Shown: positions 1 to 64,000 of the stretch, one piece after another
Numbering within the stretch: position 1 is the first letter of the stretch
Layout of the letters: each line of letters begins with the position of its first letter
From: Ophiura sarsii
Taxonomy: Eukaryota > Echinodermata > Ophiuroidea > Amphilepidida > Ophiuridae
Assembly: GCA_035610835.1 (NCBI GenBank)
Contig: CM069447.1
Span: forward strand, 77,327,982-77,391,981
Direction of reading: 5' to 3'
Length of the DNA: 64,000 nt
Translations under genes and position numbers: made by a program
The notes under the pieces: model-generated
The model's input: the letters and a program-made list of their open reading frames with translations, nothing else
Told to the model about the DNA's origin: nothing
The model's database searches: none

Positions 1-60
1 CACCTGGTAACCTCCTGTTGGTTAAAATTTTAACCAACATGGTTAAAGATTTTAACCTTT
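1..60. repeat. GGTTAA/TTAACC palindromic repeat, edge
   Basis: Short inverted words built on TTGGTTAAA and TTTAACCAAC. The same type of word recurs at 2,896-3,060, so this is probably the edge of a related repeat cut by the window start. Confidence 0.4.
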
Positions 61-1722
61 GTTCTGAGAGTGTAACATTCACTGATAGTATTACATTCAC
101 TGATAGTATTACGTTGATTTTATGAATGCCCTTTAAATAAATGGCTTTTATCAAATTAAAGTGTTACATACCCGCTGGTACCACTTTTGGCTTCCTTGCA
201 GTATTTGGTCCGGCTAAGATGAAAAAAGGTGAAAAAACGCGGTATTTTTGTAATTCATCAATGGTGTATCGTGCTCACAAAGTAACTTACAGTGTAATTA
301 ATGCGCTCGTAATTCTGAAAATATAGTCAACCTTACAAATATCAAAAGAAATATTATTGTTCAATGTCTCCAATTTTTGTTGGCGACGATCGGTTTGATT
401 AACAATTAAGAATGCTTCACCGAAAAAAATAGACAAAAGGGCAATAATCATGCTCGCACTTGTGGTTTGAAAACACATGATAGTATGACAGGTATGACAG
501 GTATAATGGGTATGAGCTGTATTGATCAATTGAAGCATCCGAAATCGTCATCTTACTAACGACAGGAACCAAAGATAAAATAAGAATTGTTCTTATGTTG
601 TTGGATTTTGACTCCTATTCAGTCAATCATACGCTCAATTTCTCAAACTAAATATTATAAACTATTTTGTCAATATTGTAAGAATTGATATTTTACGTAA
701 ACAGTATAGGTTTTGGAGCATATTATTTTGTTAGCACTGTAGTATTCTTTAATTATTAAGTAATTGACAGTTTTAAAAGGATACCTTGGGCATTTGACAC
801 TCACAACAAAACAGCATACCTGGCATGAGTATGTTCAATGGCATAGTAATTCAGATAAGACTTGTAATCAAAATTCTAGACCGTTAGATGACTTTTTTGA
901 AAATGACTGAAAATAATGATTAATGTTGCCTTCCGTGGTTTAAATGAAACACAGTCAAATGTACTAGGTCACAGGTCACTAATATGTATATCAAATAAGG
1001 TGGGGCCGTTTCAAAAAATCCTTAAAATCGTGATACGTGTCTCTATTTTGAATAGAAGTTGTCAGAAAAACATAAAATGTTTGGTATCATATTAAAGACA
1101 ATTCATCCAGCTACCGAATAAAAAGGATCAAAGCCACATGTTTAGCAACAGTGAAGTTATCAATCTAAACGACGAGTGAGTCAAGGGTGAGGCCGGTGGA
1201 TGTGGCGCCCATAGGTTTTCTACACAAAATAGCGGAAAACTAGAACTTTTTGAAATTGATGCCATTTTAAAAGTATACATAGGAAAGTTTTCAAACTTCT
1301 CATATGTGTTAATAATATGTTCCTGCTACTATGAATAATGATATTGAATTGTTATCTAGACATTCTCTACTAGAATATGATGTTCAATTCAGGGAGTGTT
1401 TTAATGTAAAAAAAATACACAGTTTTATTCATTTTATTGATTAAACAATGGCCAAATCGCAGTCTCTCTATTTCATTTGTGAGACTCTTCGGTCCTTTTC
1501 TACCCTGGGTAGTTAAACATTTAACTAAAAAATCCAGAAGTGTTTCTTCACAGATTTGTTCATAGATTTATGAAAAAAATGCTATTTAGACCTATTTTGG
1601 ACCACTCTGTATTTAAAATAAAAGTAACTTTAACGACATCCATGTAGTTCATTTTGATAACCATTTTCTGTTAAATTAAATAGTCCATGCTAACTTAATT
1701 TCATAGAATATTATATACAAAC
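61..1722. other. No recognisable gene
   Basis: AT-rich sequence with short open frames that show no family motif and no convincing splice pattern. A short direct repeat (ACTGATAGTATTAC) occurs at about 80-112. Nothing else can be supported. Confidence 0.5.
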
Positions 1723-1848
1723 CTTCATTTTATGCATTATTTCATCATGATTGTAGACACCCTGTACTTTTCCTGTGTACATTTTGGGCAAGTGATTCTT
1801 AGCAAATTTGGTAGCACCTTCTGCGGTTGTTCTGATTTTGATGACTAT
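1723..1848 (-). CDS. Possible internal exon, unknown protein
   Basis: On the minus strand an AG acceptor is followed by 42 codons without a stop, and then by a GTTTGT donor, which is a weak one. The peptide is hydrophilic (for example AKNHLPKMYTGKVQG), has ordinary composition, and is in phase 0 at both ends. It lies downstream of the SAM-like start exon at 3,372-3,468, but that exon ends in phase 1, so the two cannot be joined directly. I recognise no domain. It could equally be a chance open frame, because repeat words of the ACACCCTGTA type sit nearby. Confidence 0.22.
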
Positions 1849-2895
1849 CTTTAGCTAAACCCTAATTGTACAAACTATCAAATATTTTGTGAGGAGCAAA
1901 AACGATCAACTTTTTTATGTCCCACCCTATAAACATTTTACACACCCTGTATAATTTGATTTTTTTTGCAAAAATGAACAACCTTGAATCATAAGCTTTC
2001 CAACAATATATAGTTTGTGGGTCATTTTTGTCCCGTTTAATCAGAATTGGTGCATTTCTGAACATTATTAGAGGTGAAACATTTTTTGGACCAGTTTGTG
2101 ACTTCTGACCAACTAGCAAAATACTTGTTAATGATTTGTATAATGATACGTGGAATTTAAATGGTTTTATTAGATGCAACAACAACAGATGGTTCTACGA
2201 AACAATAGACACGTGGGTCTCGGGATTTTTTTTCGGATGTTTTAAGTGTTATTTGTTTCTAGGTTGACTAACCGTTGGACACGCCATCTCTTAGATCATC
2301 GTCTTGAAACAATTGGGGTGGGCATTTGACCAGAATTGTTTAAAAGAGACTGAGGAACAAAAAATGAATCAATTAACTAAACAATTGTGTCCTTATAAAT
2401 ATGTGGTAAGGGATTTCTACGAGCAGTTATTGTGGGATCCCTCTGAATTGCACGCCGCGTGTTATCAATGTGTTAGTGTGTCCGGCCACTTTTCATGCCT
2501 TAGTCTTCCAGAATGTTCTTTATCCATATTGGTGCTTGTACCATTTACCAAGTATTTGCAATACTCCTTTGTACATGTATTCGGAGATGGTACGTGAGTG
2601 TTTGGGAAATGGCAAACTCTCTGGTGACTTCCGCTGGACTTCTCGTTTGATGATATTTCACTACCATGAAGACCCTTATGCTAATGCAAATTGAGGCCAC
2701 ACCTCCGCCATATGGCGTCTGTCTTGTTTTGAAAATGTAGGCTCAATAAACATTTTGTGAAACCTCGTCAAAAGGACTGGTTCGATTCATGTAACAAACA
2801 TCTTTATATTCAGTTCTGCTTGGATACACAGGCACTCATTCTATACCTATTCAGTCTCAATAGAAAACTGTTATTTTGCATAACACTACACTGTG
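1849..2895. other. Unassigned, repeat-like
   Basis: Contains the words CACCCTGTATA (about 1,943) and other low-complexity sequence. The frame at 2,304-2,597 on the plus strand has no recognisable motif. I see no gene here. Confidence 0.4.
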
Positions 2896-3060
2896 ATGGT
2901 GTTGGGTAATTTATTGCCCAACATTTTACCCAACGTTGGTTCAATATGAACAACCCTACAATTGGGTAATGATTAACCAACACATGTTGGGTAATGCCTT
3001 TCACCAACAGTTGGGTATGCATTGTACCCAACAGTTGGGCTAAAAATACCTAACCAACAA
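2896..3060. repeat. TTGGGTAA / TTACCCAA minisatellite-like cluster
   Basis: About ten irregularly spaced copies of TTGGGTAA, CCAACA and their complements in 165 bp, giving several overlapping small palindromes. This is a decayed minisatellite or the stem of a foldback element. Confidence 0.6.
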
Positions 3061-3371
3061 AGTAACCTTATTAGGGTTAAATACTCAACTACTGGGCAAC
3101 GATATCATGTAAACAGATTAATCGAAGGTAAGGCAGGTAATTTATAATCAATAGTGATTTGCTGTGGACAGTGGTGATGGAATGAGTGAGATGTCGCTGG
3201 GCCTATAATCTTACACTCAATCCTGATCGACTGTCAGTCGGGTAGGGATTGCGGCCTCAGTGAATTGAGTGCAAGTTTATAGGCTTAGCGATGTCTTGTT
3301 CATTCGATCATTGCTGTCCACAGTGTCTATACGATTGCATGTTACGAGTGAGTATAAATTGTTTGCCTTAC

Positions 3372-3468
3372 CTTCAAATATACTGATAATATTGTCCCCA
3401 AAGCCCCACGAACTCAAGAGGGTCGTTATTTCATCGTCCGCCATATTGATAGTGCCGTCGTGTGCAAA
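3372..3468 (-). CDS. First coding exon of a SAM-like protein (downstream gene)
   Basis: An acceptor (TTTTGCAG) precedes 24 nt of presumed leader, then an ATG at 3,444 in good context (A at -3, G at +4; CAATATGGCGG). The coding part begins MADDEITTLLSSWGFGDNI and ends in phase 1 at a strong GTAAGG donor. The pattern of an acidic start, then LL..WG, then a short helix ending in IFE, resembles the N-terminal half of a SAM domain, a protein-interaction module. The exon lies about 600 bp downstream of the last Roc-COR exon on the same strand, so it may start the next gene. Later exons would lie at lower coordinates and were not found with confidence. The phases do not allow direct splicing from the COR exon. 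The SAM assignment rests on about 20 residues. Confidence 0.45.
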
Positions 3469-4081
3469 CTGCAAAATCCAGGCAAAATTGCATACTTACA
3501 GTGTAGAGTGAAGGGCAATCGTACAAGTGGAAGTTGTATCTTAGGAATAAACTTTTTAATCTATAAAGTGACACAACATCCATTTTGCGTAGCTCTAGTT
3601 AATTGGCTATATCTCAGGATTGACAAATCCGGATCAGATGAAATGAGCAGAATCTGAAATCCAGGTGTTTAGTCTTTCAATATGTGTAAATATCTTACAC
3701 CAAATGCTAGGACTTCATAGTCAACACGTTAGGTAAACACGTGCACCTTTTTAGGGACACCCTGTATAATAAAATGATTAGGCTCTCCAACAGTACAATA
3801 ACACTGCGTCTTGAATTATGTGCACCCAAACTACATGGACCTGCGAAATATATTGTACGATGTATCGGCGTTTAAATACTGCAACACTAATATTGAATAT
3901 CTTATTTAATTGTTCATCTCCAGAACTGAAGCGTGTATACGAATGTGATGATCAATAAAGTTGTCGCACGCATAGCACTTATTTTAACCTACCTCTGAAT
4001 TCGAATACAAAAGCACTTTAGAGGGTAAGTTCATATGAAAAAAAGACATAGCGCTAATTATAACCAAGTACAATAACCCAC
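3469..4081. other. Gap between the two minus-strand genes
   Basis: Holds an ACACCCTGTATAA repeat word near 3,760 and AT-rich sequence. If the COR exon is read through its donor it meets a stop at about 3,984, so this stretch could include an alternative end of the Roc-COR transcript. No terminal exon is certain. Confidence 0.4.
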
Positions 4082-4665
4082 CTGTTGTCCTATCTGTTGC
4101 TGTGATGCCTTCGACATTATCGACTGTATCAATACTTAGTGTCCTTGGATTTTTTAGCAAACCGTCTGTCTCTTTAGCCTTAGTCAAGTTTTCTTCACTG
4201 TAGTAATGGACGTTCTCTACCAAGTCTTTGGATTTCTTCAGATCATTTGGACTGAGGTAACCCACTTTGACATTGGTGCCAATCGATCGTTGAATTAGTT
4301 TTTTTTCGACTAATTTCTTCATTTCTTTCATCTCACCATATCCATGTCGTTCTGTTTCCTTTTGAACACGGACGGCCACGTGGATGGCACGTTTGTCTTT
4401 GGTGAGTTGGAGCATGCCTTCTGCTTTTCCCAACACTTTTAAAGCAAATCGCGATAAGATGGGTTTGACGTCTTCTATTCTGTAAAGATTCATACAGCTC
4501 ACTTGTAGACATGGGAATGTGTCGACTGAGAACATGTCAGTGATGTCTTGACATTCAATGCGGATGCCAAACACATTTGTGTGTCTCTCATCATTATCCC
4601 AGCTTATCTCTTCCACACCAGGTGGAAGCTTGGCAGGTATTATGAATGTTTTCTGGTCTGAATTT
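4082..4665 (-). CDS. Ankyrin-Roc-COR protein, exon 23: COR end and post-COR region
   Basis: Acceptor CTTACAG, then 1 nt completing the codon left by the 6,392 exon, 194 full codons and 1 nt before a GTGGGT donor. It starts with the end of the COR domain (IIPAKLPPG, matching the IP.LLP strand of COR) and continues into the long mixed region after COR, with GTNVKVGYLSPNDLKKS and YYSEENLTKAKET. This resembles the stretch after COR in DAPK1-like ROCO proteins (inference). In animals such proteins often end in a Death domain, but no such exon was found. If the donor is not used, the frame stops after about 30 more codons at 3,984. The sequence is intact, with no stops or frameshifts. Confidence 0.85.
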
Positions 4666-5454
4666 CTGTAAGTAAAACAAGGGAGAGAATATTGTTTTAA
4701 TATTTTGTGTGTATTATCTCTTCACATACATAACTGTTATTTTCATACATACATTACTTTCTCAATATGTTCACATAATATTCATATTACCTGATTTTCA
4801 ATATTTTCACATATCACATGTTTTCAATATTTTCATAGTACATGTTTTCGTCTACTGTTCAGCCGCCACCCTATTTTGATCCCAATGACTATACGGCCTA
4901 CCAACCGACATGCTTTGGAAATCCCCGCCGTCCCCACATATTCAGTCACGCCCATCTGGTAGCGGGCATGAACCTAGTGCGGCTACGGCGGTACTCCCCC
5001 GTTTCTCATCGCTACAACACCCATTACTTAGCATACCTCTAAGATTGGTGGTTTATCAAGGTCTCGTTCCGTGCTCACTCCACTCATGCGAGGCCGGAGG
5101 CCGAGAGGCCTCGGCTCGCATTCACGCAGCGAGGCCGGAGGCCGAGACTTAGACAGTCCACCGCACGTGCTCGTTGGATTAAATAACACGTTTTTTGGGC
5201 CGGACATGCACGGCGGCATTCACGGCTGGGAACCGGCACTTTTGTGGGCGTGTGATAATTATAAATCACACCAATACCCTTCTCCACTTCACCTGGTCTC
5301 CTCGACCGTACCTTTGCCATCAGCCCTGCTCTGGATCACGCCCGTCTTTAGCGGGCATGATTCTTGATATGGTGGTACCTCACCTCGCCGCCTACGCTGC
5401 CGCCGCTTCCGCTTGACAACACGCCGTAGCGGTTGTCTTAGTCTGACTGTATTA
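4666..5454. other. AT-rich stretch, then a GC-rich segment of unknown origin
   Basis: 4,690-4,850 is built from TTTTCACATA-type words. 4,850-5,440 is much richer in G+C than its surroundings and contains a GAGGCCGGAGGCCGAG direct repeat (about 5,088-5,152). Proline- and arginine-rich frames run on the plus strand. It may be the 5' part of the LINE whose RT start follows, but I see no endonuclease motif. Confidence 0.4.
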
Positions 5455-5830
5455 ATATTCCATATTAATAATCACTTCGCCTCCGTCTCCAAATATCTGA
5501 AGCCACTTGATACGACAGTGCTTCCACCCGATAGACCCGATCCCAATCCTTGTCCAATTGTCCAGGACTTTGAAGTTTACAATATGCTTCAAAACCCCGA
5601 AGCAGTTAAAGCTGTCGGCCCCGACGGCATTTCATCCAGGATAATCAGCGAGTTTGCATGTGCGTTTAGTAAACATCCCAAATAAGAAGTTTGCCAACCG
5701 CAATGGAAGATAGCTGTTGTTGTACCAATTCATGAGAGTAAGCCTGCCACATGAGACAAATTAAGACCGGTATCGTTCACTGATCACTTCGCAAAAGTAG
5801 CGAAAGGCTTCATTGCATTTTGGAATTTGC
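5455..5830 (+). pseudogene. LINE (CR1/L2-type) ORF2 remnant, start of the RT domain
   Basis: Plus-strand translation gives the conserved block before the RT fingers: NHFASVSKYL, then EAVKAVGPDGISSRIISEFA, then QWKIAVVVPIHESKPAT and RPVSFTDHFAKVAKGF. These are the usual AGPDGI, W..A.V.PI and RPVSLT landmarks of CR1/L2/Jockey-type LINEs. At least one stop (about 5,683) and one frameshift separate the blocks, and the palm motifs are missing, so it is dead and truncated at 3'. Confidence 0.8.
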
Positions 5831-6391
5831 GCTATAACAAAAGTTCCCGTAACTTTTGAGAGGTTGCAAAGAAGCTAATTTTCTTTTAAAATGGTTCTAG
5901 TTTATAAATTCACCAAGAAACAAAGGTTCAAATAAAATGTCACGGAATCCAAGAATATGACCCTATTATTGGCTAGTTCACCCAAGGTGAACAGGCTTAC
6001 AACTGTTCAAGTGATGACAGGTGGAATAGAGTTAAGATGAAGAAATCTCAACCTTGACACATTATCAAAGGTTCTGACTGGTACTTAAGGTTGTTTTAAA
6101 GCATCAGTAAGCGTTCGGATAACCAAGCCCTATTTCAAAAACCAGCACAATTATTATAGTTATGCATGTAGAGTGGGTTCAAGAATGAAACGTCAGTGTT
6201 CATGTTCACTACCCTTAAAGATTCAGAATGGTCTTTTTTGAAACACTGTCAAATGATATCATCAATACAACCTGGCACATCAATCACGGTGTCTTTAGAG
6301 GTTGTTCAATCTAGGAATAAAGGAAATATTTATGCGAAATAGATGAACAATATGTGTAAACATAATAACAGTGGAACAATAGTATACATAC
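5831..6391. other. Intron, nothing recognised
   Basis: Intron sequence of the Roc-COR gene between the LINE remnant and the next exon. No gene or repeat family was identified. Confidence 0.4.
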
Positions 6392-6618
6392 CTGAACGCT
6401 AGCTCAAAATATACTAACAGTTGAATCAGTACATCCGTATCAATGTGTTTAAAATGACGTCTCAAGTCTTCATCAGAATACTCTTGTTTCTGCTCTAATC
6501 CCTTGTAATCGGCTCTGAAGTTTCGATCTGCAAATATGGGTGCGAATATGCTAGTTGTCAACCAGTTTGGTTGAAGTATGATAATGTCATCATGATTCGC
6601 CTCCTTAGCATGATGTAC
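6392..6618 (-). CDS. Ankyrin-Roc-COR protein, exon 22: COR domain, middle
   Basis: AACCAG acceptor, 75 codons plus 2 nt, GTATGT donor. It carries the most recognisable COR segment: VHHAKEA, then DDIIILQPNWLTTSIFAPIF, which corresponds to the VILDPQWL..AF.P.. motif of COR domains, and then a helical part rich in charged residues (DEDLRRHFKHIDTDVLIQLL) ending LAFR. COR is the dimerisation and regulatory domain that always follows Roc in ROCO proteins. Phase 2 at its end fits phase 2 at the start of the 4,082 exon. No disruption is seen. Confidence 0.88.
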
Positions 6619-6666
6619 CTGGTTTGAAAGAACAAAAGTATTATCATTTGTAAAATCATGAAGCTA

Positions 6667-6992
6667 GTAATAATAATAATAATAATAATGGCATTTATAA
6701 TGCGCCGTCAATCTAGGTAAAACTATTCCGAGGCGCAAACATATAAAACAAAAATACAAATTAACATGAAAAATACATAAACAAGGATGATGTGCATATA
6801 CATGTACATATGTATAATACAAAGAAATCATTTATAAACTGAGTCAAATAATCTTGTTTTTAACAAGTTCTTAAAAGAGTCAAGTGAATCACAGCATCTT
6901 AAATTATAAGGTAGTGAGTTCCAGAGAGTTGGTGCAGCAACCGAAAATGCGCGATCTCCAAATGAAGAAGTAGGACATCTAGTTTGAAGTGT
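6667..6992 (-). mobile_element. LINE 3' end with (ATT)n tail
   Basis: Read on the minus strand, this encodes the conserved C-terminus of CR1/L2-like LINEs (DRAFSVAAPTLWNSLPYNLR, then a KNLLKTRLF-type motif), followed by about 200 bp of 3' UTR and a TTATTATT microsatellite tail (plus strand AATAATAAT at 6,667-6,690). It is 5'-truncated right next to the Penelope fragment, in opposite orientation. Confidence 0.78.
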
Positions 6993-6997
6993 CAAGA

Positions 6998-7960
6998 CTA
7001 ACAATACCCTCTAGGCAACTTAGACACACTCATCGTTAGGAAACCGGACGGCAGCGTGAAACTCCTCATATACCGGAAACCTACACACACAAATCAATAC
7101 CTCAACATTCAGTCGGCTTACCCGCTCTATCACAAACTCGGTGTGATAAGAGCTCTCCTTGACAGAAAAGACAACGTGGTAACTGGCAAAGAGGCGGACA
7201 AATTTCTTGAAGAAGAGATTTTCAAATCTGCGTGTGGGTATCTGGAGTGGTCTTTCAACAAAGTCAAAAAACAAATGTCGAAACCCAAAGCGAAAGCCAT
7301 TCAACAAAAAGACGAATGCCTCAGACAAAAACAATCGGTAACTTCAGTCAGTCTCCCATACATCCAAGGTGTCACTGAACCGGTTCAGAAGATACTGCAC
7401 AAGCATAACATCACCTCGGCAGTCAAACCACACACCAGTCTCAAGAAAATTCTCGTCCACCCAAAAGACAACCTTTCTAAACGATGACAAGGCGGGTCGT
7501 GTATGAGATCCCGTGTGCCAACTGCGAATGGACTTATATCGGTGAAACCGGCAGAGAATTCGGCACGTGCAAGAAGGAGCATAAAACTAAAGCTCAGAAG
7601 AACACTTGGACCACAAGGAAAGAATCAGAGAACAAATAACTTAAGTCCCCAGTAGCCGAACATGCAGTGAAAGAGAACCACGTCATTTAATGGGATGACT
7701 CAAAGGTCATTGCCAGAGATGATACCAGAAATACCAGATGGATACTCGAATCAATTTGGATTCGGGGAAAAGGAGGCTCAGACCAACAAAAGCACCTAAT
7801 GAATGGCGACGAGGGGGCTTACCAAATCAGTCATCTTTGCGACTCAGTGATCCAGAGGGCATCATCATCCGATTGCGTCATCAAGAAACAAACTAGATAT
7901 ACAAGCTCTGGATCAAACACAATCCACTTAGGAATACAACAGGTGTGTTTTTGAAACCAC
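6998..7960 (+). pseudogene. Penelope-like element: RT end and GIY-YIG endonuclease, decayed
   Basis: The open frame from 7,056 holds the RT C-terminal block LLIYRKPTHTNQYLN with PLYHKLGVIRALLDR, typical of Penelope-like elements. After a frameshift near 7,485 the GIY-YIG endonuclease follows: VVYEIPCANCEWTYIGETGR, with the Y-I/G pair of the catalytic core. Stops occur after ESENK and before WDDS, then RWILESIWIRGKGG and AYQISHLCDSVIQ give the conserved end of the endonuclease. It is 5'-truncated and non-functional. The element lies inside a Roc-COR intron, on the opposite strand to the gene. Confidence 0.88.
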
Positions 7961-9574
7961 TATGGAAAATTAAGTAAGTTTCTAACGAACATGTTATCAT
8001 GTTCATCTGAGCACTAACAGCAAGCTATATACATGCTGTGATCAACTCAGCAAATAAGTGCCTCAGATCATATAGCATCGATCGTGTTGATGGCCGCCCA
8101 TTGACCAATATACAGGCTGTAAAATAAATATTAAAAATATCTCCCGTACACAATTCTGTTTTGAGTTTTAATGGTATGCAAGGGGAATTGTCCAAGCTTT
8201 TGAATAAGCTTTGATTCATGACAATCGATGGCCGGTAAGCAGATGTATGATCAATTGTCTAAAGTAGTCATGAAATCACCTGGGCCACTTTGGTTTAATC
8301 AATGGTAAAACCACTGGGATGAATATGAATGGAGTCGAACCAGGAACATAGCAGTAGAGCGCTTTTGTTAGACAACAAGGGTTCATTTCAAGTGGTTAAA
8401 AGTATTACAAAGAAGATAGCGTAAGGTCTTTACAAAGATCTGTAATGTGGGGTAGAATTAAAACCATCCTGCTGCCGCTCAACAAGTGCCCCAATTCACA
8501 TTGGAAGAACGAGTTTTTATGGTTATAAACAGAACTTTAGAATGACGATGATTGAGACAGTGTTTCTGCTCACCGTTTGCTCAGCAGGAGGAATAATGAG
8601 GTACATACAAAAGGTTATGGAAAGTATGTCGTGCTATGTTTTACTTCGCGTATGTCAGCACAAGAGTTAATATAATAGTTGGCTTTCGAATGCCATTAAT
8701 TTGATTCCCAACTTAACTTAACTTAACGTTATACCTGCTCCTTACGATTACTTAAACGTATGTTGCGCCCCCTTTTAGGTAAATGAGATGCTTCTTTTTG
8801 AATTATCAATATTTACTAATTGACCCATGAGCTTTAAGATGCTGTTTGATTTGCTTTAATATTCTATCGAAAAATAAACTTGATTAAAGTTGATCACAGA
8901 AAGTTAAATTTGAGCTATTGTTTAAGAAGAAATGCTTTAAAGCGCTAAACACAACAGCAATTTTACACATCGATTATATTTCTCAACACACATTTTTGAT
9001 ATTGTTTGCTCATGGTCAAACAAGCATCTCTCTGGAGAGATATACTCAAGCAAAGTTGACAAAACAAACTGCATAAGAAAGTTTAATAAGTTATCGTAAA
9101 GCTCGTATAAACACCAAATCCATATACGAAATGTTTAAAGACGAAACTGATACATTCCCCCAAAAGATTTTTTTTTATAAAAGTGACACAAACTTTGAGT
9201 CCTCGTTGTTGATTACACTTTTTTTTCTTAAACTGAGAAAATAAACACAATCGATGAAACGGTATTGGAAAACCAACTAAATTATCTTTTAGATCTTATA
9301 AACCTGAACACCAAACACTGAGAAATAAATGAGGGTAATGACACGTGCATCCTTTTTTTTGGTTTTGAGGCACCCTTATGCAATTAACGTCATGCACCAC
9401 CTCTATTAAATCATTCACAGGTTATTTGTATTTGAATGTTTACTAGAGTCCTATATTGCCGATGTTTTTTTCATGGAATTCTTACAACCACCCATATCAC
9501 GGATTTGTGAAACAGCACCACTACATTATTATCCAATAGATATCTTCAAAGTCATCAGTGTCTCTACAACCTAC
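7961..9574. other. Intron, mostly unassigned
   Basis: AT-rich intron. At 8,330-8,385 the minus strand shows a possible B box (GGTTCGACTCC) after GCGCTCTACTGC, perhaps a small tRNA-derived SINE relic. Otherwise there are no open frames with family motifs. Confidence 0.4.
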
Positions 9575-9754
9575 CTCTCCCGTATGATGCATATACCATA
9601 AGGCTGTCTTCAACAAATCATCGCTGGACAGTTTATCAATATCAGATCGGACCTTCTTCATGAAATCCGTTAAGTACATGATGGGATTCCCACGTCTACA
9701 CCACACTTGCTTCCGTTTGGTAATTTCGTCACAGATTTTTGGAATTTGTTCACC
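9575..9754 (-). CDS. Ankyrin-Roc-COR protein, exon 21: start of the COR domain
   Basis: TTCTTAG acceptor, exactly 60 codons, GTAGGT donor, phase 0 at both ends. The peptide opens GEQIPKICDEITKRK, contains NPIMYLTDFMKKV and ends DDLLKTALWYMHHTGE. This is the classic start of COR: a helix after IPK, then (I)..W.EF, and the (A)L.YLH..GE turn. It directly follows the last Roc exon in phase. No frame damage. Confidence 0.88.
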
Positions 9755-10425
9755 CTAAGAATATATTTAAACATACATATTTTCGTTAATAAGTTAAAGA
9801 TCAAAACTCAACCATATGGTGGTGTAGTTTGTCTACAATACTAAATACCTGATAATACCTTTGACTTTGATCTCTTTCTTAGTTTTCAGTTTATATTTTT
9901 AAACACATTTTTGTGGTAAATGCAAGGCTGTCAAAGTTGTCAATGTGTTAAAGAAGATATACTTAGTAAGTAGTAATCGTTTTACTGGTTTTTTTACTGA
10001 AATGTCGGTGATTTTTGACGACCGAACAAAAAATGTTAAGAATTTTAAAATGTGGCTATAGTATAATGGTATGGTAATGTATCACTGATTTCTTTTAAAA
10101 AGTTGATCTGAGGACCCATGAATCACAACACCCCAAAAAATGGTACATTCTTAGAGGCAGAAACTGTTAAAACAAGATTCTGTAACTAGGCGATTATCAT
10201 TAACACACAATGTAATAATCTGATTTAACACACTTGTTTTCTTCTTCGAACTGTTGATATCATGTCTCAAATGTATGGCATATCCCCATATCATAGACTT
10301 ACAATGTTAATGAATACACATTTGATAATGAATACACATTTGATATTGTTAAAGCATTGATGTATAGGCCAACATTTACCCGCGCATCGAACGATGTCCA
10401 TGGAACTCATGCGTATACAACTTAC
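9755..10425. other. Intron, nothing recognised
   Basis: AT-rich intron between the last Roc exon and the first COR exon. Nothing was identified. Confidence 0.4.
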
Positions 10426-10586
10426 ACGTAGTGGTTGTGCAAGTTTGTCCAGCGTTTCTTGCAGTATCTTCAGATTATCTGATTGTGACCGGCGACTATC
10501 AACCACAACCACCTCATCGTGTATTGTCAAGTAGTCCTTAAACAGATCTTTGAAGTATTGGAGGTTATTCTCAGCTGTTTCCTTTG
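10426..10586 (-). CDS. Ankyrin-Roc-COR protein, exon 20: end of the Roc domain
   Basis: TTTACAG acceptor, 2 nt that complete a codon with the single nt left by the 12,190 exon, then 53 codons and a GTAAGT donor. The peptide runs KETAENNLQYFKDLFKDYL, then IHDEVVVVDSRRSQSDNLKI and LQETLDKLAQPLR. The VVVVDSR.S strand occupies the place of the G5 region of Roc (an [FV].[IV]S.k-like strand), followed by the last Roc helix. In phase with both neighbours. Confidence 0.85.
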
Positions 10587-11020
10587 CTGTAAACACATAT
10601 GATAAGATGTGATTTATATAATTATCTTTTTGGTGAAGATTAAACATTCTATAAAAGAAGATAAAGTATAAATATGAATATTCTCAGTTATCCAGTAGTA
10701 TACATTTTATTAGGTACTCGAACATCATATAGAGAAACAGCTAAAATACAAACATGTAATACATACACATAACTCAATTGCTCCAAGCAATTTGAAGGAA
10801 AAAAACCCATATAGACATAATAACATATGAGCAAAAGTACCATGGATAGCCAAAAAAATGTTTGAACACAAAGCTTATTTCCATTGGACATTCAACAGTT
10901 GGGAATGAATATCCTTGACAAAGTCACGATGATGCAGCATATCCACATCTCGTAAAGTATAACTTCTGAGATTACAACTGGCCATTAACTAATTTAACTC
11001 GTTTTAAATTAGTTAATTGG
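10587..11020. other. Intron, nothing recognised
   Basis: No family motif or repeat recognised. Confidence 0.35.
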
Positions 11021-11055
11021 TAAGGGTTAGGGTTGGGTTCCCTAACCCTAACCCT
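11021..11055. repeat. Telomere-like TTAGGG/CCCTAA head-to-head pair
   Basis: TAAGGGTTAGGGTTGGG is followed at once by CCCTAACCCTAACCC, giving a short perfect-repeat hairpin made of vertebrate-type telomere words in two orientations. Confidence 0.7.
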
Positions 11056-11920
11056 GTTAAAACAGGCAAAGGTGGTATTGAAAGGAACTGGCTGTACAAA
11101 GTGCGAATATACACTGGCACCAAAAAATATATGTGCGCATGTGTTATATCCAAATAAAAATACACATGTGAGTGTTAATAGGTGTGAAGATAAAAGTTAA
11201 TCACCAAATGCTTGTTTGACAACATATCACTTTATATCATCAGCTTAATAAAATTATGCCTAAGTCATTTTTACTACTTTTGATATCAATAAAAAAACCA
11301 CAATCTAGTGTTGTTACTTTGTTACTTTTATTTACCATATAAAGCATAATAACATGTTGATACAAGACGAAACATTATGGCTATGTTGTCATGTCTCAAT
11401 AGTATTACGTAACCAATTACAATGACTTTAACTACATATACCGGTGTGACTTAGGCAGATTGTGTATTTTACTTGGCACTTTTACATCAACAAACTGACT
11501 TAGGTAATTTGACTATACTTTTTCTTAAATTTAAATTTTAAATTAATTATTTTAATATAAAAGTTCTTAGAAATCCACTATAGTACTCTACCTTTTTACA
11601 TCCAGACTCTGACACTACAATCCCCTTTCTAAACTTATAAAACACTTTCGCTGTCTAAATAGTCACACTATTTGATTAAGGTAATGCACTAAATATGACG
11701 CGTGACTTAGGCAATAATCTTTTTGATTTGGTAGCACAATTTAGAGTTGAATATTTACCTAGGCACTTAAACCATTATAGGTGCCTCCCATGGTAAAAAG
11801 CTGATTTAGGCAAAAATCTCAATTAATTAAAAAAATGAGTTAGGCAATGATTTTATTAAGCTGACGATATATAATATAATATAATATGATATAACATAAT
11901 ATAAAACGGTTTACCAACCT
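11056..11920. other. Intron, AT-rich
   Basis: Low-complexity AT sequence, including ATAATATAATATAATATGATATAA at about 11,870-11,900. No gene. Confidence 0.4.
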
Positions 11921-12078
11921 ACTGGGTTTTATGATAGACAACATAACAACAACATTAACAAGCACCGGAGAACGTCCCCACGAAATATAAGCAAGGACAT
12001 TCACCGGCGTATATTGAACCCCGGTCTCCTGAACACTAGCCAGGCGCTTTTACCACTAAGCCACTGGTCTTGCTGGTA
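11921..12078 (-). mobile_element. tRNA-derived SINE fragment
   Basis: On the minus strand from about 12,078: CCAGTGGCTTAGTGGTAAAA resembles an A box and D arm, and GGGGTTCAATAT about 35 nt later resembles a B box. The tRNA-like head is followed by an unrelated body toward lower coordinates. The right border is clear from the head. The left border is estimated. Confidence 0.6.
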
Positions 12079-12189
12079 ATAAACTGTGTTACAGAATATT
12101 TGGAATATTTTATTCGTATATAGTAGTTTTGCTAGTCTATAACACACGCCAATATAGTTTAGGGTCCGTTGACATGCTTGCTTACGTAC

Positions 12190-12301
12190 AGTATTGAGGG
12201 TCATCACAACGATCAAGATGTGTACCGACCAAAAGGATGGTTTGTTGATGTCGCTCTGATGGGTTGTTCCCCGACTTGAGGAATTTCAGCCAATAGAGTA
12301 T
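12190..12301 (-). CDS. Ankyrin-Roc-COR protein, exon 19: Roc domain G4
   Basis: ATTACAG acceptor, 37 codons plus 1 nt, GTACGT donor. The peptide begins ILYWLKFLKSGNN and contains QTILLVGTHLDRCDD. The THLD motif is the Roc form of the G4 (NKxD/TKxD) guanine-recognition loop, here after the LLVGTH strand. A nearby alternative donor (GTAAGC at 12,180-12,185) would break the phase with the next exon, which is why the boundary is put at 12,190. Confidence 0.85.
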
Positions 12302-12506
12302 CTGTAATATGTGAGTAAGAAGAGACATTTTAATAATATCCAATGTCAAAATATTATCCCCGACTAAGGCTGTTGTGTAAGCAATCTTATTCCTGAACAT
12401 ACTGTTACATAAAGCCCATCAACAAGGATTGCAAGAACTATTGGCGTAAACATCCTTGATATGTCTAAATTTCTACGTTAATAACCCTCATTTGTCGTAT
12501 AAATAC

Positions 12507-12746
12507 CTGTTCTCGTTGTTCGTCTTTGGAACAATCAAACACAATGGCAACTATTCCTCTGCTGGCTCCCAGAAACATCGCATGTGTTACACGGAACTCT
12601 ATCTGTCCCGCAGTGTCCCAAATCATGAAGGAACCGCCATGTTTCACATTTTTTTCCTTGACCTTTATTCCGGGCGTTGGAGGTTGCTTGTCACTTGATT
12701 TGAACCTTCCCATAACCAGCTCCGATAGCACGTACCCGCGGAAGTC
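12507..12746 (-). CDS. Ankyrin-Roc-COR protein, exon 18: Roc switch regions and G3
   Basis: ATTACACAG acceptor, exactly 80 codons, GTATTT donor, phase 0 at both ends. It begins DFRGYVLSELVMGRF. PPTPGIKVKEKNV is the switch I / G2 part (TxGI as in other Roc domains). SFMIWDTAGQIEFRVTHAMF contains the G3 DTAGQ loop, and IVAIVFDCSKDEQREQ is the following beta strand and helix. The Ras-like catalytic Gln after DTAG is present (DTAGQ), which not all Roc domains keep. No frame damage. Confidence 0.92.
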
Positions 12747-13063
12747 CTGTGTAATATCATTCGTATTGGCCTGGTTAGTTTATCATTCACTAGTATTACT
12801 AAGAAGGGGTACAGTCATTAGCAATTGTCTTTAAATGTCTCCAATAATAAATATGTACGAAATTTGGAAAAGAAACGTAATTAGAAACGTGCATACGGGT
12901 TTTGACAGCTAATCTGTAGTCTCCACCCAGGGATCAATCATTTTAACTTCTAGTGCTTCCTTAACTATACAGATTTCAAATTGATTCGTTGCATCTGAAA
13001 TCTTGAGTGCGATCTATGGCAATCAATCTCTCTATCTTGTTCTGACGTAGTTCACTGTGAATA
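12747..13063. other. Intron, nothing recognised
   Basis: No motif or repeat identified. Confidence 0.35.
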
Positions 13064-13410
13064 CATCATCATCATCATCATCATCATCATCATTGGTCGT
13101 CCGTGGACGAAATGGGAAAAGCAGTCGCAACATACTGGGCCCAGACTTTCCTGTCATTCATGAGTTGGCGGATCTCTGGAGGATCTAAACCCATATCATT
13201 CTTGACGGTATCAGGATACTGAAGGTGTCTTCTGCCTCTGTTAGCTTTCCCACCAGGAGGGGTCCAGAAAATTAGACGGGAGATAGGCTGGTTGGTTGTT
13301 CGCATGCAGTGGCCAGCGAAACATAAACGGCGCTGCCTGATTATTGATGTTATGGGGGGGGGGGGGGGGGGGGGGGGGGCGATATCGCCATACAACACCA
13401 TACATACCAT
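13064..13410 (-). mobile_element. LINE 3' end: reverse-transcriptase C-terminus with (ATG)n tail
   Basis: Minus-strand translation includes SIIRQRRLCFAGHCMR, RLIFWTPPGGKANRGRR and MNDRKVWAQYV, the C-terminal block found at the end of RTE-like endonuclease-reverse transcriptase LINEs and seen again at 54.25 and 59.4 kb. The (ATC)n run on the plus strand at 13,064-13,093 is its 3' microsatellite tail. A run of 26 G (13,354-13,379) interrupts the coding part and marks its truncated 5' end. Confidence 0.75.
13354..13379 (+). repeat. G26 homopolymer
   Basis: Uninterrupted run of 26 guanines. Similar runs occur at 23,213, 41,790 and 57,829. Confidence 0.95.
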
Positions 13411-13614
13411 ACAACACTAATGGAATTCAACTCCGTATGTTGTCTGTAAAACTGTAAAACCAGTAACACTGGTTTGTGGTGATCACATACCACTGACGAA
13501 GACACGATATTGGTTGTCAAAATCCGTATGGGAATATCAACATTGTAATTATAATAAGTCGTGACGTAAATAATAACAACATAAGTTCTGTGATTTCCAA
13601 ATATCTATTTTAAA
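13411..13614. other. Unassigned intron
   Basis: AT-rich, with no recognised feature. Confidence 0.3.
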
Positions 13615-13915
13615 TTCAGTATATTAATTGAATATAGTAATATCCAGATACAATATATTAAGGGAACCTAGTAATATCTTAATTCAGTATACTAAGGGAA
13701 CAAGGTATACAATATCCAGAATAAGTTTATTAAGTGAATATAGTAATATCCAAATGCAGTATATTTCAGGTGAACATAGTAGTCAGTATAATATTAGGTG
13801 AACCTAGTATTATCCAGATTCAGTGGGTGAACCTAGTAATATCCGGAGTATTAAGTGAACATCCACATTCAGTAAGTGAATATAGTAATATACATATTCA
13901 ATATATAAAGTGAAC
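13615..13915. repeat. Minisatellite, about 30-40 bp unit (AGTAATATCCAGAT)
   Basis: Degenerate tandem units with the core TAGTAATATCCAGATNCAGT and AAGTGAAC. The same core reappears at 14,828-14,870, on the far side of the foldback element, so the array was probably split by that insertion. Confidence 0.75.
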
Positions 13916-13919
13916 ATAC

Positions 13920-14826
13920 ACATAACAAAATATATAAGTTCTAGCACATACTAGAATATTTCCAAAAATATTAAAATAATCTTCAGGTAGAAACATGCAC
14001 CCAATTGTTAGGCACATTTTGATACCAAATTTGTTGGCCTTGAGACAATGCAACGTTAGGAAATTGTGCCATTTACCAATTTTCATACAGACAAAAAAAG
14101 TGGCACTACATCTCACTGGCTATGGCTGGTTTTGTCCATAAATTAACAGACATTTTCTTGGTGGATTTTTGTGCACAGTCATGGGAACCTACCAAAGAAT
14201 TATGTGTGGCAAGTTCGTCTGATTATGAGTTACATGACAATTTGGTCTGATTATGAGTGATATGGCAATGTGGTCTGATTATGAGTGATATGGCAATTCA
14301 GTCCGATTATAAGTGGCATGGCAATTTGGTCTGATTATGAGTGATATGGCAATTTGGTCCGATTATAAGTGACATGGTAATTTGGTCTGATTATGAGTGA
14401 TATGGCAATTTGGTCCGATTATAAGTGACATGGCAATTTGGCTCATTTCTGTGTGACATGAAAAAAATGGTCTGATTATGTGTGAACATTTTGTTAGCAG
14501 GATTTGAACCAATACCCAATCAAATTGATCTTTCTTTGTGTATTATGTGTCATTATGCTACCGTGTCTTGGTGCACAAGATTATGATCTGCTTATTTATT
14601 TTCTTGAAATGATGCCACACATAATTGTTTGGTAGATTCGTGTCTGTGCACGAAAATCTGTATAAAAATTGGTCAATGGCACAATTTCTTACCGTTGCAT
14701 TGTCTCAAGGCCAAAAAATGGGCCTAACAATTGGGTGAATCTTTCTAGCTGAAAATTATTTTAATCCATAAAATAATGTTGGAAATATTGTAGTATATGC
14801 TAGGGGGAACTTACATATTTTGTTTG
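13920..14826. mobile_element. Foldback element with an internal 28-bp minisatellite
   Basis: Long imperfect inverted repeats of about 240 bp: AACAAAATATATAAGTTCTA...GGAATATTT on the left is matched by AAATATTGTAGTATATGCTA...TTACATATTTTG on the right. Internal landmarks also pair (CAATTGTTAGG and CCTAACAATTG; CCTTGAGACAATGCAAC and GTTGCATTGTCTCAAGG). Between the arms (14,215-14,480) lie about ten 28-bp units like GTCTGATTATGAGTGATATG. No open frame, so non-autonomous. Confidence 0.8.
14215..14480. repeat. 28-bp minisatellite inside the foldback element
   Basis: Roughly nine to ten tandem copies of GTCTGATTATGAGTGATATG plus GCAATTTG, with alternating GTCTGATTATGAG and GTCCGATTATAAG variants. 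This suggests an older two-unit (56-bp) higher-order repeat. Confidence 0.85.
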
Positions 14827-14930
14827 GTATCTAGTAATATCCAGATGTCTGAACATCAGTGGGTGATCTATCCCGTTATCAAATATAGCAATACTGTTAC
14901 AACCTAACATGATAACCGTTGTTGTATTAC

Positions 14931-15047
14931 CCTTGATAAGGAGTTTTTCAACGTTGTCTTTCCAGCAGACGGGTCACCAACGAGAAATAACTTCACTGTA
15001 TTAACAGGACGCCCTCCACTCTCCATCAACAACTTGAACTTAGCATC
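14931..15047 (-). CDS. Ankyrin-Roc-COR protein, exon 17: Roc P-loop
   Basis: TTTTAAAG acceptor, exactly 39 codons, GTAATA donor, phase 0 at both ends. The peptide starts DAKFKLLMESGGRP and continues VNTVKLFLVGDPSAGKTTL. GDPSAGKT is a complete Walker A / G1 motif on the first Roc beta strand, with Lys and Thr in place for phosphate and Mg binding. The stretch ahead of it is the short linker usual between ankyrin or LRR repeats and Roc. In phase with the 16,233 linker exon and the 12,507 exon. Confidence 0.93.
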
Positions 15048-15451
15048 CTTTAAAAGCAACAAACAGGTTGGAAATATACGGTCACCTTATTAAATATACT
15101 ATTTTCATCAATTAAATAAACAAACCACAATATCAACATTTTGCTTTTGTCGCACAGACGTGACGTGTCCGTCCGCAATACGTGCATGGCTTTCGAATGT
15201 ATCATATAATGTTGACGCGCCAATTTGTAAACCACATTGTTCTCAGCTGTGTGATGAATCTATGGATTTTTTTCCGGTTAACTTGCAACTATTGCGAATG
15301 TGTTAGCTGAGGGAACGGTGGATCAAAGGAGAAGAACGAGAACACAGTGAATAAAATACGTGGACCGTATTGGTTACACAACATTTATAACCAGCTCTCA
15401 CTCTCAATATTTTGTATCGATGAATAATAAGCTGGGGAAAGCTAGGATAGA

Positions 15452-15841
15452 GTAAGACATCAAAAAAAGTAACTCGGCTGTTGTAAAAGCACCTATAATT
15501 TTAAAATTGTTACTCATATTCTAAAAATGAAAATACCAGGAGACGGAAAATTTAATTACGGTGATTTTGACACCTTTTTTTTTAAATCGATAAAGTATTG
15601 TTGTCGCGGTATGTGCTTACAAAGAGATCAATAGAAGTTCCTGCAACAATGGAAATGGGCACTTTTCATCTGTAAGCACATACTGCGATAACAATACTTT
15701 ATCGATTTTAACCAACAAGGTGTCAAAATCACCGTAATTAAATTGTCCGTCTCCTGGTATTTTCATTTTTAGGATAATGAGTAACAGTTTTAAAATTATA
15801 GGTGTTTTTACAACAGCCGAGTTACTTGTTTTGATGTCTTT
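15452..15841. mobile_element. Palindromic foldback MITE, about 390 bp
   Basis: Two arms of about 175-190 bp are reverse complements with few differences: AGACATCAAAAAAAGTAACT and CTCGGCTGTTGTAAAA on the left match TTTTACAACAGCCGAG and AGTTACTTGTTTTGATGTCT on the right. The central spacer is about 15-40 bp near 15,640. No coding capacity. It lies in the intron between the linker and P-loop exons. Confidence 0.9.
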
Positions 15842-16232
15842 ATATGGAAACGACCACTAAAATGACCCCAAGCATTTCTTAGGCTTTTGTTGTTCTTGAA
15901 AAATCCTGTGAAGAAAACAATGTGATTTTATGAGGGTCATTTAATTAATACTTACTCTAAATTAATTGAGGTCAAACGATGTGTCGATGTTGTTATAGCT
16001 GCAAAATGCCAATAATATGTAATGGAGCTGCTTTCTGTTCGACATAATATGCTACTAAGTGAGATCATTGTGGCACAAAACGCAGCAGGTTTACATTGAC
16101 GTTGGACTTTTGCATTTGTAAAACCGAACATCCACGGAGGGTTGGAACCACCAAGCTTCATTCGGAAGATGTGCTATACAGAATAGCTCAAGAGAACGAG
16201 CTTTTATACTCCTTGTAATTATTAGCACTTAC

Positions 16233-16316
16233 TTTTACTACTCTTTCAAATTCAAGGTACTCGCCATCCCGTTGAAAAATACCCCTCGGCCATAACTCTA
16301 GAGCGGTTTTGCCTTT
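16233..16316 (-). CDS. Ankyrin-Roc-COR protein, exon 16: last ankyrin half and linker
   Basis: TTCATTAG acceptor, 28 codons, GTAAGTG donor, phase 0 at both ends. It reads KGKTALELWPRGIFQRDGEY and then LEFERVVK. KGKTALEL is the start of an ankyrin repeat (x-G-x-T-A-L-x-L). The rest does not continue the repeat, so this is probably the capping half-repeat that leads into the linker before Roc. Confidence 0.8.
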
Positions 16317-16948
16317 CTAATGAAGAAAAAAAATGTGAATACATGCATTTGTAATAATTATTATTCAAAGCGAGTCTTTGACGATACGAAAGCATTATAT
16401 GAGTTTCAACGCGATTCCTGCCATCCTACGTCTTATGTAAATTTCGTCTGAATAGTTTAGTGCAGTCCAAAATATTCTAATGTGTCTACCTAAGTTTAAG
16501 ACAGGACCTTAATATCCCTGATATGTTTTTCTTCTCCAAATGCCTATATTTTGTTCGCACCAAAGTCGAGGTTACATGCCGAGTGAATTGTATGTTCTTG
16601 ATTTAAAAACAAATAATATTTGTATCTTGTAGGGGCACAGGAAGTTTAACTACTTTACTCTCAGTTTTAACCACATCAATTTCACTTATATTTCATCAAC
16701 ATGTATAAATAAGCATCAACGGAAATACCCACACGACTGTCTACCCGTGGTTGGCTAGATAAGAGCTACACACTTTGTGGATTTAGAATATTATGTCTAA
16801 CCTGCTAACCATAATTTCTACTTGTGGGAATCGAGCCATGGACCTCTGCATTGCAAAGCCAGTGTAGTATGATTGCTAGGATTTGACTGGTTTTGGATGA
16901 TGTATTAATTAACTGTAATGTTACACGCGTTTTAGCAGATGCCTTTAA
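16317..16948. other. Intron, possible tRNA-like relic
   Basis: On the minus strand at about 16,825-16,875 a CTTTGCAATGCAGAGG hairpin, followed by GGCTCGATTCC, resembles an anticodon arm and B box. It could be a decayed SINE head. Nothing else was found. Confidence 0.35.
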
Positions 16949-17319
16949 AGGTATATTATGTGATCTTTCCAGGGAACGCCCTCAACATCGAAAAAAATAG
17001 AAAGCAGATTTTCTTGCAGATTTACATTTCTGATCATAAATCATGCATACATTCCAAGTTACAGGGCGATACGATTCTTAATTACTTCAAAATCATGGTT
17101 TTAGAGTGAAAATAAACTGTCGGAATCCCGACAGTTTATATTTTTCACTCTAAATTCACTCTGAAACCATGATTTTGAGGTAATTATGAATCGTATCGCT
17201 TTGTAACTTGGAATGTATGTATGATTTATGATCAGAAATGTAAATCTGCAAGAAAATCTACTTTCTAAAAAAAATAATGAATAGAGGGCGCTCTCTGGAA
17301 AAGATCACATAATATGCCT
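16949..17319. mobile_element. TTAA-flanked palindromic MITE (piggyBac-like), copy 1
   Basis: Near-perfect inverted repeat of about 371 bp, starting AGGTATATTATGTGATC and ending with its complement GATCACATAATATGCCT. It is flanked by TTAA on each side (16,945-16,948 and 17,320-17,323), the target duplication used by the piggyBac superfamily. The centre folds on CTGTCGGAATCCCGACAG. A second copy lies at 57,162-57,519. Confidence 0.9.
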
Positions 17320-17323
17320 TTAA

Positions 17324-18640
17324 GGGATGGCATCCAGATTCGAATTGAAAATCGAAGATCTGAAAGGGTAAACACACTGGGATAAACGGACAGTTATGTG
17401 TAGATAAACGGAACGCGGTTAAATAATGACCAACCAATACGTGTTTAGCCATGATGCTTAGCGAACGCGTTGAACAACTCCCGTGAACGGACAGCCAGTG
17501 CGTTTACCCTCTTCTATCTACGGTTTTCAATCCATACGAATCTGGATGCCATCTCTAAGCTAGTTTAATTAAAGTTATTCATCAGTTCTTAATGTATGAA
17601 TGGAGCACATGATCTGTGTATGCCTGTCGCAGCGTTTGTTATTGCTTTCTGTTTCATCTGGGCGCCTCGGTCACCATATTGGAAGGTGTGATGGGATAAA
17701 ACTCCGAGAGCAGCGATTGTAAACTTCAACATCAAATCAGGTGAATGTGTCGGCATCCTTTCACTGTAAGTACTGTTAGATTTGTGTAGAACAGTTTATG
17801 ATCACATTATTCACAAATTTTGTATGGGATATAATTATGTCTGTACGTGTTCTGGGCCAGGTCATTCGCGAGCACCATTTTGCCACTTTACCCTCGTCCT
17901 CCTCAGAGGTGGTTTCGCCCCACCTTTACAGATTTCGCGTGAAGCCAATTGGTCTACGGTGACCGATGTGCCAATCAATACAGGCAGGCACGTAATTTGT
18001 TGTTTGGAAGCGGCTTTAATGTTTCCGGTTTTATTAGTCCCATATAATTAAAAGCAATTTTGTTCTCAAGAGGTGCCCCTGTTTCGGATCACTGCTTTTT
18101 GCTTTTGGATGAACAATTCATATGAGAATGGCCACTACATTGCCCTACATATCAACCCGAAGTGGTTTTGAGTTGTAACCTTGGTCTACCTATCTTAATT
18201 TTTTGATTCATTCCCAGTAAGTGCTCATCCAATCTGGTGGCGCGTCTTATCGAGCAGTCGGCGTCGTTTTGCGTGTTTTGAGTTGGTTTTCAATAGCTGG
18301 TTGGAGTTGTCATGTCGCCAATTGTGAAATTTTAATTCTGCTAATTGTGTACAATATTTTGATGAACGTTTCACGGATTTTCGCGATAGCCTATTAGCAC
18401 CAAAGAGAATGTTTTCAAAATGTACCGCAGTCACTTATCCAAGCCGTTTTTGGTTGCGAATACATGATTGACTTTAAAATAGAAAAGTTGGAATTTGCAT
18501 CCTGTGTGCAGGATTTAATTGGACTTGATACGACTGGGTGGTATGGTTAACCTACGGTCGAGTATAGTCTGAGAAACTCAGCGATTGATGGCAGTGCAAA
18601 CACTGGATAGGGGCGAGATCGTTCGAACAAGGCCGCATTA
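17324..18640. other. Intron, nothing recognised
   Basis: Several open frames of 60-90 codons show no family motif. No repeat was identified. Confidence 0.35.
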
Positions 18641-18649
18641 GGGGCTAGT

Positions 18650-19310
18650 TCTCGCCGTCCAATACGGAGGCGATTCTCGGTTGCAGGTTCCTACTGCTGC
18701 TACGTGCGTGCGTTCCCGCCCTTCCACATTTCGTGAGTCGGCAAGCCTCCACACGATCATGTGAGTGGGCACACTGCCTTTACGCGAGCAGGCAGTCTGC
18801 CTATCGAACAATGGTGCTACATATCTGCCTACCGTAGGTGCCACAGCACGGAAACGGCCCTGTTGCGGGTTACTAACGACTTCGCGCTGTTGACGTTGAC
18901 GACCGTAAGGAGAGCGTGTTGGTACTTTCAGACTTCTCAAGTACCTTTGATGTCATCGATCAGCGGATATTCTCAGTCAAATGTATGGAATTGCAGGAAA
19001 AGTTCATGATTGGTTCACTTCCTGCATTTCAAATCGAAGCCAAGAAATTGTCATTGCCAATTCAGTTTCGGTACTTCAACGTTTTGAGCAAGGCTTGCCG
19101 GTTGTTGGGCTACTGGGCTTTGTATTGTACTCTGAACTGTGTGATATACGCAGACGATACTAAGATGTACATCACATCATCGACATCCGAGAGACCAGTT
19201 CAGTTGAAACAGTCAGAGCTATGCATAAAAATACATTCGTGCATGGGCCATTGAGAACAAGCTACTCTTAAATGATGCAAAAACGGAAGTGGGAGGGGAG
19301 TCTGTCAATG
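18650..19310 (+). pseudogene. LINE reverse transcriptase, heavily decayed
   Basis: Fragments in changing frames: SAYRRCHSTETALLRVTND (usual AYR..HSTETALL), LSDFSSTFDVIDQ (RT motif A, D.S.AFD), and VIYADDTKMYI (motif C, YADD). The space between A and C is too short, and frameshifts and stops break the domain. It is a relic of a CR1/L2-type LINE on the opposite strand to the host gene. Confidence 0.75.
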
Positions 19311-19329
19311 ACGACATTAATCAAGATGT

Positions 19330-19385
19330 CTGCTATGTTCGATATTCAAGCTTTGATGTCTGCTATGTTCGATATTCAAGCTATT
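19330..19385 (+). repeat. 28-bp tandem duplicate
   Basis: GATGTCTGCTATGTTCGATA plus TTCAAGCT occurs twice head to tail, at the junction between the LINE relic and the DIRS-type relic. Confidence 0.85.
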
Positions 19386-19885
19386 AATGTAGTTGTAAGG
19401 GCTGGCAAGGGGGCACTTATGGCAAAAGCTGACATTGAGTCTGCATTTAGATTACTTCCTGATTACTTCCTGTGCACCCTGATGATTTCAGTTTACTAGG
19501 CATCATATTCAATGACATGTTTTTTGTTGTTGACAAAGCCCTCCCAATGGGTGTTTCCTGTCCTGTTCCCCTGCTTTTTTCGAATTATTTTCCTCCGTTT
19601 TAGAATGTGAATGAAGGGAATCTGGGTCAGATATGATAGTACATTTTGTCGATGATTTCTGCCTTATCAGCAGCGCAGATGTTTCAAGTAAGCTTACATG
19701 TCACATATTAATATCATGTTTTGAAAAAGTGTGCAATAGACTCGTGGTTCCTGTGGCTGCTGATAAATCAGTTGGTCATACAACTAAAATGGTTTACCTA
19801 GGCTTAGAAATTGAATGTGTTCGCCAAGTGGTGTCAATTCCAAATGATAAGTTATTAAAGATCTCTGACAAAGTACATTATGCTA
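19386..19885 (+). pseudogene. DIRS-type (tyrosine recombinase) retrotransposon RT remnant
   Basis: Plus-strand fragments match the DIRS branch of RT: GKGALMAKADIESAFRLLP (motif A), FFVVDKALPMGVSCPV (motif B, lacking the usual CAPA), IVHFVDDFCLISSAD (motif C as FVDD), then TTKMVYLGLEIECVRQVVS, typical of DIRS1/PAT elements. Indels and stops lie between the blocks. Flanking recombinase or RNase H parts were not seen. Confidence 0.75.
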
Positions 19886-20055
19886 TCTATTTACATTTTT
19901 ATTTATTTATTTTACGTGTTTATGTATTTACATAATTTATCTGTTTGTTTATTTGCAGAATTATTAATTTACCTGTTAGTTTATTTAACCGTTTATTTAT
20001 TTACATGTATGTTTATGTACATGTTTATTTTTTGAAATATTAAATGTATTACATT
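19886..20055. repeat. TTTATTTA/TTTATGT low-complexity tract
   Basis: Irregular repetition of TTTATTTATTTACATGTATG-like words. Confidence 0.6.
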
Positions 20056-20069
20056 TAATGTATTAGTAA

Positions 20070-20192
20070 GTTCCACCCAAGAATTACATCAACACCACTG
20101 ACCTCACGCTGAGGACCTTGAGTGTGGCAGCGGTGGAACTGGAAACAAGCCCGAGGCGCTGCAGCCTTGCCACATGACTTGCCAGACATGGT
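20070..20192 (-). pseudogene. Possible histone H2A-like fragment
   Basis: The minus-strand frame starting at 20,192 reads MSGKSCGKAAAPRACFQFHR. The MSGK.GKA...RA.(L)QF order resembles the start of histone H2A or H2A.Z (MSGRGKGGKA...RAGLQF), but the P-V-G-R that should follow is missing and the rest does not fit. G+C content is higher than in the surroundings. It may be a broken processed copy or coincidence. Confidence 0.25.
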
Positions 20193-20738
20193 GACTTTCT
20201 GCCAGATTTGGGCTAGTTTTAAATCTAAAATCTGCTCTTCGGATAATATAATGTGATTTTTTTTCTCGAAATTTGAACTTTTGTTTTTTATAAAATATGA
20301 TATAAGCACTAGTTTTTAAGACATATTAAAAATTGGAATTTCTTAACACAACAACATTTTTCAAAAGTAGTATATAGGGCTTCTAGTTACACCCAGACTA
20401 AAGAGCCTTGAGCTATGCTTAGGACGGTGGTGGAAATGGTAGCACGCATGCTGGTAAGACACAGTTGGTGTAAAATAAATCAGATAAATGGTGTAGGAGG
20501 GGATGATTTATTACCCTGGATAAGTCATCAAAGACGTGGTCAAGAAAGTTGGATTTTATACAGGGAGCGGAACCGTAAGCTGCACCTAACTCAATTTCGA
20601 CAAAAAGTTGAGTTGATCCCTTCGTAATAGAACTCTTCAAATATTGCTGTCCAATATTTATTGATCGGCGCAGAATATGTGCGTGAGTACATATACGCAG
20701 AGAAGGTCAGTTCGGGCTAACTTAATTAGTTTTTGTCA
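20193..20738. other. Intron, nothing certain
   Basis: About 20,590-20,700 shares words with 34,050-34,110 (CAAAAAG, GAGTT, then GAACT, CTCTTCA, ATAT), possibly a decayed common repeat. Confidence 0.3.
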
Positions 20739-20739
20739 A

Positions 20740-20808
<69 letters not shown>
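20740..20808. repeat. (AAT)n microsatellite
   Basis: About 22 copies of AAT. No LINE-like coding tail was seen next to it. Confidence 0.95.
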
Positions 20809-20810
<2 letters not shown>

Positions 20811-21222
20811 GAAAGGTACTCAAAGAGAACAAATACTCCATTATTAACATGTCAACAAAATCTCACGGACAATCAGATGGAGAATAAAGGTGTCTTTTTC
20901 AACGTGAATCTGCGCTAAGGGTTGCTTTGCTTGAACCGATATCTAGTGTTATCATTGCAAAAGAAAACCCAAAATGGTCACGTCTAATGAGACAAATATC
21001 CCTACAAATTGAATCACACGCTTACTTTTTATCATTATGATGTTAATAGCGGAATAAGGCAAAATTATTTTCAAAAGAATATCGCTTTAATGTCATTTTA
21101 AACATATAGATTTCGCCCTAACGAACAAAAAAAAAAACCCGGAATAAACCTCATTGTTTTCTTTCTACTTTAAACGTATGTATTAACAAAATTCCCTTTA
21201 GTCTAAACTCTTTTAAAAAGGA
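20809..21222. other. Intron, nothing recognised
   Basis: No gene or repeat family recognised. Confidence 0.35.
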
Positions 21223-21275
21223 CCTATATCCTTTGCTATGACTGAGATGATCTCAGTCATAGCAAAGGATATAGG
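21223..21275. repeat. 53-bp perfect hairpin
   Basis: Two 25-nt arms, CCTATATCCTTTGCTATGAC plus TGAGA and its exact complement, separated by a 3-nt loop (TGA). Confidence 0.95.
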
Positions 21276-21717
21276 TGAGATGATTCGTCGAGCAATCAAG
21301 GGTATACAAATGATTACAACGTTTTATACATGAGTGCTCCCGGCAATATACACATGTTTTAGGGGTCTTACAACACTCTAGTCTACATATTATCATCATG
21401 TAGGCCGTAGGCCTATATATCAAATACGTTTGACAGATTCTACAAAGCTAAGTAAAACTTGTGGGTCGTTGGTCGTTGGTTTCAACAACAACTATCAAGC
21501 CTAGTACTGAAATTATGATTGAGATTATGGTTAAATAGCAAATAGCAAGCAGTAAAAAAAGAATGAAAAAGAAAAATATATAGCAGGGTTGCATTTTTCG
21601 AGAGGCAAACAAATTTTAGATGAAAACAATCCTCGAAAACCATCATAATTTTGTCAAACTAAATTCATTACGGTAACTTCAACTTAATTCAAATATTGTG
21701 GTTCTACAACAAAAAAT

Positions 21718-22132
21718 AGGGTCTCATATAAGGCCAAGTAAAATAAATAACATGTTGAATGTCCCCGCCCTCACCGATTTTTGGTGAATTTGAAATATTT
21801 TTGTTACTATCTTATATTAGCTTTATAACATTAATTCATATACTGTTGTCATAAAAGAGATGTATAGAAGAAGTGTTTCAGTAGTATTTATAAATACATC
21901 GCACACTATTGTTCCAGCCTAGGGTAGGAAAGTTAGGAAATAACATGAAATATAAAGGGCCTCTTTGTTTTCACAATATGAGGCCAAAAGCTTCAGGAAT
22001 TGGAATTTCACACATAAATGAATAGTAACAAAAAATAACATAATAACAAATATAAGGGCCTCCCTCGTCATTTAAAAAAACCCACGGATGATCAACATGT
22101 TATTTATTTTACTTGGCCTGATCTAAGACCTG
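21718..22132. mobile_element. Non-autonomous element with about 40-bp terminal inverted repeats
   Basis: GGCCAAGTAAAATAAATAAC (continuing ATGTTGA) at 21,732 is matched exactly in inverse at 22,094-22,120, and the homology extends outward (GGTCTCATATAA against TGATCTAAGACC). The interior is AT-rich with no open frame. Confidence 0.78.
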
Positions 22133-23212
22133 AATAATAGCAGATAGGCCTATTCTTTGAAAATTATGGTGGCACTGTTTAATTGAGTCTAGATTGGTAA
22201 CAAAAAAACATCTTTAAAAAAAATTATGTCTTTAATGAAAATATTCATGTGCAAAAATACTCCAAACATCGTTGTAACTAAGGGCAATAAATGCACACAT
22301 TATGGCAACAATGCGTGTATTTCAATGGAAGAACTATTTAGTGGCGTGCCCCCATGTGGAAGTTGTGGGAGCGAAACACTACCGTTGTGTGCAGCACTTC
22401 CGGCAAAGTTGAGTACGATAATAGTTCCTATTTGATGGAATGATATGAGCGAAATTGGCAGTATAAATGTTTAATGTTTTGATCACATTTGGGTTTTATG
22501 GATTCTCTTCTTCAATTTTAAAGAAGGAAAACAAATCAATATTGGCTAAACTATTGTGTTACCGACCAATTTACATACAGTGCATGCGCGAATGAGAGCC
22601 GAATAATATACCACAAAATCACAACGTTAACTTTTGTCGGTTCAGATCTAAAAATATTGACGGCAATTTGGGGTTGATTTTCAGTTATGCACATTTATAA
22701 AAAGATGATAAAATATAAACATGTTATTGATCAAATCACAAGCTACATGGATTTAGAGTGATTTAGGGGACTGCGGTATGTCAAAGGGAAGTATAAGGAA
22801 GGAATAATGCATTTATTCATAGATCTATGATTTAGTAGTGTGCTCCCTGAGTCATGCTTACAGGCTGTATTTAGCAAGCAAAACAAACCATCGCACTATT
22901 TGTGCCAATATAATTATGGTTTTGTCTTGAATTTGACACTTTTACAGAAATGGAATGAAGATTTCGATAGAATGCGAGAGTTGGGTACAGTATTATTATC
23001 TCTCGGAATCAATCATATTAATAGTCTCATGTCTGAATGGTCATATACGACGCGTACACATGGTACAGTTCGGAATGCAATGGGGAGCCTATAAACCATC
23101 TCTTGGATTTGGTTTTGGAAGTAAAATAATCTGCCTAAAATACTGTTCTGTACAATACTGTTCTGTACAGTGCCTATAGCAGACTATCAGTACAGGAAAC
23201 CCATACGTTGGT
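22133..23212. other. Intron, nothing recognised
   Basis: Frames at 22,226-22,435 and 22,840-23,094 lack motifs. TATAGCAGACTATCAG at 23,176 is the first of three copies of the word that heads the following duplicated segment. Confidence 0.35.
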
Positions 23213-23236
23213 GGGGGGGGGGGGGGGGGGGGGGGG
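23213..23236 (+). repeat. G24 homopolymer
   Basis: Uninterrupted run of guanines followed by TG-rich sequence. Confidence 0.95.
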
Positions 23237-23403
23237 TGTAGGGGTGTGTGTGTTTTTTATGGGGACAGATAGTGAAACATGCAAAATACCCATCATGATG
23301 CATAATACCAACTGATGACAAATAACACTAAGTATGATTTGTTGTACTAGCAGACTATCAGCCAGCCCATACAGGGCTGGCTGATAGACGGGGTGATATC
23401 TTT

Positions 23404-24080
23404 GCGTCGGGTCGAGTCCACAAATTGTCGATTCAGGTCGGTTCGCTTAAAATGTGTGACGTCGCTTTTCGGGTTACCGTGACGACCAATAGTGAAAAAT
23501 TACAAAATGAGCCACAAAATGAGCTCTCAAGCACTCATTTTTGCATGTGTGACTCTGAAACCTGGCAGCATGATGCTATATATGCATGTGCATATTTCTA
23601 TGAATTCAACAAATTTTGTTTGTGCATGGTTTCCATGGAAACCAGTGAAATTTGGTATTTTTTTTAAGTGAATGGCTCCCGTTGCCATGGAAACTGTCAG
23701 AATTTCCCGAGTGGCACATCAATTAAAGCTGTTGTAGTCATCAGCCTGTGTGTCAATTTTCAGTGCAATGGCTCAATTAGTTTTTGAGATATCTCATCGG
23801 GAGTATTTTCCCATTGTTTTCAATGGGGGAGATAATATTCGAATATTATCTCAAAGCTGAGATAAGCTAAAATAAGCCTTTTCCATGATAAAAAAAAATC
23901 TACTGCGTATTTTTTTCCGAAACGCGGAGTCGTAGCGCATGTCGAGAAAAAAATAACGTGTGCCGATTCTGGTTGGAATAGGTTGATTAGTTTTCGAGCT
24001 ATTCGAAAATGATAGTCGCCCCGCGCAAAAACAAAAACAATATACTCAGTATTAACTTTGTTAATAATGGAGTATAATAA
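23404..24080. repeat. Tandem duplication, copy 1 (period 979 bp)
   Basis: Begins GCGTCGGGTCGAGTCCACAA and ends TTAATAATGGAGTATAATAA. It matches 24,383-25,059 with only a handful of substitutions. An open frame of 80 codons is kept in both copies, but it carries no motif and simply follows from the identity. The word AGCAGACTATCAG lies upstream of each copy. Confidence 0.92.
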
Positions 24081-24382
24081 ATTTTTTCAATGTTCTTTAA
24101 TTTTCGCACACTTCATTCTGTGCTCTTTGGGCAAAATTTACATTGATTTGTGTGTTTGGTAATCTGTGCTCCCACACGTAGACGTGCACGCTCCAAGAAA
24201 ATAAGATCGAGCATAATTATTTGTGCACCAATGTCATGGTGAACTGTAAGCGCGAACATTACAGTACCACAAAAATTGTCACAAGTAAGCCTATAGCAGA
24301 CTATCAGGCAGCCCAGACAGGGCCAAAACCTTGTCGGGGCGATATCTTTGGAACGAATTGAGCGATTGGAACGAGATTTTCA

Positions 24383-25059
24383 GCGTCGGGTCGAGTCCAC
24401 AAATTGTCGATTCAGGTCGGTTCGCTTAAAATGTGTGACGTCGCTTTTCGGGTTACCGTGACGACCAATAGTGAAAAATTACAAAATGAGCCACACAATG
24501 AGCTCTCAAGCACTCATTTTTGCATGTGTGACTCTGAAACCTGGCAGCATGATGCTATATATGCATGTGCATATTTCTATGAATTCAACAAATTTTGTTT
24601 ATGCATGGTTTCCATTGAAACCAGTGAAATTTGGTATTTTTTTTAAGTGAATGGCTCCCGTTGCCATGGAAACTGTCAGAATTTCCCGAGTGGCACATCA
24701 ATTAAAGCTGTTGTAGTCATCAGCCTGTGTGTCGATTTTCAGTGCAATGGCTCAATTAGTTTTTGAGATATCTCATCGGGAGTATTTTCCCATTGTTTTC
24801 AATGGGGGAGATAATATTCGAATATTATCTCAAAGCTGAGATAAGCTAAAATAAGCCTTTTCCATGATAAAAAAAAATCTACTGCGTATTTTTTTCCGAA
24901 ACGCGGAGTCGTAGCGCATGTCGAGAAAAAAATAAAGTGTGCCGATTCTGGTTGGAATAGGTTGATTAGTTTTCGAGCTATTCGAAAATGATAGTCGCCC
25001 CGCGCAAAAACAAAAACAATATACTCAGTATTAACTTTGTTAATAATGGAGTATAATAA
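24383..25059. repeat. Tandem duplication, copy 2
   Basis: Near-identical to copy 1. The intervening 24,081-24,382 is not repeated. The left border of copy 2 carries extra sequence (GGAACGAATTGAGCGATTGG) that copy 1 lacks, so copy 1 has a deletion beside its start. Confidence 0.92.
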
Positions 25060-25065
25060 TAATAA

Positions 25066-25437
25066 TAATAACGCTAATGATAACCATAAGGGGAAAAATT
25101 ACATGAGATTAACTAACAATAACATTCATTTACATAAATTAATTAATTATGCTAATTTATTCAAATATTCACAAAATTTGCATAATTTGTACGACGGGCT
25201 GTCTTTAGTCACTGTTAGACTGTCGTACAAATTATGCACATTTATTGAATATTTGAATAAATTTGCATAATTAATTAGCTCATGAATAGTAATTTACTTT
25301 GTTATTTATAACGGAATAAAGCGCATTATTGTTTATGAAAGAAATTACGTTAGGGGGAAACAGTATTTTCGACCTAACGTAATAATGAATGAATAACAAA
25401 AACCTCTTTCCCCCTAACGTACCTTTAAAGGTAATAA
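25066..25437. mobile_element. Foldback MITE, tandem copy 1 (period 372 bp)
   Basis: Contains an inverted repeat: ATTCAAATATTCACAAAATT and GCATAATTTGTACGAC on one side, GTCGTACAAATTATGC and ATTGAATATTTGAAT on the other. A smaller outer pair is built on ACGTTAGGGGGAAA and TTTCCCCCTAACGT. The whole unit is repeated directly downstream. Confidence 0.85.
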
Positions 25438-25815
25438 TAATAACGCTAATGATAACCATAAGGGGAATAAGTACATGAGATTAACTAACAATAACATTCA
25501 TTTACATAAATTAATTAATTATGCTAATGTATTCAAATATTCACAAAATTTGCATAATTTGTACGACGGGCTGTCTTTAGTCACTGTTAGAGACAGCCCG
25601 TCGTACAAATTATGCAAATTTATTGAATATTTGAATAAATTTGCATACTTAATTAGCTCATGAATAGTAATTTACTTTGTTATTTATAACGGAATAAAGC
25701 GCATTATTGTTTATTAAAGAAATTACGTTTAGGGGAAACATTATTTTCGCCCTAACGTAATAATGAATGAATAACAAAAACCTCTGTCCCCCTAAGGTAC
25801 CTTTAAAGGTAATAA
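25438..25815. mobile_element. Foldback MITE, tandem copy 2
   Basis: Second copy of the 372-bp unit, slightly diverged. It keeps the longer stem (GACAGCCCGTCGTAC is present on both arms, where copy 1 has lost part of it). Each unit ends ACCTTTAAAGGT, itself a palindrome. Confidence 0.85.
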
Positions 25816-25967
25816 CACTAATACTAATAATAATAACCATGCGAATCATGGGCTTTCAATAATAATGATTCAACATCCATTATGCACGACCTATTAAGAA
25901 AACTACTCGTATATCCCCTTATTACAATTATTAGAACATTATAATATTGAAATTTGGTTCGTCTTAC

Positions 25968-26069
25968 CAGGTTTGTTTTACTAACATCCACTTTGGCTTC
26001 AATGATCAGAAATGTACAGATATCTAAGTGACGATTAACAGCAGCTACATGAAGAGGTGTGTTTCCGTC
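25968..26069 (-). CDS. Ankyrin-Roc-COR protein, exon 15: ankyrin repeat
   Basis: TATTCAG acceptor, 34 codons, GTAAGA donor, phase 0 at both ends. DGNTPLHVAAVNRHLDICTF followed by LIIEAKVDVSKTNL is an ankyrin repeat with the canonical TPLH..A start. It differs clearly from the twelve array repeats (TPLH instead of TPLW, no DGNADVN), so it is an older unit outside the recent expansion. Confidence 0.9.
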
Positions 26070-26174
26070 CTGAATAAAAATGAGAAAAATTAATTATTGG
26101 CAAAAAGGTTCATAAGGATCGTTGATTATAATCTGATATGGACTGTTCATTTTACTGATCCAGTGTAAAAAGGT

Positions 26175-26213
26175 ACTCTAACCCTAACTCTAACCCTAAC
26201 CCTAACCCTAACC
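26175..26213. repeat. Interstitial telomere-like (CCCTAA)n
   Basis: About six copies of CTAACC(C) with small variants, in one orientation, in an intron. Confidence 0.85.
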
Positions 26214-27365
26214 AGATTGGCAAAATATTCGATTTCATAAGCAAATTATACCGGCAAATTACTCGAAGACAAAATAGCCCACCGTAAAAAAAAAGTTAAA
26301 TCATTGATAAGCTTACTACATCATGCCATTAACCTACTATGTTACGGTCATATTAGAAGCTCAAATTATAATAAATAGCTGCCTTGAAGTATACTCGCCT
26401 TGCAAACAAGGTCAATCTGAGTGTTGGTGGAAAGTGTTTTTGAAATCAGTCTTAAAAAGATAAGTCTAGACCCATATGCCAGAGACAGGAGATCCAGTCT
26501 ACCTTGAATCAGCTATTTCATGACTAAGGTTAGTTTTGTGCTGAATCAAGGCATACAATATCGGCTAGTTGAATTGATAAAGCTTCAAAATTCAGTGTTG
26601 GAAGGATACATTGCCTAGCTATTGGATTTTGAAGCTTACTTTGAATTCTAGCCTAAATTAGTGTTAATATGTATGCATGTAAGGTTATTGGGGACATATT
26701 TTCAATTGCTACATCTAATAGATTCACTTGTCAGTCATAAATTACTCCCGATCAAATCATCATGCCCCCCCCCCCTCCCCATGTATAATTTTTTTTTTAA
26801 ATCAAAAAATCAAAACAGCTTTTTCTAAATTAAGGGGTCTAGAGGGTTTCAGTATCCATGATCAAAAAGTGTTTAAAAATACATTGATTGCATGATCACA
26901 TGATCAGGTTTTATGTGATTCAGCATGATTTGCATGTAGGGCAGGCCAAATATCCAACCGAATCATATTCCATGGTATTTCACACTAAACTAACACAGTA
27001 AAATTACAAAAGCAAGTGAAAAGATGTAAATTAACATTATAATGACTAACGTGGACACTGTTACTTCTTCTTTGCACATTCAGTCCTAAAATATTATTTG
27101 GTGTGACCCAAAAAGCCCAGGTTATATTTTGACAAGTTGCAGTCTTCAGTAGATAGTACATTATTTAAGAGGTAGGCCAAGATTGGCTCTGATTTGAAAT
27201 GGTAAAAAAAATCATGTGTAGCTCATTGTTTTTGCAAAAGCGAGAAAATTGGCATTTTGTAACACTCTTTTAGCATGTAAACGTATAGGCGAACCATTTG
27301 GTGGTGTGAATTCTGTATACAGATGCATGTTTTTTGATGAGTTTGCTGACTACTTGACAACTTTA
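26214..27365. other. Intron, nothing recognised
   Basis: Contains a C-rich run at about 26,764-26,777. No gene or transposon motif. Confidence 0.35.
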
Positions 27366-27369
27366 ATAT

Positions 27370-27960
27370 GGTCAGTGCAGGCTTTTGATTGTTGGAGACT
27401 TTAACTTCCAATTTGATGTTACCAGCGACCCTGATACAATTAAACTTCGGGATCTACTTGAAACTAGTCACATGAGTCTGAAAACTTAATTCACACAGTT
27501 AAAGTTGGTTCTCTGTTTTCAGACCACAACACAATTCATTGCAACGTTAAACAAACCTGAATGTGCCAAAATCATGTTACATATCGCAAGCTGAAAATGA
27601 TAAATCGTTTAGATTTTGAACATGACATAAGGAACTCTGATCTAATCACCAGTCCGAACTCAGATATCTCTGGGCTTATTGACCAATATCATGAAATCAT
27701 AAGTGCCATATTGGAAAAAGACATGCATCTAAGTATACACATGTTACACTATGACCGAGAAACTTTGGCCCTCACCAGCAATTCAAATAGCCCAATTCAT
27801 TACCCTATAAATTACCACAAATTTAACTGGCCCCTAACGACCTTGAATTTCAATCAAACATCACCGGTTACAGAACAAGAAGCAAAGAAGTCTTTAAGAA
27901 GTGGAGGCACGTGTCAGAGCCGAATTGACAAGCTACAGCGCTAAAGGGGAATGGTTAGAC
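27370..27960 (+). pseudogene. LINE (CR1/L2-type) ORF2 remnant, endonuclease end
   Basis: LLIVGDFNFQFDVTSDPDTI is the GDFN strand of the APE-type endonuclease, followed by LRDLLETSHMS. After stops, VTYRKLKMINRLDFEHDI, DLITSPNSDISGLIDQYHEI and LEKDMHLS correspond to the spacer between endonuclease and RT in these LINEs. Several stops and frameshifts; inactive. The 3' side is overprinted by the SINE. Confidence 0.78.
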
Positions 27961-28003
27961 GAGCTATTCGCAACATATGTTGGTAAGGGCATACATGATA
28001 TAG

Positions 28004-28490
28004 AGGTGGCCGAGCGGTCTAGCGCGCTGATCGTCGGTCGGGAATATTCTTTCAATCACATGATCGTGGGTTCAAGTCACCTTGAAACCAGGATTCTTTG
28101 TTCATCCCAAAAAGTTCCTATCTAGGTCGGAAATTCTACAATCAAGTCTTAATTCAGTTAGGTATAGTTTATCGGATTTATCGGTTAGCTGATGATCTAT
28201 TTAATTGTAGAATTTCTCTTCTACCCCCATTCGCTGTGTATAACGTGCAGGTCTATACAGTGAATGTCAGTTGCGCCGTGGTTTCGAAGAGTCATGTTAA
28301 GCCTTCGGTTCCATGTATTCAGACGCTCACGTTAAATAGTTGCAGACCTCATCGTAAAGAGTAGGGGATCATCCCTGGTCTGTTACATGTACAGTTACAA
28401 GTTTGTATTCCTAGGTTTCAGGGATACATTGTGCGAGTATACTCAATAAGAGGTTGATGCACAGTATAGGTAGATGATGATGATGTCTTC
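28004..28490 (+). mobile_element. tRNA-derived SINE (Leu/Ser-like head)
   Basis: GGTGGCCGAGCGGTCTAGCG is an excellent A box of the Leu/Ser type, and GTGGGTTCAAGTC about 45 nt on is a B box. The T arm and acceptor do not pair properly, so it is not a working tRNA gene. A body of about 400 bp follows, ending near an (ATG)n tail at about 28,471-28,485. It lies right after the LINE remnant. Confidence 0.75.
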
Positions 28491-29985
28491 GGCAAAACGA
28501 AGGTCATGTCGAAGGAAGATTTCATTAAAAAACATTAATATCAGTAAACAACTAAATTATTTCTATTTTAATTTGCAAGGAAGCTAACATTTTATTTCAT
28601 GTCTTAAAAACACCTTTAGCAGAAGACCATAACTCGTACCGTATCATTTGTGAACCTAACGGAAAATGTGAATGACTTTTCAGTGCAATTATCAAGAAAC
28701 AAAATGTCTTCACAATATTTTATTTGTGCAATATTTTTAGTTTGTGAAGTAGTATTCATTTCTTCAAGTGTTAACACCTTAGGCTCATTTAACATATCAG
28801 GAACCTGTAATAAATTACAGGCACAACAATGTCTTGCTTGTAGACTCTCACTCCATATTATCAAGCTGCAGTAATTTTCATGTCCTAACTGTGTAAATCC
28901 TATTGGAATAGCGAAAAATTCGGACAGTTTACAAAACGTGTCACAGTTTGCTTATTTTTAAGTTGATTACTTTCATTTGGAGGGAGGATAAACTAGATTA
29001 ACCACGCTTTATACAGGCAAGAACAATTCCAGGGTGCACAATTCTTTTTGATTCACCCTGTGTAATGTCCAAATCTGTGTTTTGATTCTGGAAGGGTTTT
29101 ACATTTGCCACGCAAGTTTGTTTTGTTTATGTCGCTAAGCATGATGGGGCGATTGGAAACATGGCGGCCTACATGAAAGAAGTGTGTATTACGATAACGT
29201 TTTTACATATCTAAGTATAGCAAATACATGTAAAAGATTTAATAATCAAAAAATAAGAAAGAACATTAATGATTTGTAAGTGTAGAAATAAGATTGCTTA
29301 TTGAAGAAGTCAAATCAAGTCGTACTCGTCTCTGACTCAATGTTTTCATCCCGGCCAATCAATTTCAGTAAAATTGTAGTGTACTGCCCGTAACAGTAAA
29401 AACGTTCGTACTACGTGATCGCCGAAATATCGATGCCTATAAATAGATTCAACTATGTACAGACTAAAAGGGCAATGAATAACAGAAGTATTACCAACCC
29501 GACAAAGACATTGTAAACAAACGCTGAAAAGTGAAAAGAGGCCTTGATTGCAAAACCCAAGTTTATAACAACAACGGACAAAAGAGCCTATCTATAGGCC
29601 TATAGGCCTATGGCATGTATGGACAAATCAGGCCTTTTCTAAACTCAAATCTACATAACATTAAAGGGTTGTCACTAGCCCAGCCTGTGGCTCGCTTGTG
29701 CGTGATTAACCGGTATGGAGACCGGTGGTGGGGCGTAGCACTTGTTACTAGGTACAATCAAGGTGAGAATTGATTTGAGGTACCGTATCCATGAACAATT
29801 TAGCCACGGGTGAAAGTATTATACTACATGTACTACTACATTGTGGATGAGCATAGCCTGTGTCATTAGACGCTGTGACACAATATTGCGCCAGGCAACC
29901 GACCTGTTCTGGGGGCTAGGTTTCGTACTATTTTAGCCTCACACATTAAGCAAACAATTATTCGGCAGCAAAGTGAGAGCTATTT
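28491..29985. other. Intron, nothing certain
   Basis: The word AAATCTGTGTTTTGATTCTG at about 29,071 also occurs at about 33,734, so a repeat boundary is shared. The frame at 28,650-28,874 has a hydrophobic stretch but no other support. No gene is called. Confidence 0.35.
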
Positions 29986-30241
29986 GTAATGCAGTGAATG
30001 GTGAATAGACTTAATTTTCCCAGATAAAACTACTTTAAAATTCAAGTAACATGACCTCGAGAGAAGAAGTTCACCACATAACAAAACTACACCACAAAGA
30101 CAAGCGTATGCAATTTCAGTAGGCTCAGCAAAGAAAGTCAACAATGAATGGACAACCCAGAAGGGCACTGGTGCAAATCAAGTAATACAAATATACATTA
30201 CTGGAATGCAGAAAGTTTAAGGCATTAAAACCAGATCACAG

Positions 30242-30784
30242 TTGTGTCAAGACAAAGGCAGGTGTTTTGCCTGTTTGAAACCAGGGCACATGTGCATGAA
30301 ATGCAGGAAAAAGAACAAATGTGCAACCGGTAGCAGGAAGCACCCCACAGCAATGCATGACCATAACCAGGAACGTCAACCAGACACCAATGATGAAGTG
30401 ACGCCCATCACGGTAAATACCGGTTGCGTAAGTGTAGAGTATAAGCCTACAAATATGACAATTCTACCAGTGACAGTTATATCAATAGGAGGTTCGTGTG
30501 TCAAAACTTACGCCTTTCTTGACAGCGGGTGTGGAGCGGTATTTGCTTCACCAGAGCTCTATGCAAAACTCCATGTGAGAATGAAGAACACCAAGTTAAT
30601 ACTGAAGACGCTTGCTGATGAACAGATGTGTGAAACAAAAGTGGTGCGAGATCAGCTGCAAGTCGGTGATGTTCAAGGTCTTGCCTTTGTAGATCTTCCA
30701 GATGTGTTTGTAAAGAATATTCCAGTCACAAATGAAGATATTCCCAAGCAGAAAGATAATTATAGACACGTGGGTGCATCTTAA
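30242..30784 (+). pseudogene. BEL/Pao Gag zinc knuckle and aspartic protease
   Basis: CFACLKPGHMCMKC is a CX2CX4HX4C zinc knuckle. About 80 residues later, YAFLDSGCGAVFASPEL holds the catalytic DSG of a retroviral-type aspartic protease, with the flexible loop region around KTLADEQMCETKVV. The frame is open for 180 codons, but upstream Gag is broken and stops occur just after it (IGSNVPAASQP and onward), before the inserted transposon. Confidence 0.85.
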
Positions 30785-31012
30785 GGATATATGGAGACAT
30801 ACACTGTGTAATTCCTACCGTGAGCTTGATGATTGGAAGTAATGTGCCAGCGGCATCTCAACCATTGGAAGATACACTGGAAGGATAGGAGAGCCATATG
30901 CAGTTAAGTCACCTCTGGGTTGGATGATCCATGGTAACAGGGGGTACCCAGAAGTCTGTTGCAGCTCATTTTTGTAATGTGAGAAACACAACCAGCATAC
31001 AGCATGCACATA

Positions 31013-31852
31013 GGGGAGATGCGGGAGAGTTGAGCCACCGGGAGAGTTGAACCACCCCCTATAACTCAAAAAGTAGTAACTTACTAAAATTTATATTGGC
31101 ATATATTGTTATATAGCATCAATACGACATTCTTAGTGTTAAACTCTACTGTCATGTGTGCTCAGTATCAAAGATACCTAAACAAAATCATTTTTTTCAC
31201 TTTTGAGTGAAAAATAGAAGAATTTTTTTTTTTTTTTTTTTTTCCCATAGCAAGACTTAGAATATAATAGCGGTAATTTGTTTATTGAAGGGGGTATGTA
31301 TGACCATTATTTTAGAGAACTATTGTAAACTATTAAAAGTTCTACACCAGACAGGATTGGGTTATTTACAAAATGGTCACAATGAGGAGAGTTGAGCCAT
31401 TGGTCATGGGGAGAGTTGAGCATAGGGAAAACATGTAGTAACATTTTGATTTTTGGACTAAAGGTAAAAAATGTATAATAAATGAGAGAGAATGTTATTT
31501 TGTGCCATGATAATAACAATTGAGCACCATATTTACTTTAAGGATTAATAAATCAAAAGTTGAAAAAATATGATTTTGTTTTTTTCACCAGCATTGACTT
31601 ATCATGCTGGCTCAACTCTCCTGTAATGGTGGCTCAACTCTCCCATACTGTAGGGAGAGTTGAGCCACTTTACCAATTTTTTTCAAACCTTTTGTATGAA
31701 TAAGCCTTAACTGCTATCCCAACTGTTATTGTTTCACAACGAAAACAACACTCTAAAGTTTATCTTACACTAATTGTTTACAGGTTTGTACTTTTCTTCC
31801 GCATATGGTGACACAAAAAATAAAAAATGGCTCAACTCTCCCGCATCTCCCC
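31013..31852. mobile_element. TA-flanked DNA transposon inside the BEL element
   Basis: Perfect 25-bp terminal inverted repeats start GGGGAGATGCGGGAGAGTTG, and TA lies directly outside each end (31,011-31,012 and 31,853-31,854). The interior repeats GAGAGTTGAGCCA words (31,020, 31,388, 31,655) and has a T-run, with no transposase. This is a non-autonomous element that used a TA target, as Tc1/mariner-type elements do. Confidence 0.88.
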
Positions 31853-31879
31853 TACATGTAGTGATGATCATCTAGGTCT

Positions 31880-33330
31880 TTGGCACCGTGTCTTCACCCA
31901 GCTGCACGAACTATGTGCTCCGACAGATTGGTAACAAATTGTGACAACATAAAACCCAGAGTGACAGAAGCCATTTTGAATTCATTTTATGTGGATGACA
32001 TGTTGAAATCATTTGCCACTGAACAAGAAGCCATAGAAGTATCAAAGAGTATTCAAGAAACCCTACAAGAAGGATTTAGAGGCTTTAGACTTACAAAGTG
32101 GTCCCAGCAGAAGAAAGGGCTAAAGAAGTCAAGCAACTTGATTTAGATGTGGAAACCCTACCTACAGACAGAGCACTCGGAATTCAGTGGGATGCAGAAA
32201 CAGATCAACTGGGATTCTCCTACAGCATGAGTGAAAAATGGAACGTAGTCACAAGAAGAAGTCTACTCTTTATTATCAGTAGTGTATATGATCCCTTGGA
32301 CATGGTAGCTCCCTTTGTCATTAAGGCCAAGATGATTCTGCAAGATCTTTGCCCAAACAAGATAGGTTGGGATGATGAGACCCCACAACAACACGCCCAT
32401 GAATTGAAGCAATGGACTAAAGTGCTTCCAAAGCTAAAAGAAGTGAAGCTGAAGCCATGCCTGAAGCCAGTCTCATTTCACCACCCAACAAAGATAGAAC
32501 TACACCATTTCGCAGACGCAAGTGAAAAGGGATATGGAACAGTGAGCTATGGCAGATATCAGGAGGGAACCAAAATACACTGTTCTTTCATGGCAGCAAA
32601 GGCCAGGGTCAAATCCTTGAAAAAGATTACCGTACCCCGATTGGAATTGACCGCCGCCGTCACTGCAGTAAGAATGGACTCCAAACTGAAAAGTGAGTGG
32701 AGAATGGGCGATGATGAACTGATTTGCAGTAGTCATTTTTATAGTCTTACGGTGTCGAAATATATAGTAAATGAATCTTCACGTTTTCACACTTTAGTCG
32801 CAAACCGGGTAGAAGAAATACGAGAGACAACAGAGCCGTTACGGTGGCACTATGTACCCACAAAAGACAACCCAGCTGATGATTGTTCCCATGGACTTAC
32901 AATGGAGAAGCTACTGAAGAGTGATAGATGGTTTCAAGGTCCACATTTCTTATGGAAAGAAGAAAGTGATTAGCCCAAATGCCAGGTAACAAGTCCGGAA
33001 AGCCTGTCAACAGAAGATCCAGAAGTAAGGAAAACAGGAGCCTTTGGCCATGCATCACCTGTGAATGTTGGAGTTGGAGTGGTGAAGTGTGTTGAATTAC
33101 AAGACCCTGTGGCCAGAATTGTCAGCTACTTTTCTGATTGGATGAAGCTGAAAAGGATAATAGCGTGGTGGCTCCGCTTAAAAGGAATCCTCTGGCATAG
33201 GTCCAAGAATCAAGAAACCAGACAACAAACCAAAATAACAGTGGAAGAAATACAACATGCTGAAGAAGCCATTATAAAGATAGTCCAACACAAGGCTTGT
33301 CCAGCAGAAATATCAGCCCTACAGAAGTAG
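31880..33330 (+). pseudogene. BEL/Pao RT end, RNase H and integrase start
   Basis: ILNSFYVDDMLKSFATEQEA carries the RT motif C (YVDD). A frameshift near 32,098 is followed by DRALGIQWDAETDQLGFSYS, ISSVYDPLDMVAPF and LHHFADASEKGYGTVSY (first Asp of RNase H in FADAS), then VPRLELTAAVTAVRMD and YVPTKDNPADDCSHGL. After a stop, VARIVSYFSDWMKLKRIIAW and TVEEIQHAEEAIIKIVQ are the N-terminal integrase region. A segment is missing within RNase H (between the MGDDELI and SKYIVNESS parts). Confidence 0.88.
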
Positions 33331-33419
33331 AAAGAAGTAAACGAGCAAAGGATCAACAGTGAACATGAAGAAGTAAATAATGGAGATCCTGAGACCAGCA
33401 AGAAGATTCACAGCAGAAG

Positions 33420-33600
33420 CATCATATTGAATCTATACCCCATACTCAGCAAAAATATTTTGCGAGTAGGAGGAAGACACAGCAGCAGAAGCATCATATT
33501 GAATCTATACCCAATATAGATTCGGCCTTCGGGTCGCGATTTTGTGCCAATAAAATCATATCATATCAACCCCATACTCAGCAAAAATATATTTACGAGT
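33420..33600 (+). repeat. Local duplication with a short insert in the BEL remnant
   Basis: AGCAGAAGCATCATATTGAA plus TCTATACCC occurs twice (about 33,412 and 33,485), and so does CATACTCAGCAAAAATAT (about 33,440 and 33,573). Between them is a 55-bp segment (ATTCGGCCTTCGGGTCGCGA and onward) that is unrelated to the element. Confidence 0.75.
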
Positions 33601-34097
33601 AGGAGGAAGACTCAGCAAGGCGCGAATATCAGAAGATACCAAACATCAAGTGATACTTCCCAGAAATAGCCATGTTTCTGATCTGATCCTCAAGTATGTT
33701 CACCGGCAGTGCAATCATATGTTAGCCAGCTTAAATCTGTGTTTTGATTCTGGAAGGATATTTTGTGAGAAAACTGAAAATTTGGACAATTTGGCACATT
33801 TGTTTAATTAACAAAAACATTGTTCGTGTGCAATTTCCAAAACAATAATCCATACATTTCACGTTTTCTTCATTGCATTTCATTAAGGACATTCCTATCA
33901 ATGATTTACCATGATAAAAGAACCATATTTCCACCAATTTCCTGAAATCACCGGGAATACCCAGAAATTTCCGAACATGCAACAGATGTAGAACAAAGTT
34001 TAAAAGATGTATTGTGTAACTCTCTTTCATGTTCTGCACCTAACTTAATTTTTTCAAAAAGAGTGAGTTAGCGCCTTTTGGAACTAAGCTCTTCATA

Positions 34098-34795
34098 TGT
34101 TGAATATGGGTTGATTGATACATTTGCGCATATACCGGCAATGCAAGCATAAAAAACAGATAACACTTGGCACATACTTAGAACACACACTAATTTCTGT
34201 TTGACACTCTTTTTTTAAATCTGAATTCCTTAATACAAACAAGAAGGGACCGTCTCAAATACGCTTTTATTTAACAAAATCCGCAAGAATATACCTTAGA
34301 AAACAACAAGGATAAAAAAGGATAAAAAACAATGGAGGGATTATAATTTAGTAAATTGTTGTGGGATCTAAAGCAATAATAGTGGGGATTTCAAGAGGAG
34401 CTGTTCATAAAATGTCCTCAAACCATTGAAATTATGTGACGATTACTTTAATTATATATATCTAGTAGCTCTAAAGATAACAGTAATTAGAGAGGTTGTG
34501 GCAGCCATCTTTGATTGATACATTCATGTATATCTTCATTTTGATAATCACAATATTTATACACATTGATTTAAGCATTTTCCATTATTTGTGATAAGAA
34601 TCTGAAGGAACAGTAAGCTTTTTATCTGGTAAATTTCATGAATTTAGCCATTTTGGCCCATTCAAAATGATCTGCCGTCTGCGCATGCGCATGTTTTATG
34701 CAGGTTTTGTCAATGAAATTGGCTACTTGAAACACTGATATTTGTAAACTTTATATTCAATTGCCTCTCCTTACTTTTTCTCTTATACTACATAT
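34098..34795. repeat. Dispersed repeat, copy A
   Basis: About 700 bp matching 39,442-40,184 in the same orientation, for example GAATTCCTTAATACAAACAA, AATGGAGGGATTATAATT and TCTGCGCATGCGCAT. Copy A lacks the inverted repeats that flank copy B. Confidence 0.88.
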
Positions 34796-35639
34796 ATCAA
34801 TATCAATAGCTATTTATTCTGCATGCCGTCACCACTTGTTTTCTCTTAAACATGGGCCTTTCAACTCTATTTACAAAAGTCTCTGTACGTAGTACTTGCT
34901 TAATCTATTTTGTCTCCTCCCTAGCAGCTAAAACTCATGGAAGAAGACATTCTAAGTTAGGAAACTCGATATACTAAGCTTATTGTATATCGGCGGACAT
35001 TCATAGTCTTGAATGGCTCTTCGTTTTCCGTAATAGTTCATAGTATTGGACTATTATCATTTTTGAACTTTTCCAAGTAAACATAGTGCGAAAGCAAGCG
35101 AGCTTTCTTTTAGCAAACAGTTGTACCTGAAGTTTCATAGTCATGTATTACCGGGTGAATCACAACAAGTCGCCTCCATCCATCATCGTTTAAAGTAGGC
35201 AAGAGAAGCCTTCTGTCATCGTTTAAATGACTCTCAATAAGCCAGTTCGCTTTTTGATTTATCGTAAGATAAATATAACTGCCATTATTATATACACATC
35301 AAGCTTCATATAAGTTTGATATGAGCCAAACATATTCTAAGTCTAGAACTATCAATGCCGCGTGTCATTTAGTCCAAAGACGGATTAAAGCATGTGATCT
35401 ATATAACTGTCAGCAAAACAATTAGTTGTCAGATTTTAATAAGATACACTTTCCTAGTTTGGAAATTTATCGTCGGATATGGAGCAAGCGTTTATCGAGT
35501 TTCAATCGGGCGCATTTCCCTGATGACATAAAATGATTATTGATATATTATGTGAGATATAGACAAAATATAGTAGAATATTGATTTATTGTACATGTTT
35601 TATTAGTTTGTCTAGCAACATGAATCTGTATTCTATAGT
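34796..35639. other. Intron, nothing recognised
   Basis: AT-rich; no motif. Confidence 0.3.
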
Positions 35640-35995
35640 GAACTTGCAGTTTGGTTAGTGTAGTCAACATATATTATTGGCATTGTGCTATAATTACAGT
35701 GTGGTGGATTTGTCTAGTTCATTATCTTATTTATAGTTCTTAACACTTTATATTTTGTCCCTGATGAAGGGTGGTATATCCACTTGAAACGTCAGTCTTT
35801 CTTGTTACCATATATCTTTGTTGTTTTATTGGATAGCAATTGTCATTGCTTGTCCCAGTGCATTTCCGTGTGTTATTGGTTTTTGTTTGCTATTTATCTG
35901 CTTTATCGCGTTATTCTCCCTTGTTATTATATGGTTCCCCACACCCTGTTGGTATATCTTAGCGTATGTTATGTGTTTATTTGGTTTAACTTAGT
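35640..35995. repeat. Inverted repeat arm 1, Penelope-LTR-like
   Basis: Matches 37,285-37,510 in inverse orientation (TTATCGCGTTATTCTC against GAGAATAACGCGATAA; CCCCACACCC.GTTGGTATAT against ATATACCAACTGGGTGTGGGG; ATTATTGGCATTGTGCTAT against ATAGCATAATGCCAGTAAT). It contains the CTGATGA...GAAACGTC motif described separately. Confidence 0.75.
35761..35793 (+). ncRNA. Hammerhead-ribozyme-like core
   Basis: CTGATGA, then GGGTGG-TATAT-CCACTT able to form a 6-bp stem II (two wobble pairs), then GAAAC and GTC. These are the conserved core strands of a hammerhead in the right order. Penelope-like elements are known to carry minimal hammerheads in their terminal repeats. Stem III would be extremely short, and the usual 10.1-11.1 pair is not clear, so activity is doubtful. 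Confidence 0.4.
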
Positions 35996-36739
35996 AATGT
36001 ATGCCCAATGCGATTATGCGTCGCGAGACGTCACAGTTGTAATAACAATAATGACAGTAATTTAAAACTTGAATATGTAAACGTACGGTATAAATAGGAT
36101 ACATGTACACAGAAAGGCCAACATCATCCACATGAGATAATGGCAGTACGATACTTATCGATCATTATATGGATATTTTCCGTATGAAACTTGAATTATT
36201 TAGTATTAAGCTGTTGATTTTGTTTCATTCACAGTTCTGTGAAATATCTAAATTCATATGTAAACTTCTAGTAAGATTTTGTGTTGCCCGCCGGACAATA
36301 TGATTGTCTGCGTCTACTTTTGGTTGTTCCTGCTAACCAGACATGTGTGGCAATCTTGGCAATACTTTCCTTCGTGATGTATTGAATGCTTGGTTTAATT
36401 TGAAGATGAAATATGGTGATATATATATATGGTTTTATTTATGGTACAATTCCAATATTACAGTCGATAAGAACACTGTATTTTATAACACTTTGAGTTG
36501 TAGAGGGATATATTTGATCTCTCTCTGATCTAAGGAGAGGTCAGTGGTTCGTGACATTATAATGAGTTTAAGAATTATTGTAAAATTGATTTTAATGATA
36601 TGAAATATTTTGGTTTGGTTATGAATACAAAAACAGAAAACAGCTGATTGTTCTCAAACCATCCCGTAACTACAGCTGTTGTCCCAGATAAGGAATGCAC
36701 TTAAAGCCACGTTAAACTATCAACTACCCAAAGACGTGC

Positions 36740-37150
36740 TGCATGCAAACCCACAAGTGGAGAAGTGATAAGAATTTAAACATTCTTGATATGAATTGGA
36801 AACTTGTTTATGATACTCCCTGTAAATGTACTCTGGATACCAAAACACATTACTTGCAGTTTAGATTTATTCATAGAATTCTTCTCACAAATGTTTCTTC
36901 TGATTTGGATGTTGATGCCAAATGTAAACATACTGGGAGATGATTTTTGGTTACCATGAGCACACACAATTAATGGTATCATTTATGGCTAAAAGGTATA
37001 TTTATAAATGCAGAGTGCAACTTAAGCCAATGTTTCTTGAGTTCAAAGGTTACATAATACACACTGAAAAAATAGAAAATAATATTGCAAATAACATTGC
37101 AATAAAAAGTGGGAACCATTATTACGTGTTTAGTTTAATATTATAAATAC
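36740..37150 (+). pseudogene. LINE ORF2 C-terminal remnant
   Basis: NWKLVYDTPCKCTLDTKTHY then LQFRFIHRILLTN matches the W..(I/V)F..P.K.T.d..LQ.FQ.....HRIL.TN block found near the C-terminus of several LINE ORF2 proteins. After stops, AKRYIYKCRVQLKPMFLEFK and IEKN..I fit the LL.AK.YIY.C terminal motif. It lies between the two inverted-repeat arms at 35.6 and 37.5 kb. Confidence 0.6.
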
Positions 37151-37284
37151 ACTTTTTCACGAAATTTATTTTATATATTTATAAATTCCAAATGCCAATG
37201 ATGTGTCTATATTATAGTAGTGTTGTTTTTTGTTTTGTTTTTGGTAACTTATTGTTTTTTGGTAATGTATTGTTAACTTATTGT

Positions 37285-37510
37285 TGTATGCAAAGAGTAA
37301 AAATAAGATATACCAACTGGGTGTGGGGAAACAGGCAAGAGAGAGAATAACGCGATAAAACAGACATATAACAAATAACAATAATGCTCTGGGAAAAGCA
37401 ATAACAATTGCTGCTATTAAACAACAACAATACAATGTAACAATATAGATATTGTAACAAAAGTAACACTTTAGATATAGCATAATGCCAGTAATAGATG
37501 TTTCCTACTA
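37285..37510. repeat. Inverted repeat arm 2
   Basis: Inverse partner of 35,640-35,995, with about 85-90% matching in the aligned blocks. The hammerhead-like segment itself is not repeated here. Confidence 0.72.
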
Positions 37511-37642
37511 TGTTCATGTGTTAGAAGCTCGACTTCATTCGCGTTACACACGCGTTTTGGGTTTCGCGATATGATTTTAACTTTACACATTTATATTTGC
37601 TTGTGTACCCCCCACCCCCCCCCCCCCCCTGAGGTAGTACAA

Positions 37643-38980
37643 TGTCACATTAGAACCCATTTTATGAATTATTCTGATATTAAATAATGATTTATGATAA
37701 TATCAAACCCTATGTGTTATAATCTTGACCTTTCCCTTAATACACTCTCATAAAATAATGACCACACCCTTTATACATTTTATGTAAACCATGATATTCA
37801 TCCAGGCGTTATCTCAGAGTCAGAGATGGATAAATGTGGACACAATAGGATGGTAATGACCAACTATAGAGGGTATATTGATATGTAAATTCGGGATGGA
37901 TCAAGTTTGACTATTGACTAAAGAAGACATAGGTGGGTGTCATATGAAATATTTAGTGGATGTATCAATGGTATATATAATTATATCATTTCAAAACCAG
38001 GTGTAGAATTGTATCACCTGTTTAATTGTATAATTTCTCTCTTGGAAGTAGAGCTGGGTTAATTTAATCATTCCTCAATTTACCGTCACGGAGTGAGGAG
38101 ACATGCTCAACATGTCTATATAGCATGAACTCCAATTAATCAGGGTTTTATGTTTCTGCATACATCATGGTTTGACTTGATATACATGGCGCAAGAAGAA
38201 TAACTTGTACATGTATAAGCCGGGATGCTGTTGCACAGAAAATAAATGTGATTTTGTTGTGCTAGCAAGGACATAATGTATTCAAAAGTCTTGACATTGT
38301 ACTTGGGGGTACTGACGTCAACCATAATTTTTTGGGGGAGAAACGGAGTAACGATTCTGATGTCTTCAGTGTGCTGAGACCTCGCCCTTTAGAGATTTGT
38401 TTTAAACGTGCTTTATATTTTGAGCGGACCATCGCCACCTGTTTTGGTTCCGTACCAAGCTTTTCCGACACTACACCTATCCTGTTGCGTTACTTTTTAC
38501 TGGGATGTATCCTTACATACTTATCTAGCAACAACCAGAACAGAACTCTAGACCACGGAATTAATGTTAAGAACTGAGATTAAATATTATAGAATAAAAT
38601 ACATGGACATGCGGTTGATGCCGATTATCTGGTAAAACATAATAAATACCCTATTATTTATAGTCGTATTTGAGGTACGTACCAGATGTCCAATTATTTT
38701 AATACTTATACTACATCTGAAGATATCTATATTTAACCGAGCGACAATCACAATATCTAAATTTGTGTCAATATTGCCGGCCAGTAATAGGGATATTAAG
38801 TATAAGATTTGTAACATACATGTATAGAAAGATAGAGAGATAGAGGAGAGAGGAGACTTGTCACAAATAAATCTATATTATTTTACGGATATTATACAAC
38901 AATTTTGCATTGTCAAATTTAATGAATAGACTACTAGATAAATGAGCCAAATTGATCACAAGGAAAATAACCCAGCGACA
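37643..38980. mobile_element. Solo LTR of the Ty3-type element
   Basis: Starts TGTCACATTAGAACCC, ends CCCAGCGACA, and has an AATAAA signal at 38,867. It aligns along its length with the LTR at 60,570-62,302, which is followed by a primer-binding site and gag. Flanks TACAA and TAAAA agree in 4 of 5 positions, consistent with an aged target-site duplication. No internal region follows. Unlike its partner it has no 411-bp insert: GGACCAT runs straight into CGCCACC at 38,432/38,433. Confidence 0.85.
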
Positions 38981-39219
38981 TAAAAGTATACATTTTAATG
39001 TTCAGATACATTGTAGTCAAGCGTTGTCTCGCGGTGGAAGATAATGTCAAACCCAGATAAGGGAACAATTGTTGATTCTACTGTAACTGTTGATTTGGTT
39101 AACACGTGTGATGATCAATGGCATTTGATTGTTGTTTTTGTTTGTATGGAAAAAGCATGATGCCGTCTTTGTGCGGTCTAGTTATAAGTCCAGAGATGTA
39201 TTAGCTGAGTGTAATTATA

Positions 39220-40522
39220 CGAGGGTCAGTCAGTAAGTAATGAAAGTGATCATGGTATGGAATGCATGGATGATTCTATTGAGGGATAATGTAATCAATA
39301 CAAAGTATGAACCTTTGTCTTTCAAACAATACATTTTTGGATTTCTACGTATCAACTATGACGTCATAGCATCAGCGTAAACTAAGTGCACTTGGGACAC
39401 TGCCTGAAATTGGTAAATATTTAGCTGGATATGTAATAGGTTGAAATATGGGTTGTTTGAAACATTTGCTTGTATCTCAACAATGCAAGCATAGAAACAG
39501 ATGAAAATTGATGCATAGTTAAGTTAGAACACACAATAATCTCTCTTTCACACATTATTTTAGATCCGAATTCCTTAATACAAACAAGTAGGGACCATCT
39601 CAAATACGCTTTTATTAAGCAAAATCCGCAACAATAAACCTTAGAAAAAACCCAAAGGATAAAGAACAATGGAGGGATTATAATTGAGTAAATTGTTGTG
39701 GGATGTAAAGCAATAACAGTGGGCATTTCAAAAGGAGCAGATCATAAAATTTCGATTACGATTACTTTAACACTACATATCTAGTAGCTCCAAAGATAGC
39801 AGTAACAAGAGAGGTTGTGGCAGCCATATTTGATTGATATATTCATGTATATCTTCATTTTGACTAGCACAATAATTATACACATTGATAAACGCATTTG
39901 TCCAAATTTCTGATTTGAATTTGGAGGCACAGTATGCTTTTATCTGGTAAATTTCGTGATTTTAGCCATTTTTGGCCCAGTTCAAAGTTATATGCCGTCT
40001 GCGCATGCGCATATTTTCTGTAAGTTTCATGTGAATAAGTTCAGATAATTAGTTAACTATCCTATGGAATAGTGATTCACTGACTGGGCATTTTCAATTA
40101 AAATGGGCTATTTGAAATACTGATAATTGTATACCTTTTATTCAATTACTTCTCCTTACTTTTTCCTCTTATACTACACATTTCAAATTACACAGGGATT
40201 AAAGTTATTGCCTTTTGCATCATAATCATGCGAACAAAAAAAAATCGGGATTTACCTGCTTCTGATATCATGTTATGCAATCTTCTTACCACGTGTTTCA
40301 TTTAAACAATTCAAATTCCCCGCCAAATAATTGATTTGTCAGTGTTCCAAGTGTACTAACTTTAAACTAATGCTATGACGTCATAGTTCATACTTAGAAA
40401 TCCAAAAGTGTATTGTTTGAAAGACAAAGGTTCATACTTTGTATTTATCACACTAACACTCAATATAATCGCTCATGCATTCCATACCATGCTCACTTTC
40501 ATTATTTAATTACTGACCCTCG
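39220..40522. mobile_element. Mariner-like non-autonomous element with about 190-bp inverted ends
   Basis: Terminal repeats begin CGAGGGTCAGTCAGTAAGTA and pair with TACTGACCCTCG at the right end, extending about 190 bp through AAAGACAAAGGTTCATACTT and CTATGACGTCATAG. TA flanks both ends (39,218-39,219 and 40,523-40,524). CGAGGGT-type termini and a TA target are typical of mariner elements. The interior (39,442-40,184) is copy B of the dispersed repeat. No transposase. Confidence 0.88.
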
Positions 40523-40524
40523 TA

Positions 40525-41536
40525 GTGATAACAAGAAGTGTATGCACATAATGACGATAACAGGTTAAAAGTCTGGGCTTGGCAAGAATTTAGTACATCA
40601 AGACGTCAAGAAATGGTTTAAAAACGATTCAAAGCAAGATGGCGGCCACTGCAATAATGGGCGTTGTCTTAAGCCAAATATCGACGATCAGAGGCAGTTA
40701 AAAAGTCAGAGTCACGATATCACAGTATTTACAGCAATAGTATAGTAAGTCAAAATTACACAATAATTATGATTAAAATATCATAACATTTACAGCTAAA
40801 TGTATAGTAAAAGAGGGTCGTAAAAAGCCGTGTTTGCCGATGGTGATTGCGTAGGATGAGAATCGGAAATGTGTGTACTTTAGGGTTTTTTCCGGTGGCC
40901 TAGTTCACTATCAGTAGCGAAGTCCGCAGATGGTGAAGAATTTTATTGCTCTTGTGGCGCGAAAATCCACGTTAAAATTGTACAAGAGCTTATACAGTTC
41001 CACGGGGTTCAACAAATTGCGAATAGATTAATTTCTTGCTTCTAGCAAGATATTAAAACAAAATGTTACTTAAAACAACATTACATATCTACAACAGCAA
41101 TGGCAATGGCTCTACAAGTCTCCATGGCAGGACCTGGACTACAAAGGATTTGTACAGAGTTTCTTTGTATATTACCAGTTTTGTTATATTACCAATTAAA
41201 AACAAATCTTGCAAAAAATAATTCAAGCCTTAAACAAGTTACTATCGTATAATTAAATTATTTTTTTAATAATTATAGGGAAATTGTAAGTTAGTTAGGT
41301 TTTTGTTGTTGTTTACCATGGATACTGATAGTAAAGACAGACATTATCATCTCCCGCCATGATGTTGTTTATCAGCAACAAGCAGTGTTTCCAGACTCTT
41401 ATAGCATAAAAACATCCTTTATGATAACATGACATATTTTCCCATTTAAATGAATATAGTGGGAAATTCACGGATTAATGTATATTTTATTTTGTGCATA
41501 ATATTGATAATCATGCGAACCTGGCTAAAAACGAAA
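40525..41536. other. Intron, nothing recognised
   Basis: No gene or repeat motif; AT-rich from 41,210. Confidence 0.35.
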
Positions 41537-42842
41537 TAAACTGCTCACAAAAAGTATCGAAACACTTAGAAATGATCCAATATATAACTGCTCGAAAAGG
41601 TATGCATTAATCGAAGCAAATAATCAAGTGCATAATTTTGTCTGTAAAATTCTGTAATAGTAATGTGAACAGTACAGTAGACCAGCCAAAGGCAATAAAT
41701 GTGCTTTAAAATAATTTATCACGGCATTTTTTGTTACAGCTTGACACCCACGCTAATTCAAGTCCTTAAATAGTTACCTTTCGAATGAAGGGGGGGGGGG
41801 GGGGGGGTGACAAAAATAGAAATCGATTTTTGGGCCGTTTTCAGCATAAAAAGACAATTTTTGGGCAAAAACTATGTTTTTGCGTTTTCTGTGTAAATGT
41901 TATCTTTGAACAGTGTACTATCCACCAATAATCAGTTCGACGTCATTTGATGTATATTTATGGAATAATTCGTACCTTAAGCTGCTCAAATATAAGGAAA
42001 ATAAAGGCAAATGGGAGTACAAAAGGGCACTTTTCTCAGTTTTATACTTTATTTGCCACTTATATTCGCTAGTTAATTAATCTATCACATGACGCTTGAT
42101 TAAATTAACAAACTAGTATGACATGACGTGACATGGTCCATGACATTTATAGATATTTTTATGATGACAAATAGGGTAACATTTAACATTAAAGGGGCAT
42201 TCAAGGGTAATTTAACATGAGTGTATATAATAACTAATAGTAAATTAGAGGCGTATCTAGGCGGAGTTTTCCATGAACCACAGGACTCCCTAAACCAATT
42301 TTTTAAACTTACTTTCATGGTCCTAAAACATATTCAGGGTGTTACCAACATTAATTTTAGTGTTCTAAAGGGTTATTCAAGATGGCATCCAAAATGGCCG
42401 CCAAAATGATCAAATCTCACAAAAGGACATTATATTTATATCAGCCAACATATATGATGATGGTATATAGGATGTACATATATGATGTATATTAGACTAC
42501 TAGAAACTCATATCCAGCACGTTTGCTTTTTCAACATATTTATTTCAAATAAAAAATGGCCGCCAAAATGGCCGCCTTAATGTAAAATATCCTATAACAG
42601 CGTGTATTGCATTACATACACCAACTAATATGTTCTACTGATATACTAATGCTTTTAGATATACAACCCACCTCTCTAACAGTTTTAATTGCTTATCACT
42701 CCTGGACCTCATCTAGTAAAATGTTTAGCTAACTACCAGTTTCTAACTTTCTAACCAGATAAATTACTGATTTCATGGGGATAATTAGGGGAAATATCCA
42801 AAAGGATTATCAACCAGTTACAATCGACACCAATTATACATA

Positions 42843-43572
42843 TGAATGAATGAATGAAAACGTTATTTATTAAGCTCATTTCCAAAAACACGATCAATGC
42901 GCTGTACAGGAATTATATAATATAAAAGATAAGCATAATAAAAAATACCAATCAAAGTACATTAACGATAGGTTAAAAGATAATTAAATATACAATGTAA
43001 TAATATACAGATACAATTTAAACATTAAAAAGCATGGATTAAAAACACACACATTTTTTTAATAAAAGGGTACATTTGCATCCGAAATTGACCAACAACT
43101 TACGCCTGCGGAAATAGATGAGTTTTAAGCATTGTTTTAAAAGATTTGACACTGCATGCGGTGCGTATGGAGAGTGGGAGATCATTCCACAGCCTTGGAC
43201 CGATATATGAGAAAGCGGTTTCAGTCTTAGTATGTTTGTTGAAAGGTACAACCAGGCGGAAAGTGTCGTTGGAAGATCTCAAACCAGCTCTTGGACAGAC
43301 ATACGGCATCAAAATCTGAGATAAATAGGTAGGCCCCAGATTATGTACACCATTGTACACATGCAGCAAGATCTTGAAGTCAATTCTCTGCTGGATAGGC
43401 AACCAATGAAGCTTCCGCAAGAGTGGTTCAGCACTTGTGCGTCTATTTTTACAAAAGACTAGATGCGCAGCACGATTTTGAAGTTTTTGCAGGCGCTGAA
43501 CATTAAATTTAGAAATGCCACCTAAAAGAGAGTTGCCATAATCCAGCCGAGAGAGGACTAAAGACCTTACCG
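42843..43572 (-). mobile_element. 5'-truncated LINE inside the left arm of the palindrome
   Basis: Minus strand: LLRKLHWLPIQQRIDFKILL, then AFSYIGPRLWNDLPLSIR and MLKTHLF, the conserved C-terminus of CR1/L2-like LINEs, followed by a 3' UTR and a (CATT)n tail (plus strand TGAATGAATGAATG at 42,843). CATA is present on both sides (42,839-42,842, 43,573-43,576), a probable target-site duplication. The right arm of the palindrome has no such insert, so the LINE came after the palindrome formed. Confidence 0.9.
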
Positions 43573-43639
43573 CATAAGTAGCTGTATGAATGTATCAATG
43601 ACCTTATTAATCGATTATATTATCATATATATGTTACTT

Positions 43640-45190
43640 ACTCAATTGCTTGGGTCATTACCGTATCACTTGCGGTCATTAAACGATCACCTGGGGTGAT
43701 AAAATGATCGCACATGGTCATTTCACGCTCATTTTGAGGCATTAAATAGTCACTTGAGGATCATTACACTTGGGGTAATTTGAATGATCTCTAGGGTTAT
43801 CAAGTGACTATTCGTGTCATGAATGATTGGGGTCACCACGCTATCAGTAAAGGTCATTAAATGATCACTTGGGGGAAATGAAACGGTCCTTCAAGATTGC
43901 TTAGGGTCATTAAACAGTCACTTTGTGTCAATGGTCATTTTGGATTATTACATTGTCACTTGGATCTAGTCAATAAATAGTCACTTAGGGTCACTTATTA
44001 ATCCCCTCGATTACTAGATGATGGCTTGGGTCATTAAATGATGAGCTAGGGGTCATTAAAATATCACTTGAGGTCATGTTATGATCACTCAGGGTCATTA
44101 AACAATCACTTTGATTAATTAAATTGTCATTTTGGGTCATCGAATAATCCCTGGTGGCTACTAAGTGACCGATCGGGTCATTAAATGATTGCTCGGGATC
44201 ATTAAGCTATCACTTGGGGCCATTACATGATCACCTGAGGTAATAAAATGATCAATCTTGGTCAATAGATGATAACACAGGGTCAATAGATGATTTATCG
44301 GGGTCATTAAACAATCACTTTGAGTCCTTAGATGGGCATTTAATGACCACAAGTGATAGCGTAATGACCAGAATCAATCATTTAATGGCCGGATCGGTCG
44401 CTTAAATAATCCCAAGGGATCTTTCAATGACCCGAAATAACCATTTAATGACTCAAAGTGATTGTTTAATGACCCCGAGCAATCATTTATCGAACCTGAT
44501 TGATCATTTTAATGACCCTGTGTGATCATTTATTGACCCTGATTGATCATTTTTATTACCCCAGGTGATCATTTAGGGACCCCAGGTGATCATTTAAGGA
44601 CCCCAGGTGGTCAAATAAGGACCCCAAGTGATAGCATAATGACCCGATCGGTCATGTAATAACCCCAGGTGATTCTCAGATGACCCGAACTAACCGTTTA
44701 ATGACTCAAATTGATCATTTAATGACCCTGAGTGATCATAACATGACCTCAAGTGATATTTTAATGCCCCTCCCCCCCCCCCCAGCTCATCATTTAATGA
44801 CCTAAGCCGTCATCTAGTAATCGGAGGGGATTATATGGTGACCCCAGGTGACTATTTGTTGACTAGATCCAAGTGACAATGTAATAATCCAAAATGACCA
44901 TTGACACAAAGTGATTGTTTAATGACCCTAAGCAATCTTGAAGGACCGTTTTATTAACCCAAGTGATCAATTAATGACCCTAAGTGATAGCGTGGTGACC
45001 ACAATCAATCATGACACGACCGGTCACTTGATAACCCTAGGGATCATTCAATAACTCCAAGTGCAATGATCCCCAAGTGACCATTTAATGACTCAAAGTG
45101 ATCGTGTAATGACCCTGTGTGATCATTTCATCACCCATACGTGATCGTTTAATGACCGCAAGTGATACGGTAATGACCCAGGCAATTAAG
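43640..45190. repeat. Minisatellite of GGTCATTAAATGATCACTTG units, inverted at the centre
   Basis: Roughly 60-70 degenerate units of about 20-24 bp. Left of about 44,333 the units read GGTCATTAAATGATCACTTG. Right of it they read as the complement, AAGTGATCATTTAATGACCC. This forms the inner part and apex of the foldback element. Confidence 0.92.
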
Positions 45191-46757
45191 TAAGTAAAGG
45201 ACATTATGATAATATAATCGAGTAATAAGGTCATGGATACATTGATACAGCTACTTATGTATAATTGGTGTCGATCGTAATTGTTTGGTGATCCTTTTTG
45301 ATATTTCTACTACTAAGGTTTTCAACTTCCCTAATTATCCCCATAAAATCAATAATCTATCTGTTAAGACAGTTAGATACTGGTAATTAGCTAAACATAT
45401 AACTTGATGAGGTTTATTTAGGAGAGTGATAAGCAATTAAAACTGTTAAAGATGTGGGTTGTATATCTAAAAGCATAAGTATATCACTAGAACATTATTA
45501 CTATTAGTTGGTGTATGTAATGCAATACACGCTGTTATAGAATATTTCACATTAAGGCGGCCATTGTGGCCGACATCTTTGATTTGAAATAATTATGTTG
45601 AAAAAGCAAACGTGCTGGATATGAGTTTCTAGTAGTCTAATATATATCATATACATCCTATATACCATCATCATATGTTGGCTGATCAGTTTATGAGATT
45701 TGATCATTTTTGGCGGCCATTTTGGATGCCATCTTGAATAGCCCTTTAAAACACCGAAATGAATGTTGTTAACACCCTGAATATGTTTGAGGACCATAGA
45801 AGTAGTTCAAAAAAGTTGGTTTAGGGAGTCCTGGGGTGCATGGAAGACCCCGCCTTAGATACGCCTAATTTCCCATTAGTTATTCTATACACTCATGTTA
45901 AATAACCCTTGAATGCCCCTTTAATGTTAAATTTTACCCTATTTGTCATCATAAAAATATCTATAAATGTCACAGACCATGCAATGTCATGTCATACTAG
46001 TTTGTTGATTTAATCAAGCATCATGTGATAGATTAATTAACTAGCGAATATAAGTGGCAAATAAAACTATAAAACTGAGAAAAGTGCCCTTTTGTACTCC
46101 CATGTGCCTTTATTTTTTTTATATTTGAGCAGCTTTAGGCACGAATTATTCCATAAATATACATCAAATGACGTCGAACTGATTATTGGTGGATAGTATA
46201 TTGTTCAAAGATAAAATTTACACAGAAAACGCAAACATAGTTTTTGCCCAAAAATTGTCTTTTTATGCTGAAAACGGCCCAAAAATCGATTTCTATTTTT
46301 GTCACCCCCCCCCCCTTCATTTGAAAGGTAACTATTTTAGGACTTGAATTAGCGTGGGTGTCAAGCTGTAACAAAAAATACCGTGATACATTATTTTAAA
46401 GCACATTTATTGCCTTTGGCTGGTCTACTGGTAATGCAAACCTCTTTCTATAGGTTGATTGTCACTTTTGAAACTGGACCCCGACCATTGAAATGACAAT
46501 AACTCCGCTGCGCAACATCGTGTCTCATCGATCGAGGTGTCAAAATACGCAGAACAAAATGATGCACTTGGTTATTTGCTTCGATTAATGCATACCTTTT
46601 CGAGTCGTTATATATTGGATCATTTTTAAGTGTTTCGATACTTTTTGTGAGCAGTTTAGGTTTCCCTATTTTTTTGTACGATTAGTTATCTCTAAAAAAC
46701 AAAATAGGTTTGGGTATTTCAAATTAAAATAGTCATATTTTGTTATAATTTACTTAC

Positions 46758-46859
46758 TTTGTCTGCTATGTTGACATCTGCATTGCCATCAGTAATCAGT
46801 ATTTTGCACACTTCAGTACGACCTATACTAGACGCTTGCCATAGAGGAGTATACCCATC
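46758..46859 (-). CDS. Ankyrin exon 14 (array unit 1)
   Basis: 34 codons between CATTCCAG and GTAAGT, phase 0. DGYTPLWQASSIGRTEVCKI then LITDGNADVNIADK: an ankyrin repeat with TPLW instead of TPLH and one extra residue (TDGNADVN), hence 34 rather than 33 residues. Last array unit in transcript order. Confidence 0.92.
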
Positions 46860-46982
46860 CTGGAATGTAACAGACAGACAATGTAGTTGTTGTACAATTA
46901 TTTATCTCTAAAATCAAAATATATTTGGGTATTTCAAATTAAAATAGTCATATTTGAGGTGGTTTTGTTATGATTTACTTAC

Positions 46983-47084
46983 TTCGTCTGCTGTGTTGAC
47001 ATCTGCATTGCCATCAGTAATCAGTACTTTGCACACTTCAGTATGACCGTTACTAGACGCTTTCCATAGAGGAGTACGCCCATA
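46983..47084 (-). CDS. Ankyrin exon 13 (array unit 2)
   Basis: Same exon form, phase 0. YGRTPLWKASSNGHTEVCKV then LITDGNADVNTADE. Carries Asn at the helix-turn position, where most units have Ile. Confidence 0.92.
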
Positions 47085-47207
47085 CTGGAATGTAACATAC
47101 AGACAATGTAGTTAGCGTACAATTAGTTATCTCTAACAACATTATAGGTTTGGGTATTTCAAATTAAAATAGTCATATTCTAGGTGGTTTTGTTATGATT
47201 TACTTAC

Positions 47208-47309
47208 TGTGTCTGCTTGGTTAACATCTGCATTGCCATCAGTAATCAGTACTTTGCACACTTCAGTATGACCTATACTAGACGCTGCCCACAGAGGAGT
47301 ATTCCCAGG
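47208..47309 (-). CDS. Ankyrin exon 12 (array unit 3)
   Basis: Same exon form, with acceptor CATTCTAG. PGNTPLWAASSIGHTEVCKV then LITDGNADVNQADT. The only unit starting PGN and with TPLWAA. It has no counterpart in the second block, so it is the most distinct array member. Confidence 0.92.
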
Positions 47310-47432
47310 CTAGAATGTAACATACGGACAATGTAGTTAGCGTACAATTAGTTATCTCTAAAAACATTATAGGTGTGGGTATTTCAAATTAAAATAGTCA
47401 TATTCTAGGTGGTTTTGTTATGATTTACTTAC

Positions 47433-47534
47433 TTTGTCTGCTTTGTTAACATCTGCATTGCCATCAGTAATCAGTACTTTGCACACTTCAGTATGACCGT
47501 TACTAGACGCTTGCCATAGAGGAGTACGCACATA
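47433..47534 (-). CDS. Ankyrin exon 11 (array unit 4)
   Basis: YVRTPLWQASSNGHTEVCKV then LITDGNADVNKADK. Val replaces the usual Gly at position 2. Partner of unit 9 at an offset of 1,126 bp. Confidence 0.92.
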
Positions 47535-47657
47535 CTGGAATGTAACATACAGACAATGTAGTTAGCGTACAATTAGTTATCTCTAACAACATTATAGGTT
47601 TGGGTATTTCAAATTAAAATAGTCATATTCTAGGTGGTTTTGTTATGATTTACTTAC

Positions 47658-47759
47658 TGTGTCTGCTTGGTTAACATCAGCATTGCCATCAGTAATCAGT
47701 ACTTGGCAAACTTCAGTATGACCTATACTAGACGCTTTCCATAGAGGAGTACGCCCATA
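47658..47759 (-). CDS. Ankyrin exon 10 (array unit 5)
   Basis: YGRTPLWKASSIGHTEVCQV then LITDGNADVNQADT. Partner of unit 10 at 48,784, with the same protein sequence. Confidence 0.92.
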
Positions 47760-47883
47760 CTGGAATGTAACATACAGACAATGTAGTTAGCGTACAATTA
47801 GTTATCTCTAACAACATTATAGGTTTGGGTATTTCAAATTTAAAATAGTCATATTCTAGGTGGTTTTGTTATGATTTACTTAC

Positions 47884-47985
47884 TTCGTCTGCTTTGTTAA
47901 CATCTGCATTTCCATCAGTAATCAGTACTTTGCACACTTCAGTATGACCTATACTAGACGCTTGCAATAGAGGAGTACGCCCATA
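47884..47985 (-). CDS. Ankyrin exon 9 (array unit 6)
   Basis: YGRTPLLQASSIGHTEVCKV then LITDGNADVNKADE. TPLL replaces TPLW. Partner of unit 11. Confidence 0.92.
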
Positions 47986-48108
47986 CTGGAATGTAACATA
48001 CAGACAATGTAGTTAGCGTACAATTAGTTATCTCTAACAACATTATAGGTTTGGGTATTTCAAATTAAACTAGTCATATTTTAGGTGGTTTTGTTATGAT
48101 TTACTTAC

Positions 48109-48210
48109 TTCGTCTGCTTTGTTAACATCTGCATTTCCATCAGTAATCAGTACTTTGCACACTTCAGTATGACCTATACTAGACGTTTTACATAGAGGAG
48201 TACGCCCATA
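48109..48210 (-). CDS. Ankyrin exon 8 (array unit 7)
   Basis: YGRTPLCKTSSIGHTEVCKV then LITDGNADVNKADE. TPLCKT is the most divergent helix-1 version in the array. Partner of unit 12. Confidence 0.92.
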
Positions 48211-48333
48211 CTGGCATGTAACATACAGACAATGTAGTTAGCGTACAATTAGTTATCTCTAACAACATTATAGGTTTGGGTATTTCAAATTAAACTAGTC
48301 ATATTTTAGGTGGTTTTGTTATGATTTACTTAC

Positions 48334-48435
48334 TTCGTCTGCTTTGTTAACATCTGCATTGCCATCAGTAACCAGTACTTTGCACACTTCAGTACGACCT
48401 ATACTAGACGCTTGCCATAGAGGAGTATACCCATC
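48334..48435 (-). CDS. Ankyrin exon 7 (array unit 8)
   Basis: DGYTPLWQASSIGRTEVCKV then LVTDGNADVNKADE. Starts DGY like unit 1, of which it is a copy. Confidence 0.92.
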
Positions 48436-48558
48436 CTGGAATGTAACAGACAGACAATGTAGTTGTTGTACAATTATTTATCTCTAAAATCAAAATATAT
48501 TTGGGTATTTCAAATTAAAATAGTCATATTTGAGGTGGTTTTGTTATGATTTACTTAC

Positions 48559-48660
48559 TTCGTCTGCTTTGTTGACATCTGCATTGCCATCAGTAATCAG
48601 TACTTTGCACACTTCAGTATGACCGTTACTAGACGCTTGCCATAGAGGAGTACGCCCATA
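48559..48660 (-). CDS. Ankyrin exon 6 (array unit 9)
   Basis: YGRTPLWQASSNGHTEVCKV then LITDGNADVNKADE. Asn at the turn as in units 2 and 4. The intron on its left side matches the one beside unit 2. Confidence 0.92.
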
Positions 48661-48783
48661 CTGGAATGTAACATACAGACAATGTAGTTAGCGTACAATT
48701 AGTTATCTCTAACAACATTATAGGTTTGGGTATTTCAAATTAAAATAGTCATATTCTAGGTGGTTTTGTTATGATTTACTTAC

Positions 48784-48885
48784 TGTGTCTGCTTGGTTAA
48801 CATCAGCATTGCCATCAGTAATCAGTACTTGGCACACTTCAGTATGACCTATACTAGACGCTTTCCATAGAGGAGTACGCCCATA
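48784..48885 (-). CDS. Ankyrin exon 5 (array unit 10)
   Basis: YGRTPLWKASSIGHTEVCQV then LITDGNADVNQADT; same protein sequence as unit 5. Confidence 0.92.
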
Positions 48886-49009
48886 CTGGAATGTAACATA
48901 CAGACAATGTAGTTAGCGTACAATTAGTTATCTCTAACAACATTATAGGTTTGGGTATTTCAAATTTAAAATAGTCATATTCTAGGTGGTTTTGTTATGA
49001 TTTACTTAC

Positions 49010-49111
49010 TTCGTCTGCTTTGTTAACATCTGCATTTCCATCAGTAATCAGTACTTTGCACACTTCAGTATGACCTATACTAGACGCTTGCAATAGAGGA
49101 GTACGCCCATA
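49010..49111 (-). CDS. Ankyrin exon 4 (array unit 11)
   Basis: YGRTPLLQASSIGHTEVCKV then LITDGNADVNKADE; identical protein to unit 6. Confidence 0.92.
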
Positions 49112-49234
49112 CTGGAATGTAACATACAGACAATGTAGTTAGCGTACAATTAGTTATCTCTAACAACATTATAGGTTTGGGTATTTCAAATTAAACTAGT
49201 CATATTTTAGGTGGTTTTGTTATGATTTACTTAC

Positions 49235-49336
49235 TTCGTCTGCTTTGTTAACATCTGCATTTCCATCAGTAATCAGTACTTTGCACACTTCAGTATGACC
49301 TATACTAGACGTTTTACATAGAGGAGTACGCCCATA
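49235..49336 (-). CDS. Ankyrin exon 3 or 2 (array unit 12)
   Basis: YGRTPLCKTSSIGHTEVCKV then LITDGNADVNKADE; identical protein to unit 7. This is the first array exon in transcript order. The unit's upstream intron is cut at 49,426, so further units could be missing between it and the 55,846 exon. Confidence 0.92.
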
Positions 49337-49426
49337 CTGGCATGTAACATACAGACAATGTAGTTAGCGTACAATTAGTTATCTCTAACAACATTATAGG
49401 TTTGGGTATTTCAAATTAAACTAGTC

Positions 49427-49543
49427 GAGCAAACAACTTTACTAAATCGTCTTGCCTCTAGAAGTGTTATTAGTGCTGCTGGATTTCTCAGCAGCATTCG
49501 ATACCATCGATCAAACAACTTTACTAAATCGTCTTGCCTCTCG
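49427..49543 (+). repeat. 82-bp offset direct duplication at the LINE 5' end
   Basis: CAAACAACTTTACTAAATCG plus TCTTGCCTCT occurs at 49,430 and again at 49,512. The first copy is out of place in the RT reading frame and marks a junction artefact at the truncated 5' end. Confidence 0.88.
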
Positions 49544-50621
49544 TTGTGGTATCACTGGAACAGCTAGTGAGTGGATTAAGTCTTACATGACTGATCGAAC
49601 GCAATCCGTCTGTATCAAAAATGTTCAATCTGACAGCGTCCCTTTACTCTGCGGTGTTTCTCAGGGATCCGTTGGAGGGCCTCTTTTGTTCATACTTTAT
49701 AGTGCCCCTATTCAGAACATCATAAACTCACATATGGCATCAACAGTGTTAGTTATGCCGATTACACACAACTATATCTTACATTTGAGCCTGAAGAATG
49801 TGATGTAGCGCAAAAGAAGATGTAAGCTTGCATCTCTGATATCAGATCGTGGTGTTCATCGAACAATTTGGTTCTAAATGACAAGAAGACAGAACTCGTG
49901 CATTTCTCGTCACAGTTCAAAAAGTCTACTCTAAAACCTACCTTGGCTATCGGTGACTCGTTTATTTCTACATCTCCGCATGCCCGAAACCTCGGTGTGA
50001 TCATGGATTCATCATTGGGCATGAGCAAACATGTGAACAGTGTTTGCAAATCTGCCTTATTTGCAATTGGAAGAATCGGACAAATTCGACAGTATTTAGA
50101 CATAAAAACCACTACAAGATTAATTCATGCCTTTGTGACGTCTAGACTCGATTCGAACAATGCTATGTTGTTTGGTTTACCGAAATGTGAGTTGGCGAAG
50201 ATTCAACGAGTGCAAAATACCGCCGCCCGTCTTATTTTATTTGTGCCAAGGCGTGAAAATATAACTCCGTTTCTTTCAATTGAGTGCAGAGCACTATATA
50301 AAATCTTGCTCCTCACGTACAAGGCTTTAAATGACATGGCACCCGTGTTTATCAGTGATCTTGTCAGCCAGTATGTTCCAACGCCGCGGTCCTTAAACTC
50401 TTCTAATAAAAACTTGCTTGAAGTTTTTCGTCCGTCAACAACGTTCTACGGTGCTAGATCTTTCATTGTGGCAGCGGCAACCGAGTGGAATCGTCGCCCG
50501 AGTGAAGTTCGTCATGCCGAAACTGTTTCAGTCTTCAAATCGCATCTTAAAACGCACCTTTTCGGACTTACTATACTGGTTAATCTGATATATTTGTTAT
50601 TATTTGCACAATTTTATCAGT

Positions 50622-51263
50622 CCAGGCAAATTACCAAATCTGGAAATCGGGATTGATTTCCAAATCTGGAAATGTAGTGATCAACTTATTTTGCAGGTAG
50701 TTATTTTTGTGAATCACCAAATTGCTTTAATTTTGTGGATACTTAATTTTTGCGAATCGAAACCAAACAAATATAACATTATTAATACACTGCCATTTTT
50801 GTAGGTTAATATTTTCGCGAATTTGAGCACTAGCTATTTTTGCGAAATTAAATTGTTCACGAAATTGACAGTTTTCTGCACTGGGACGACCTTATTTTAA
50901 GTTTGGATCAACTATTTTTTGGTAAATCATGCGTAAAAGATAATTACCTAAATTATCACCGTGGTGTTTTAATTTTGATCGTGGCATTTTAAAAATAAAG
51001 GAATTAATTGATTAATTAACTAATTTAATTAAGCATTAATTAGTGGATTAATGGTCATCGGGTATTTATTTTTGCTTTTTTACTATTTGGTAGGTATGTC
51101 TAATTAACTTTTGAATTTAAAAAGTATAAATAATTGCTGAAATCTATGTTTTAATCAAGTTTGTAGTTTTCGAATCTGATCACAAAGTGCACAGCATTTG
51201 GTTTCCAGGTCAGGCAATCGATTTCCAGATATAGCACATTTCCAGATTTGGTCATTTGCCTGG
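50622..51263. mobile_element. MITE in the LINE 3' UTR
   Basis: Starts CCAGGCAAATTACCAAATCT, and ends with the complement of CCAGGCAAATGACCAAATCT (one mismatch in 26 bp). Subterminal TTTCCAAATCTGGAAAT and CGATTTCCAGATATAG words add to the fold. AT-rich interior with TTTTTGCGAA words, no open frame. Confidence 0.85.
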
Positions 51264-51364
51264 CCTGTTTATGTGTGCTTATACTTGTTGATGTATATTG
51301 TTTTTGGTTTTTTATGCTATGTTAAGCGCTTAGTGACTTCTGTTTTAAGCGCTTAATAAATGTA

Positions 51365-51421
<57 letters not shown>

Positions 51422-53313
51422 CTCTGTATTCAGGCAAAATATAACCTAAGGAAGTTAAGATTCAGACAAGAAAATGTTTGATTTTAGTAGGTCTCATAGA
51501 GTAATTTGATGTGTGTATTTTATGAAAGTATTGTTACAACTGCCCACTGGTTTGACTGCTAGACTAAAGGAGTCTAGGTGGTGGAGAGCCACAAGAGTAG
51601 ATATCTCCACAGTGAAGCGATATAAGTTTTGACTTAATACAGAGATGATTTAAACCACATTGAAAGAGTTGATATTCATCAGTTATTGTTTGTATCCTGA
51701 AGTACATCATCATGATCATTGAACTAATATGCAAAAAGTTCTGCATAAGATGTTGTAATAAAACAAAATCTGTCTGAACCAAGAAAAGAAGGGGGTTTAT
51801 TGTTAGACATATTGGAACAAAAGAACGACAGACGATATGTTTTTGCAAAATGTCTTGCCTTTCGGGAGGTTATCACACATGAAACAATCTCAGCAGTTGC
51901 GTCAAAATGCTGTGTGTTCATTATGGCCAAACAAGATCGATATCAGACAGCGTCAACTGGGAACTTCTCAGAAAATTATTTTATTGTTTGTTATGAAAAA
52001 ATGGCAAAACATACATTCTCAACCGTTCATCGGTTGATCACTGTTTGCAAGTTTTCAATATATTTTTCCTTTGGTCATGGTTGTAAGGAGACATAATTTG
52101 GGGGTTCGCTGCCTCGCATAATGTCATCCTCAATTGAAATACAATACAAGTGAAATACAGGTTTTCACCAATTTTAAATACATGTAATGGATGATAAAGA
52201 TATGTTGATAAAATTGACATAAGTAAGTTACAGTTATTACACTTTAAATAGAGGGCAATGCTGTTTTTATATATTTATTATTTCTTAAAACGGGTATATA
52301 TCATTTTTGACACCCTGTGTTTTCCAATGGCTTATTTTGGTAAAGATTATTTTACAGGTGATTTTTGTTTATAGCTACAATTGTAATGGAGGCAACAAGA
52401 TTGACATGTTTTATCATAAGGGGTCGTCCAAAATGTTCCCTATTTTTAAAACATGAGGAGAATTGGGTCCACATCATTTTGTGTACAAAAAGAATTTGAT
52501 ATTTATCCGATTTACTCTTTGTGGTGGTAAACCAATCAGAAAGCAGGAATTTCAAAATCTGCGGAGTGCATTCAAAAGCAATCTGCGTGTATTCCGTTCA
52601 ATGCGTGCAACACGCCTTGTTTTGATTAGCTGCTCGCTGCAGGTGTTAGACTTGTTGACATGCAGACTTGTTGACATGTTTTTATTTGTTATAACGATGC
52701 TTAAATTGTGAATTTTGATTTGTATAGTGTTGTGTATGAAGTAGGTAAATGTAAAATATGAAAAATCAATGCACTTGAGCTGGTGTTGATTTGCTCACAA
52801 TGCCACAGTATGTAACAAATACATAGCATCTCAACCCCCAATTCCCCCTTAAAAGGCAGCTCAAAATGCTACATTTCTACCTATGACACACCATACACAC
52901 CAATCTTTCTCTAAGTAAAACTAAACTTTGTTCGCTCCTCTTTTTTCTTCTCATCTTCCTCTATTTTTATTTCTTCCTCTCTCCTTCCTCTTGAAGAACA
53001 TATTTAATTACTTACTTTAAACTTGGCAACTTTTGTCTCTTGTCATGTACATGACATGTGTTTTGTCTTGTTCTCTTTTTGTTGTTTCTGTGTCTTTGAC
53101 ATGTGTATTATTTTTGTTTTGTATGATCTTGTTTCGAGTTTTTCTGTTGTCCCGTCATTTAAATACTGTATTTGCTATCATAATTTTTGTGTGTGTTAAG
53201 GGCCCCCAATATATAAGCCCGTCTATCAGGGTTTCCACTGGGGCTCCTAGCTTCGCCTTACATATTGTATTGTTATTTGTTTATATTATCATAACATGTT
53301 GATTGAAAACAAG
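51422..53313. other. Unassigned
   Basis: Frames at 51,564-51,848 and 51,800-52,096 lack motifs. A polypyrimidine tract (about 52,925-52,997) is rich in CTTCCTCT. ACACCCTGTGTTTTCCAATG at about 52,310 is a word of the dispersed CACCCTGT repeats. Confidence 0.4.
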
Positions 53314-53362
53314 TATCTCTTTGAAAATGGAATACTCCATGTATTCCATTTTCAAAGAGATA
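53314..53362. repeat. 49-bp perfect hairpin
   Basis: 22-nt arms (TATCTCTTTGAAAATGGAAT plus AC) exactly complementary across a 5-nt loop (TCCAT). Confidence 0.93.
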
Positions 53363-54240
53363 TTTATTACTTTTCTATAACCAAAATGATGGTTCAGCCA
53401 ACACCTCCCTGGTTCAACCATGTCTGCAGGCTGAATAACCACAAAGTTATAACCAAAAGTATGCCTCAAATTGCTAACAACTGGTCGAGTCGTCGAAATG
53501 TTAACCATTTTAGCTTACATTTGCTATACTTTCATGATATCCAGTTGCTTGTGAGTGGTATTTAGACATCAGTGAACACATCCCAGCCCGATGCTTACGA
53601 CTCCTCTGGATTTCAAAGAGGTAAACATGCCATTTTCAACATATTTTTGCTACCAAATTTTTAAACAAAGGGTGCCCTCCGCATATCTGTGAATGCTCTT
53701 GCTGTTGCTCTTCGTGGATGCAAACATTCAACTTGTTAAATAAACAAAGAAATGAAATTTAACATCAATGAAATAATCCAACTCAGTAGACCACAAGTCG
53801 ATAAAGGCAGCATTCCTCAGTATTGTTTGGATAGGTGGCTCTCGGTACTGCAAAATAGTGTTTGTGCAATCCCTTAGTAGTTTGAACATATCTCAACTCA
53901 ACTTTTACGAAACTATTTGTATACAAATGAACTAAATAACGCCAATTGAGGCGATTTCCTTGAATTATAACTTGACTAACACTATCCGCATTCATGAACG
54001 TAGGCAAATAACCTTATAGTAGTGTAGAAATGACGCCAAACACCAACATATTATGCCAGTGAGAAGAAACCAGATTTTTATTCCATGTGACTTCGAGGTC
54101 TTCTTCTTTTCTTTTTGCGTAGGGACTTTCGTACGGGCGCATTACCGCTCATTGTCACACATTGATAGATCGGACGCAAAAGATTCTGCCCTTCAAACAT
54201 GCTCCTGTAACACGTGCACGCAATATTGATCGCGATATAT
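53363..54240. other. Unassigned
   Basis: No gene or repeat motif recognised. Confidence 0.35.
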
Positions 54241-54244
54241 GCTT

Positions 54245-55017
54245 ACTTGCTTAATTCGAGTTGTGTTCTCGATCTACAATGGCTCTCCACACTTTCCTGT
54301 CCTGCATTGCTGTCTTTAGGTCTCCTACATCCAAACCAGTGTCCTGTTTAAGCACATCGATGTAAGTTAGGGCAGGTCTTCCAGGTTTCCTTCTCCCATG
54401 CTTTGGTATCCAGTGAACCAGCTTTGACACACATTCTTGACTCCTAAAGCAGTGGCCTGAGAATCTTGTCCTTCTCTCCCTGATCTTTTGGGTGATTTTG
54501 GGGAGATCTCCATACAGCTCTGTGTTAGTTGTATGCTGCTTCCAGTGAATGTTGAGAACAGCCCTCAGCATACGAGTATAACAGCCGTCAAGTTGCTTTG
54601 CTAGCTTAGGGGTGGTGGTCCATGCCTCACAGCCATATAGTAACACAGATTCAACAGTTGCTGCGAACAGGCGAAGTTTGAATTTTCTTGGTAGGGTGGA
54701 TTTCCAGATCTTGTTCAGCTTCCCACAGGCTCTCCAAGCTGCTGCCTTGCGTTGCTTGATATCCTTTTCAGTGCTTGACATCCAGGCACCTAGGCATTTG
54801 AAATCGTTTACTTCATCTAGTTTGGTTCCATCATTCGTTCTGATTTCCACAGCACTTGTTTGGTTATATGCCATGAACTTTGTCTTCTTTGCATTCATAG
54901 ACAAGCCAACTTTAGCCACTGATGTCTCGACCCTCTGAAGCAGATCTTGTGCCTGGTGTAGTTCTTCAGACAGCAGGGCAATATCGTCTGCAAAGTCAAA
55001 GTCTGTCACTGCTACAG
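54245..55017 (-). pseudogene. LINE reverse transcriptase C-terminal half (RTE-like), open frame
   Basis: The 252-codon frame starts at RT motif C (FDFADDIALLSEELHQAQDL), continues MNAKKTKFMAYN, KCLGAWMSS, FAATVESVLLYGCEAWT and LDGCYTRMLRAVLNIHW, and ends IRERRTRFSGHCFRS, WIPKHGRRKPGRPALTYID and MQDRKVWRAIV. FADD keeps the catalytic Asp pair. It is 5'-truncated with no fingers or endonuclease, but the remaining frame is undamaged, so the insertion looks recent. A related, more damaged copy is at 59,427-59,905. Confidence 0.88.
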
Positions 55018-55845
55018 GTCCAATCCTTCTATAATATCGCCCTAAGAGCCTAACAAAGGGCCTTCATTGCTATACGACTCAGAAACGTGGCGTAAGCACA
55101 ATACTCAGGCCTTCTATTATGCTCCTGGGACACATTACGCAGTATCAAACGGTTATATAATATAGCCCTAGGAGCATAACATAGGGCATATAATTATATA
55201 TTGCCATGGCTTAGCGTGAGACGTAATGTGAATCAGAAACGTGCCGTTGTTACGAGCCCAAAACACCTTAGCAACGCCACTTTTTAATATTTTTAGTCAA
55301 AAAAGTATGCCCGTGCAGAAGGTATGAATCTAATACACAACATATTCCACTTTCGCCTAACCAACACCCTTACTTTTCAAAATATTGGTTACACAATGAG
55401 ATCACGCTAGATCAGATCATGCGACCGATACAAATATAGAAATAAATTGCGTATATCCCGCCCGTATATATTGGCTATTTATAATCGTCACGGAGCAAAT
55501 AATGACCTAATACTTAAGACCATTGTATGTAAAAAATAAAGTATGTTTCTTATGTCGCGGGTTTTAATACCCTATTCACGTTACGTACGTAACGTCCCAG
55601 ACTACCTTAATTACGTGATTTTTGGACACGCCTGATACCCTTCTTGTAACGACAGTTGAACACTCAGGAACCAGCACCCCTTATCGTATGGTGATTTAAT
55701 TATTAATATGGGATATTTTAGTAATTATTTATATTGAAGCACTTTTGGATCAAAAATGATATAAAAGAGGGTAATTATACACTCTCTTTTTAACATCATT
55801 CATAGCAGGGTCAGCATCTTAAAGACATAGCAAAAGTCAACTTAC
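55018..55845. other. Unassigned
   Basis: A small imperfect inverted pair (TATGCTCCTGGG at 55,118; CCCTAGGAGCATA at 55,167) suggests a MITE relic. No gene. Confidence 0.35.
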
Positions 55846-55924
55846 TTTTTTGCAACTGTTTACAATATCATGAATACTTTCGGCATCATTTCTCACGACA
55901 GCTTGTCGAAGCTCTTCGTATAAT
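55846..55924 (-). CDS. Ankyrin-Roc-COR protein, N-terminal exon
   Basis: CATACAG acceptor, 1 nt completing a phase-2 codon, 26 codons, GTAAGT donor in phase 0, as the ankyrin exons need. LYEELRQAVVRNDAESIHDI then VNSCKK reads like the first helix pair that opens many ankyrin proteins (LY.A...GD...V..LL). An earlier exon must supply at least two nucleotides and the start codon. A donor at 56,018-56,023 (GTAAGT) leaves a possible short upstream exon, but no in-frame ATG was found. Confidence 0.75.
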
Positions 55925-56285
55925 CTGTATGACAGACATAATTATAATAAACATGATAAATATGGTCGGTAAAAACTACGAATAAAACGTGGTAATAATG
56001 TCGTGTATTATTGCACAACTTACATGAGCGTCACACCCCGTTGTTTTACTGCCACTTGTTTAAGTTAACAATAACATGGCGTCCAGCAGACTTGAAAATG
56101 TTTATCATACAACTTGAAACGTAGACAAGAAGACACAATTCTCCAAATTACAGTTCAAATAACTTATTGAGTAGAACATAAGCCGATACCGGCCGATATA
56201 CACATAACATTGAAAATTAAGAAATACTGACTGTGACATGACGATAACGATGTCAACTGAACCACCTCTCAAGAACGAAAGAGAT
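55925..56285. other. Possible 5' exon zone, not resolved
   Basis: Minus strand: CGCTCAT followed by GTAAGT at 56,018-56,023 could be the end of a leader exon. The frame required to join the next exon stays open for only 14 codons, without ATG. The start of the host gene is therefore unresolved. Confidence 0.3.
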
Positions 56286-56289
56286 CGTT

Positions 56290-56670
56290 TGCACGCCTGC
56301 TCTTCCTTTTGAGCACTTCCCTGCTTGGCACTCTGTGATTGGACAACAAGCTTCCGATCGACCCGACCCGGAAGTGGAATCACAGCCGATGTAACAAGCA
56401 GTTAACAAGAAGTTCCCATAAAAGTGAACGCTCACATCTCACCAAGTTATCATCCTACATACGTGTACGTAAGCGTACTTGCACGCCTGCTCTTCCTTTT
56501 GAGCACTTCCCGGGAAACCCATCACCTGCTGCTCTGTGATTGGACAACAAGCTTCCGTTCGACCTGACCCGGAAGTGGAATCACAGCCACTGTAACACGC
56601 AGTTAATTAACAAGAAGTTCCAATAAAAGTGAATGCTAACATCTCACCAAGTAAGCGTACTTGTAATTCA
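56290..56670. promoter_or_regulatory. Duplicated promoter-like segment (CCAAT and ETS sites)
   Basis: Two direct copies about 188 bp apart, starting TGCACGCCTGCTCTTCCTTT. Each holds GTGATTGGACAA (inverted CCAAT box) and, 20-30 bp on, ACCCGGAAGTGG (ETS site CCGGAAGT). Higher G+C than the surroundings and no TATA box. It lies some 400 bp upstream of the first host exon found on the minus strand, so it may be a TATA-less promoter of the ankyrin-Roc-COR gene. This is an inference from position and motifs. Confidence 0.5.
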
Positions 56671-57161
56671 CTAGAGCGGTACTTGGATTTCGTTGTTATC
56701 AATTCTGAGGTTATTTATTGAGTGAACAATAATCGGAAATAAGTGTGTTGTAGTTGTTTGATAAACATTATCGTATTTTTCGATGTCTAACCAACACACC
56801 AATATATTTCAGGATGTCACCCTTGCGCTAAAAGCTTTGTTTTCCCTAAATACATTGAGGTATGGTTATTTGGTAGCCATGGTGGCGATTTAGGTAGATT
56901 GTTCGTAATTTTCTAAATATATGGTACCGAATTTGACCCAGTTTGTTCCTATCACTATTTTTAATATAACAACTTGTGTGACTTTGCTTCATTGAACCAT
57001 TCGTCGGAAGTGTAAGCTTCACTTTCATATCAAAAACCGTGATGCCCGACTATTCTTTGATGAGAGAAACGAGTCTGATTTTCAGCTTACTGACACTTGT
57101 TATTGTGAGAATGTATCATAGCTTACACAATCAAATAATGCAATACTTTAAAAGGATTTAA
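56671..57161. other. Unassigned
   Basis: No feature recognised. AAGTAAGCGTACTTG at about 56,649 repeats a word found at 56,468. Confidence 0.3.
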
Positions 57162-57519
57162 AGGTATATTTGTTGATCTTTTCCGGGGGACGCCCTCAAT
57201 CCTCGAAGACATATTTTAATAAAGATTGACATGTCTGGTCTTAAATCATGAATATATTTCAAGTTACAGAGCGATACAATTCCTAATTACCTCAAAATCA
57301 TGGTTTTAGAGTGAATTTAGAGTAAAAATAAGTTGTTGACGCAGACTCCGACAGTTTATTTTCACTCTAAAACCATGATTTAGAAGTCATTAAGAATCGT
57401 ATCGCCCTGTAACTTGGAATGTATGTATGATTTATGACCAGAAATGTAAATCTGCAAGAAAATCTGCTTTATTTTCGAGGATTGAGAGGGTTCCCTGGAA
57501 AAAATCACATACTATACCT
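57162..57519. mobile_element. TTAA-type palindromic MITE (piggyBac-like), copy 2
   Basis: Same family as 16,949-17,319: starts AGGTATATTTGTTGATC, ends GATT.TATAGTATGTG in complement, and has the centre ACTCTAAAACCATGATTT. Left flank TTAA (57,158-57,161). The right flank reads TCAA, one substitution from TTAA. Confidence 0.88.
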
Positions 57520-57828
57520 TCAACAAAATCAATTTCTCAAATCACAAATTAAAATGATGTTAGTCCCTACATGTATGTTAGTTTGGGATGGATGATTAAT
57601 TTTGATATGAATATAACTGCAATAGTTGTAATTAGAATTGCTGTCTAGACTGTACAGCCTAAATAATCAGCACGTTTCATCGCATCAAAAGGAAATCACT
57701 AAAATAAAATCTCTGTCTGTGGAGGATCAATGGCCAGATTTGGCCATTATTAATATAATTACGACAAAAAACCTGCCAGGTAGAAGTTAATCGTAAATAG
57801 CGGCCTTTATATGTATCGGCGGCAATAA

Positions 57829-57851
57829 GGGGGGGGGGGGGGGGGGGGGGG
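57829..57851 (+). repeat. G23 homopolymer
   Basis: Uninterrupted guanine run. Confidence 0.95.
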
Positions 57852-58700
57852 TGGATAAATGTAGCTTAACATTGGTCTGAAATGTCTAAGTCAGAGCAAA
57901 TTCAGGCATTTGTTTCTTTAGTCCGAAATATGCCCACGGCTGTTTGATCCCACATAATTTGTCCGATTTATTCTGAGAACACCGTAACTTGCTGGCCCGG
58001 TTCTGGTTTTAACTTATTCAAGTACCTGAATATACTGGCCATCTTTTGTAGAAATTTCCGAACATTTGTAGGTGCCATTTCTGAGAAATAGAGCTTTGAA
58101 TAATATTATTTACTATAATAGCGCCATCATCGGCCACATTTCCCATAGAGTTACATGTAAAATGTGTGTAAAGTAGAAAATGCCGATAATTTAAAAATGG
58201 CTCCTACAATTTTCGTGAAATTTTCACCGTATACTCGTATTCATTAGCGCTACCTAAATCAGGTCAAACCATAACTGGGCCACTATGTAATCTTTTTTAT
58301 TCCATAATTTTAATTATGAATCGGACAGTCAAACAGCCGTGTGCCAACACATTTTAACCCCATCCCGCAATGCTGCTTTCCGCTTTCCGCTTTCCAATGT
58401 TGCTTTTCGTTCTGATTTTCATCCCCCTACATAAAAAGGTTTGATTCCGCCATTCACAGTGTGATCTTCCCACCCCTGCCAATGAAAATGTCTTGTCACG
58501 CCGTTCATCATGTTCATGAGTATTTGTTCAGTTGATCGCCAGTCGTAGTATGAGCCCGGCTCCCAACTCAACACAAAAGTTGTTAACCATGCGTGTTCTA
58601 AATGTCAAGGAAAAGGGACAAAAGGCTCTCATGTCAAAATGGATTTAAAAACATCATATTTCATTTTCTATGATCAACTCATTTTGCCCACGCCCTCTAC
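57852..58700. other. Unassigned
   Basis: No gene found. GGGCCACTATGTAAT occurs at 58,278 and again at 58,940, suggesting a shared repeat across this stretch. Confidence 0.35.
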
Positions 58701-58714
58701 GACGGGTTCCAGTA

Positions 58715-58800
58715 GCTATAAAAAGCCAGTGAGCATGATTCAGAGTTGCTAGTCAGATGAAGCTACCAGATTGGTAGTCAAACGTCATTAAACATTGAGC
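58715..58800 (+). other. Possible Penelope-type terminal repeat with hammerhead-like fold
   Basis: TATAAAAAGCCAG at about 58,719, then CAGATGA (58,754), GCTACCA-GAT-TGGTAGT as a strong stem, then CAAACGTC. The arrangement copies that at 35,761, but both core strands carry a change (CTGATGA to CAGATGA, GAAAC to CAAAC), so it would not be an active ribozyme. Confidence 0.35.
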
Positions 58801-59420
58801 AACCTCTTTCACTTTCCTTGGATTTGTACACAAAGAAATCTCAATAGTTTGTATACAAACAATCCAGCTGAACTTATTCAAAGATTCTTTAAATATCCAT
58901 TAAATTTAAGTAGTTAAGGGTTTTTCACATATTAGTCAGGGCCACTATGTAATATCGTTGGATTTTGGTGCTGAGTTGCTAATTGTTGCATCTAATTAAT
59001 GTTTAAAGACCACTGATATCAGAAACCAATGTTTACACATTTTTAAAATTTACAATGGCGGCCATATTTGATTTTTGAAATAGCGGCCAAATGTTAACAT
59101 ATTTAAACTGTTTTTAAACAAAACATGACATGTGGTCCCTTTTTTGAAGCTTTTTTTTTGTAGAATTGTCATATCTGTTGCCCCTAAATAGTTCCCTATT
59201 GCCCTGTGTGGTAAAGAGGTCAAGCTCGTGTTAATTCTTTTTACCTTTAGAGCAAACTGGTTCATTCAAATCATTGTTGTTATTGAATATCTAGATGTCT
59301 TCTGCTTAAAAACAATCACTTTTGTAGGGGGTAATCAGCTTTTTCCCCCGCTACGGGCCAATGATATCTATCTTAGGTACGACAGACTGCTTATATTCTT
59401 ATATCAGGGGTTTTAGCTCT
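58801..59420. other. Unassigned
   Basis: No gene or repeat family recognised. Confidence 0.3.
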
Positions 59421-59426
59421 CGCTTA

Positions 59427-59905
59427 ATTCGGGTCATGTCCCCGATCTACGATGGCTCTCTACACTCTTCTGTCGTTCATTGCTGTTTTCATGTTACTCG
59501 TCTCCAGTCCAGTATCTTGGTTGAGTAGATCGATAAATGTCAGAGCAGGTTGTCCCGGTTTTTTTTGTTGTTGCCATGTTTGGGGATCCAGTGCACCAGT
59601 TTGGATACTGGCTCCTCACTTCTGTAACAGTGCCCAGCAAACATTGTTCGTCTCTTCCGGATCTTCTTGCTTATTGTGGGGGAGGTCACCATACAGTTGG
59701 GTGTTTGGTATATTTTGTTTCCAGTTGACATTGAGTACTGCTCGCAGCATTCTGGTGTAGCAGCCATCTAGCTCTTTCTGTAGCTTGGGATTAATGGTCC
59801 AAGCTTCGCATCCATATAGCAGAACTGACTCCACCGTTGAGGCAAACAGGCGAAGTTTGAATTTCCGAGATAGAGTTGACTTCCATATTTTGTTCATTTT
59901 GCTAC
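59427..59905 (-). pseudogene. LINE reverse transcriptase C-terminus, second copy, frameshifted
   Basis: Minus strand, same family as 54,245-55,017: MNKIWKSTLSRKFKLRLFAS, TVESVLLYGCEAWT and YTRMLRAVLNVNWKQ in one frame, then after a frameshift near 59,680 FAGHCYRSEEPVSKLVHWIP in another. A T-run interrupts the end. It is shorter at 5' than the 54-kb copy. Confidence 0.85.
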
Positions 59906-59984
59906 ATTGCGTTGCTTAATGTCCCAAACTGGTCAAATCGCATAAAATGACATAGCAATCAAAATGTATTGTTTACGTATAGCT

Positions 59985-60405
59985 AAAACCAAGATGGCCA
60001 CCAAAATGGCCGCCAACAATTGTAAACAATCCATAAATGAGTATATAAATGAACCAACATGTATGATCAGAGGATAGCTTTAACAATGGGATGTATGTAT
60101 TAGACCACTAGAAACTCATATCTAGTAGTATTGCTTTGCTAACATACTTGAGATGTATGTATTATACCACTAGTAACTCATATCCAGTATATTTACATTG
60201 TAATAACATACTTTAAATCCAAGATGGCCACCGAAATAGCCGCTGTAAATGCAAACAAATAGTCTACATAAGTGTATGATAATCCAGAATAGATATTGTA
60301 AGAGTGTATATTACATTACATGCACCAAATAGTATGTTCTAAACTGTTAAGCTATTGCTTTTAGATATAAGGCCCACCTCTGTGACAGTTTTGATTCTGT
60401 ATAAC
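59985..60405. repeat. Diverged partial copy of the foldback element arm
   Basis: Shares AAGATGGCCACCAAAATGGC, CCACTAGAAACTCATATC and TGCTTTTAGATATA..GCCCACC with the 42,380-42,690 arm, in the same order but with deletions. No terminal repeat is attached. Confidence 0.75.
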
Positions 60406-60569
60406 ATTCCAAAAAAGGCTGCCAGAATGGTTAAGTTGATGTTAAATGACCAAACAAAATTGTGTATTGTAAATGACCATATCATATGCCAACACCACGA
60501 ATCTTATGGGACAGACAACATTTTGGAGTGTCACTTCATCAATATTCACCCGATCCTAGCGTGCAATAT

Positions 60570-62302
60570 TGTCACATTATAACCCATTTTATAAATCATT
60601 CTGATATTAAATAATGATTTATGATCATTTCAAACCCTATGTGTTATAATCTTGACCGTTCCCTTAATATACTCTCATAAAATACTGACTGCACCCTTAA
60701 CATTTTATGTAATACATGATATTCATCCAGGCGTTAACTCAGAGTGGGATAAATGTGGACAGAATAGGATGGATTGTGATGAACTATAGAGGGTATATTG
60801 ATATGTAAATTCGGGATGGTTTAAGATTGACTATTGACTAGAGAGTCATAACAAACTTTTAGTGGATGTATCAATAGTGTATAATTATATCATTTCAAAA
60901 CCAGGTGTAGAATTGAATCACCTGTTGAATTGTATAATTCCTCTCTTGGAAGTTGAGCTGGAATAATTGTATCATTCCTCACTTTACCATCTTTGAGTAG
61001 ACATGTATATATAGCATGTACTCCGAATCAGGGTTTTAGGTTTCTGCAGACATCATGGTTTGACTTGATATACATGGCGCAAGAATAATAACTTGTATAA
61101 GCCGGGATGCTGTGCACAGAAAATAAATGTGATTTTGTTGTGCTAGCAAGGACATAATGTATTCAGTCTTGACATTGTACTTGGGGGTACAGTAACGTCG
61201 ACCATGCTTGTTGTTGGGAGAAACGGACCAACGCTTCTGATGTCTTCAGCGTGCAGACCTCACCCTTTGGAGATTTGTTTTGAACGTGCTTTGCGGACCA
61301 TGTAAGTACTGTTTTGTATTATTAAGTTTGTAATAATTTATATATGAAATGTGTAATTTGTATGACTTGAGAAATTAAGATATTTTCATTTATAATCCAA
61401 AACAATTGTTCCGAACAAGCAACAAAATTTGATGATTAGAAGGAACAATAAGCTCAAGCTACAGAATGTAGGCAAGCATAATTTCACAAACTATGACCCG
61501 AGTTTTCAAATAGTAGATCCCAAATAGTTTCTACATTGATATTATAAAAATGATGAGCATGACGGATGTATATAATTTTGAAATATCAAAAAGTTTACCA
61601 CGAAACTTATTATTTATGTATTCATCCAAGCAAGAATGCTTTAAAAATTAATCATTTGCACATGAGGAAAGATTATCACAACGTATTTTGGTAATCTTTC
61701 TATTTATTATAGTGCCACCTTTTTTGGTTCCGTACCAAGCTTTTCCGATACTACCTTTTTACTTTGGGAAGGGATGGATCCTTCGGACAGACGTATCTAT
61801 CAACAATTCGTGAAGATAACCAACCAAGTTCTAGAACCAGAACAGAACTCTATACCACGGAATTAATGTTAAGAACTGAGATTAAATATTATAGAATAAG
61901 ATACATGGACATGCGGTTGATGCCGATTATCTGGTAAAACATAATAAATACCTTATTAAAAGTCGTATTTTGAGGTACGTACCAGACTTCCAATTATCTT
62001 AATACTTATACATCTAGATATCTATAATTAACCGACCGACAATCACAATATCCAACTTTGTGTCAATATTGCCGGCCAGTAAAAGGATCCTATTTTTTTT
62101 TATATATTAAGTAAGATTTGTAACATTGTCATAAGGAAGACGCAGAGAGAAGAAAGACAGATAGAGGAGAGAGGAGACTTGTTACAAATAAATCTATATT
62201 ATTTTACGGATATTATACAACAAGTTTGCATTGTCAAATTGAATGAATAGACTACTAGATAAATTGAGCCAAATTGATCACAAGGAAAATAACCCAGTGA
62301 CA
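60570..62302 (+). mobile_element. 5' LTR of a Ty3-type retrotransposon
   Basis: Starts TGTCACATTATAACCC, ends CCCAGTGACA, and has an AATAAA signal at 62,187. It is followed after 6 bp by a primer-binding site and then gag. It aligns with the solo LTR at 37,643-38,980. The main difference is an extra 411 bp at 61,302-61,712 bounded by GTAAGT and TAG. Confidence 0.85.
61302..61712 (+). other. Intron-like 411-bp segment within the LTR
   Basis: Begins GTAAGTACTG, ends TTTATTATAG, and interrupts GGACCAT / TGCCACC. The solo LTR reads GGACCAT / CGCCACC with nothing between. The borders match consensus splice sites. No terminal inverted repeats and no target duplication were seen. Confidence 0.7.
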
Positions 62303-62308
62303 ATTGAT

Positions 62309-62326
62309 TGGGGGCACGTCCGAGAA
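62309..62326 (+). promoter_or_regulatory. Primer-binding site (tRNA-Pro-like)
   Basis: TGGGGGCACGTCCGAGAA, 6 nt after the LTR, resembles the complement of a tRNA-Pro 3' end (TGGGGGCTCGTCCGGGAT), with 15 of 18 positions equal. It would prime minus-strand synthesis. Confidence 0.65.
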
Positions 62327-62898
62327 TTATCTATTCATTTATATTAGTGTTCGATCAACATATCCATGACCGATTTGTAATCGAAGTATATTATTAAGAA
62401 TACATAAGGCTACGATCTACGATCTAAGCAGTATACATGTTAAGAGTTATATACTTAATAATATCAAAGCTGTGTACTTAATTCTGCATTTAAACTTACA
62501 CCCACAGGTGAGCTCAGCACACTGCGACATCGAGGTGTGAAGTCCGTGTTTCCACAAGTACACCGTTTCGTGTCAAGATCAGATGTAGGTATCACTCTAA
62601 CGTAGTGATATCTGGTAAGTTGCTATACATTTCACATTTTGTATTGACATTGTGTATTTACAGCCGATACTATTGTTCTTGTGTACCATGTATATCTCGT
62701 CACAATAAACCTCATGATTACATCAGTGAGATAAGTCCAATTAAATCAAGTTAATAATCTGCTCAAATTAATTGGTTTAATTGATTCAATCAATGTGATT
62801 AATACTAATAGTCTTGGAATATCACCAATTATATTTAGTATATCCGTGATCTGTCTAAATTCTTAGTTTTGAATTAATCCATTTAGTCAACAATAAAC
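62327..62898 (+). other. Leader of the Ty3-type element
   Basis: Non-coding stretch between primer-binding site and gag. It holds CACCCACAGGTGAGCTC (about 62,500), a possible splice donor, and the small hairpin ATCACTCTAACGTAGTGAT (about 62,591). Confidence 0.5.
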
Positions 62899-64000
62899 AT
62901 GGCTAGTCAGATGGAATTAGAGAAACTTATCGCTATAGGAGAATCCCTAGAACTTAAAGGAGATAAACTACGCGAGTTTATTGATGAAGAACGCGATAGA
63001 CTAAAAACAGAGCGAGATGAAGAAAGAGCAAATAGGGCAAAAGAAAGGGCCTTAGAAAGGGAGGAACAAGATAGAATAAGGGATATAGAACGGGAGGAAC
63101 AAGATAGAATAAGGCAGGAACAAGATAGAATAAAACAGATAGAAAGGGATGATCTAGAGAAACAACTAGCAATACAGGTTGACATTGAAAAGGGTAAAGC
63201 TATGCAGCTAGAAATTCAACTTCAAATTGAACGTGCTAGACAAGCTCAGGTTGAAGCAGGTGGTGGTGTTGGTGGTAATCATAACAATGGTCATTATAAA
63301 AGTAGGGCTCCCAAACTACCCGCTTTTAATCAAGACAAAGATGATATTGACGCCTACCTTCATAGATTCGAAAGATATGCCACATCTCAAGGGTGGAATA
63401 GAAACAATGAATGGGCAACAAATCTTGGTGCATTGTTACAAGGGATGCTTTGTTCGAATACTCTTCTCTTTCCCCGCAAGAAGCATCAGATTACGATAGG
63501 GTAAAAGAAGCTGTCTTAACTGCTTATAATCTCACTGCTGAAGGGTTTAGGCATAAATTCAGAGATGTTAGGCCAGGGAGAATCAGGTTCTAGATGTGTT
63601 ACTAGATTAAACAACTACCTTCATAGATGGATGGAACTAGAAAATACTGGTGACTTTGAATCAATGCAAGATTTACTACTTAGGGAGCAATTTATGAATT
63701 GTTGTACTAAAGACCATGCTACTTTCCTGAAAGAAAGAAAGCCTTCCAACATCAAGGAGATGGCCCTATATGCTGATCAGTATGTTGAAGCTCATGGCGG
63801 TTGGCAGCCTGGACAAAACAAACAGGAAAAGGTAAAAGTAACAGTACAGGTAATCAAAGAACAAACTCATTCAGAAATTCAAACCCTCAAAAAGGTAAAG
63901 GTACTAGTAACAATAACAAGTCAGGTTCCTACAGTCAGAAACAACAATCTGGTGGTACAAATTCAGAAAAGGGTCAGTTCAAATGTTTTTTATGTCAGAA
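62899..64000 (+). pseudogene. Ty3-type gag, SCAN-like capsid, frameshifted, cut by the window end
   Basis: Starts MASQMELEKLIAIGESLELK. Residues 30-115 form a highly charged coiled coil with EEQDRIR repeats. The capsid begins APKLPAFNQDKDDIDAYLHR (about residue 137). Frame changes near 63,440 and 63,585 lead to SPQEASDYDRVKEAVLTAYN, then LLLREQFMNCCTKDHATFLK and ALYADQYVEAH, the helix pattern of the SCAN domain. Another frame change near 63,815 precedes a Ser/Asn/Gln-rich linker and FKCFLC, the first half of a zinc knuckle. The vertebrate SCAN domain is known to descend from the capsid of Gmr1-like Ty3 elements. Pol would lie beyond the window. Confidence 0.85.

Follow-up and report, generated by a model that had tools for sequence, protein, structure and literature searches.

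Most of what is known of ROCO proteins concerns LRRK2 in Parkinson disease and DAPK1 in cell death, and in DAPK1 the ankyrin repeats are followed by Roc-COR. The usual binding face of ankyrin repeats is formed by the β-hairpin and helix 1. Among fungal NLRs, PMC4986451 describes ankyrin repeats that vary on this same concave face and are polymorphic in repeat number, and defines high-internal-conservation (HIC) repeats as more than 85% alike across at least 100 residues. ROCO domains have been reported with TIR in Aplysia (PMC9334734), and TRADD-N expansions have also been described (PMC8195603). Among the titles and abstract openings listed, a set that covers few subscription journals, none dealt with an animal ROCO gene that carries an array of near-identical ankyrin exons. 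Here we describe such an array from the ophiuroid Ophiura sarsii, found in a 64-kb window (the whole stretch of DNA that was analysed, 64,000 nucleotides).

The ankyrin exon array and its gene

Twelve complete ankyrin exons occupy 46758..49336 of the minus strand, running from ANK1 at 49235-49336 to ANK12 at 46758-46859. All twelve are 102 bp long, in phase 0-0 and flanked by an AG acceptor and the donor GTAAGTAA (GTAAGT), and the eleven introns between them measure 123 bp in nine cases and 124 bp in two. TRF reports a tandem repeat at 46676-49426 with a period of 225, 12.3 copies, 93% matches and a score of 4677. The 225-bp array of 102-bp phase 0-0 exons recognized in the first-pass annotation is thereby borne out, and its single intron length of 123 bp holds for all but the two longer introns. 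That annotation named no strand; the array lies on the minus strand. At its 3' end the beginning of the intron following ANK12 (46676..46757, minus strand) is at first array-like and then diverges, lacking a short stretch that the other introns have, and at its 5' end a leftover 3' portion of the intron preceding ANK1 (49337..49426, minus strand) is of array type and ends abruptly at a retroelement junction. The intron start motif, with up to three mismatches allowed, occurs twelve times, every time inside the array, and not once in 100 shuffles, and a search of the whole 64-kb window returned no further units of the 225-bp type outside the array, including beyond the retroelement. ANK1 matches ANK6 and ANK2 matches ANK7, and the remaining exons are all distinct. 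The units vary at the W/L/C and Q/K/A positions of helix 1 and at the I/N position of the turn, as had been noted before, and also at codons 1, 3, 31 and 34. Rfam gave zero matches at gathering scores in the 64-kb window, and NCBIfam, for two single ankyrin exons, gave one model that scored far under its cutoff. A plain satellite was ruled out because all twelve units retain frame and splice sites.

Downstream on the minus strand lies a thirteenth, diverged ankyrin exon (25968..26069, 102 bp, phase 0-0; the open stretch containing it matches Pfam Ank at E 1.1e-7), which aligns with Amphiura ankyrin repeats, including the last repeat preceding Roc. It is followed on the same strand by seven Roc-COR exons. 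Roc exon 1 (14931..15047), which carries the P-loop GDPSAGKT, was placed by Pfam on a spliced model and by tblastn, Roc exon 2 (12507..12746) by Pfam Roc at E 1.3e-9 for the open stretch containing it, and Roc exon 3 (12190..12301), Roc/COR exon 4 (10426..10586) and COR exon 5 (9575..9754) by tblastn collinearity. COR exon 6 (6392..6618) matches COR-A below the cutoff alone and slightly over it in the spliced model, and COR exon 7 with a C-terminal extension (4082..4665), the final exon located in the window, was placed by homology to Amphiura proteins; it is 45-50% identical to four of the five displayed Amphiura proteins, those that reach that far. The 20 exons lie in order on one strand, all with AG/GT boundaries and agreeing phases, and join to 982 codons with no stop, the boundaries outside the array having been picked by eye to suit frame and splice sites. 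The spliced model submitted to Pfam comprised six of the twelve units plus a tentative N-terminal cap, and Ank_2, Roc and COR-A all scored above their cutoffs. The Roc GTPase domain is present (PF08477, E 6.8e-14) and COR comes directly after it (PF16095, 36.1 bits against a cutoff of 35.3), collinear with the COR of Amphiura. The same scan, which covers exons located in the window, contained no kinase, NACHT, NB-ARC, Death or CARD. Compared with the window, the C-terminal piece of the Death-bearing relative P0004 gave a best E of 0.32, and the 3' end of the gene may extend past the window. We weighed a SAM-like piece at 3280-3495 as a possible C-terminus but rejected it: manual reading put it in the wrong phase, and Pfam gave no match.

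In a homology search with the Roc-COR half, Amphiura supplied 11 of the 18 matches (best E 9.0e-161), collinear by tblastn; this half is 43-53% identical to ten Amphiura filiformis ankyrin-Roc-COR (DAPK1-like) proteins and 34% identical to an eleventh. Some of the Roc-COR homologues are named DAPK1-like, and the ankyrin-Roc-COR relatives bear Death, CARD or DUF4559 domains. The array is the predicted sensor part of a larger ankyrin-Roc-COR (ROCO, DAPK1-like) gene, and its place among such relatives fits a putative recognition protein.

Unit turnover and the placement of amino-acid changes

The twelve units have a mean pairwise identity of 0.849, and of 0.907 to their consensus, over 408 residues, values obtained with another program than that of PMC4986451 and to be read beside its 85% criterion; the mean drops to 0.771 once the diverged thirteenth exon is included. 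The best runs of four, six or nine units reach 0.87-0.88. When ranked at equal run lengths against ankyrin proteins found by homology searches, the array is first for runs of nine units (against 121 proteins) and twelve (112), second for six (125) and third for four (129), and fungal proteins equal or surpass it at four or six. The 852 bp of 47449-48300 recur at 48575-49426, five units apart at a lag of 1126 bp, with 2 mismatches and a perfectly identical stretch of 591 bp, which shows that this multi-unit duplication (47449..49426, minus strand) is recent. In-frame gain or loss of whole units, as the first-pass annotation proposed, is indeed possible with symmetric phase 0-0 exons and is in keeping with the duplicated block. 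Its statement that the introns are as conserved as the exons had to be revised, since the introns are the more conserved in most pairs: across the 55 unit pairs, the exons have diverged more than the downstream intron in 37, less in 16 and equally in two, and more than the upstream intron in 41, less in 13 and equally in one. Mean divergence over the 55 pairs is 0.079 at replacement sites, 0.070 at silent sites and 0.047 in introns.

The amino-acid changes are concentrated in the β-hairpin and helix 1, the presumed ankyrin binding face. Of the variable sites on this face, 17 are replacement and 1 is silent; the remainder of the repeat has 3 and 4, respectively (Fisher p 0.012). The split between face and back is structural, yet was picked after the data were viewed; of seven splits, four gave a Fisher p above 0.1. 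Maximum likelihood gave an omega of 2.49 for the face and 0.30 elsewhere (two classes, 2ΔlnL 19.8), and the direction was the same in nine of nine additional tree runs, some of which apparently share a topology, with a face omega of about 1.9 to 2.6 across all ten. Since the units recombine, the trees are approximate. A face omega above 1 is weakly supported, with 2ΔlnL 4.48 (p 0.034) on one tree of one array in one assembly, and a range of 2.4-4.8 across the ten tree runs, two of which fall below the 5% mark of 3.84. Among the relatives, four of four vary more on the face than on the back, none significantly (p 0.18-0.35). The comparison of synonymous with non-synonymous differences suggested by the annotation is divided in outcome: replacements are concentrated on the face, whereas omega over all codons is 1.38, no different from 1.

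This overall value would fit ordinary concerted evolution, in which unequal crossing-over turns the units over, with structural sites under constraint and the others drifting, in a scaffold or regulatory protein that has no diversity role. Similarly uniform repeat stretches in other ankyrin proteins agree with it, as do the silent exon sites, which are about as variable (5 of 25) as replacement sites (20 of 77) and more so than the common intron type (7 of 123, p 0.032), so that amino-acid selection does not account for all of the exon excess. The excess of variable replacement sites is not significant over all 11 introns (p 0.098), and only with the intron type of units 4 and 11 excluded does p fall to 7.6e-5. 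Drift of this kind, however, does not readily stack replacements on one face, hold the face omega at its level in every tree run or leave introns more alike than exons in most unit pairs, and we regard concerted evolution alone as an unlikely account.

The reading that we favor, and think somewhat probable, is that the array forms the ligand-binding part of the ankyrin-Roc-COR gene and that in-frame turnover of units diversifies its binding surface, as in a HIC-like recognition sensor. Each solenoid repeat corresponds to one symmetric exon followed by a short intron, so that unequal recombination between near-identical 225-bp units or multi-unit blocks could make the solenoid longer or shorter with the frame intact. 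Turnover would homogenize units and introns, while selection would retain changes on the concave hairpin/helix-1 face and so diversify the binding surface. Judging from the relatives, binding of a ligand might then act as a switch for the Roc GTPase and for an effector domain at the C-terminus, the latter not found in the window. That the copies differ mainly on the surface likely to contact a partner suggests a quick-changing recognition protein, and we take such a function as a good working hypothesis; by analogy it may serve immunity or self-recognition. The diversity-receptor reading of the first-pass annotation thus keeps its in-frame units, recent duplication, face-concentrated replacements and ankyrin-Roc-COR context, and its statement of equally conserved introns falls short of how alike the introns are.

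On the 5' side, the upstream intron of the array is joined to a LINE-like reverse transcriptase fragment (49427..50653, plus strand, antisense to the gene; RVT_1 E 9.3e-9 for 49446-49805) that looks 5'-truncated. Among the 120 listed of 463 homologues of 49826-50653, four carry an organism name, in each case Amphiura filiformis (47-58% identity). A tentative N-terminal capping exon (55846..55917, minus strand), chosen by eye without homology support, ends at a GTAAGT donor in phase 0, and the N-terminal pieces of two Amphiura relatives had no convincing match in the 64-kb window. An intron halted at a retroelement and N-terminal sequence not found in the window would suit a dying gene whose 5' part was removed or severed and whose exons survive since decay is recent. 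Retroelements inside introns are common, however, N-termini are often poorly conserved, the 20 exons hold no stops, frameshifts or broken splice sites, and the structural half of the repeats has an omega of 0.3, which makes such decay improbable.

The number or order of units could also be an assembly error, caused by collapse or expansion of the tandem repeat or by the merging of haplotypes, as the exact recurrence of 591 bp at the 1126-bp lag might indicate, and fungal HIC-type repeats are reported to be unreliable in short-read assemblies (PMC12222747). We give this artefact little credence, in that the exons differ from one another apart from the two matching pairs and every unit keeps its phase and its splice sites; a miscount would, moreover, leave the array itself standing. 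Use of the array for alternative splicing, with any exon skippable in frame to yield many isoforms from one gene, would be served by twelve symmetric exons with near-identical splice sites but is very improbable, tandem ankyrin repeats normally all being included in one solenoid. In a Dscam-type mutually exclusive cluster, a single exon would be used per transcript.

Comparison with relatives and described systems

The Amphiura filiformis proteins P0003 and P0009 share with this gene the domain order, the type and 34-residue length of the ankyrin units, a last repeat that has diverged, and 48% identity across Roc-COR, in alignments covering 98% and 63% of the query part. Compared as proteins and not as exon structures, they differ in that their own units are less uniform (0.52 and 0.53 overall; best four-unit runs 0.56 and 0.66), although P0009 has three inner units with an identity of 0.77, and in that these units number about 11 and 5, against 12 plus the diverged thirteenth here; P0003 also carries a C-terminal DUF4559 that was not found within the window. 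Branchiostoma P0011 (with CARD) and P0013 likewise have uniform ankyrin arrays (0.75 over all units), and they are second and third of 129 proteins in internal identity over whole repeat sets, a ranking that this gene entered without its thirteenth exon. Their units, however, are of 33 residues and of different sequence, their Roc-COR identity is 29-30%, and their best six-unit runs (0.77 and 0.75, compared as proteins only) lie under the top fungal ones. DAPK1 has an N-terminal kinase and a C-terminal Death domain, neither found in the exons located in the window, and its repeats are not known to be near-identical. PRDM9 is another protein with another role, its fingers bind DNA and lie in a single exon, and the likeness to it also rests on turnover and contact residues. 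Its zinc-finger array is, like the array here, a coding minisatellite, and is described as fast-evolving (PMC8925151).

In the fungal HIC ankyrin, WD40 and TPR repeats (Podospora HNWD, Pa_3_8560), as in this array, near-identical tandem repeats belong to a nucleotide-binding signalling protein, the variable sites lie on the concave face, in the inner helix and hairpin, and there are signs of recent repeat turnover (PMC4986451, PMC12222747). The present gene, in contrast, is an animal one, with a Roc-COR GTPase in place of NACHT/NB-ARC and with repeats that precede the GTPase; every repeat is its own exon, and the intron therefore belongs to the unit; and where fungal repeats are polymorphic in number, one assembly is at hand here. 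We put forward tentatively that the gene may work like the fungal HIC repeat sensors, as an intracellular recognition protein that changes fast and whose role would probably lie in immunity or self-recognition. More doubtful is the proposal that it is an animal counterpart of the fungal self/non-self receptors, an ankyrin-Roc-COR sensor whose repeat number and face would differ between individuals by way of exon-intron cassettes. Recombination would then find a landing zone in the near-identical introns, outside the coding sequence, allowing the receptor to be reshuffled with its frame undamaged. If true, animals without adaptive immunity could alter an intracellular recognition surface fast within one gene, by a cassette shuffling that parallels how fungi handle the repeats of NLR-like receptors, and ROCO proteins would become candidate diversifying receptors. 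The array gene is not a member of the fungal-type HIC NLRs; it appears to resemble their HIC repeats in working principle only, within an animal ROCO gene that has one repeat per exon.

The repeat array and the predicted gene around it

The 225-bp tandem array proposed in the first-pass annotation is real and well above chance expectation, with TRF returning a period of 225, 12.3 copies and 93% matches over 46676–49426. The proposed 102-bp phase 0-0 ankyrin exons were also recovered, on the minus strand: all 12 complete exons, from ANK1 (49336–49235) to ANK12 (46859–46758) in transcription order, have this length and phase and open reading frames, and each has AG directly 5' and GTAAGTAA directly 3'. 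A 123-bp intron per unit had been claimed, which holds for 9 of the 11 introns between units but not for the other two, of 124 bp; the intron 3' of ANK12 is diverged in sequence from the array introns. The unit consensus, YGRTPLWQASSIGHTEVCKVLITDGNADVNKADE, is a 34-residue ankyrin repeat. When a spliced model containing six of the 12 units was searched against Pfam, it matched Ank_2 at 1e-59, and four array units matched designed ankyrin repeat proteins in the PDB.

A 13th, diverged ankyrin exon (26069–25968, minus strand, 102 bp, phase 0-0) lies beyond a 20.7-kb intron and is followed by three Roc, one Roc/COR and three COR exons, reaching 4082 on the same strand. With boundaries outside the array picked by eye to suit frame and splice sites, the 20 exons splice into 982 codons containing no stops, and all acceptors end in AG and all donors begin with GT. 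A protein search with the Roc-COR (GTPase) half, in which the 7994 candidates sharing most words were scored, gave 18 matches: 11 from Amphiura filiformis (ten at 43–53% identity, one at 34%), five from Branchiostoma (28–30%) and one each from the coral Montipora and the oyster Saccostrea (both 26%). By tblastn, the Roc-COR regions of the Amphiura proteins P0002, P0003, P0004, P0006 and P0009 are collinear with the window exons, the P0009 alignment ending short of the last exon, and in P0003 and P0009 the 13th ankyrin exon aligns with several ankyrin repeats, including the last before Roc. Taken together, these protein matches and alignments identify the locus as a predicted animal ankyrin-Roc-COR gene, probably that of a brittle star or a close relative.

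The C-terminal domains differ among relatives (DUF4559 in P0003, Death in P0004, CARD in the Branchiostoma protein P0011), and neither N-terminal fragments from two relatives nor C-terminal fragments from four gave a convincing match within the window (best E 0.32). An open stretch at 3280–3495 (minus strand) with MADDEITTLLSSWGF is SAM-like by eye, had no Pfam match and may mark where another gene or element begins.

The window also contains repeats and retroelement-like stretches. A LINE-like reverse transcriptase fragment (49427–50653, plus strand), at whose 5' end a stretch of about 33 bases recurs about 80 bases on, directly abuts the array-type sequence of the intron before ANK1; it lies in that intron and may either harm the gene or leave it intact. 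A long TTA/TAT run occupies 51363–51421. Degenerate 21/43-bp tandem repeats based on TGACCC/TGATCA (44442–44770 and 45061–45180) sit 1.5–2 kb off the low-coordinate end of the array. The 20.7-kb intron contains BEL/Pao-type retroelement-like open frames (30221–33327, plus strand), one of which matches Peptidase_A17 in Pfam (32089–32970, E 8.5e-40), and, about 110 bp 5' of the 13th ankyrin exon, six copies of CTAACC, the animal telomere hexamer (26178–26213, 93% matches). A 378-bp tandem duplication (25060–25833, 2.1 copies, 94%) adjoins that exon, and near-identical translated fragments occur about 980 bases apart at 23.8–25.1 kb. Elsewhere there are an inverted repeat at 57210–57466 (106-nt arms, 83% complementary, 45-nt spacing) and two long open frames at 62887–63999 (plus strand), gag-type retroelement-like by eye, the first of which is rich in charged residues and had no Pfam match.

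Unit turnover and internal uniformity

At a lag of 1126 bp, or five units, 47449–48300 and 48575–49426 align over 852 bp with two mismatches, and the exactly identical run of 591 bp within this recent duplication ends at the retroelement junction, where the LINE-like fragment begins. Exons ANK1 and ANK6 are identical, as are ANK2 and ANK7, and ANK3 is one silent base apart from ANK8. Two introns, 4 and 11, are identical in sequence and stand apart from the rest, by at least 13 differences, as a second type; exon 9 is like exons 4 and 11 in sequence, yet its intron is of the common type. This mixture of exon and intron types points to exchange at sub-unit scale.

The 12 translated units have a mean pairwise identity of 0.849, or 0.837 among the nine distinct proteins and 0.771 with the 13th exon included. 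Comparison was made with 137 proteins returned by the Roc-COR search and a second search, a non-random set in which repeat-unit borders were placed mechanically. As a whole repeat set (12 units, without its own diverged 13th) the array was the highest when set against the 129 of these 137 proteins that were compared, the next value being 0.762. In equal runs it ranked first at 12 units (next 0.809, n = 112) and, with its best run of 0.869, at nine (next 0.831, n = 121); its best runs of six (0.875, n = 125) and four units (0.882, n = 129) ranked second and third, the proteins ahead being fungal (P0079, Fusarium; P0083, Pyrenophora). Repeats of Branchiostoma ankyrin-Roc-COR proteins are also rather uniform (identity 0.75), so the tendency may be wider within this family. 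The number of units in the array could, with low probability, reflect an assembly error, and PMC12222747 describes fungal repeats of this kind as unreliable in short-read assemblies.

Variation within the repeat

Twenty-five of the 102 exon sites vary within this one assembly, 20 by replacement and 5 silently. The repeat was split by structure into a face (beta-hairpin plus helix 1, codons 31–34 and 1–14), which holds the concave positions of an ankyrin repeat, and the remaining codons. The concave positions given for fungal ankyrin repeats in PMC4986451 agree with this assignment. The comparison of replacement with silent differences that the first-pass annotation had suggested bears out a contrast between face and rest (17:1 versus 3:4, Fisher p 0.012, with p above 0.1, up to 0.62, in four of the seven splits tried), but not an excess over all codons, for which omega was 1.38 and no different from 1.

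In a codon model of the 10 distinct exons, omega was 2.49 on the face compared with 0.30 elsewhere in the repeat; two omega classes were favoured over one (2dlnL 19.8), and a face omega above 1 received weaker support (2dlnL 4.48, p 0.034). Nine further runs, one on a UPGMA tree and eight on NJ bootstrap trees, of which some apparently share a topology, gave face omega of 1.9–2.6 and 2dlnL of 19.8–23.5 for the split and 2.4–4.8 for the test against 1, two of the latter below 3.84. When an 18-codon block was rotated round the repeat, the structural position ranked second of 34, the first being roughly its complement.

Mean pairwise divergence over 55 pairs was 0.079 at replacement sites, 0.070 at silent sites and 0.047 in introns. 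Replacement sites varied more than common introns, with the second type left out (20/77 versus 7/123, p 7.6e-5), and showed no significant excess over all introns (20/77 versus 19/123, p 0.098). Silent sites also exceeded the common introns (5/25 versus 7/123, p 0.032), with no significant excess over all introns (p 0.56), and the exon excess is therefore partly due to something other than amino-acid selection. The contrast within the repeat is the stronger evidence, and together with the recent block duplication it carries the main weight. By the test applied to relatives, the array face is more variable than its back (p 0.005); the same direction was seen in all four relatives (11, 6, 10 and 4 units used), non-significantly (p 0.18–0.35).

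Comparison with fungal NLR repeats

According to PMC4986451, some ankyrin, TPR and WD repeats of fungal NLR proteins are more than 85% alike and vary in number between isolates, their selected sites lie on the concave face (for ankyrin, inner helices and hairpin/loop, with one exception), and equally conserved repeats make up 0.8% of metazoan repeats. By analogy, these highly conserved fungal repeats appear to offer the closest working principle for the array. The window gene is a look-alike in principle and not a member, since it has a Roc-COR GTPase whereas fungal NLRs have NACHT/NB-ARC, its parts are ordered differently and, unlike in fungal NLRs, each exon holds one repeat, so that the intron is part of the repeated unit.
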